Source of the DNA: Sulfurimonas sp.
Lineage (GTDB): Bacteria > Campylobacterota > Campylobacteria > Campylobacterales > Sulfurimonadaceae
Length of the DNA: 36,274 nucleotides
Reading direction: 5' to 3'
Assembly (NCBI GenBank): GCA_027013295.1
Contig: JALUXP010000112.1
Location: forward strand, 1-36,274
Shown one piece after another: positions 1 through 36,274 of this stretch. The number at the start of each line of letters is the position of its first letter. Positions within the stretch are counted from its first letter, which is position 1. The position numbers were made by a program, and so were the translations under genes. The notes under the pieces were generated by a model. The model had not been told where the DNA came from. It was given only the letters and a program-made list of their open reading frames with translations, and did not search any database.

Positions 1-257
1 CTTTACGAATGGCTATTTTTATGGGTGTTCTTTTTGGACTAATAAGTCTAATGATAGGCTTTGGCTATTTTATAGCTAAGTTATTATACTGGGATACGAT
101 GTCACTTGGTGTAGCTCCATTGATAATAATGAGTTCACTAATGTTTTCTGTAATGTTATTTTTTATAGGAATCATAGGTGAATATGTAGGAGCAATCTAT
201 ACTCAAGTATTGGACAGACCACTCGTTTTTGAAAAAGAAAGGGTTAATTTTGACTAA
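1..257 (+). CDS. GtrB/DPM1-like polyprenyl-phosphate glycosyltransferase, C-terminal fragment
   Basis: This is the 3' end of a gene that begins before the window; the frame is open from base 3 and stops at 255-257. The visible part, about 84 residues, carries two strongly hydrophobic segments and a polar tail ending near LDRPLVFEKE. The sequence IIGEYVGAIYTQVLDRP is the usual end of the GtrB/ArnC/DPM1-like GT2 family, which charges undecaprenyl phosphate with a sugar on the cytoplasmic face and has two C-terminal membrane helices. The catalytic GT-A domain lies outside the window. The next gene starts inside this one and encodes a polytopic GT-C-like protein. That is the expected partner, which would move the sugar from the lipid carrier to a glycan on the periplasmic side. 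Family assignment is fairly secure; the sugar is unknown. Confidence 0.75.
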   Translation, partial: LRMAIFMGVLFGLISLMIGFGYFIAKLLYWDTMSLGVAPLIIMSSLMFSVMLFFIGIIGEYVGAIYTQVLDRPLVFEKERVNFD

Positions 258-1821
258 TACAACGACTAGGAAAGACTATCTAATATTTTTTATTCTTTAT
301 AGTATTTCTTTTTCTTTACTATTGCTAAATTTTGATGGTTTATACTGGGATGATTGGGTTATATTAAATCAGACTACAGAGACGAAGCAAATATTTTTTA
401 GTGAATTTAAAAATGATGTATTATATTATTTTCATATGTACTTCACTAGTTTAGACAATAGTGCTTTTTGGTATAGAGTATTTGTATTTGTATCATATTT
501 TATTACTGGTATGTTTTTAAATGCTATATTGAAAAATATTAAAGAATTAAGTTCAAAAGATATTTTTTACATTACATTACTTTACTTGATAATGCCAGTT
601 ATTAGTTCGAGAATAGCAATATCTATAATACCTTTTTTCTTCCCTTTATTAATATTTTATGCTTCATTTTATATGTTAACTAAATATTTGAAAAATAATT
701 CTTATATTTTAAGATTTATAATATTAGGTGGATTTTATATTTCATTTTATACAAATTCTATTTTAGTTTTTTATGCATTAGTTTTAATATATATATACTA
801 TATAAAGTACGGACTTCTTATGTCACTAGAAAAGATTAAAGAATTCTCTATTAGATATGTTGATTTTATAGTTTTACCTATTGTCTTTTTTATAATAAAA
901 GTATTATACTATAAGCCTACAGGTCTATATGCTGGATATAATTCAGTAGGAAATACATCGATTTTTAAAATTATTTTTAATCTGTTTAAAAGTTTTGATA
1001 CTTCTTTATTTGATGTGATTCACCAATCTATGTATATATCTCTTCCATTTTGGTTAGTAATTATAATGATTTTATTTGTATATAAAAAGTACAAATTTAA
1101 AGAAGAAAATTTATCATTAAATGATAATAGTAAATATTTGTTATTTTTTGGTGTTTTAATGTTTTTACTGGCAGTATTTCCCTATGTAGTTGTATCTAAA
1201 TTACCTAAAGTAGGTACCTTTGCATCTAGATTTCAACTTTTAACTCCTCTTGGACTAGCTTTTATATTTTATTTTGGAATTGATTTGATTTCCAAATATT
1301 TTAAATTTAGTTTATTTGTTAGACAATCTTTGTTATTTGTACTTATTTTTTCATTTATTGGAAAAAATATATCAGATTATTATAGATGGCAAATAGATAG
1401 TTTATATATGACTTCGGTTATGATGAACTTTAAAAATAACAACAAGATTAAAGATAACTCAACATTTATCTTAAATAACAATATTATAAATAAGCTTAGT
1501 TATGGTAGAAAACCTCCCTTCTATGAATGGAATGGTATGATGAAAAAAGTATATTTTGATGATAGTCGTTTAGTTATTTCATACAAAGCATATCAAGATA
1601 TTGAAAGGGTCAATAAAATAAAAATATATCCTCAATATAACTTTTCAACATGGAAGCAAAAAAAACCAATGTTATTAAACATAACATATAATTATAGAAA
1701 AAAAAGAAAAAGTAAAAGTAGAATAGCTAAATTAATGTATTATAAGTTCACTGATTATAATAAATATTTAATAGAAGTAAAGAAATTAACTTACTTGTCT
1801 ATAGTAAATTGTAAAGATTAA
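250..1821 (+). CDS. Polytopic membrane protein, probable GT-C glycosyltransferase (GtrII-like)
   Basis: About 523 residues with roughly ten to twelve hydrophobic segments, then a basic soluble tail from about residue 400. Just after the first helix lies the acidic motif YWDDWVI. An acidic pair in the first periplasmic loop is typical of GT-C enzymes that use polyprenyl-phosphate sugars, which fits the GtrB-like gene immediately upstream. I therefore infer an O-antigen or surface-glycan modifying transferase, but see no family-defining signature beyond this. The frame is open from a TTG at 229. I prefer the TTG at 250, because GAAAGGG at 237-243 is a good ribosome-binding site for it and the coding overlap with the upstream gene shrinks to 8 bases. 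The gene is extremely AT-rich. Confidence 0.6.
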   Translation: MTNTTTRKDYLIFFILYSISFSLLLLNFDGLYWDDWVILNQTTETKQIFFSEFKNDVLYYFHMYFTSLDNSAFWYRVFVFVSYFITGMFLNAILKNIKELSSKDIFYITLLYLIMPVISSRIAISIIPFFFPLLIFYASFYMLTKYLKNNSYILRFIILGGFYISFYTNSILVFYALVLIYIYYIKYGLLMSLEKIKEFSIRYVDFIVLPIVFFIIKVLYYKPTGLYAGYNSVGNTSIFKIIFNLFKSFDTSLFDVIHQSMYISLPFWLVIIMILFVYKKYKFKEENLSLNDNSKYLLFFGVLMFLLAVFPYVVVSKLPKVGTFASRFQLLTPLGLAFIFYFGIDLISKYFKFSLFVRQSLLFVLIFSFIGKNISDYYRWQIDSLYMTSVMMNFKNNNKIKDNSTFILNNNIINKLSYGRKPPFYEWNGMMKKVYFDDSRLVISYKAYQDIERVNKIKIYPQYNFSTWKQKKPMLLNITYNYRKKRKSKSRIAKLMYYKFTDYNKYLIEVKKLTYLSIVNCKD

Positions 1822-1824
1822 ATA

Positions 1825-2739
1825 ATGAATATACTGATAGTTGGATTTGGTTCGATAGGTAAGCGACACTTTGAAATTTTAAATCAACTAGAAGTTGTTG
1901 ATAATATTGACTTAGTAACAAAGCAGGAAGTTGAGGCTATTAAAACATTTAAACATTTAAATAAAATATCAAATTTGGATATATATGATTACTTCATTGT
2001 CTCAAATGAAACTATTAAACATTACGAATATTTAAAATATATTTGCTCTAAAGTTAAAAATAAAAAAATATTAGTAGAAAAACCATTATATAATAAACTA
2101 TATGATACTTTTATATTAAATAATCAAGTATTTGTTGCGTATAATTTAAGGTTTCACCCTGTCTTATCTATACTTAAAAATATGCTAAAATTTGAAGAAG
2201 TATATAGCACAAATATAATATGTGGGCAGTACTTACCCTTATGGAGACCAGACCAAGATTATACTAGATCATATAGTGCAGATATAAATCAAGGCGGTGG
2301 AGTTTTACGAGATTTAAGTCATGAGATAGATTATAGTACATGGTTATTTGGTGAAATTGAGTCTTTACAATATATAAGTACTAAGATAAGTGATTTAAAG
2401 ATTAATTCTGATGATATATTTACTTCTATCTTTGTAACAAAGAAAAAGACTATCGTTAATCTAAGTATAGATTATATAAGTAAGTTACCAATTAGAAAAT
2501 TATTGATACATACAAAAAATTTAACTATAGAAGCGGATGTTATAAACAATATAATTACTACATATGATAAAAACGCTAATCAAAATAATGTTAAAATAGA
2601 TATTCAAGATAGAAATTATACATACTTTAAAATGCATGAAGCTATAATAGATAATGATTCGAATAAAGCACTATGTACATTTGATGAGGGAATAAAAACA
2701 ATAGAGATTATAGATAATATCAAGTTTAAGGATTTGTAG
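1825..2739 (+). CDS. Gfo/Idh/MocA-family NAD(P)-dependent sugar oxidoreductase
   Basis: 304 residues. The N-terminus ILIVGFGSIGKRH is a Rossmann dinucleotide-binding loop (GxGxxG), and LVEKPLYN is the EKP motif that places the conserved lysine at the active site in this family. The segment GGGVLRDLSHEIDYSTWLFG supplies the downstream Asp/His pair expected of the C-terminal alpha/beta domain. The family oxidises or reduces sugars or sugar nucleotides. The gene starts 3 bases after the previous stop and ends exactly where a CMP-sugar synthetase starts. With the following SDR gene this makes a three-gene cassette often seen in nonulosonate clusters, so a role in making or modifying a nucleotide-linked acidic sugar is likely but inferred. 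Confidence 0.8.
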   Translation: MNILIVGFGSIGKRHFEILNQLEVVDNIDLVTKQEVEAIKTFKHLNKISNLDIYDYFIVSNETIKHYEYLKYICSKVKNKKILVEKPLYNKLYDTFILNNQVFVAYNLRFHPVLSILKNMLKFEEVYSTNIICGQYLPLWRPDQDYTRSYSADINQGGGVLRDLSHEIDYSTWLFGEIESLQYISTKISDLKINSDDIFTSIFVTKKKTIVNLSIDYISKLPIRKLLIHTKNLTIEADVINNIITTYDKNANQNNVKIDIQDRNYTYFKMHEAIIDNDSNKALCTFDEGIKTIEIIDNIKFKDL

Positions 2740-3450
2740 GTGAATAAATATAAAGTATTATGCACTATATGTGCAAGAGGTGGCTCAAAAGGTGTTAAAA
2801 ATAAGAACATCAAACATATAAAATCTAAACCATTAATAGCATATACAATAGAACAAGCTAGCGAGTCCCAACTATTTGAGCATATAGTTATAAGTACTGA
2901 CTCAGATGAAATAGCTAATGTAGCAAAAGAGTATGGAGCAGAAATATTTTTTAAGAGAGATTCTGAGATGGCAAGTGATACTGCTGGTAAATTAGATGTT
3001 ATTAGAGATGCTTTTGTAAAAAGTGAAGAGCATTATAATACTAAGTTTGATTACCTAATAGACTTAGATGCTACCGCTCCACTTAGAAATGTAGAGGATA
3101 TTTTAAATTCATTTAAGCAACTACAAGAAAATAATAATGACAATATTATCACTGCTATGCCAAGTAGAAGAAGCCCTTACTTTAATCTAGTAGAAGTTGA
3201 TGCTAAAGGTAAAGTCGCTTTATCAAAAAAACTAAGTGATAAAGTAGTTAGACGCCAAGATGTTCCAGCAAGTTATGATATGAATGCTTCTATTTATATT
3301 TGGACAAGAGATACAATACTTAATGAAAATTCTATCTTTTTGGAGAAAACTGGATTATACATAATGCCAGAAGAAAGGTCTATAGATATAGATACAGAGT
3401 TAGACTACAAATTTGTAGAATTTTTAATGAGTCAAGATAATGTTAAATAA
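2740..3450 (+). CDS. Acylneuraminate cytidylyltransferase-like CMP-sugar synthetase (NeuA/PtmB type)
   Basis: 236 residues from a GTG start directly abutting the preceding stop. The N-terminus contains ICARGGSKGVKNKNIK, the P-loop-like nucleotide-binding motif of CMP-NeuAc and CMP-Kdo synthetases; IVISTDSDEIA and YLIDLDATAPLR follow in the expected order. The family couples CTP to a nonulosonic acid (sialic, legionaminic, pseudaminic) or Kdo. The sequence looks closer to the PtmB/NeuA group than to KdsB. No nonulosonate synthase (NeuB) is visible in the window, so the exact acid cannot be named. The SDR gene downstream overlaps by 11 bases, and a sialyltransferase-like gene follows, which supports a complete activation and transfer module. 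Confidence 0.85.
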   Translation: MNKYKVLCTICARGGSKGVKNKNIKHIKSKPLIAYTIEQASESQLFEHIVISTDSDEIANVAKEYGAEIFFKRDSEMASDTAGKLDVIRDAFVKSEEHYNTKFDYLIDLDATAPLRNVEDILNSFKQLQENNNDNIITAMPSRRSPYFNLVEVDAKGKVALSKKLSDKVVRRQDVPASYDMNASIYIWTRDTILNENSIFLEKTGLYIMPEERSIDIDTELDYKFVEFLMSQDNVK

Positions 3451-4210
3451 TCAAGTTATTGTCATAACTGGTGGAGCTGGTTTGATAGGTAGAGAGTTTA
3501 TAAAAGCTCTAGTGGAACAAAACGCAGTAGCAGTGATAGCAGATATAGATGAAGAACTCGGATTTAAAGTTTTAAATGAATTAAAATTAGAACTTCATTA
3601 TGATAAAATAGATTTTATTCAATTAGATATAACTTCTAAAAAATCACTAAACAAATGTATAGGTTATTTAGATAATAAATATGGTAGAATAGATGCTTTA
3701 GTGAATAATGCATATCCTAGAAATAAAAACTATGCAAGACATTTTTTTGATGTTGAATATGAAGATTTTGTAGAGAATATTGGACTAAATTTAGGTGGGT
3801 ATTTTACAACATCTCAACAGTTTGCAAAATATTTTCAAAAGCAAAAATATGGTAATATTATAAATATATCATCAATATATGGAGTAGTAGCCCCTAAATT
3901 TGAAATATATGAGAATACTATAATGACAATGCCAGTAGAATATGCAGCAATAAAATCAGGGCTTATTCATCTGACAAAGTACATGGCGAAGTACTTTAAA
4001 GGTATGAATATAAAAGTAAATACACTAAGCCCTGGTGGTATATATGATTCCCAGCCAATAGATTTTTTAGATAAGTATAAAAAAGAGTGTCTTAGTAAGG
4101 GAATGTTAGACAAGAGTGATTTAAAAGGAACTTTGATCTTTTTACTTAGTGATATGAGTAAGTATATTAATGGACAAAATATTATTGTTGATGATGGATT
4201 TACGCTTTGA
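3440..4210 (+). CDS. Short-chain dehydrogenase/reductase of the glycan cassette (PtmA-like)
   Basis: 256 residues. The N-terminus VIVITGGAGLIGREF carries the TGxxxGxG cofactor loop. NNAYPRNK corresponds to the NNA motif, IINISSIYG carries the catalytic Ser, and EYAAIKSGLIHL is the catalytic YxxxK. The end, ING QNIIVDDGFTL, matches the usual SDR C-terminus. All catalytic elements are intact. Its overlap with the CMP-sugar synthetase gene and a TTGA overlap with the following transferase gene imply translational coupling. PtmA-type SDRs sit beside PtmB in flagellin and LPS glycosylation loci of Campylobacter; a role in nonulosonate precursor synthesis is inferred from position. Confidence 0.8.
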   Translation: MLNNQVIVITGGAGLIGREFIKALVEQNAVAVIADIDEELGFKVLNELKLELHYDKIDFIQLDITSKKSLNKCIGYLDNKYGRIDALVNNAYPRNKNYARHFFDVEYEDFVENIGLNLGGYFTTSQQFAKYFQKQKYGNIINISSIYGVVAPKFEIYENTIMTMPVEYAAIKSGLIHLTKYMAKYFKGMNIKVNTLSPGGIYDSQPIDFLDKYKKECLSKGMLDKSDLKGTLIFLLSDMSKYINGQNIIVDDGFTL

Positions 4211-5202
4211 ATAAGAAAAACCTATTTATCCTTCGTTCCCCACTACAAATAATTAATGCTATTGAATTAATAGGACATTTTAAATTAACTAATAATATTG
4301 TGATTTTAATTTTTAATTCTCTTGATAATAATACACAACAGATTGAAGAACTAATGGCTCAGGCAAAATGGGAAAAGGTTATTCGGTTAGAAAGTACAAA
4401 AAAATCTAAATTGCTTCAGTATGTTAAATTAATTAGAAAATTACAAAAAGATGAATATAAATATTTAATAATTGGGAATTATGGAACGATTCAAAAAATC
4501 ATGATTCCTAATTTAAGTAAAGAAAAAGTTTTTTATATTGATGATGGTACAGAGACTATCGCAACATACAATAATTATATTAAAAAGAATAAACTTAATA
4601 AATATGATTTTAGAGAATTAAGATTTTTAGCTTTTGGTTTAAAAGTTAGAATAAAAGATAAAATTAATTTATTTACATATTTTGATTTAGAGTCAGTAAA
4701 TGGAATTGAGGTAATAAAAAATAATTTATTATTTTTGAAAAAAAATAACTTATCTAAACTTGAAAGAACAAACGATATATATTTTATAGGTCAGCCATTA
4801 GATGATGTTCAAGTGTTAGAGATAGAAGATTATGTAAATGTTCTAGAAGCTATTAGCCGATTTTATAATAAAAAAATAATATATACCCCACATCGTTCAG
4901 AGTCAAAAAATCTTCAAAAGAGTATTGATTCTATTGATTCAAATTTACTTGAAGTAATCAAACCAAATATTCCAATAGAATTATATTTTTTAAAACAAAA
5001 TATATATCCTCGTATGATAGTGTCATATTTTTCTACAGCTTTAAGTACTTTAAAAATTATATATGATGAAATAGATATTAAAGTAATTAAGATACCATAT
5101 GAAAAAATAAAAAATAAAAAATATTACAATGACTTTTTAGAAGACTATTATAAAAAAGTTAAGCCTGATAGTATTATTATGTTTAAAGAATTAAAATTAT
5201 GA
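4207..5202 (+). CDS. Sialyltransferase-like glycosyltransferase (GT52/GT38-like)
   Basis: 331 residues from TTG at 4207, overlapping the previous stop. The opening NLFILRSPLQIINAIEL resembles the start of bacterial GT52/GT38 sialyltransferases. Three elements that define this superfamily occur in order: an acidic DDG at residues 112-114 (FYIDDGTET), a His at 229 (YTPHRSES) in the place of the HP motif, and a Ser-rich YFSTALST at 274-281. No signal peptide or membrane helix is evident, as expected for a cytoplasmic GT-B enzyme. Adjacent to a CMP-nonulosonate synthetase, it is the best candidate to transfer that acid to the glycan. Donor and linkage are inferred, and the HP motif is only partly matched. 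Confidence 0.6.
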   Translation: MNKKNLFILRSPLQIINAIELIGHFKLTNNIVILIFNSLDNNTQQIEELMAQAKWEKVIRLESTKKSKLLQYVKLIRKLQKDEYKYLIIGNYGTIQKIMIPNLSKEKVFYIDDGTETIATYNNYIKKNKLNKYDFRELRFLAFGLKVRIKDKINLFTYFDLESVNGIEVIKNNLLFLKKNNLSKLERTNDIYFIGQPLDDVQVLEIEDYVNVLEAISRFYNKKIIYTPHRSESKNLQKSIDSIDSNLLEVIKPNIPIELYFLKQNIYPRMIVSYFSTALSTLKIIYDEIDIKVIKIPYEKIKNKKYYNDFLEDYYKKVKPDSIIMFKELKL

Positions 5203-6446
5203 AAATATATTATGATATGTTTATGAAGAAAAATCTTAAAAATAAATTACAGTTACTGGTTATATTTCTAATCATGGGTTTAGCCTTTAGTATCCCTTTT
5301 GGATACCATTATACTAGACATTTTTTTTCCGCAGCTGTTATCCTTTGGATATTTGCAGTAGATAAAGATGATTTGATATACATACTTAAGCATAAAATAG
5401 TAATTATATTGATTGCTTTAGTGTCACTGCATTTTTTATCTTTACTCTGGAGTGATGATCTTCATATGGGTCTGTCATACTCAAGAAAGATGTTAACTTA
5501 CATAGTATTACCAGTTATTGTTTTTTCATCAATAATTAAAAAGGGTCAATTACAATATATTATTACAGCATTTGTATTTGGTATGTTTGTGAATGAAATT
5601 ATCTCTTATTTGATCTATTTTGATCTATACCAGACTGAATATTCTAAGATATATAGATATCCAGTTGGTTTTATGTATCATGTCCCATATAGTGTACTAG
5701 TCGCATTTTCAGCACTATTGATTTTATACCAAGCTAAGTATCTTGAAAATAAATATTTAAAAATTATATATATAATGTTTTTTATGACTATGACTACAAA
5801 TTTAGTGATATCGAGTGGTAGAACTGGATATGTAGTTTATTTTGGAAGTATGTTGATTCTATTGTTTAGCTTTTATAAATTGTCTGTAAAAAACTTTTTG
5901 CAGTTGTTATTATTTCCAACTATTGTATTTTTTGTAGGATATAAATTAAATGCTGGAGTTCAAGCTAGAATAGAAGCAACACTTAGAGCAACTAATAAGT
6001 TACATGGAGATGCAAACTATAATTCTAGTCTTGGTGCAAGATTGGCATCATATGAGATAGTATATGATATCTTTAAACAACCAGAAAACTCTTTCTTATA
6101 TGGTATAGGTGTCGGTGATATGAAGGAAGCTATATCTAAAAGTGTTGAAAAAAGTAAAATAATTGATGAATATTTTATTCATACACATAATTCTTATTTA
6201 GATGTATTTTTGGAAACTGGTATAACTGGATTAATTCTACTTATATTATTTTTCTATTATATGTTAGGAGTAACTATAAAAGATAAGAATATTATGTTTA
6301 TTAAACAGTTAGCAATATCTGTAATATTTATTTCAATGTTTGCAGATAGGATGTTTCATTTGAAAAATTTTATGTTTTTTATATCTTTATTTACTGCTAT
6401 TATTTTAGCTCAAGAATTAAATGAAAAAAAAGATAAGTTAGCATGA
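5199..6446 (+). CDS. O-antigen ligase / Wzy_C-family polytopic membrane protein
   Basis: 415 residues with about ten to twelve hydrophobic segments. ISSGRTGYVVYFG lies in the middle of the protein. A long periplasmic loop follows, ending in the family hallmark HTHNSYLDVFLETGITGL, which is the Wzy_C motif with a conserved His. Members either attach undecaprenyl-linked O-antigen to lipid A-core (WaaL) or ligate glycans to other acceptors. Position among core and O-chain genes favours WaaL-like activity. The start ATG overlaps the previous stop (ATGA), and an alternative in-frame ATG lies at residue 9. WaaL and Wzy cannot be told apart by sequence alone, so I leave the symbol blank. Confidence 0.8.
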   Translation: MKIYYDMFMKKNLKNKLQLLVIFLIMGLAFSIPFGYHYTRHFFSAAVILWIFAVDKDDLIYILKHKIVIILIALVSLHFLSLLWSDDLHMGLSYSRKMLTYIVLPVIVFSSIIKKGQLQYIITAFVFGMFVNEIISYLIYFDLYQTEYSKIYRYPVGFMYHVPYSVLVAFSALLILYQAKYLENKYLKIIYIMFFMTMTTNLVISSGRTGYVVYFGSMLILLFSFYKLSVKNFLQLLLFPTIVFFVGYKLNAGVQARIEATLRATNKLHGDANYNSSLGARLASYEIVYDIFKQPENSFLYGIGVGDMKEAISKSVEKSKIIDEYFIHTHNSYLDVFLETGITGLILLILFFYYMLGVTIKDKNIMFIKQLAISVIFISMFADRMFHLKNFMFFISLFTAIILAQELNEKKDKLA

Positions 6447-6631
6447 TAAAAAGCAAAAGAGATAAAATTTACTTTTTAGTAAAATCTCATGCACTTTTTA
6501 GAAGCTATGCATATAGAACGCCAAATGAAGATAATGACAATATCGCTATTGATATTTTAAATACAATTCGTGAGTTAGAAAAAATATTGGATACCATAAA
6601 AAGGATGATAAGATATGAAAGCTTTAATTAA
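6443..6631 (+). CDS. Small orphan protein of 62 residues
   Basis: I do not recognise this protein. Its ATG overlaps the ligase stop (ATGA), and its 3' end overlaps the next gene by 17 bases, so it is packed exactly like its genuine neighbours. The sequence is basic in the first 20 residues and then forms an amphipathic helix (residues about 32-56, heptad-like I/L spacing). There is no signal peptide, membrane segment or Cys motif. It could be a small subunit, a degraded remnant of a larger gene, or a chance frame. The double overlap is the main argument for translation. Confidence 0.45.
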   Translation: MIKSKRDKIYFLVKSHALFRSYAYRTPNEDNDNIAIDILNTIRELEKILDTIKRMIRYESFN

Positions 6632-7085
6632 CATTCTAAAATTATTTTTTAGTAATAATCCAGTAAAAAATTTCAATATAGAATGGCAGTTAATGCTTGA
6701 CTTCAGTGGAAAAAATAAATTTTTACGAAAATATTTTCAAAGAAGAATATATTATAAATACCATTGTGAAGTAAGTCATACTGCTGTAATTGATAAAAGT
6801 GTTAAGTTTGTTCACCCAATAGCAGTAGTGATTGGTTCTCAGGTTATTATTGAAAAAGATTGTATCATATATCAGTGTGTAACAATTGGAAGCAGCTTTA
6901 ATTGTGACAATAAAATGCCAAAAGTAGGAGCAAATACAATTATTTCTACTGGAGCAAAATTGATAGGAGATATCTCTGTTGGTAAAAATTGTATTATAGG
7001 AGCTAATGCGGTAGTTACAAAATCTGTTCCTGATAATTCAGTAGTAGTCGGTGCAAATAAAGTACATAAAAGAAAAGATATTTAA
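6615..7085 (+). CDS. Serine acetyltransferase-like (CysE/LbH) acyltransferase
   Basis: 156 residues. A short helical N-terminus is followed by left-handed beta-helix hexapeptides from about residue 55 to 150. VKFVHPIAVVIG matches the HPxxxxIG segment of serine O-acetyltransferases, and YQCVTIGSS and KLIGDISVGKNCIIGANAVV are typical hexapeptide turns. It is much shorter than housekeeping CysE (about 200-270 residues) because the N-terminal helical domain is missing. This short form is common in polysaccharide loci and most likely O- or N-acetylates a sugar. It overlaps both neighbours by one or more bases. Confidence 0.75.
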   Translation: MKALINILKLFFSNNPVKNFNIEWQLMLDFSGKNKFLRKYFQRRIYYKYHCEVSHTAVIDKSVKFVHPIAVVIGSQVIIEKDCIIYQCVTIGSSFNCDNKMPKVGANTIISTGAKLIGDISVGKNCIIGANAVVTKSVPDNSVVVGANKVHKRKDI

Positions 7086-7819
7086 TGAAATTAAAAGTAT
7101 TTAAGAGTAGTTTTATTGACTTGATTAAAAATATAAAACACTATTTTATAGATTCTTCAAACTCCATACATAAAGCAAGAAATGAAATAAAAATAATAAA
7201 GCATGAAGATAAAGAGATAGTGGTAAAGTCATTTAAAGTTCCTCATCTTATAAACAAGTTAGTATATACATTTTTCAAAGACTCAAAAGCTAAAAAATCT
7301 TATGACAATAGTGTTAAAATTATTGAGTTTGTACCTAAGCCTATAGGTTATATAGAGTTTCATAAGTTTGGCTTGATTCATGATAGCTACTTTGTAAGTG
7401 AAAACTTTAAATATGATTTTACCATAAGAGAACCATTAACTAATGCAATTTTTGAAGATAAGCAAAAGGTATTTAAAGAGTTTGCTAAATTTACATATGA
7501 TTTACATGAACAAAATATACTGCATCTAGATTATTCACCGGGAAATATACTTATAAAAAAAGATGAAGATGGATATACTTTTAAAATAGTTGATATAAAC
7601 AGAATGACTTTTAAAAAATTATCATTAGATGAGAGATTAAAGTCATTTTATATGCTATGGGCTAAAGATGAGGATATGAAAACAATAGTAAATGAGTATG
7701 CTAAACTAGTTAATGCAGATGAATCTTACGCTATAAAAAAAGCAATATATTATTCACAAAAAAATAAAGACTTTAAAAATTTTAAAAAAAGATTAAAAGG
7801 AAAAAAAGTTGTTGACTAA
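7085..7819 (+). CDS. LPS core kinase-like protein (WaaP/KdkA/InaA family)
   Basis: 244 residues with a eukaryotic-like kinase core. HLDYSPGN at residues 147-154 is the catalytic loop (Asp149 as base, Asn154 as metal ligand), and KIVDINR places the DFG-equivalent Asp at 170. The family phosphorylates heptose or Kdo of the LPS inner core, or other lipid-linked sugars. The gene starts on the A of the previous stop and overlaps the next gene, so it belongs to the same operon. Heptose biosynthesis and transfer genes lie just downstream, which favours inner-core phosphorylation. Heptose versus Kdo specificity cannot be read from the sequence. Confidence 0.75.
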   Translation: MKLKVFKSSFIDLIKNIKHYFIDSSNSIHKARNEIKIIKHEDKEIVVKSFKVPHLINKLVYTFFKDSKAKKSYDNSVKIIEFVPKPIGYIEFHKFGLIHDSYFVSENFKYDFTIREPLTNAIFEDKQKVFKEFAKFTYDLHEQNILHLDYSPGNILIKKDEDGYTFKIVDINRMTFKKLSLDERLKSFYMLWAKDEDMKTIVNEYAKLVNADESYAIKKAIYYSQKNKDFKNFKKRLKGKKVVD

Positions 7820-8558
7820 GATTTCTGTTGTAATAATGGCAAAAGATGCAGAGGAAACTATTGTTGAAACACTGGATAGCATAGTAGCTTTTGAGGAAGT
7901 CATCTTATATCTAAACAATTCTACTGACAATACAAAAAGCAGAGCATCCAAGTACAAAAATGTAAAAGTTATAGAGGGTGAGTTTATAGGTTTTGGTTCA
8001 ACTAAAAATAGTGCTGCAAAGTATTCTAAAAATGATTGGATTCTTTCTTTAGACAGCGATGAAGTTATATTGCCAAAGTTATTAGATGAAATATCTACAT
8101 TAAAATTTGAAAATATTAATGAAGTTTTTACTATAAAAAGAGATAACTATTTTTTAAAGAAACATATAAAACATAGTGGTTGGGGTAAAGATTTTTTGGT
8201 TAGGATATACAATAAAAAAAATTATAGTTTCAACAAGAACATTGTTCATGAGTTTATAGAGTTAAATCAAGATACAAAAAATACAGTATTAAAAAATAGT
8301 TTTAAACACAATGCAGTTACAAATATAAATCAGTTTTTGCAAAAAGTGATGAACTATACGGATTTGGCCGCTAAAGATGAAAAAACTTGTTCATTTTTAG
8401 TAGTCCTTTTAAAAGCAAAATTTGCTTTTTTTAAAACATATATTTTACAGTTGGGCTTGCTTGATGGTTGGAGGGGATTTGTTATATCAATATCAAATTT
8501 TAATGGTAGCTTTTTTAAGTACACAAAAAGGTATATAAATTGCAAAGAAAATTTTTAA
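7809..8558 (+). CDS. GT2 glycosyltransferase, WaaE/KdtX-like
   Basis: 249 residues from TTG at 7809 (a second TTG at 7812 would cost one residue). ISVVIMAKDAEETIVETLDS is the GT2 N-terminal strand-loop, and ILSLDSDEVI is the DXD-type metal-binding motif. HSGWGKDFLVRIYNK and VHEFIEL are characteristic of the WaaE/KdtX subgroup, which adds glucose or a related hexose to the LPS core from a nucleotide sugar. The length matches that family. The gene overlaps both the kinase gene upstream and the GT4 gene downstream. Confidence 0.8.
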   Translation: MLTKISVVIMAKDAEETIVETLDSIVAFEEVILYLNNSTDNTKSRASKYKNVKVIEGEFIGFGSTKNSAAKYSKNDWILSLDSDEVILPKLLDEISTLKFENINEVFTIKRDNYFLKKHIKHSGWGKDFLVRIYNKKNYSFNKNIVHEFIELNQDTKNTVLKNSFKHNAVTNINQFLQKVMNYTDLAAKDEKTCSFLVVLLKAKFAFFKTYILQLGLLDGWRGFVISISNFNGSFFKYTKRYINCKENF

Positions 8559-9604
8559 AGAACGATGTGGTGATAACGCATCTTAATTTTGCAAAAGGTT
8601 ATCGTGGAGGTGAACGCCAAACTCAACTGCTTATAGAAGAACTTGCTTTAATGGGTTTCAAACAAAAAATTGTAGTAAGAAAAAAATCTGAATTAATCAC
8701 GAGGCTTGCAAATACTAGAGATTTAGAGATTATCGAGATAAATAAACCATATATTTTTTCGTTAGGTGTAGTACGAGGTTCTTCTATCTTGCATGCTCAT
8801 GAGACTAAAGCTCTTCAGTTCGCATATTTTTGTAACCTTTTTCTTAAGATTCCTTATCTTGTTACAAGAAGAGTTGACAATAGTTTAAAAACTAATTTTT
8901 TTAATACGAGACTATACTCTCATGCAAGTGAATGTATCGGAGTTTCGAGCGTTATAAAAAAAGAAATTTTAAGGGTTTCTTCAAATGCTACTACCTCTGC
9001 TATTGCAGATGCTTATACAAATGCAATACTTAACAAGGGCAAATCGGAAAAAATTGCTCATAGATTTAAGGATAAGTTTTTAGTAGGTCATATAGGTGCA
9101 TTGGATGATAAGCATAAAGGGCAATCTTTTCTCATTAGCGTCGCCAAACGAGTAGAACATAGTTATCCTGACTTACATTTTATCTTTCTTGGTCGAGGAG
9201 ATGATGAGGTGATGTTAAAAGAACAAGCAAAAGGAGTTTGCAATATAACTTTTGAGGGATTTGTTGACAATGTCAATGATTATATCAATTGTTTTGATCT
9301 TTTTGTTTTTCCATCAAGAAATGAGGGTTTAGGCTCTGTACTGTTGGATGTGATGCAGTTTAATATTCCTATTGTTGCAAGTGATGTAGGGGGTATTCCA
9401 GATATTATTGAAAATGAATTTAATGGAGTATTAGTTCCTAAATGTAATGCTGATCTGTTAGAAAAAAAGATTATTGAGTTATATGAAGATAAAAACAAAA
9501 GAGAATATCTGTCTTTAAATGCAAAAAAAAATATTGTAGAATTTTCCCCGAAAAAAATGGCACTCAAATATGTTTCATTATATGAGAAATATATTATAGT
9601 ATAA
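8540..9604 (+). CDS. GT4-family glycosyltransferase
   Basis: 354 residues from TTG at 8540, overlapping the previous gene by 19 bases. The N-terminal domain opens with THLNFAKGYRGGERQTQLL, the glycine-rich acceptor loop of GT4 enzymes. The C-terminal domain has VGHIGALDDKHKGQ, then FLGRGDD, and finally FPSRNEGLGSVLLDVM, the EX7E-type nucleotide-sugar site. It is a cytoplasmic GT-B retaining transferase, probably of the LPS core. Base composition begins to rise in this gene relative to the AT-rich genes before it. Donor and acceptor are unknown. Confidence 0.85.
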   Translation: MQRKFLKNDVVITHLNFAKGYRGGERQTQLLIEELALMGFKQKIVVRKKSELITRLANTRDLEIIEINKPYIFSLGVVRGSSILHAHETKALQFAYFCNLFLKIPYLVTRRVDNSLKTNFFNTRLYSHASECIGVSSVIKKEILRVSSNATTSAIADAYTNAILNKGKSEKIAHRFKDKFLVGHIGALDDKHKGQSFLISVAKRVEHSYPDLHFIFLGRGDDEVMLKEQAKGVCNITFEGFVDNVNDYINCFDLFVFPSRNEGLGSVLLDVMQFNIPIVASDVGGIPDIIENEFNGVLVPKCNADLLEKKIIELYEDKNKREYLSLNAKKNIVEFSPKKMALKYVSLYEKYIIV

Positions 9605-9605
9605 T
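9600..9605 (+). promoter_or_regulatory. Possible -10 box ahead of hldD
   Basis: TATAAT overlaps the end of the GT4 gene, 26 bases before the hldD start. No convincing -35 box lies at the right distance, which is common for Campylobacterota promoters. GAGAG upstream of the ATG at 9632 is the ribosome-binding site. A separate promoter for the heptose genes is plausible because this is the only gap in the operon wider than a few bases. Confidence 0.3.
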
Positions 9606-9631
9606 TAGTAAAAATTAATTGAGAGATACTT

Positions 9632-10648
9632 ATGGCATATAATAATATAGACTTTAATAAAAAAACAATTTTAATTACAGGTGGTGCTGGATTTATAGGC
9701 TCTAACATAGCATTTTATTTTCAAGATAATTATCCAGATGCTCTTGTGGTTGTTCTTGATAGTTTTCGTAGCGGTGAAACACTGAACAATGGAAACTTAA
9801 AGAGCTTTGGGCATTTTAAAAATCTTTTAGGATTTCATGGTAAAGTGATAAGTGGCGACATAAATGATAAAGATCTACTTAAAAGTTTAGAGGATAGTTA
9901 TGTTTTTGACTATATTTTTCATGAAGCTGCTATCTCAGACACTACCGCATCTGAACAAGATTTGATGATACAAACTAATGTTAATGCTTATGAAGACCTG
10001 CTTAAAATAGCGATAAAACATAAGGCGAACATGATCTATGCATCTTCTGCTGCTACTTATGGAGATAGTGATAGGTTTGAGGTTGGGTATGAACAACCAA
10101 ATAATGTCTATGGTTTTTCTAAAGTGATGATGGACAATATCACTTATAAATATCTTCAAGAGGGTGTGGATATATCCATAGTGGGCTTGAAGTATTTTAA
10201 TGTTTATGGTCCTAGAGAGTACTTTAAAGATAAAACTTCCTCTATGGTTGTGCAGTTTGGGCATCAGATACTAGGAGGGTTAACACCAAAACTTTTTGAG
10301 GGAAGCGATAAGATTTTGAGAGATTTTATCTACATAGATGATGTGATCCAAGCAAATATTTTAGCTTGTGAGCCTAAAAAAAGTGGTGTTTACAATGTAG
10401 GGACAGGTAAGGCAAGAAGTTTTGAAGATATAGTCACTATCTTACAAAGGGAGCTAGATATAGACAATGGCAAAGAGTATATCCCTAACCCGTTTGTTGG
10501 ACAGTATCAGTTTTTTACACAAGCAAACATAGACGCAACCAAAGATGCACTAGGATATGAACCAAAATTTGAGATGGAAGATGGGATAAAAGCTTATCTA
10601 GCAGAGATCAAAAGGCTCTATGAAGTTGAGGTAAACAATGGCAAATAA
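9632..10648 (+). CDS. hldD: ADP-L-glycero-D-manno-heptose 6-epimerase
   Basis: 338 residues, an extended SDR. GGAGFIG at 17-23 binds NADP, and VYGFSKVMMD gives the catalytic Tyr160 and Lys164. DSFRSGETLNNGNLKSFG and GDINDKDLL are typical of HldD (RfaD/GmhD) rather than GalE. The enzyme converts ADP-D-glycero-D-manno-heptose to the L-glycero form used by the inner-core heptosyltransferases. It overlaps hldE by 11 bases, and waaF follows, so substrate synthesis and use are encoded together. Confidence 0.92.
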   Translation: MAYNNIDFNKKTILITGGAGFIGSNIAFYFQDNYPDALVVVLDSFRSGETLNNGNLKSFGHFKNLLGFHGKVISGDINDKDLLKSLEDSYVFDYIFHEAAISDTTASEQDLMIQTNVNAYEDLLKIAIKHKANMIYASSAATYGDSDRFEVGYEQPNNVYGFSKVMMDNITYKYLQEGVDISIVGLKYFNVYGPREYFKDKTSSMVVQFGHQILGGLTPKLFEGSDKILRDFIYIDDVIQANILACEPKKSGVYNVGTGKARSFEDIVTILQRELDIDNGKEYIPNPFVGQYQFFTQANIDATKDALGYEPKFEMEDGIKAYLAEIKRLYEVEVNNGK

Positions 10649-12056
10649 AACGCCAAAAATTCTTGTCATAGGCGACTTGATGATAGACCACTATCTTTGG
10701 GGGAGTGTCAATAGAATCTCCCCTGAAGCACCTGTTCAAGTGGTAGATGTAGAGCGAGAAAGTAGTGTGCTTGGTGGTGCTGGTAATGTGGTTAACAACC
10801 TTTATGCTCTTGGATGTGAGGTAAGTGTACTCTCTGTTGTTGGAGAAGATGATGTTGCAGTTGAGCTAGAAGAGATGCTTAGTGCCATCGGGACAACAAC
10901 GCATCTCATTCAACAAAATGGGAGAAAAACATCTAAAAAGTCTCGTATCATAGCATCTCACTCACAAGTTGTACGCTACGATAAAGAATCAAAAGAAAAT
11001 ATCTCTAGCAACTCAGAGGATAAACTTTTAGAGAGTTTTAGAGATCTGTGTAAAAGTGTTGATATTGTATTGCTTTCGGATTATGGAAAAGGTGTTCTGA
11101 CTACGGCACTTACAAAAGAGCTTATCACTATAGCAAATAACAATAACAAAAAAGTGTTGGTAGATCCTAAAGGTTTGGACTATACAAAATATAGCGGAGC
11201 TTATCTTCTAACTCCAAATAAAAAAGAGGCGGAGGAAGCATCTGGCATCAAGATTGTAGATGACAATAGTTTGGTAGATGCACTCCAGATACTTAAAAAA
11301 GTAGCTCATTTAGATATCTCACTTATCACTTTAAGTGAAGATGGGATAGCTATCTATGAAGACAAACTCATCATGAGACCAACTGTAGCAAGAGAGGTCT
11401 ATGATGTTACAGGAGCTGGAGATACTGTCATAGCATCTCTTGGATACTCCTTGGCTTTAGATAAAGATATTGTGTCTGCATTGGAGTTTGCAAACCTTGC
11501 CGCTGGTGTAGTGGTAGGGAAACTAGGAAGTGCAACAGCTACCATAGATGAGATAGAACATTACCGTTCAAGTATCAACAAAGGTACGATTGAGAGTCAT
11601 ATTAAAAGTTTTGATGAGATAAAGATTCAAGTAGATAGGCTTAAAAAATTGGGTAAAAAGATAGTGTTTACAAATGGCTGTTTTGACATACTTCATCGTG
11701 GACATGTAAGCTACTTAGATATAGCAAAGTCTTATGGTGATGTGCTTATCCTTGGGCTAAACTCAGATGCTAGTGTAAGAGCTTTAAAGGGTGAGAGCCG
11801 TCCCATAAACAATGAAGAAGATAGAGCTTTTGTCCTTTCTGCATTAGAGAGTGTGGATTTTGTAACAGTTTTCAGTGAAGATACCCCTTACGAACTCATC
11901 AAGATACTTGAACCTGATATCTTAGTCAAAGGTGGAGACTATGAAGGCAAAGAGGTCGTTGGAAGTGATATTGCTCGTGAGGTCAAGCTCGTTCAGTTTA
12001 TAGATGGCAAAAGCACAACTAAAACTATCGCTAAAATTCAAGCTTGTGAGTGCTAG
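10638..12056 (+). CDS. hldE: Bifunctional D-glycero-beta-D-manno-heptose-7-phosphate kinase / 1-phosphate adenylyltransferase
   Basis: 472 residues in two domains. Residues 1 to about 320 form a PfkB-type kinase with GGAGNVVNN near the start and the catalytic DVTGAGDT around 257-263. Residues about 335-472 form a nucleotidyltransferase with FTNGCFDILHRGH carrying HxGH at 353-356, followed by KGGDYEGKEVVGSD. This is the full E. coli-type fusion. It phosphorylates heptose 7-phosphate and later adenylylates heptose 1-phosphate. The isomerase GmhA and phosphatase GmhB needed for the same pathway are not in the window. Confidence 0.95.
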   Translation: MANKTPKILVIGDLMIDHYLWGSVNRISPEAPVQVVDVERESSVLGGAGNVVNNLYALGCEVSVLSVVGEDDVAVELEEMLSAIGTTTHLIQQNGRKTSKKSRIIASHSQVVRYDKESKENISSNSEDKLLESFRDLCKSVDIVLLSDYGKGVLTTALTKELITIANNNNKKVLVDPKGLDYTKYSGAYLLTPNKKEAEEASGIKIVDDNSLVDALQILKKVAHLDISLITLSEDGIAIYEDKLIMRPTVAREVYDVTGAGDTVIASLGYSLALDKDIVSALEFANLAAGVVVGKLGSATATIDEIEHYRSSINKGTIESHIKSFDEIKIQVDRLKKLGKKIVFTNGCFDILHRGHVSYLDIAKSYGDVLILGLNSDASVRALKGESRPINNEEDRAFVLSALESVDFVTVFSEDTPYELIKILEPDILVKGGDYEGKEVVGSDIAREVKLVQFIDGKSTTKTIAKIQACEC

Positions 12057-12062
12057 AATAAA

Positions 12063-13010
12063 GTGATTTTTTTTATTGAGATACCTACTTGGCTCGGCGA
12101 TGCGGTGATGACTACACCTGCCATAGAAAACATAGTAAAAACTTATCCAGATGCACAGCTCATCATCTATGGCTCATTTGTCTCAACTCGACTTTTTATC
12201 CATCATCCCAATGTTATAAAAATTATTTTAGATGAGAGTAAACAAGGTGGTTTTAGGTATCTAAACCTTTATCGAGATGCTAAAAGTGCAGGGCAAGTTG
12301 ACATTGCTCTTAGTTTTAGAAGAAATTTTACCACGCAGTATCTACTGTTTTTTATAGGTGTAAAGAGAAGTTATGTTTATAAAAGATATGTAAAAAAAGA
12401 GATACATCAAGTGAAGCGTTATAATGATTTTATAAATAGAAGTTTAGGTTTAAATACTCAGCCGACTAAGTTGAAGATATATGGTCATAGTTCAAGTGAG
12501 GCTCAAGCAACACATCCTAAGGTTTTAGGTTTAAACCCAGGGGCTACTTATGGAAGTGCTAAAAGATGGTACCCTGAAGAATTTGCAAAAGTTGCTACAG
12601 AGTTAAGTAGTGAGTATGACATAGTGATATTTGGCGGACCGAATGAAGATGAGATTGCAGCTGATATTGAAAAAATATTAATTTCAAATGGTGTTAAAAA
12701 CTATAGAAATTTAGCTACAAAGACTACAGTAAAAGAGTTGTTTGAAGGTATTGCATCGCTTGATTTGTTTGTGACAAACGACTCGGGACCTATGCATCTA
12801 GCAGCCGCGTATCAAGTGCCAACTGTTACTATATTTGGACCAACTCGCTATACTGAAACAAACCAATGGATGAATGAAAAAGGTGTCATAGTAACAAAAG
12901 ACTTAGAATGTGCACCATGTATGAAGCGTGTGTGTCCACTAGGGCATCATAATTGTATGAAGTTAGTAACCGCACAAGATGTATTAGATAAAATTAAGGA
13001 AATTACTTGA
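12063..13010 (+). CDS. waaF: ADP-heptose:LPS heptosyltransferase II
   Basis: 315 residues, GT9 family. The N-terminus EIPTWLGDAVMTTPAIENI is the typical start of WaaF/WaaC, and TNDSGPMHLAAAYQVPTVTIFG is the ADP-heptose binding region. CAPCMKRVCPLGHHNCM near the C-terminus is the Cys-rich tail common in WaaF. It adds the second heptose to the LPS inner core at the cytoplasmic face. Start is taken as the GTG at 12063, 6 bases after hldE; the ribosome-binding site is weak. The gene overlaps dgkA by 4 bases. Confidence 0.88.
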   Translation: MIFFIEIPTWLGDAVMTTPAIENIVKTYPDAQLIIYGSFVSTRLFIHHPNVIKIILDESKQGGFRYLNLYRDAKSAGQVDIALSFRRNFTTQYLLFFIGVKRSYVYKRYVKKEIHQVKRYNDFINRSLGLNTQPTKLKIYGHSSSEAQATHPKVLGLNPGATYGSAKRWYPEEFAKVATELSSEYDIVIFGGPNEDEIAADIEKILISNGVKNYRNLATKTTVKELFEGIASLDLFVTNDSGPMHLAAAYQVPTVTIFGPTRYTETNQWMNEKGVIVTKDLECAPCMKRVCPLGHHNCMKLVTAQDVLDKIKEIT

Positions 13011-13360
13011 GAAATCAACCAAAATATACATTTTTTAAAAATACAACATATGCTCTAAATGGTTTGATAGATGTTATAAAACATGAAACATCTTTTAAGA
13101 TAGAACTGCTTTTAGCGATATTTTTAATACCAGTGATCTTAATAGTAGATTTAACTCTTACCTATAAATTATTTATGTGGATATCTTTGATGGGTGTACT
13201 TATTGCGGAGGTTATCAACTCTGCCATTGAGAGAGTAGTTGACCTTGTTACCTTAGAACACCATCCTATGGCGGGAAGAGCAAAAGATGTTGGTAGTACC
13301 ATAGTTTTTTTGAGTATAACTTTATTTGTTGTAGTGTGGGGGAGTATATTGCTTAGTTAG
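13007..13360 (+). CDS. dgkA: Diacylglycerol kinase
   Basis: 117 residues from TTG overlapping the waaF stop (TTGA). Three hydrophobic helices are visible. The signature EVINSAIERVVDLVT contains the catalytic and metal-binding Glu residues of the small integral-membrane DgkA family, and GRAKDVGSTIVFLS matches the conserved AKD segment. It recycles diacylglycerol released during periplasmic glycan and osmolyte modification, which suits its place at the end of an LPS operon. Confidence 0.92.
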   Translation: MRNQPKYTFFKNTTYALNGLIDVIKHETSFKIELLLAIFLIPVILIVDLTLTYKLFMWISLMGVLIAEVINSAIERVVDLVTLEHHPMAGRAKDVGSTIVFLSITLFVVVWGSILLS

Positions 13361-13375
13361 GCTTATACTCCACAC
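13334..13375. terminator. Hairpin at the dgkA / DUF302 convergent junction
   Basis: GTGTGG (334-339) and AGTATA (343-348) pair with TATACT (364-369) and CCACAC (370-375), giving a 12-bp stem with a 3-base bulge and a 15-base loop. It spans the end of dgkA and lies just before the DUF302 stop. No clear U-run follows on either strand, so termination activity is uncertain. Confidence 0.35.
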
Positions 13376-13394
13376 CTGTTATGGGGCTTTAGAA

Positions 13395-14309
13395 CTACTC
13401 GGTTAATTCTGTAAGAATATCTTTTAGCATTGATTGTGTTTTATGCACCTCTTTTACTGCAGTTGCATCTTTGAGATCAAGATCTGTTATCCAGTTGTCT
13501 ATAGATGGATACATGATATGCATGGAATCCTCATCTTTTTTCTTGTAAACTACAACAGAAAATGGAGCATAAGCTCCTGCTTCTGGATGATTTTTAGAAA
13601 CTGGAAAAATTGCATTAAATCGTATGATAGAGTAGGTGTCAAATGCATCATAATCAGGATGTTTAAAACTATATTTTTTAGGTATTAAGTATCCCACAGG
13701 ACCTAGTTCACCCTCGAACTCCTCTTCAAAACTTTTAATTGCTTCAGCATAAGTATCACCATCTTCTAGTTCAACTTCCATGGCAAACTTAGTAACTGAG
13801 ACTTTAGCCTTGGGATTGTGTTTTACACTTAGGTACTTTCCATTTACAAGTGCTTTGTGTAGAGCTTCATCTACGAGTTTTGCATATGCCTTTAAATCTG
13901 GGTTATTTAGAGGGATTTTCGTTAGTCTAGCCATCCCTGCCAAAGATAATGTTGAGATATTAATACTCTTGTTCTTTCCTGAATAAATAGACATTGAAAG
14001 TGGAGTAATCATTCCAACACTTGGATATTTACTCATAAGTTTCTTGACCAATTTTTCATTTGTGAAGATTGCTAAGTTATATTTTTTGTGATAAACCTTG
14101 CCAAATCTTTTTGAGAAGATAGAGTTCATATCGTTATTTACATCTACAATTACCCCAATATCATTAAATGCTTTTTGGATTGTTTTTGCATTAATTTTAC
14201 CATTGGCATTATCTGCACTAAATATTTGAAGATTTTGAGATTGAGCGGAACATTCGCTTGCCCCCAAGACTAAAAATAGCGTTAAAAAAATTATAGAAAT
14301 TTTTTTCAT
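13395..14309 (-). CDS. Secreted DUF302-family protein
   Basis: 304 residues. The N-terminus is a signal peptide: basic MKK, a hydrophobic stretch IIFLTLFLVLG, then ASECSAQS, with cleavage probably after SECSA. The Cys does not sit in a lipobox, so this should be a soluble periplasmic protein. The body contains two related halves. Each includes the short charged strand-helix pattern of DUF302, for example YNLAIFTNEKLVKKLM and ATAVKEVHKTQSMLKDIL, and YSIIRFNAIFPVSKNHPE. DUF302 has no settled function. AAAGGACAACA before the ATG is a strong ribosome-binding site. The gene is divergent from the ComEA/ZorA-like operon; a functional link is possible but not shown. Confidence 0.65.
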   Translation of the reverse strand: MKKISIIFLTLFLVLGASECSAQSQNLQIFSADNANGKINAKTIQKAFNDIGVIVDVNNDMNSIFSKRFGKVYHKKYNLAIFTNEKLVKKLMSKYPSVGMITPLSMSIYSGKNKSINISTLSLAGMARLTKIPLNNPDLKAYAKLVDEALHKALVNGKYLSVKHNPKAKVSVTKFAMEVELEDGDTYAEAIKSFEEEFEGELGPVGYLIPKKYSFKHPDYDAFDTYSIIRFNAIFPVSKNHPEAGAYAPFSVVVYKKKDEDSMHIMYPSIDNWITDLDLKDATAVKEVHKTQSMLKDILTELTE

Positions 14310-14409
14310 TGTTGTCCTTTAAATTTTGATGACATTATTCTACTATATTATTGTATAAAATATCCATATTTTTCTATACAAAGTCATAAGATATTGGCTT
14401 TGAGTTACA

Positions 14410-14438
14410 TTGACAAAAAATACTAAATAAAGTATAAT
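14410..14438 (+). promoter_or_regulatory. Consensus sigma-70 promoter for the ComEA-ZorA-like operon
   Basis: TTGACA at 14410-14415 and TATAAT at 14433-14438 are separated by exactly 17 bases, a textbook match. It predicts transcription from about 14445, which leaves the TTG at 14448 too close to be used and supports the ATG at 14493 as start. Few promoters in this window have any recognisable -35 box, so this one stands out. Confidence 0.75.
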
Positions 14439-14492
14439 ATATCATAGTTGATTATTATTATCAATGATGAAAAAAAGCTCATTAAAAGTGAA

Positions 14493-15089
14493 ATGAAAAT
14501 GATTTTAAAATATTTTGTATTAATTTTACTGAGCGTGACCCATCTTTTTGCTATTGTAGATATAAACAATGCAAGTTCTAGTGAACTTTTAGAACTTAAT
14601 GGCATTGGAAAAGCTAAGGCTCAAAAAATCATCACATATCGAGAGAGTCATGAATGTTTCAAAAGCCTAGACGAACTCTCTCGGGTTGATGGTATTAGCA
14701 AGTCAATAGTATCAAATAACCGAAATGTTTTAAGTATTGGTGTATGTAAAAAAAATATCAAAAAAGATGATTTTACTCCAGCATCTATCACTGACATTTT
14801 ATTTGATCCTATAAACCTAGTTTTTGTTGTGATCATATTTATACTTGCAATCATCGATCAAGTTGCTAAAAAAGATTTGAAAAGTCAGATTGTTAGCATC
14901 GGTGTGCTTGGTACATTTGTTGGTATATTTATGGGTTTGCAAAGTTTTAATCCACAAGACATTATGAACAGTGTAAACGATATATTGCTAGGACTGAAAA
15001 CTGCCTTTTTTACTTCCATAGTCGGCATGAGCGTAGCAACTATGCTGAGTATATTTGAGATACTAAAGGGTGATTCTGAAGACAAATAA
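14493..15089 (+). CDS. ComEA-type HhH DNA-binding domain fused to a MotA/ExbB/ZorA-like channel protein
   Basis: 198 residues from the ATG at 14493. Residues 1-20 are a signal peptide ending HLFA. Residues 23-82 are a ComEA/Cj0011c-type domain: VDINNASSSELLELNGIGK, then YRESHECFKSLDEL and VDGISKSIV, i.e. two helix-hairpin-helix motifs. Residues 107-121, 134-152 and 168-188 are hydrophobic. GTFVGIFMGLQSF and GLKTAFFTSIVGMSVA match the second and third helices of MotA/TolQ/ExbB and especially ZorA proteins. The predicted topology puts the DNA-binding domain in the periplasm and a short loop inside. Between the two parts there is no in-frame ATG, GTG or TTG until inside the first helix, so the channel part can only be made as a fusion. 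The long cytoplasmic tail of Zorya ZorA is absent. It overlaps the ZorB-like gene by 20 bases. Confidence 0.75.
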   Translation: MKMILKYFVLILLSVTHLFAIVDINNASSSELLELNGIGKAKAQKIITYRESHECFKSLDELSRVDGISKSIVSNNRNVLSIGVCKKNIKKDDFTPASITDILFDPINLVFVVIIFILAIIDQVAKKDLKSQIVSIGVLGTFVGIFMGLQSFNPQDIMNSVNDILLGLKTAFFTSIVGMSVATMLSIFEILKGDSEDK

Positions 15090-15732
15090 TGTATGGATGA
15101 GCATCTCTGATATGATGTCAGGGCTTATGCTGGTTTTTTTATTTATCGCTATAGGGTTTATGATAGAGGTTGAGTCTCAAAAAGATGCGATGAAAAGTGT
15201 CGCTGAGTCATACAGAGACTCCAAGGCAAATTTAAATGAAAATCTGTATGAAGAGTTTGAACAGGATTTAAATAAATGGGATGCCGAGATAACTAAAGAT
15301 AATACAATAGTATTTAATTCCCCTGATGTTTTGTTCGCTGTTAACAAAAGCGATATTAAGGATGGTTTTAAAACCATATTGGAAGATTTTTTTCCACGCT
15401 ACCTTAGCATCATAACTTCTGCACAATATATAGATGAGATAAAAGAAGTGAGAGTAGAGGGGCATACTTCAAGCGAGTGGGGTAAGACAACATCAAAAGA
15501 AGATATTTACCTAAACAATATGAAGCTCTCTCAAAGTAGATCTTTTAAAGTTCTCTCTTTTTGTTATGCTTTAAATGATGCTACGGTTATACAAAACAGA
15601 CCTTGGTTAGAAAGCTATTTTCGTGCTAGTGGCATGGCATTTGCAAAACTAAAAGAAAAATCAAACTCAAGAAGGGTAGAATTTAGTATTGTGATGAAGA
15701 GTGAAGATATGGTTTATAAAATCTTAAAATAA
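15070..15732 (+). CDS. MotB/ZorB-like protein with a C-terminal OmpA-like domain
   Basis: 220 residues from GTG at 15070 (an ATG at 15097 is possible). One membrane helix spans about residues 15-32, preceded by WMSISDMMSGLMLVF. Asp14 stands where MotB and ZorB carry the proton-binding Asp. A charged linker follows, and from about residue 78 an OmpA/MotB peptidoglycan-binding domain: LFAVNKSDIKDGF, VRVEGHTSSEWG, NNMKLSQSRSFKVLSF and NSRRVEFSIV. This is the standard partner of MotA/ZorA-like channels and would anchor the complex to the cell wall. It is the second gene of the operon; the wzz-like gene downstream has its own likely promoter. No ZorC, ZorD or ZorE gene is nearby. Confidence 0.8.
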   Translation: MILKTNNVWMSISDMMSGLMLVFLFIAIGFMIEVESQKDAMKSVAESYRDSKANLNENLYEEFEQDLNKWDAEITKDNTIVFNSPDVLFAVNKSDIKDGFKTILEDFFPRYLSIITSAQYIDEIKEVRVEGHTSSEWGKTTSKEDIYLNNMKLSQSRSFKVLSFCYALNDATVIQNRPWLESYFRASGMAFAKLKEKSNSRRVEFSIVMKSEDMVYKILK

Positions 15733-15741
15733 GTAAAAAAA

Positions 15742-15749
15742 AGATAAAA
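15742..15749 (+). promoter_or_regulatory. Possible -10 region ahead of the Wzz-like gene
   Basis: GATAAAAT lies about 30 bases upstream of the ATG at 15775, after an A-rich tract; GAGGGAAAT is the ribosome-binding site. No -35 box is evident. Confidence 0.3.
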
Positions 15750-15774
15750 TACATTTTTAATAATAGAGGGAAAT

Positions 15775-16809
15775 ATGCAAGAAAAACAAATAGATATACA
15801 ACGATATGAAGATGATGAGATAGATTTAAAAGAATTGGCGAAAACTCTTTGGACAAATAGGATGAAGATAATTGTTATTACCTCCGTGATTACTGCGTTG
15901 GCAGTTGTTTACGCATTAACAGTTCCAAAAGTTTATGAAGCTAAAGCAATAGTTAAGATTGGTGAGTATAAGCTTAATAATATTGTTATTGTGCATAATA
16001 ATAATAATGGTGACAATGGTAGTAGTGTTCGCAATAATGGTAATGGTAATAAGAAAGTAGCAATAGCTAATGCTTCTGAACTTACAAAAGAATTAGAAGT
16101 TCTCTATATTGAAGTATTGAAAAATAAAAAAGATAGACCAGCTGTGATTGAAAGTATAGCTTTAGTAAAAAAACAAAAAAATCTTTTTGAAATTGTTGCA
16201 AATGGGAACTCAAATAAAACAGCCACTGCAGAGTTAATGAAAGTTGTAGAGTATGTACAAAAAAAACACCAAAAACTTTTAGATGATGTTCGAGAATTAA
16301 GAGAAGCACAGATAAAAGATGTAAAGAGTAGACTTTCGCTTATAGAAGAGAAAACATTACCAGCATTAAAAAGTAGGATCAGTAGATATCAAGATGATGT
16401 GACAATATATGAGCAAAACTTTAAAGATGTTCAAGAAAATCTCAAAAAAATCAAGAAGATAGATCCGACTATGGCAGCCCTACAAATAAATGAGCAAAGT
16501 TATTTAGCAAAGATGCTGATGAAATTAAGAGATTCACTTGAGGGTTATAGAGAGAAAAAAGAAAATATTATATTTATAAAACTGCCAGAACTTCAAAAAA
16601 ATCTAAATATTTTATACTCTTCAATGAAACCATATAACTATAAAAATACTGCAATTATTGGAAATATTATGACCAATGACTATCCCATAAAACCAAAGAA
16701 AAAACTCATCGTAATTGTTGCTTTTATAACCGGTTTTATACTTTCAATATTTTTAGTTTTCTTTTTAGAGTTTTTAAAAGGTTTTAAGAAAGAGGATTTT
16801 GAGGAGTAG
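15775..16809 (+). CDS. Wzz-type chain-length determinant / polysaccharide co-polymerase
   Basis: 344 residues. The layout is that of Wzz proteins: a cytoplasmic N-terminus with DEIDLKELAKTLW, helix one at about 32-52, a long periplasmic part rich in coiled coil (about 165-280), and a proline-rich PIKPKKK just before helix two at about 312-336. Wzz oligomers set the modal length of O-antigen or related polymers. There is no C-terminal tyrosine kinase domain. Residues about 70-92 are an Asn/Gly-rich insert encoded by AAT/GGT-rich repeats (15990-16050). The gene is separated from the main glycan operon by five genes on both strands. Confidence 0.82.
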   Translation: MQEKQIDIQRYEDDEIDLKELAKTLWTNRMKIIVITSVITALAVVYALTVPKVYEAKAIVKIGEYKLNNIVIVHNNNNGDNGSSVRNNGNGNKKVAIANASELTKELEVLYIEVLKNKKDRPAVIESIALVKKQKNLFEIVANGNSNKTATAELMKVVEYVQKKHQKLLDDVRELREAQIKDVKSRLSLIEEKTLPALKSRISRYQDDVTIYEQNFKDVQENLKKIKKIDPTMAALQINEQSYLAKMLMKLRDSLEGYREKKENIIFIKLPELQKNLNILYSSMKPYNYKNTAIIGNIMTNDYPIKPKKKLIVIVAFITGFILSIFLVFFLEFLKGFKKEDFEE

Positions 16810-16826
16810 TATGCTAATGCATACTA
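16807..16826. terminator. Perfect hairpin across both stop codons of a convergent pair
   Basis: TAGTATGC, loop TAAT, GCATACTA: an 8-bp perfect stem. Its left arm begins with the TAG stop of the Wzz-like gene, and the complement of its loop region contains the stop of the minus-strand gene. Only 4 bases separate the two coding regions. No U-run follows on either side, so it may block read-through weakly or protect 3' ends. Confidence 0.4.
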
Positions 16827-17992
16827 TGTCCCACAAATTTAGACATATTGTCTAATATCTCTGCCCCTTTACGAAAACTAAGTCCACACGCTTCATAAGC
16901 GAAAAAGACTCCCGCTTGATATTTATCTCCTTGTGCATCTTGGGGGAACTCTACATACTCTTGATAGATTTTTTTGTAGTTATCATAGACTCCATCTGTT
17001 TGAGTGAGTATATCTCCGTTTTGTGAGATTATCTTCGTGTTAGCACCCTCTCGACCAAAGACAGTTTTTTCTACCTGCTTGATGCCCTTTAGAGGTTCAT
17101 CAGAGCATCTAAGGATATATGGTGAGTCTGGGAACATATCACTGAGTATTTTCAACATCCCTTTGGACTGGAAGAGGAGGGTGTAAGCTGGGTTTAGGAT
17201 GATAGCTTTTTGGTTGTGTATGATAGTTGTAAGTGTAGTAGCGAGTTCACCTTCATCAGTACCTATATCTTCCCAAGGATAGAGTTTGAACCAATATTCA
17301 TATTGGTTGCCTTGTGCATCAAAGATGCCCTCATCTGTAAACTCTACATTGCCTAAGTATTCAAAACTTGTGTTAAATCCTGCATCCGTTGCTATCTGTT
17401 GGAGGAGTTTTGTGGTGACCTCCTCTTCCTCGTTTCCATCAATAGAGGAAAACAGAATTTTCCATCCATCATAATTTTCTTCAAAATTTTCTACATCTCC
17501 AAAAAGGGTGATGAGCCTTTTGAAGTTGTTTTTTATGGCTTCATAAACATCGTTAAACTGTTTTGCCTCATCCATATTGTTTTCTTTGAGAAGTGCCCAT
17601 TGGAGGAGAGCAGTCTCAAAAAGTGAGGTTGGTGTATCTGCATTAAACTCTATAAGTTTGATAGGATCTCCATCTATTCCACCAGCTAGATCAAAGCGAC
17701 CATAAATATGCCAGTGGACATCATTTTCCCAAGACTTTTTTATCATCTCTATGAGGTTAAATGGGATGCCAAGTTCAAAGAAAAGATCATTCTCTATCAC
17801 ATATTCGGCTGCTTGGACATACATATCGTATATCTCGTTTGTTGCAGTGTAGTAGGCTTCAGCTTCCTCTTGTGTGATTTGTACAAGGGCATCATTGACA
17901 TATTTTGACCCATCAGTGTCTGTGTGCCAAGTAAAGCCTATCTCTTCTAAGGTAGAGTCTTTTAGTGGGATAATATTTTGTAATTGAATCAT
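16814..17992 (-). CDS. Glutathionylspermidine synthase-like ATP-grasp protein
   Basis: 392 residues. GRFDLAGGIDGDPIKLIEFN near residue 100 and VFGREGANTKI with FFAYEACGLSFRKGAEILDN at the C-terminus are conserved in the C-terminal synthetase domain of GspS (PF03738). That domain joins a carboxylate to an amine with ATP. E. coli Gsp is a fusion with an N-terminal amidase; here the amidase part is missing, as in the common stand-alone YgiC/YjfC-type proteins. Those often sit beside small secreted or UPF0323-like proteins, as here, and their substrate is not established. The palindromic repeat at 18007-18064 separates it from the lipoprotein gene; AAAGGTAAT is the ribosome-binding site. Confidence 0.75.
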   Translation of the reverse strand: MIQLQNIIPLKDSTLEEIGFTWHTDTDGSKYVNDALVQITQEEAEAYYTATNEIYDMYVQAAEYVIENDLFFELGIPFNLIEMIKKSWENDVHWHIYGRFDLAGGIDGDPIKLIEFNADTPTSLFETALLQWALLKENNMDEAKQFNDVYEAIKNNFKRLITLFGDVENFEENYDGWKILFSSIDGNEEEEVTTKLLQQIATDAGFNTSFEYLGNVEFTDEGIFDAQGNQYEYWFKLYPWEDIGTDEGELATTLTTIIHNQKAIILNPAYTLLFQSKGMLKILSDMFPDSPYILRCSDEPLKGIKQVEKTVFGREGANTKIISQNGDILTQTDGVYDNYKKIYQEYVEFPQDAQGDKYQAGVFFAYEACGLSFRKGAEILDNMSKFVGHSMH

Positions 17993-18006
17993 GTATTACC
18001 TTTGTT

Positions 18007-18064
18007 TGGTGAGGCTAAAGCCACACATCCAAGAGCTTTTAGGATGTGCATCTTTAATTGCACT
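18007..18064. repeat. Palindromic repeat family A, copy 1
   Basis: It starts with GGTGAGGCTAAAGCCACAC, has about ten bases of loop, and returns with GGATGTGCATCTTTAATTGC. The second arm has drifted from the family form. It occupies the gap between the UPF0323 gene and the GspS-like gene, just upstream of the latter's ribosome-binding site, and would form a long imperfect hairpin in the mRNA. Confidence 0.75.
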
Positions 18065-18071
18065 TATCAAT

Positions 18072-18638
18072 TTACCCACCGAAAAATCCACCACGACTTG
18101 AACTTCTTGTAGATTTGCCACCAAAGAAACTTTTTCTGCTAGATGATTTCTTTGCATTTCTACCAGCAGATGAACGGCTATATGCACTTTTATTGACACC
18201 TGATGCTCTATTGGCAAAGTTTTTATTACCCATGAGAGCATTACCTATCATATTTCCGAGTAAACTTCCTGCTGCAACTGCGAGGATAGTTCCACCTAAA
18301 CCCATACCAGCACTGCCTCCACCCTCTTGAGTAGTTTCACTTGTACCATTTTGAACTTTTTGATACTCTTGCTCGGCTAAGGTTTTCATCTCAGTTTCAT
18401 TCATAAATCTTTCAGTGATGTTTCCATTTGCATCTTTTTCACGGATGATAGCACGAGATGGACCATCAGTTGGCATCTCCTCTACTACAGTGTATTTACC
18501 ATTTGCTTGTTTTTCTATCACTAAAAACTTATTTTGAGCCTGTTTTTCTTGTGTTGAACAACCTGCAAGTACACTCATCATAGCTATTCCTGCACTTCCT
18601 AGTGCTACACCTGATGCGATAGATGATATATGTTTCAT
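18072..18638 (-). CDS. UPF0323-family lipoprotein
   Basis: 188 residues. Residues 1-27 form a lipoprotein signal ending in the lipobox SVLAGC, so the mature protein begins at a lipidated Cys. The middle is acidic (VVEEMPTDGPSRAIIREKD), then a Gly-rich hydrophobic stretch GLGGTILAVAAGSLLGNMIG, then a Ser/Arg/Lys/Gly-rich tail ending FFGG. This layout matches the UPF0323 lipoproteins described in Campylobacter and relatives, whose function is unknown. It lies next to the GspS-like ATP-grasp gene, a recurrent pairing suggestive of a shared role. Its ribosome-binding site AAAAGGA is clear. Confidence 0.82.
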   Translation of the reverse strand: MKHISSIASGVALGSAGIAMMSVLAGCSTQEKQAQNKFLVIEKQANGKYTVVEEMPTDGPSRAIIREKDANGNITERFMNETEMKTLAEQEYQKVQNGTSETTQEGGGSAGMGLGGTILAVAAGSLLGNMIGNALMGNKNFANRASGVNKSAYSRSSAGRNAKKSSSRKSFFGGKSTRSSSRGGFFGG

Positions 18639-18659
18639 TTTTTTCCTTTTATTATGTTT

Positions 18660-18720
18660 TAGGTGAGGCTAAAGCCGCACATCCAAAGAGTCTAAGGATG
18701 TGCTGCTTTAGCTGCACCTA
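18660..18720. repeat. Palindromic repeat family A, copy 2
   Basis: The most regular copy. It begins TAGGTGAGGCTAAAGCC and ends GCTTTAGCTGCACCTA, with 24-base arms that match at about 20 positions when folded and a loop of about 12. Read on the minus strand, the first TAG of the element is the stop codon of the membrane-protein gene at 18718. Confidence 0.85.
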
Positions 18721-19164
18721 ATATTTTAGTAATTTGTCTTTTTGTAGTATGATGATCCGTTTTAAGTCATTGTCGTAAAAGTGTATAGTTGTGCGTCCCT
18801 CATAATACACATCACCAGTAAAACTATATTTTGCCTCATTGTAAGTAAGATTTTTTTTCATAAACATCATCTTACCTAAACTTCTTCCAATATCACTAAA
18901 TAGTGGGGCAATAGAGATAAGAGTTAAAACACTTATGAGTAAAATCGTAAGTTTTTTGTTTCCTATAAAAATGACAATAAAACCAAATAAGAAACTAAAT
19001 CCAAAAAAAATAAGAAAATTTTGGTTATCAGCAAAAAGGACATTGTAAAATACCTTTATCTCATAAAAATCAAAGTAATTTATCTTGACACCTAGAAAAA
19101 GAAAATAATCCATGATAAAAGTGATAAACATACCAGTTAAAAGAGCGAGTAATGCTTTATTCAT
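18718..19164 (-). CDS. Small membrane protein of unknown function
   Basis: 148 residues with four hydrophobic segments (about 5-25, 45-65, 50s-68 and 70-90) and a C-terminal polar domain of about 50 residues (NEAKYSFTGDVYYEGRTTIHFYD). I do not recognise the family. Its ATG overlaps the stop of the Sua5-like gene (ATGA), so the two are translationally coupled. Its stop codon TAG is the first triplet of repeat copy 2, which suggests that the repeat inserted at, or slightly shortened, the 3' end. Confidence 0.6.
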   Translation of the reverse strand: MNKALLALLTGMFITFIMDYFLFLGVKINYFDFYEIKVFYNVLFADNQNFLIFFGFSFLFGFIVIFIGNKKLTILLISVLTLISIAPLFSDIGRSLGKMMFMKKNLTYNEAKYSFTGDVYYEGRTTIHFYDNDLKRIIILQKDKLLKY

Positions 19165-19589
19165 CTAAGTTTCCTTTGCTTATGGTTAGTGAGTTTTATG
19201 AGTCTTGATGCACTGAACTCTTGAAGACCATGAACATCTTCTATGATTATATCAGCATTTTGCACACAATACTCTCTATCAAAATTTTTATTTGATGCAT
19301 TCGCTGATGTTGAGTAGTGCCATGGCATATCTCTCATGAGTTGCGAGTTTTGAGTATGTGGTGCTATACGAAAAGCTTGGTTGTTGATGATAAATGTTGT
19401 TTTAGTTGAGCGTCTTAGTTTGGACTTGTATTTTTTTGGAACTCGTAATCCTGTGAAAGAATGGAGTATCTTTATAAAAGGTTTTTGTGATGGACGAGAT
19501 TTTATCTCTGCTAATTTTTGATGATCTTGGGAGATAAAACCAACAGTTGTATCGGTTTGTGTGAGTATAACAGGTGAGGCTAAAGCCAC
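19161..19589 (-). CDS. Short Sua5/YciO/YrdC-like protein
   Basis: About 142 residues if started at the GTG at 19589. The recognisable family part begins VILTQTDTTVGFISQ, then KLAEIKSRPSQKPF (the KxR motif) and HYSTSANASNKNF (the SxN motif). All three belong to the Sua5/YrdC fold, which in full-length members makes threonylcarbamoyl-AMP for tRNA t6A. This short form, known in Campylobacterota, lacks much of the usual 180-200 residues, so that activity is not assured. No normal start precedes VILTQ. Every upstream in-frame codon lies in repeat copy 3 or in the end of carB, and the frame stays open to 19676. The start is therefore uncertain and probably supplied by the repeat. Confidence 0.65.
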   Translation of the reverse strand: MALASPVILTQTDTTVGFISQDHQKLAEIKSRPSQKPFIKILHSFTGLRVPKKYKSKLRRSTKTTFIINNQAFRIAPHTQNSQLMRDMPWHYSTSANASNKNFDREYCVQNADIIIEDVHGLQEFSASRLIKLTNHKQRKLR

Positions 19590-19630
19590 ACATCCGGAGG
19601 GGTTTGGATGTGCTGCTTTAGCTGCAACTA
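19571..19630. repeat. Palindromic repeat family A, copy 3
   Basis: It runs from CAGGTGAGGCTAAAGCCAC to GCTTTAGCTGCAACTA with a G-rich loop. It is inserted between carB and the Sua5-like gene and is read through in the Sua5-like frame, giving the peptide AAKAAHPNPSGCVALASP directly before the conserved VILTQ. Confidence 0.85.
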
Positions 19631-19636
19631 CAGAGT

Positions 19637-22600
19637 TTATGCTAGAAAATCTTGGAGTGCTTTTGCATCGGACCATGAGTCATCTTTCATCTCATCAAGT
19701 GCTAGGATGAGAGCCCTTGTGGCACTGAGTGTTGTGAAGTAAGGGATGCTTCGTTTGAGAACTTCTTGGCGGATAACTGTTGCATCTTTTTTAGAAGTGT
19801 TATTGTCCGAAGTGTTGATAGCCATTGCTATCTCATCATTTTTCATACTATCTTCTATGTTGGGGCGACCCTCTGAGATCTTGAGTACGCGTTCACATGC
19901 TATGCCAGCTTTTTCAAGTACCTCTTGTGTCCCTTTTGTTGCAACAAGTTTAAAGCCATGCTTAACTAAACCTAAACCTATCTCTGGCACATGCTCTTTA
20001 TCTGTATCTACAAAACTGAGAAAACATGTCCCCCCTGTTGGAATTTTATTTCCTGCGGAGAGTTGTGCTTTTGCAAAACTTACACCGAAGTTAGAACTGA
20101 TGCCCATCACCTCTCCAGTTGATTTCATCTCAGGAGAGAGAACTAGGTCTGCACCATAAAGCTTATGGAAAGGAAATACTGCTTCTTTTACAGAAACATG
20201 ACCTTTGAGGTGAGGTTTGAGTACATTGTTGTCTTGATGCACTATGTTGTTGTTGTCATAATATGTTAAAGAACTCACGAGGCTCTCGCCCATCATCACA
20301 CGGGTAGCTACTTTTGCAAGTGGCATACCAGTTGCCTTAGATACAAAAGGGACAGTTCTTGATGCTCTAGGGTTTACCTCTATAAGGTAGATTTCATCTT
20401 GATAAATGGCATATTGAACATTCATAAGTCCAATAACTCCAAGACCAAGAGCTATGGTCTTTGTCTGCGTTTCAACTTTTGCGATCATTGCATCTGTAAG
20501 ATTGACTGGTGGAAGTGAACAAGCACTATCTCCAGAGTGAATCCCAGCTTCTTCAATATGTTGCATAACACTACCAATATAGACATCTTTACCATCAGAG
20601 ATACAATCAACATCAAGTTCTATTGCTTGGTCCAAAAACTTGTCTATAAGAACTGGTGCTTCGTTGGAAACACTGATGGCGAGTTCCATGTACTGTGCTA
20701 GTTCTTCTTGGCTGTAGACTATCTTCATCCCACGACCACCGAGTACAAATGATGGACGAACAAGAACAGGAAAGCCGAGTCTCTCAGCGATTTTTGGTGC
20801 TTCTTCTTTTTTTCGTGCTAGTCCATTTTCAGGCTGTTTTAGTCCATGTTTTATGACAAAATTTGAAAATAGTTCACGGTCTTCTGCTAAGTCAATGACG
20901 GATGAGGGTGTTCCAGAGATTTTAGCTCCCATTTTTGTAAGGCTATCAGCAAGTTTGAGTGGAGTCTGCCCGCCAAAGTGAACGATGACACCATCTGGAT
21001 TTTCATTTTCTATCACTTCGCTAACATGTTCAAAGTCGATAGGTTCAAAGTAAAGTACATCAGATGTATCGTAATCAGTAGAAACCGTCTCAGGATTACA
21101 GTTATACATAATGGTTTCTATGTCCATCTCTTTAAGAGCAAATGCCGCATGGACACAGCAGTAGTCGAACTCTATCCCTTGACCGATACGGTTTGGTCCA
21201 CCACCGATGATGAGGACTTTCTTTTTGTCTGACTTTCTGTTTTCATAAGGGATTTGAGAGATGTTTGTTGTAGAGTAAAGGTAGGGGGTAAGTGCTTCAA
21301 ACTCAGCTGCACAGGTATCTACTTCGTTGTATTCTAGTCTGATATTCATAACTTTTCTTGCTTTGTTCACATCGGCTTCGCTACATTTTGTTTGAGAGTT
21401 TTTCTCTATGAGTTGTGCAATTCTCTTGTCACTAAAACCATCTACTTTGAGCGAACGCATAGTTTGAGCGTCACCAAGAACAGTAGAGGTAATATCTGCT
21501 TCTGAGTGAAGCATCTCCTCCATCTGATATAAGAACCAAGGGTCAATAGCACAAGTGTCAAACATCTCCTCTACACTCATACCACGACGGAAACCTTCAG
21601 CTACATAGAGGATACGCTCAGCATTTGGACGACGAATCTCATGTCTTACAAATTCATCATCAGCATCTATTTCATTGAAACCACAAAGGTCTGTTTCAAG
21701 GGAACAAAGTGCTTTTTGTAGAGACTCCTTAAATGTTCGACCTATCGCCATAACTTCACCAACAGACTTCATAGATGTACTCAGAGTATTGACTGCCTCA
21801 GGGAATTTTTCAAATGTAAAACGGGGAATCTTTGTCACTACATAGTCGATAACGGGTTCAAAAGAAGCTGGTGTCCCCGTAATGTCATTTGTGATCTCAT
21901 CAAGTGTAAAACCAACAGCAAGAAGAGTTGCCACTTTTGCGATGGGATAACCTGTAGCTTTGGATGCAAGTGCAGAGGAACGAGAAACACGAGGGTTCAT
22001 CTCAATAACGATCATGCGACCTGTTTTAGGGCAGATGGAGAACTGAACATTACTTCCACCAGTATCAACACCAATCTCACGAAGGATGTCAAAAGAAGCA
22101 TCACGCATCCGTTGGTACTCTTTATCTGTAAGTGTCAGAGCTGGAGCTACTGTGATACTATCACCAGTGTGGACACCCATAGGGTCAAAGTTTTCTATGG
22201 AACATACGATGATGCAGTTGTCCGCTTTGTCACGGATAACCTCCATCTCATACTCTTTCCAACCAAGCATAGACTCCATAATCTCGATCTCGTTTACAGG
22301 AGATGCACTGAGACCCTCAAGGGCAAGACTTTCAAACTCTTCCATATTGTAAGCGACACCAGAACCACCACCAGCAAGAGTAAATGATGCTCTTGAGATC
22401 ACTGGAAAGCCAATGTTTCTAGCTACTTCCATAGCCTCATCAACACTGTATGCATTGGCACTTTTTGGCAGATCCATACCGATTTTAATCATCGCTTTAT
22501 TGAAAGCTGAACGGTCTTCACCCTTATGAATGGCTTCTGGAGTTGCACCTAAAAATTCTATGCCCTCTAACATCCCCTTTTCATACATACTTGTTGCGAC

Positions 22601-22891
22601 ATTGAGTGCTGTTTGTCCACCCATAGTCGGAAGTACAGCATCTACATTTTCTTTTTTTATGATTTTTGCTATGACATCTTCTTTGATGGGTTCGATGTAA
22701 GTACGGTCTGCAAATTCTGGATCAGTCATAATAGTAGCAGGGTTGGAATTGATAAGGATTACACGATAACCTAACTCTTTGAGTGTTTTAACAGCCTGAG
22801 TTCCAGAGTAGTCAAACTCACAAGCTTGACCAATGATGATAGGACCTGAACCAATAAGTAAAATAGTATGTATGTCGGTGCGTTTTGGCAT
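19637..22891 (-). CDS. carB: Carbamoyl-phosphate synthase large subunit
   Basis: 1084 residues, the full two-fold ATP-grasp enzyme. The N half opens with [20 protein letters not shown] and contains [19 protein letters not shown] and [20 protein letters not shown]. The C half repeats the plan with [37 protein letters not shown] and [20 protein letters not shown], followed by the allosteric MGS-like domain ending in a helix. It makes carbamoyl phosphate from glutamine-derived ammonia, bicarbonate and ATP for arginine and pyrimidine synthesis; carA is not in the window. In Campylobacter carB also lies close to the mre genes. No defects were seen. Confidence 0.98.
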
Positions 22892-22949
22892 ATTTTAAAC
22901 CTTGCGTAAAATTGATAATTGTCGGTACATTTTGTACTCTAATCACGCG

Positions 22950-22955
22950 ATTATA
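22950..22955 (-). promoter_or_regulatory. Probable -10 box of carB
   Basis: On the minus strand this reads TATAAT, about 58 bases before the carB ATG, in the only sizeable gap (97 bases) between mreC and carB. The short inverted repeat GTACA-TTT-TGTAC (22925-22937) lies in the predicted leader. No clear -35 box is present. Confidence 0.4.
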
Positions 22956-22988
22956 GCTAAAAAGCACTTAAAATTTGATGAGATTTGC

Positions 22989-23756
22989 CTAATTAACCCT
23001 CTTAATGAGATGAAAATAACTAGGATCATTTGAATCATAATATGGTTTAATGACAGCTATCTGGTAACCTTGGGATTTGGTTATAGATAAAACCTTTCCA
23101 ACTTTAAGCCCCTTATAGAAGATATTGTCAAGTCCAGAGGTAATGACTTCATCACCTACTTTTATCTCGTGCCATGCTGGGATAAAATCTACAATGAGGT
23201 CTTCTACATTGTTACCATGGGCAACTCCAGGTGCTTTGTTCTTACCAATATAAACCGCATAGGAGCATTTCATATCACGATTGAGAAGTGCTAGAGCCTT
23301 TGACTTTTTTGGTATAACTATCCCTGCTACTGTTTCATTATAGATAAGTCCATATATCTTTGTTTTGTTGTAGTCAACGACATCTATCCATAGTCTGTTG
23401 AGATCTCCAAATTTTTCATAGGAGATAACACGAGTAAGTTCAATCTTTGGATTAGATCTCAATGTGGAGTGGTTGAGTGCAAAAAGATCTTCAACCTCAG
23501 ATGCAAGTTGTTGCATAACAAGATGATTGTTCTCATATTTTGCTAGTTTTTCTTTGAGTGATTCTATCTCTTGTGCTTGAAAAAAATGTTTATCAATAGC
23601 ATCACCTGTTATTTTAATGGAGGAATGATAGCTTGTCTTTAGAGCATTAAGAGCATAGATAAAGGGTTCTTGAATGATGTTTGAATAGTAAAATGCACCC
23701 ACAAAGAGTGCAATAAATATGAAAAAAAAGCTAGCTAGCTCTTTATTCATTCTCAA
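22989..23756 (-). CDS. mreC: Rod shape-determining protein MreC
   Basis: 255 residues. One N-terminal membrane helix (about 8-25), a coiled coil (about 40-75, ending near EVEDLFAL), then the periplasmic beta-domain with TRVISYEKFGDLNRLWIDV and VGDEVITSGLDNIFYKGLKVG, the last being a highly conserved MreC segment. It scaffolds the elongasome in the periplasm and binds MreB, MreD and PBP2. It overlaps mreB by 14 bases. No mreD follows; carB is next, as in other Campylobacterota. Confidence 0.93.
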   Translation of the reverse strand: MRMNKELASFFFIFIALFVGAFYYSNIIQEPFIYALNALKTSYHSSIKITGDAIDKHFFQAQEIESLKEKLAKYENNHLVMQQLASEVEDLFALNHSTLRSNPKIELTRVISYEKFGDLNRLWIDVVDYNKTKIYGLIYNETVAGIVIPKKSKALALLNRDMKCSYAVYIGKNKAPGVAHGNNVEDLIVDFIPAWHEIKVGDEVITSGLDNIFYKGLKVGKVLSITKSQGYQIAVIKPYYDSNDPSYFHLIKRVN

Positions 23757-24780
23757 ATAACTCTTGTAGTAAGTCTATCTCTTCAAGTGCACGACCAGTT
23801 CCACGAGCTACAGCGAGAAGAGGCTCATCAGCAACAAAAACAGGGATTCTAACAATGTCTGAAAGGTATTTGTCGAGTTGGCGGATAAGTGCTCCACCAC
23901 CAGTCAAGATAATACCATGATTTACAATATCTCCTGCTAGATCTGGTGGCATTTGTTCTAAAACATCACGAAGAGCTTCACCTATCTCACGAAGAGGATC
24001 ACGCATAGCTTCTCTAGCATCTTCACTTGTTAACTCAACTGAACTTAAAAGTCCTTCAACTTGGTCACGACCATTTACTACCATAAGAAGTTCTTCATCT
24101 AAACTAACAGCAGTTCCAATGTTGATTTTAATCTCTTCAGCAACTCTTTCACCGATCAGAAGATTGTATTTTTTTCTGATGTAATTCACTATTGCTTGGT
24201 CGATCTTGTCCCCAGCTGTACGGATAGACTTTGAAAGAACAAGTCCACCTAAAGAAACAACACCAATCTCAGTAGTACCACCACCGATGTCAACAACTAG
24301 GTTACCCTGTGGATTACGGATCTCTATCCCAGCACCGATAGCAGCAGCCATAGGCTCTTCGATAAGAAATACTTCTCTTGCACCAGCACTTAGTGCTGAT
24401 TCACGAACTGCTTTACGCTCAACCTGTGTCAGACCATAAGGCACACAGATGATGATTCGAGGTGAGATCAGTGAACTTCTTCCATGTGCTTTTTCGATGA
24501 ACTTACGGATCATCTTTTCAGTCATATCAAAGTCAGCAATAACTCCATCACGCATAGGACGGATAGCTTTGATGTTACCTGGAGTTTTTCCAACCATCTC
24601 TTTTGCTTCATGTCCAACAGCAAGAACCCGTTGGTGTCCGTATTTTTCAGTTTTTACTGCAACCACTGATGGCTCATTGATGATGATACCACGCCCTTTT
24701 GCAATTACAATTGTATTTGCTGTTCCTAAGTCTATTGACAAATCGTTTGAGAAAAGTCCTATTAGTTTACTAAAAATCAT
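23743..24780 (-). CDS. mreB: Rod shape-determining actin homologue MreB
   Basis: 345 residues. SIDLGTANTIVIAKGRGI is the phosphate-1 loop, VVDIGGGTTEIGVVSLGG the phosphate-2 loop, and ILTGGGALIRQLDKYL the adenosine loop of the actin fold. It polymerises under the inner membrane and guides lateral wall synthesis. Length and motifs are typical. It starts 13 bases after clpX and overlaps mreC, which points to co-expression. Confidence 0.97.
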   Translation of the reverse strand: MIFSKLIGLFSNDLSIDLGTANTIVIAKGRGIIINEPSVVAVKTEKYGHQRVLAVGHEAKEMVGKTPGNIKAIRPMRDGVIADFDMTEKMIRKFIEKAHGRSSLISPRIIICVPYGLTQVERKAVRESALSAGAREVFLIEEPMAAAIGAGIEIRNPQGNLVVDIGGGTTEIGVVSLGGLVLSKSIRTAGDKIDQAIVNYIRKKYNLLIGERVAEEIKINIGTAVSLDEELLMVVNGRDQVEGLLSSVELTSEDAREAMRDPLREIGEALRDVLEQMPPDLAGDIVNHGIILTGGGALIRQLDKYLSDIVRIPVFVADEPLLAVARGTGRALEEIDLLQELFENE

Positions 24781-24793
24781 TCTATCTTCATCC

Positions 24794-26032
24794 TTATGCT
24801 GTTTTTTCTATCTGTTTTTTGATATAGATTGCTTCTTCACCATCTTCGATGACACCTTTTGTAATGAGAACTTCATATCCCTCATACTCTGGAAGTTCAT
24901 ACATGATATCTATCATATTTTCTTCTAGTATTGCACGAAGTCCGCGTGCCCCTGTTTTTCTTTTTATCGATTTTTTAGCGATGGAGAGAAGGGCATCTTC
25001 TTCAAAGTTGAGCTCTACATTGTCTATACTAAAAAGTTTTTTATACTGTTTTATGAGAGAATTTTTTGGCTCTGTAAGGATGCGTACCATATCCTCCTCA
25101 GTTATTTCACTAAGAGATGCGATGATGGGAAGTCTGCCGATAAGCTCAGGAATCACTCCATAACTAATCAAGTCATCAGGTTCAACCATATCATAAGTGG
25201 TCTCCTGCTCCTCTTTTGTTTTTTTCTCTTGTCCAAAACCAAGAATATTTTTGCCTTGTTTCTTTTTAAGAATATCTCCAAGACCATCAAAAGCACCACC
25301 ACAGATAAATAAAATCTCTCTCGTGTTGATACTTGTAAACTCTTGGTTTGGATGTTTTCTTCCACCTTTTGGTGGGATGTTTACATCTGCACCTTCAATG
25401 ATTTTTAGTAGTGCTTGTTGTACACCCTCTCCACTAACATCACGGGTAATAGAACGATTTTCACTCATACGAGAGATCTTGTCAACTTCATCAATGAAAA
25501 CGATGCCTTGTTGTGCGCGTTGTACATCACCATCAGCCGCTTGGATGAGTTTTGTAAGGATGTTTTCAACATCTTCTCCAACATAACCAGCCTCAGTTAA
25601 ACTTGTAGCATCTGCGATGGCAATAGGGACATTAAGCACTCTTGCTATAGTCTGTGCCATAAGTGTTTTACCGCTCCCAGTTGGACCTATGAGAAGTACA
25701 TTTGACTTTGCTATCTCTGTATCATCCTCAGTATCTGTAGCATTTTTGAAGATGCGTTTATAGTGGTTATATACAGCGACACTAAGGAGTTTCCTCGCCC
25801 TTTCTTGACCTATAACATAATCACCTAAAAAGTTATCTAGCTCTTTAGGTGTCATCAATTTTGTAACTGCATCTGTGAGCTGTTTTTCTTTTTGTGTTTG
25901 TGTCTCATCACCAAACATAATCTTGTAAGCACTAATGACACAGTTTTTACAGATATAAACACCATTCCCAGCTATGAGAGGGTTGACCTCATTTTCAACT
26001 GCATTACAAAAGCTACATTTTCTTGACATCAT
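24794..26032 (-). CDS. clpX: ATP-dependent Clp protease ATP-binding subunit ClpX
   Basis: 412 residues. An N-terminal zinc-binding domain has Cys at 6, 9, 28 and 31. Walker A GPTGSGKT is at 116-123, Walker B is [10 protein letters not shown], and the sensor region and C-terminal domain contain [13 protein letters not shown]. The pore loop GYVGEDVE is present. It unfolds tagged proteins for ClpP. Two adjacent ATG codons occur at the start; the first overlaps the lpxA stop by 4 bases. Confidence 0.97.
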
Positions 26033-26814
26033 ATCTTCTTTCTTTCAAATGGAATCCCTCTTTTTGTTTTTAAAACAAAATCGCAAAGATCATTTACATA
26101 ATGGTTTTTTGTACTCTCTAAAATCTTACTTGCGGTATCTTTGAGTGGTTTTCCACCCTCAAAGAGTTCACGATAGGCAGATTTGAGTTCATTGATATCT
26201 TCACGCTCAAGATGGCGTCTTAAACCAGTAAGGTTAAGTCCTCTGAGCGTTGCACGATTGCCTTCAGCCATACAAAATGGTGGGACATCTTGAGCAAGTG
26301 CAGAAGCACCACCCACCATTGCATAGTCTCCAATATGGATAAATTGATGGATCGGAGTCATCCCACCTATCACTACGAAGTCGCCGAGTTCAACATGTCC
26401 AGCTAAAGTAGCTGCATTTGCTAAGATACAGTGGTTTCCGATGATAACATCATGACCCAGATGCACATAGCCCATGAAAAGGTTGTGATTTCCAACAATA
26501 GTTTTTCCACCACCACCTTTTGTCCCAGGATTGAAAAGTGTAAATTCTCTGATGGTGTTGTTATCACCAATGATGAGTTCAACATCTTCTCCGTTAAATT
26601 TTAAATCTTGTGGGATAGAGCCTATCACAGCATGTGAGAATATAGTATTTTGCTTCCCAATAGTGGTTTTTCCGTAGATGCATGTATTTTGTGCAATAGT
26701 TGTCCCATCACCAATTTTTGCTTCACTCGATATGAAGCAAAATGGACCTATCTCAACATCAGTGCCAATAATTGCACCATCCTCGATGATGGCTTGAGGA
26801 GAAATTTTACCCAT
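26029..26814 (-). CDS. lpxA: UDP-N-acetylglucosamine O-acyltransferase
   Basis: 261 residues. A left-handed beta-helix occupies about 1-185, with the catalytic His in [13 protein letters not shown] and the family segment [30 protein letters not shown] follows, with a helical C-terminus from [10 protein letters not shown]. It transfers a 3-hydroxyacyl chain from ACP to UDP-GlcNAc, the first step of lipid A synthesis. It abuts fabZ with a one-base overlap, linking supply of hydroxyacyl-ACP to lipid A and to fatty acids. Confidence 0.97.
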
Positions 26815-27263
26815 TATTTATCAACTATCATCGCTTTAAGTTCAGCTTCTGAAACAAGTTTATCATCAACATAAGCCTCACCTTTGAGCATCCAAATCGC
26901 ACCTTTGTTTTTTATCACAGATATACGGTATTCGAGTCTATCGCCTGGTTTGACAGGGTGTCTAAACTTTGCTTTGTCAATACTCATGAAATAAACAACT
27001 TTGTTTGCAGCCTCTTCTTCTGTCATATCACCCATACTTTTAAATGCTAAGATACCACCAGCTTGAGCCATCCCCTCTAAGATCATTACCCCTGGGTAGA
27101 TAGGATGCCCGGGAAAATGACCATTGAAAATGTTTTCACTGATGCTTACATTTTTGTAGCCTACTAAACTCTCGTTTGCGTTTATTTTTGTAATGCGATC
27201 AACGAGTAAAAATGGATGACGGTGGGGGATGATTTTTTGAATCTCTGTAACATCTAATGTCAT
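26814..27263 (-). CDS. fabZ: 3-hydroxyacyl-[acyl-carrier-protein] dehydratase FabZ
   Basis: 149 residues, hot-dog fold. [13 protein letters not shown] and [20 protein letters not shown] contain the catalytic His and Glu of Fab[12 protein letters not shown] follows as expected. It dehydrates 3-hydroxyacyl-ACP in fatty-acid elongation and competes with LpxA for substrate. It is the first gene of the tight fabZ-lpxA-clpX-mreB-mreC block; the gap to queH is 47 bases. Confidence 0.97.
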
Positions 27264-27310
27264 AAGTATAAGCCTTATAAATAATTTTGCTTATAATACC
27301 AAAAGAAAGA

Positions 27311-28396
27311 TTATAGTTTGATTAGTTTACTTTTGACATCATCATAAATTTTAGAATCTAGCGAAATTGTAAGTTTAGTCTCAAGAGGAATAGTTTCTAC
27401 GACTATTATGGGACTTAGGTTAAATAAGTCTCCCATTATAGATACTCTTAGTGTTTGTTCAAGTTCAAAGCTTGGGCTATGAAAGAGAAGCTCTTTGACA
27501 CTTTTATAGTGAAGCTTAAGAATTTCATTATAGCACGATAATGTGATAAAAACTATCTCATCTTTGTTAAAATAATAGATATTTTCATCTTTAAATTCTA
27601 TCTTTCCTTGTGCTTTTTTTCTTTTAAGATAAGAATATGAAAGTGCATAAGCGGGGATAACCTCTTTTTTCCCTTTTATGAGTTGAAAGTTAAGTTGTCT
27701 ATAGTTGAGAAATTTTTGTTTGATGATTTTATAGTTGATGCTCTTATCTTCAAGTCTATCTCTTTCACGGTAAAGTTCAAGCCGTTGCTCTATGGAGGAG
27801 GGTAAAGTTTGATTTGAGATGGGAGAAAACATCTCATCCATGAGTCTGTTTTGTTGCTCTCTTTGCATTGTTAAGCCATAGATACAACCACAATAATCTT
27901 GTCGATAGAGTTGTTCCTCTTTGGTTACTCTGGATTGGTCTTGAGTGCCACCACCTGCACGGTAGTCAACGAAGATAAATTCTACTCCATGCTTTTCATA
28001 AAAGGCTTTTCCAGAAGCTTTAAGCTGCTCTTGAGACTTAAGTGGAGAGACAAGCAGGGTGGTCGTGACCTTCTTCTCACCAAGTTCTAAAGCCTTTTTT
28101 GCCGAAACATCAAAGCGTTTATCAAAGCACACTTCACAGCGTTTGCCTTTTTCAGGTTCATTTTCTAATCCTCTTACCGCTTCTAGCCAAGATTCATAGT
28201 CATATTCACCTTCCAAAAGTTCAATGCCAAGTTTTTTACATGATCGCTCTACATCTAAAAGTCTAAGTTGGTATTCACTATAGGGATGGATATTGGGATC
28301 ATAAAAGAAGCCTATGAGCTTCTCCTGAGGAAAATCTTGTTGTAACTTTTCTAAAAAGAAATGAGAGTCAACGCTACAGCATATATGTACTAAGAT
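27311..28396 (-). CDS. queH: Epoxyqueuosine reductase QueH, no canonical start codon
   Basis: The frame encodes about 361 residues if read from an ATC at 28396. The first residues would then be (M)LVHICCSVDSHFFLEKL, exactly where QueH proteins begin, and AAAGGC lies 6-7 bases upstream as a ribosome-binding site. Further family motifs are FFYDPNIHPYSEYQ, KGKRCEVCFDKRF and YRQDYCGCIYG, the paired Cys that hold the metal and iron-sulfur sites. QueH reduces epoxyqueuosine in tRNA to queuosine. The first in-frame ATG/GTG/TTG is the TTG at 28216, which would remove the essential N-terminal Cys pair. Upstream the frame runs into a REP-like palindrome (28417-28439). The ATC may be a rare start, a mutated ATG or a sequence error. 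The C-terminal 150 residues are an extra domain usual in Campylobacterota. Confidence 0.8.
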   Translation of the reverse strand: MLVHICCSVDSHFFLEKLQQDFPQEKLIGFFYDPNIHPYSEYQLRLLDVERSCKKLGIELLEGEYDYESWLEAVRGLENEPEKGKRCEVCFDKRFDVSAKKALELGEKKVTTTLLVSPLKSQEQLKASGKAFYEKHGVEFIFVDYRAGGGTQDQSRVTKEEQLYRQDYCGCIYGLTMQREQQNRLMDEMFSPISNQTLPSSIEQRLELYRERDRLEDKSINYKIIKQKFLNYRQLNFQLIKGKKEVIPAYALSYSYLKRKKAQGKIEFKDENIYYFNKDEIVFITLSCYNEILKLHYKSVKELLFHSPSFELEQTLRVSIMGDLFNLSPIIVVETIPLETKLTISLDSKIYDDVKSKLIKL

Positions 28397-28416
28397 GGTT
28401 TTGCCTTTATGTGTGA

Positions 28417-28476
28417 GTTCCCATGCGGAGCATGGGAACTAGTTGAGGATCTCGTTCCCATGCTCCGTATGGGAAT
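28417..28476. repeat. Tandem REP-like palindromes between ppi and queH
   Basis: GTTCCCATGC-GGA-GCATGGGAAC (28417-28439) is a perfect 10-bp hairpin. GTTCCCATGC-TCC-GTATGGGAAT (28454-28476) is a second, slightly diverged one in opposite loop orientation, with 14 bases between them. The arm sequence resembles the widespread GTTCCCAYGC class of bacterial REP elements. It is unrelated to family A in this window. Confidence 0.8.
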
Positions 28477-28491
28477 GCATATAAAAGCTAC

Positions 28492-28995
28492 TTATTTAGA
28501 AGCTAAAACTTCTATAGAGTTGATAGCATCTTGACCTTCAAGACTGTCAAGAACTGCAAAGCTTTCGTCATCTTCTGCATCAATAAGTCCAAATACAGTA
28601 TGTACACCATCTAAGTGAGGAGTAGGTACAAAAGTGATAAAAAATTGACTTCCACCAGTATTTGGTCCAGCGTGAGCCATAGAAAGAGCACCTCGCTCAT
28701 GACGAGTTGTGTTTTTATCTGTTTCACAAGGAATAGCCCAGTCAGGTCCACCAGTCCCTGTTCCAGTAGGGCAACCACCTTGTGCCATGAAACCTGGGAT
28801 TACACGGTGAAACGAAAGGTCGTTGTAAAAACCTGTATTTGCTAAATGGGCAAAATTTGCTACTGTATTTGGTGTTTCTTGTGGTAAAAGTTTTACCCAA
28901 ATATCACCTTTATTTGTAGAGATCTTTGCCCATTGCATTGCATCCAATTCTTCTGTAGTTACATCATAAGTTTTTAATTCTGTTTTTCCAAACAT
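28492..28995 (-). CDS. Cyclophilin-type peptidyl-prolyl cis-trans isomerase
   Basis: 167 residues from the ATG at 28995, preceded by AAAGGAAACAA. FHRVIPGFMAQGGCPTGTGTGG carries the catalytic Arg and the FMxQGG signature in its first half, and GSQFFITFVPTPHLDGVHTVFG the rest of the active site. There is no signal peptide, so it is cytoplasmic. The frame stays open upstream to 29223, but that would overlap the divergent kinase gene and adds a sequence unlike cyclophilins, so I reject it. It could be ppiA- or ppiB-like; I do not assign the symbol. Confidence 0.9.
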   Translation of the reverse strand: MFGKTELKTYDVTTEELDAMQWAKISTNKGDIWVKLLPQETPNTVANFAHLANTGFYNDLSFHRVIPGFMAQGGCPTGTGTGGPDWAIPCETDKNTTRHERGALSMAHAGPNTGGSQFFITFVPTPHLDGVHTVFGLIDAEDDESFAVLDSLEGQDAINSIEVLASK

Positions 28996-29055
28996 ATTTG
29001 TTTCCTTTAATTTCTTAATTATTTTGGAAGTATAGTAAAAATAAATAAATAGAGT

Positions 29056-29061
29056 TATAAT
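29056..29061 (+). promoter_or_regulatory. Possible -10 box of the LsrK-like gene
   Basis: TATAAT lies 36 bases upstream of the TTG start in the divergent 101-base gap. On the other strand TATACT (29029-29034) is a candidate -10 for the isomerase gene. No convincing -35 boxes were found. Confidence 0.35.
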
Positions 29062-29096
29062 GGTGAGAACAAACCACATAAATAAGGGGATACAAG

Positions 29097-30659
29097 TTGA
29101 ATTATTTAATGGCAATAGATGCAGGGACAGGTAGTATTCGTGCAGTGATATTTGACACCTTGGGCAATCAAATATCTGTAGCTCAAAAAGAGTGGACACA
29201 CTTAGAAGAGGAGGGTGTACCAAACTCTATGAGTTTTGATTTTACGAAAAATCGTGATCTGCTTTTTTGGTGCATCAAAGAGTCCATCGCAAAAGCTGAG
29301 ATAGATTCTGGGGATATTTTAGCCCTTAGTGCTACAAGTATGCGTGAGGGGATTGTCCTTTATGATGAAGAGGGTGCGGAGCTTTGGGCAGTTGCAAATG
29401 TAGATGCAAGAGCCGATAAGGAGGTGAGAGAACTTAAAGAGGAGTTTGAAGGGATTGAGAGAGAGTTTTATGCCATCTCTGGTCAAACCTTTGCCCTTGG
29501 TGCGCTCCCTCGGCTTCTCTGGCTTAAAAACAATCAACCAGAACTCTACAAAAAGGTGGCAAAAATCTCTATGATAAGCGATTGGGTTTTATTTGTCATT
29601 GGTGGTGTGATAGCGACTGACCCTAGCAATGCAGGAACAACGGGCATCTTCTCTCTAAAATCACGAGAGTGGGAGGCAAGTATGCCAAAGAGAGTCGCTC
29701 TTAAAGATACCATATTTCCAGAACCTTATGAAGATGGGACTATCATCTCTTATGTAAGTGAAAGTGTCTCTGCGTTAACAGGGCTGAACACAAAAACAAA
29801 AGTGGTCACTGGTGGTGGTGATGTCCAACTTGGTTCTGCTGGTCTTGGAGTTGTAGAGGAGGGTGATGTAGCGATTTTAGGTGGCTCATTTTGGCAACAG
29901 GTCGTGAACATCTCTAGTGATGTAGCCCCACCCGAAGATATGAACATCCGAGTAAACCCCCATGTAGTTCCAAACCAATCCCAAGCAGAGGGCATCACCT
30001 TTTTTAGTGGTCTTGTGATGCGTTGGTTTCGTGATGCATTTTGTGAGTTGGAAAAACTTGAAGCTGAGGACTTGGGTGTAGATGTGTATGAGATTTTAGA
30101 GAAAAAAGCAGCACAAATTCCTGTTGGTTCAAACGGCATCATCCCAATATTTTCAGATGCGATGAAATATAGTAAATGGTACCATGCCAGCCCTAGCTTT
30201 TTAAACCTTTCCCTTGACCCACAGAAGTGCAACCGTGCATCGATGTTTCGTAGTTTAGAGGAAAATGCAGCGATTGTGAGTGCTATCAACTTAGAGAAGA
30301 TTCAAGAATTTACTGGTGTCACTTATGATGAGGTTGTTTTTGCAGGTGGAGCTTCTAAGGGTCATCTGTGGTCACAAATACTTGCAGATGTCTTAGGACT
30401 CAAAGTCAAGATACCCAAAGTCAAAGAAGCGACAGCCCTTGGTGCCGCGATGGCAGCAGGGGTAGGAGCTGGCATCTACAAAGATATAGCCTCTGCTGCA
30501 AAAGAGCTAGTAGTATGGGAAAAAACCTATGAACCAAATATGGACAATCATCAAATCTATCAAGAGTTAAAAGTGAAGTTCAAAGAGTCATATGAGACGC
30601 AGTTAGAGTTAGTGGACAAAGGTCTGACCGAGTCAATGTGGAAAGCACCGGGTTTATGA
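29097..30659 (+). CDS. lsrK: LsrK-type FGGY kinase (autoinducer-2 kinase homologue)
   Basis: 520 residues. The start is taken as TTG at 29097 because AAGGGG sits 7 bases upstream; an ATG follows at residue 5. MAIDAGTGSIRAVIFD is the FGGY phosphate loop. Segments that I recall as typical of E. coli LsrK and not of xylulokinases are SMREGIVLYD, VDARA, DPSNAGTTG, GGGDVQLGSAGLG, MNIRVNPHVVPNQ, WFRDAFC, IFSDAM and the end TESMWKAPGL. LsrK phosphorylates the quorum signal AI-2 (DPD) after import. None of the other lsr genes is in the window, and the nearest metabolic gene is a class II aldolase/SDR, so a sugar or DPD-like substrate for scavenging is as likely as signalling. The gene looks intact. 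Confidence 0.78.
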   Translation: MNYLMAIDAGTGSIRAVIFDTLGNQISVAQKEWTHLEEEGVPNSMSFDFTKNRDLLFWCIKESIAKAEIDSGDILALSATSMREGIVLYDEEGAELWAVANVDARADKEVRELKEEFEGIEREFYAISGQTFALGALPRLLWLKNNQPELYKKVAKISMISDWVLFVIGGVIATDPSNAGTTGIFSLKSREWEASMPKRVALKDTIFPEPYEDGTIISYVSESVSALTGLNTKTKVVTGGGDVQLGSAGLGVVEEGDVAILGGSFWQQVVNISSDVAPPEDMNIRVNPHVVPNQSQAEGITFFSGLVMRWFRDAFCELEKLEAEDLGVDVYEILEKKAAQIPVGSNGIIPIFSDAMKYSKWYHASPSFLNLSLDPQKCNRASMFRSLEENAAIVSAINLEKIQEFTGVTYDEVVFAGGASKGHLWSQILADVLGLKVKIPKVKEATALGAAMAAGVGAGIYKDIASAAKELVVWEKTYEPNMDNHQIYQELKVKFKESYETQLELVDKGLTESMWKAPGL

Positions 30660-30671
30660 GAGGGAAAGTGA

Positions 30672-30782
30672 TGGCGTATAAATTATGGTTTTGATGTGAC
30701 ACCTGCACGACTAATCACAGGATTAATAACCAATAAAGGTCTACGCGAGGCAGACTACGATAAAATAAGAGAAAGATTTTAA
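30672..30782 (+). pseudogene. Possible 3' remnant of a deleted gene
   Basis: Between the kinase stop and the sensor gene one frame reads NYGFDVTPARLITGLITN and continues to KIRERF before a TAA at about 30780. It lacks a start codon, is flanked upstream by a stop at 30669, has ordinary protein-like composition, and looks like the end of a larger enzyme. I do not recognise the family. The rest of the gene is absent. The aldolase gene downstream is also damaged, which fits decay of this locus. Confidence 0.4.
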
Positions 30783-30787
30783 ATTAA

Positions 30788-33106
30788 ATGATGATTATAG
30801 GTCTAAAAAAGAAAACACAAAAGCTTATTGGTATCCCTTTATTGATATTATTTGTGTTCTCTATATATTCGGGAATTAATAAGTTTGAAGAAAAATCATC
30901 TTATGATAATTTGCACAAATATATGCAGGTTACTTCTAGTTCTAGTGATTTGATTCATGAACTCCAAAGAGAGAGGGGATATAGTAGTGGCTATATATCT
31001 TCTCTTGGTAAGTCTTTTGCAAAGGATTTACTTAAACAAAGAAAAAAGACCGATGAAAAAGTAAAAGTTTTAAGAAAAAGATTTTCTAAATTAGATGTTA
31101 CTCATTATGCATTTAAGTTTAAAAACTCTATAAAAAAGCTTTTAGTTTCTTTGTCTCAACTCAAAAAGTATAGAGATGAAGTCGATAACTTTACACTAAA
31201 TAATACTCAAATGATGCATTATTATACGCAAAATATAGATATATTGCTTGCTTTGTTGGAAAGTGCCATCAATATTAGTAATAATTCTGAGATTTCAGTG
31301 TTGACACAATCTTATATTATAATCATGAAAATTCAAGAAGATGCGGAGATAGAAAGAGCTCTTATTAACAAAGTCTTAAGTGTTGGAAAACTCTCCAATG
31401 ATGACTTTTATCAATTTGCTTCTTTAGTCACATCACAACAAATTTATATAGAGTACTTTCAGTTTATATCACCACAAAAATATACAGATACACTCAATGC
31501 AATAATATTAACAAAGGATTTTAAAGAGGTGGTAAGGGAGAGAAACCTTATATACTCTAAAAATCAAAAAAATGAAATTTTATCGCATATCAAAGATGAT
31601 ATTGGTTATGGAGGTTTGATTCATAATTTTAAAAACTATGTAATCCGAGGGCGAAAAAATTATATAGAAGCAGTTAATGAACAATATATCAAACTTTTAC
31701 TTGATATAGATAAATACAAGAGTATAGATAGGGTTACCAAAGAAGAATTGGACAGATTAGAGATTATCAAAAATGTATTTTTGGAGTATAAAAATAATTT
31801 GATAAAAGTCACAAAATCTTATGCTCAACATAGTTTAATAAAAGATATAGATAAAATTGTCAAAGTTGATGATGCACCAGCTATAAAAGCTTTATATGAA
31901 CTTACAAGTAATGTTTATGGTTCGGAGATAAGTTGGTTTAATGATGCTACTAGTAGGATTGATTTGTTAAAAAAAATAGGGGATTTTATAGAGGATGACT
32001 TAAGAAAATTGATAGATAAAAAACAAAAAGATTTAAGTTTTGAGATGTTTGTTCAGTTTCTTATGTTGCTGATTGTTCTTATTATTATATTTTTATTTAT
32101 AAAAATGTTACAAGATCTTTTAGAGTCTCAAAAAGTTTTGAGCATGGCACAGGCAAATACAAAATCAGGAAGTTATGAATATTATATTAAAGAAAATTTA
32201 ATGATATGGTCCGATGAACATTATAAACTTTTAGATGTTGATAAAAAATACTTTAAACCCTCTTTTGAAACCTATGCTATATTTACTCATCCTGAAGATA
32301 GAGATATAGTAGATAAAGGGATAGAAGTTGCTATATCGCAAAAGAAAATCTCTTTCTTTGACTATAGAATCATACTTTATGACAATAGTATAAAATATGT
32401 GCGAGCAAGTGCCAAAGTGATAAAATACAACTCACAAGATGAGCCATTAGTTATGGTTGGAACTATAGTTGATATTACTGATTTTAAAAAACTTGAACAA
32501 GAGATAGTAGATACTCAAAAAGATGTTATCTTTACTATGGGTTCTATTGGTGAGAGTCGAAGTAAAGAAACGGGTGCTCATGTCAAAAGAGTTGCCCAAT
32601 ACTCAAGCCTTTTGTACCGTTTATACGGTGGAAGTGCTGAGGAAGCTGAACTCTTACGACTTGCAAGTCCTATGCATGATATTGGAAAAGTGGGTATCCC
32701 TGACAATATCTTAAACAAACCAGGAAAATTAAATCCTGGGGAGTGGGCTATCATGCAGACACATACGGAGATGGGTTATGATATGCTTAAAAACTCAAAG
32801 AGAGAGATACTCAAAGTTGCAGCTACAGTAGCTCTTAACCATCATGAAAGATATGATGGAAAAGGCTACCCTAAAGGGCTCATGGCAAATGAGATACCAT
32901 TAGTAGGTCGCATAACAGCCCTCGTAGATGTATTTGATGCATTGGGAAGTGAGAGATGTTATAAGCGTGCATGGGAATTGGATAAGATTTTAACATTGAT
33001 AAAAAATGAACGAGCACAGCAGTTTGACCCAGAGTTAGTAGATCTTTTCCTTGAAAATTTAGAACAATTTTTAGAGATAAGAGAGCAATACAAAGATTCT
33101 ATGTAG
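30788..33106 (+). CDS. NIT-PAS-HD-GYP membrane sensor, probable c-di-GMP phosphodiesterase
   Basis: 772 residues. A first membrane helix (about 12-28) is followed by a periplasmic all-helical domain whose SSDLIHELQRERGYSSGY is the start of the nitrate/nitrite-sensing NIT domain. A second helix lies at about 420-445 (LMLLIVLIIIFLFIKML), then a PAS/PAC domain at about 455-565 (YVRASAKVIKYNSQDEPLVM). The HD-GYP domain occupies about 575-772: His630-Asp631 in MHDIGKVGIPDNIL, HHERYDGKGYP with GYP at 693-695, and VDVFDALGSERCY. HD-GYP domains hydrolyse c-di-GMP, so this would couple periplasmic nitrate or nitrite to motility or biofilm choices. All key HD-GYP residues are present. GATAAAAT about 25 bases upstream is a possible -10 box; the ribosome-binding site is weak. 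Confidence 0.85.
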   Translation: MMIIGLKKKTQKLIGIPLLILFVFSIYSGINKFEEKSSYDNLHKYMQVTSSSSDLIHELQRERGYSSGYISSLGKSFAKDLLKQRKKTDEKVKVLRKRFSKLDVTHYAFKFKNSIKKLLVSLSQLKKYRDEVDNFTLNNTQMMHYYTQNIDILLALLESAINISNNSEISVLTQSYIIIMKIQEDAEIERALINKVLSVGKLSNDDFYQFASLVTSQQIYIEYFQFISPQKYTDTLNAIILTKDFKEVVRERNLIYSKNQKNEILSHIKDDIGYGGLIHNFKNYVIRGRKNYIEAVNEQYIKLLLDIDKYKSIDRVTKEELDRLEIIKNVFLEYKNNLIKVTKSYAQHSLIKDIDKIVKVDDAPAIKALYELTSNVYGSEISWFNDATSRIDLLKKIGDFIEDDLRKLIDKKQKDLSFEMFVQFLMLLIVLIIIFLFIKMLQDLLESQKVLSMAQANTKSGSYEYYIKENLMIWSDEHYKLLDVDKKYFKPSFETYAIFTHPEDRDIVDKGIEVAISQKKISFFDYRIILYDNSIKYVRASAKVIKYNSQDEPLVMVGTIVDITDFKKLEQEIVDTQKDVIFTMGSIGESRSKETGAHVKRVAQYSSLLYRLYGGSAEEAELLRLASPMHDIGKVGIPDNILNKPGKLNPGEWAIMQTHTEMGYDMLKNSKREILKVAATVALNHHERYDGKGYPKGLMANEIPLVGRITALVDVFDALGSERCYKRAWELDKILTLIKNERAQQFDPELVDLFLENLEQFLEIREQYKDSM

Positions 33107-33127
33107 AAACAATAAGGAAAATTTTAG

Positions 33128-34999
33128 ATGAAAAGTTTATGGAATGATAGTGAAGCAAAAAAATACAAAACAGATTTAGCTCTACGAGTTTACACTTCAA
33201 TATTATTGGGGCAAGATAGCTCTTTAGTCTTGCACGGTGGGGGAAATACCTCTGTGAAGTCAACAGCTACTAATCTTTTTGGAGATGTGGAGGAGATCCT
33301 TTATGTAAAGGGGAGTGGTTGGGATCTAGCAACCATAGAAGCTGAGGGTTTTGCTCCTGTGAAGATGGAGATGTTACTTCGTATGGCTGAATTAAAAGAG
33401 TTGAGTGATCCAGATATGGTGAAGTACCAACGCCTTGCGATGATAAATCCATCTGCACCAAATCCCTCTGTTGAAGCGATACTTCATGCCATCATCCCTT
33501 TTAAGTTTGTTGACCATACCCATACCGATGCAGTGGTAACCATTACAAATACGGAGGGTGGCGAGGAAAAAATAAAAGAGCTGTATGGGGATAAAGTCTT
33601 AATCATCCCATATATTATGCCAGGTTTTGTACTTGCAAAACTCATCTACGATATGACTAGGGATGTGGATTGGTCGGAGTTGGAGGGGATGGTGCTAATG
33701 AACCATGGGCTTTTTACTTTCAATGATAATGCACAAAAATCTTATGAAAAAACTATAGAGTTGGTAGATAAGGCAGAGAAATATTTAACCTCAAAAGGAT
33801 GTACTGCTTTAGCTGTACCAAATGATAATTCACAGCAAAAAGGTGAGGCTCAGAGTGGAGAATGCCAAGGGTTAGCATTCCTAAAAGCCACACATCCAGT
33901 AGAGCTTTTAGAACTAGCAAAGATAAGAAAAGAGATCTCAACCCTAAAAGGTCACGCAACTATCTCTCTCTTCAATGACTCTCCCTTAGCGTCATATTTC
34001 TCACGACAAGATATAAAAAAAATATCGCAACAAGGTCCACTAACCCCCGATCATGTCATCCGCACAAAAAGAGTACCTGCAATACTAACTATATCTAGTT
34101 CCAGCTCTCCTGAGGTGGAACTAAAAGACTATATAGATAAGTATGAACAATATTTTCAAGACAACAAAACAGATGAAACACTTCTCAATCCAGCACCAAA
34201 CTTTGCAATACTCAAAGAGAAGGGGAGTCTATCTTTTGGAAAAAATGCAAAAGAAGCAAATATCATCAAAGATATAAATGAGCACACTTATGAGGCTATA
34301 TTAAAAGCTGAGAAACTTGGTGGATATAAAGCCCTTGATGCGAGTAAAATCTTTGAAGTGGAATACTGGTCGTTAGAACAAGCAAAGCTTAAAAAGAGTG
34401 GAAGTTCACCTGAGTTTAGTGGAAAAGTGGCACTTGTTACTGGGGGTGCTAGTGGGATAGGGAAGGCTATCGCTGAGATGTTAAACAAGAGAGGTGCAGC
34501 TGTTGTAGTTTTAGATATCAACCCAGAAGTTGAAAAGATATTTAATACTCAAGATGCTAAAGGGGTACAGTGTGATTTGACTTCAAGCCAAGATATCCAA
34601 AATGCAGTGAAAGTAGCAGTTGAGAGTTTTGGAGGGATAGACATAGTTGTGAGTAACGCTGGCATCTTTACCCCTAGTGAAAACCTTGATGCACTCAGTG
34701 ATGAAAACTGGGATAAAAGTATGGGTATTAACCTCACTTCACATAAAAAGCTCATTAAATATACAGCACCATTTTTAAAATTGGGTATTGAAGCATCGAT
34801 AGTGATTGTAGCATCGAAAAACTTCCCAGTACTCGGCAAAGGTGAGTACGAAGTTCGAGTCAATACTTTGCATCCCCTTAAAACAGAGATAAAATCAACT
34901 GATATAGCTGAGTTAGCATGTGCGATGGCAGGGACACCTTTTGCCAAAACTACAGGTTCTCAAGTGGCAATAGATGGTGGAAGCGATAGAATAATTTAA
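33128..34999 (+). CDS. Bifunctional class II aldolase / short-chain dehydrogenase, probably decaying
   Basis: 623 residues from ATG with AAGGAAAA upstream. Residues 1-220 are a class II aldolase domain: LHGGGNTSVK, YVKGSGWDL, the zinc ligands in VDHTHTDAVVTI and VLMNHGLFTF. Residues about 430-623 are an SDR domain with ALVTGGASGIGKAIAEML and VVSNAGIF. Two things are wrong. Residues 224-257 are encoded by a palindromic repeat inserted in frame (33797-33898). The SDR part also lacks its catalytic YxxxK: IVIVASKNFPVLGKG runs straight into EYEVRVNTLHP and then LKTEIK, implying two in-frame deletions. Relatives of this fusion (RhaEW type) cleave rhamnulose 1-phosphate and oxidise the lactaldehyde. 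The aldolase half may still work; the dehydrogenase should not. Confidence 0.82.
   Translation: MKSLWNDSEAKKYKTDLALRVYTSILLGQDSSLVLHGGGNTSVKSTATNLFGDVEEILYVKGSGWDLATIEAEGFAPVKMEMLLRMAELKELSDPDMVKYQRLAMINPSAPNPSVEAILHAIIPFKFVDHTHTDAVVTITNTEGGEEKIKELYGDKVLIIPYIMPGFVLAKLIYDMTRDVDWSELEGMVLMNHGLFTFNDNAQKSYEKTIELVDKAEKYLTSKGCTALAVPNDNSQQKGEAQSGECQGLAFLKATHPVELLELAKIRKEISTLKGHATISLFNDSPLASYFSRQDIKKISQQGPLTPDHVIRTKRVPAILTISSSSSPEVELKDYIDKYEQYFQDNKTDETLLNPAPNFAILKEKGSLSFGKNAKEANIIKDINEHTYEAILKAEKLGGYKALDASKIFEVEYWSLEQAKLKKSGSSPEFSGKVALVTGGASGIGKAIAEMLNKRGAAVVVLDINPEVEKIFNTQDAKGVQCDLTSSQDIQNAVKVAVESFGGIDIVVSNAGIFTPSENLDALSDENWDKSMGINLTSHKKLIKYTAPFLKLGIEASIVIVASKNFPVLGKGEYEVRVNTLHPLKTEIKSTDIAELACAMAGTPFAKTTGSQVAIDGGSDRII
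33797..33898 (+). repeat. Family A palindrome inserted in frame in the aldolase gene
   Basis: The element consists of GGATGTACTGCTTTAGCTG at 33798 onward, a spacer, and AGGTGAGGCT at 33841-33850. A 33-base insert with the hairpin GAATGC-N9-GCATTC (33860-33880) follows, then AAAGCCACACATCC ending at 33897. The total is 102 bases or 34 codons, so the frame is kept. The 33-base insert is identical to the one in the two copies at 35140-35260. Confidence 0.85.
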
Positions 35000-35012
35000 C
35001 TTGATGTAGATT

Positions 35013-35071
35013 TAGGTGCAGCTAAAGCAGCACATCCTTTGGCTTTTGGATGTGTGGCTTTAGCCTCACCT
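35013..35071. repeat. Palindromic repeat family A, copy 4
   Basis: It starts 14 bases after the aldolase stop, in the opposite orientation to copies 1-3: TAGGTGCAGCTAAAGCAGC to GTGGCTTTAGCCTCACCT. It has no internal insert, and its arms are almost perfectly complementary. Confidence 0.85.
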
Positions 35072-35094
35072 TTTAACTTTACTCGTCTTTTTGT

Positions 35095-35179
35095 CCAGCT
35101 AAAGCAGCACATCCTTTGGCTCTTGGATGTGTGGCTTTTAGGAATGCTAACCCTTGGCATTCTCCACTCTGAGCCTCAC
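35095..35179. repeat. Family A copy 5, carrying the 33-base insert
   Basis: Arm CAGCTAAAGCAGCACATCC, a short loop, then GGATGTGTGGCTTTT. The remaining GAGCCTCAC of the arm is displaced by the 33-base insert (GAATGC/GCATTC hairpin). The right part, reverse-complemented, is identical to 33842-33897 in the aldolase gene. Confidence 0.85.
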
Positions 35180-35280
35180 TTGACATAAGTAAACTAAAGG
35201 GTTTTGGATGTGTGGCTTTTAGGAATGCTAACCCTTGGCATTCTCCACTCTGAGCCTCACTTGACATAAGTAAACTAAAG
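35123..35280. repeat. 77-bp perfect direct duplication of a composite repeat half
   Basis: Bases 35123-35199 and 35204-35280 are identical over 77 positions, 81 bases apart. Each unit holds a family A arm interrupted by the 33-base insert, followed by CTTGACATAAGTAAACTAAAG. The exact identity points to a recent duplication. With copies 4 and 5 this fills most of the otherwise gene-free stretch from 35000 to 35280. Confidence 0.9.
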
Positions 35281-35310
35281 ATAATGAGTATTTTGATATT
35301 ATCACAATCT

Positions 35311-35316
35311 TAATAT
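35311..35316 (+). promoter_or_regulatory. Possible -10 box of metK
   Basis: TAATAT in an AT-rich stretch just after the repeat cluster; TTGATA at 35293-35298 is too close (12 bases) to serve as a normal -35. If used, transcription would start near 35323 and give a leader of about 165 bases. Confidence 0.3.
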
Positions 35317-35328
35317 GTGCAAAGTATA

Positions 35329-35464
35329 TGGTTGAGAACCAAAATTAAAGTGTACTTTGTGAACTAGTGTATGTTTATACACTGATAATAATTTGCTGAT
35401 TTGTATACTTTCTCATGTATTTATACATGTAGCTTTACTTGGGCTTCGCTCAATTAAAGTATAC
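35329..35464 (+). ncRNA. Candidate structured leader RNA of metK
   Basis: Four successive foldable units precede metK. TGGTT-GAG-AACCA lies at 35329-35341, AAAGT-GT-ACTTT at 35347-35358, and AGTGTAT-GTTT-ATACACT at 35366-35383. The last is a possible three-way junction with a 9-bp closing stem GTATACTTT / AAAGTATAC (35403-35411 with 35456-35464) that encloses CATGTA-TTTA-TACATG (35414-35429, with 20/23 inside the loop) and TTGGGC-TTC-GCTCAA (35439-35453). The ribosome-binding site AAGGA follows about 14 bases later. I see no match to a SAM riboswitch class that I know. Confidence 0.4.
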
Positions 35465-35487
35465 ACATTGGTATGACAAGGATTTTT

Positions 35488-36274
35488 ATGTATTTATTTA
35501 CAAGTGAAGTGGTAGCTCCAGGGCACCCAGATAAAGTTGCGGATATCATCGCAGATAGTATAGTTGATAAGTTGATTATTGGTGATGCAAAGAGTCGAGT
35601 TGCAAGTGAAGTTTTTGTTGCAGGAAGACATGTAGTCATAGGTGGAGAGGTTACCTCGCACACCAAGGTTACCACAGAGGACTATAAGCAAATTGTCCAT
35701 GATGCACTTGTCAATATAGGCTATAATGGAAATCCTTATTTCTCCCGTCAAGAGTGCCTTCACCCTGAAGATGCAGAGGTACAAGTCCTTTTAAATGCTC
35801 AGTCACCAGACATCAACCAAGGTGTTGACCAAGAAGATGGTGAGACTGGTGCAGGAGACCAAGGCATCATGTTTGGTTATGCAGACTCTGAGACTAGCAA
35901 CTTTATGCCATCGGCTATCACCTATGCACGAGTGTTGATGGAAAAAGTATATATGTACGCAAAAGCACACCCTGAAGAGTTGGGAGTAGATATCAAAACT
36001 CAAGTGACAATGGATTATGGTCATAAAGATAACTTTGAGAGTTGTCAACCTCAAAAAATTCATACCATAGTTGTCTCAGCTCCATGTGTAGCTACCATGG
36101 ATATAGATACAGTGAGAACACTTATCCAAGGTCTCATTGATGATGCTGGACTTCCTGCTGATATGTATGATAAAGATGATTGTATCATCCACATCAATCC
36201 TACGGGTAAGTATGTGTCACACTCATCGCTTCATGATTCTGGTTTAACAGGGCGTAAGCTTATCGTAGATAGTT
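35488..36274 (+). CDS. metK: S-adenosylmethionine synthetase, N-terminal two thirds
   Basis: The frame is open from ATG at 35488 to the window end, 262 codons of about 390. YLFTSEVVAPGHPDKVADII is the start, with the His and Lys of the GHPDK motif that binds ATP. NQGVDQEDGETGAGDQGIM is the hallmark SAM-synthetase signature, and FVAGRHVVIGGEV and INPTGKYVSH also fit. It makes SAM from methionine and ATP. AAGGATTTTT is the ribosome-binding site. The 3' end lies outside the window. It follows a long repeat-rich, structured non-coding stretch. Confidence 0.96.
   Translation, partial: MYLFTSEVVAPGHPDKVADIIADSIVDKLIIGDAKSRVASEVFVAGRHVVIGGEVTSHTKVTTEDYKQIVHDALVNIGYNGNPYFSRQECLHPEDAEVQVLLNAQSPDINQGVDQEDGETGAGDQGIMFGYADSETSNFMPSAITYARVLMEKVYMYAKAHPEELGVDIKTQVTMDYGHKDNFESCQPQKIHTIVVSAPCVATMDIDTVRTLIQGLIDDAGLPADMYDKDDCIIHINPTGKYVSHSSLHDSGLTGRKLIVDS

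Follow-up and report, generated by a model that had tools for sequence, protein, structure and literature searches.

One gene in the window, the whole 36-kb contig (36,274 nucleotides) from a 2.06-Mb genome of the genus Sulfurimonas that we analyzed, joins a secreted ComEA-type (HhH)2 domain to the three-helix core of a ZorA-like motor subunit and is overlapped by a gene for a ZorB-like partner. We propose, with a probability of about 0.5, that the two proteins form a motor that is anchored in peptidoglycan, driven by ions and active on DNA in the periplasm, with DNA uptake as its probable role. What draws transforming DNA through the outer membrane has yet to be settled; current views have ComEA acting as a passive ratchet or through DNA condensation (PMC3879209, PMC13168374). 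A ComEA joined to an ion-driven motor offers a natural experiment in which active pulling can be tested; the pair may be a powered winch for DNA entering the cells of these marine and hydrothermal sulfur bacteria. We found no earlier description of a ComEA-motor fusion in the literature searched, which was largely open-access.

The locus possesses the following features (coordinates of the window):

14410 to 14438, + strand: putative sigma-70-type consensus promoter TTGACA-17-TATAAT, 12/12 consensus match, 5' of the fusion gene
14493 to 15089, + strand: fusion gene, secreted ComEA-type (HhH)2 domain plus type II ZorA-like three-helix core, 198 aa (profiles, orthologues, model)
14493 to 14552, + strand: signal peptide, residues 1-20 (hydrophobic model helix 2-19; orthologue leaders hydrophobic, conserved and mostly ending LFA)
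14556 to 14747, + strand: ComEA-type (HhH)2 domain, residues 22-85 (profiles, structure match, alignment)
14748 to 14804, + strand: variable linker, residues 86-104 (median pN 0.48, pS 0.71)
14805 to 15068, + strand: ZorA/ExbB/MotA core, residues 105-192 (8vvi_C, Z 11.6, 1.5 Å over 91 residues)
15070 to 15732, + strand: ZorB-like (MotB-type) partner, 220 aa (profiles, alignment, model)
15775 to 16809, + strand: Wzz-type chain-length protein, flanking the comEA slot on its 3' side (in loci L016 and L024 a member of this family comes after comEA)
16814 to 17992, - strand: glutathionylspermidine synthase-type ATP-grasp protein (GspS), next gene flanking the comEA slot (shared with L016 and L024)

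The initial annotation of this DNA had described a single frame with a signal peptide, a ComEA-type (HhH)2 domain and MotA/ExbB/ZorA-like helices, and Pfam, NCBIfam and a structure model all agree with it. The frame is uninterrupted from 14493 to 15089 on the + strand and encodes 198 aa when counted from the ATG at 14493. Pfam HHH_3 matched residues 22-78 with 57.4 bits (cut-off 27) and Pfam MotA_ExbB residues 136-188 with 23.1 bits (cut-off 22.9), and the NCBIfam ComEA repeat TIGR00426 scored above its curated cut-off (58.3 against 53.1 bits). Two cysteines, C55 and C85, are conserved in the HhH part. The core consists of TM1 (106-125), TM2 (130-150) and TM3 (157-192) and stops at the point where the ZorA tail begins. 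Both halves of the protein are evidently under purifying selection: among 22 intact orthologues, with synonymous sites near saturation, the median pN/pS values are 0.21/0.76 for the HhH domain and 0.16/0.72 for the core, compared to 0.48/0.71 for the linker.

The AlphaFold2 monomer model (mean pLDDT 85.6, pTM 0.49; the relative placement of the domains is not trusted) consists of a leader helix, the HhH domain and three long helices. Because both domains are small, Foldseek on its own returned nothing for it at E <= 0.001, and VIA-align resolved both. The HhH part superposes on ComEA (8dss) with Z 13.1 and an rmsd of 0.9 Å over 66 residues, and also matches PsbU and a T2SS pseudopilin at lower Z; the helices superpose on type II ZorA of Sulfuricurvum kujiense (8vvi) with Z 11.6 and an rmsd of 1.5 Å over 91 of 99 residues. 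The MotA/ExbB/ZorA-like label given earlier to this core can thus be refined to specifically type II ZorA-like. The signal peptide together with the three helices places the HhH domain, by prediction, in the periplasm, and the overall topology (cleaved signal, N terminus outside, three helices, short cytoplasmic end) would be that of ExbB and ZorA.

The partner gene overlaps the fusion gene by 20 bases. Its product matches PADLOC ZorB2 over its length (E 5.9e-80), carries an OmpA-like peptidoglycan-binding fold from about residue 72 onward, and superposes on chain B of 8vvi with Z 22.9 and an rmsd of 3.7 Å over 211 residues. Asp14, located in the sole TM helix, is invariant in 20 aligned relatives, and the motifs EGHTS, NxxLSQxR and RRVE are invariant or nearly so. 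The overlapping ZorB/MotB-like gene with a membrane Asp and an OmpA-like domain that had been read from the sequence is therefore confirmed. In one genome (G018; L066 4158-7660), the fusion and its zorB-like partner lie about 3.5 kb apart, with a recombinase-like fragment in between.

To establish how widely the fusion occurs, we searched several genome samples. A first sample of 60 relatives contained seven further full-length fusions, all in genomes of the same genus and 58-67% identical. Twenty of 135 Sulfurimonas species genomes carry the fusion, matched over 184 or more of the 195 profile positions, and broken copies are present in two others; copies broken by frameshifts or stops were seen in G010, G147 and G153 and in loci L103 and L110. 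Among 399 genomes of the order we found two carriers outside the family, G424 and a contig-edge copy in G284; since these are metagenome bins, misbinning is possible. A sample of 397 genomes of the phylum yielded no further full-length fusion at E 1e-25. As full-length proteins with the same two-domain order recur across genomes, rather than the two halves being always encoded by separate genes, we rejected a sequencing or frame error. Carriage by a plasmid or phage was rejected as well, since no record in the plasmid and phage collections covered 80% of the fusion protein and none of the viral contigs matched it.

Twelve of the 22 intact fusions lack an ATG, GTG or TTG at the position where the signal peptide has to start and have ATT or ATC there instead (including L081, L084, L085, L087, L089, L091, L093, L094 and L096), while a canonical start is present in 28 of 28 standalone comEA genes (p 5e-6 versus the fusions). 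The ATT or ATC often lies 6-7 bases 3' of an AAGGA-like site, and AUU or AUC appears to be the sole start codon available to these 12 orthologues. In the window copy an ATG stands just ahead of the homologous ATT (14493-14504), and translation may begin at the ATG at 14493 or 14499 or at the ATT at 14502. Gene calling limited to ATG, GTG and TTG would cut away the leader and much of the ComEA domain, as it did in this analysis, and such truncation may be why the fusion has been overlooked so far. We also observed that an exact sigma-70 consensus (12/12, 17-base spacer) precedes a member of a gene family with weak start codons.

Most of the nearest relatives without a fusion are ZorA proteins that possess a tail, their open frames spanning 378-1132 aa, and in Sulfurovum-type genomes a tailed ZorA is followed by ZorB and ZorE. 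In the ZorB tree all 25 fusion partners form one clade (99/95), which lies inside a supported group (95/89) with Sulfurovum Zorya II systems possessing ZorE; the HhH tree likewise contains one fusion clade (98/99; 65 columns only). These two trees indicate that a Zorya II ZorAB motor shed its tail and the ZorE nickase and acquired a ComEA domain, and the simplest reading would be that the fusion arose once and then spread both vertically and horizontally.

The window protein stops six residues past TM3, and every fusion terminates near this column, so that no ZorA tail is present. ZorE was not found in 12 fusion genomes (the window's own and 11 others); the positive control, G211, has ZorE. 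Ten window proteins, mostly neighbours, gave no match with PADLOC, and the NCBIfam equivalog models were missed by both proteins (ZorA2, 46.7 of 700 bits; ZorB2, 177.9 of 400 bits), although the ZorA2 criterion is strict, since tailed relatives with ZorE also miss it. The missing ZorE and the lack of PADLOC matches led us to reject a complete Zorya locus. Given that Zorya I and II cannot work without the ZorA tail and that type II also requires its effector ZorE (PMC11890865), we regard the tail-less pair, whose 12 tested genomes lack ZorE, as Zorya-derived but not a Zorya system; the earlier statement that no known Zorya type is present, for want of a tail and of adjacent ZorC/D/E, is borne out.

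Other ZorA/ZorB-like pairs were seen along the way. Tailed ZorA-like and ZorB-like pairs are widespread in Helicobacter (L114-L142), where they possibly serve as housekeeping proteins or as an unrecognised system, and occur in Thiovulum and its kin (L108, L109, L111); none of those read has an adjacent ZorE. Two Sulfurimonas genomes (L072 8304-11208; L073 8065-10969) possess another tail-reduced ZorA-like protein (210 aa) paired with a ZorB-like one, with conserved small proteins upstream and two lipoprotein-like genes downstream.

Descent from a type II Zorya with ZorE also speaks for the main rival explanation, according to which phage DNA on its way through the periplasm is captured or detected by the ComEA domains; the motor would then hold this DNA up or divert it, or open a lethal ion leak, without the Zorya tail and nickase. 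The patchy distribution, the broken copies and the spread into other families point the same way, as do toxin-antitoxin-like and Uma2 genes adjoining several copies (Uma2 matches PADLOC candidate PDC-S03) and a Cas9-like gene near the G028 copy. However, the tail and the effector on which the Zorya types depend are both gone, the PADLOC search found nothing among the ten window proteins examined, and comEA loci without the fusion occupy the same neighbourhoods; hence, we consider a defence role, sensing and action taken together, unlikely.

The genomic position of the pair connects it to comEA. The order fusion-zorB-Wzz-GspS in the window and WbpM-fusion-zorB-Wzz-GspS in L084 correspond to WbpM-comEA-Wzz-GspS in L016 and L024, FlgK-permease-comEA (L171) to FlgK-permease-galU-fusion (L097, L099), and comEA-MqnE-GT2 (L022) to fusion-zorB-MqnE-GT2 (L085), several neighbour gene names in these comparisons being our reading of the sequences. 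An orthologous neighbour shared with fusion loci was present at 16 of 25 standalone comEA loci and at 0 of 17 control loci (Fisher p 1.4e-5), a count over not fully independent loci from which we left out one weak comEA match (30% identity) and the matches due to the OmpA gene at the centre of the control loci. To judge from these gene orders, the pair occupies the slot that standalone comEA holds in relatives without the fusion. A separate comEA lies at most 2.4 kb away in 6 of 27 fusion loci. A secreted ATP-dependent-ligase-like gene, which we read as a Lig E-type ligase, adjoins comEA in L017 (574-1389) and the fusion in G009 (L065 8536-9357) and in L086 (5200-5767), where it is broken.

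The genome to which the window belongs encodes ComEC and DprA. A second ComEA did not turn up in it; as this genome is 99.35% complete, such an absence is likely but not certain. About 16 of the 20 fusion genomes also possess a standalone ComEA (hand count), and the fusion is consequently not usually the only ComEA of its genome. With so many standalone copies kept, and genomes lacking both genes also common, we rejected a simple replacement of ComEA as a general rule.

Further genes were noted at individual fusion loci. An Uma2-family putative nuclease gene or its remnant lies directly upstream on the same strand in L087, L089, L090, L096, L101 and L104, and the 12 fusion genomes tested have 0-2 Uma2-family copies each. 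Near the fusion locus of G028, Cas2-, Cas1- and Cas9-like genes were recognized by sequence reading (L063 13987-18153).

In the first hairpin, K42 of the fusion aligns with K164 of Bacillus subtilis ComEA and K166 of Geobacillus ComEA, and it is invariant in the set of eight fusions aligned. The K164A substitution lowers transformation by more than 2 logs, and K166A abolishes DNA binding (PMC9747964). In the second hairpin, D or E precedes the Gly in all 26 fusions, compared to K in nearly all standalone ComEA proteins, an exchange that may weaken DNA binding.

The fusion loci are spread over several neighbourhoods, often with polysaccharide genes (galU, WbpM/PglF-like, PglB, Wzz, glycosyltransferase). 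These adjoining genes, the altered second hairpin and the lower-scoring matches to PsbU and the pseudopilin would fit an envelope machine, in which the HhH domain no longer binds DNA but forms a protein-binding cap like PsbU of photosystem II, and the motor acts on the wall or on surface polysaccharide. We hold this to be improbable: the first hairpin and its essential Lys are intact, ComEA is the closest structural match, and standalone comEA has the same polysaccharide neighbours, which therefore do not single out the fusion and are weakened as a specific functional link. That the gene is a decaying Zorya II remnant, joined to comEA by accident and now without function, would suit the several broken copies but is very improbable in view of the low pN/pS across both domains in the 22 intact orthologues, the conserved Asp14 and peptidoglycan-binding motifs of the partner, and the putative consensus promoter ahead of the window copy.

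For a motor acting on DNA, we envisage that a comEA gene captured, on one occasion, the ZorAB motor of a type II Zorya system. The fusion protein would assemble as a ring of five subunits, driven by ions, probably protons, and enclosing a dimer of ZorB fixed in the peptidoglycan; the five ComEA domains would lie on the periplasmic side of this ring. As ions pass, the ring would rotate or pulse relative to the stationary ZorB, and this motion would move or condense the dsDNA gripped by the ComEA domains. Most likely, the pair would in this way contribute active force when DNA is taken up into the periplasm, from where ComEC would be supplied. In a more specific and tentative form, the five-ComEA ring would be a rotary import motor that draws DNA through the periplasm using the membrane potential in place of ATP. 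Alternatively, the core might hold ComEA at the membrane as a passive tether, independently of any ion flow, but the conserved Asp14 counts against a tether.

Our analysis shows the fusion, its conservation, its descent, the loss of the tail and ZorE, an intact Asp and basic DNA-contact residue, and the comEA position. From the DNA-binding, ion-driven complex of the initial annotation, the fusion, signal peptide, domains and partner stand, while we continue to infer the 5:2 arrangement, ion flow, rotation, DNA binding and function. Because the pair lies in a comEA locus, we favour DNA uptake over defence and damage sensing. Against an uptake role, the gene is patchy (20 of 135 species) and broken in several genomes, which would not be expected of a core component of uptake; the standalone ComEA kept by most fusion genomes and the altered second hairpin count against it as well. 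In Campylobacter jejuni, uptake does not require ComE (PMC10046745). Moreover, the loci of comEA double as variable loci for surface polysaccharide, so that a hot spot might by itself account for the position.

Compared to the ZorAB of type II Zorya (S. kujiense, PDB 8VVI), the pair has in common the three-helix ZorA core and a ZorB with a membrane Asp and an OmpA-like peptidoglycan-binding fold; it lacks the cytoplasmic ZorA tail and the ZorE nickase and possesses an added periplasmic ComEA domain. Such reuse of a phage-defence motor whose signalling tail has been discarded separates the abilities of the ZorAB core from those of tail and effector. The ion-driven motors ExbBD, TolQR and MotAB, relatives in their manner of working, share the three-helix ExbB topology and an Asp-bearing partner; we found none of them with a DNA-binding domain on the ring subunit in the literature searched. 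With the DNA receptor ComEA/Cj0011c, the fusion shares the signal peptide, the (HhH)2 fold, the essential first-hairpin Lys and, in Sulfurimonas, the genomic slot of comEA; its second hairpin is altered, and it is joined to a membrane motor subunit, whereas ComEA is free in the periplasm.
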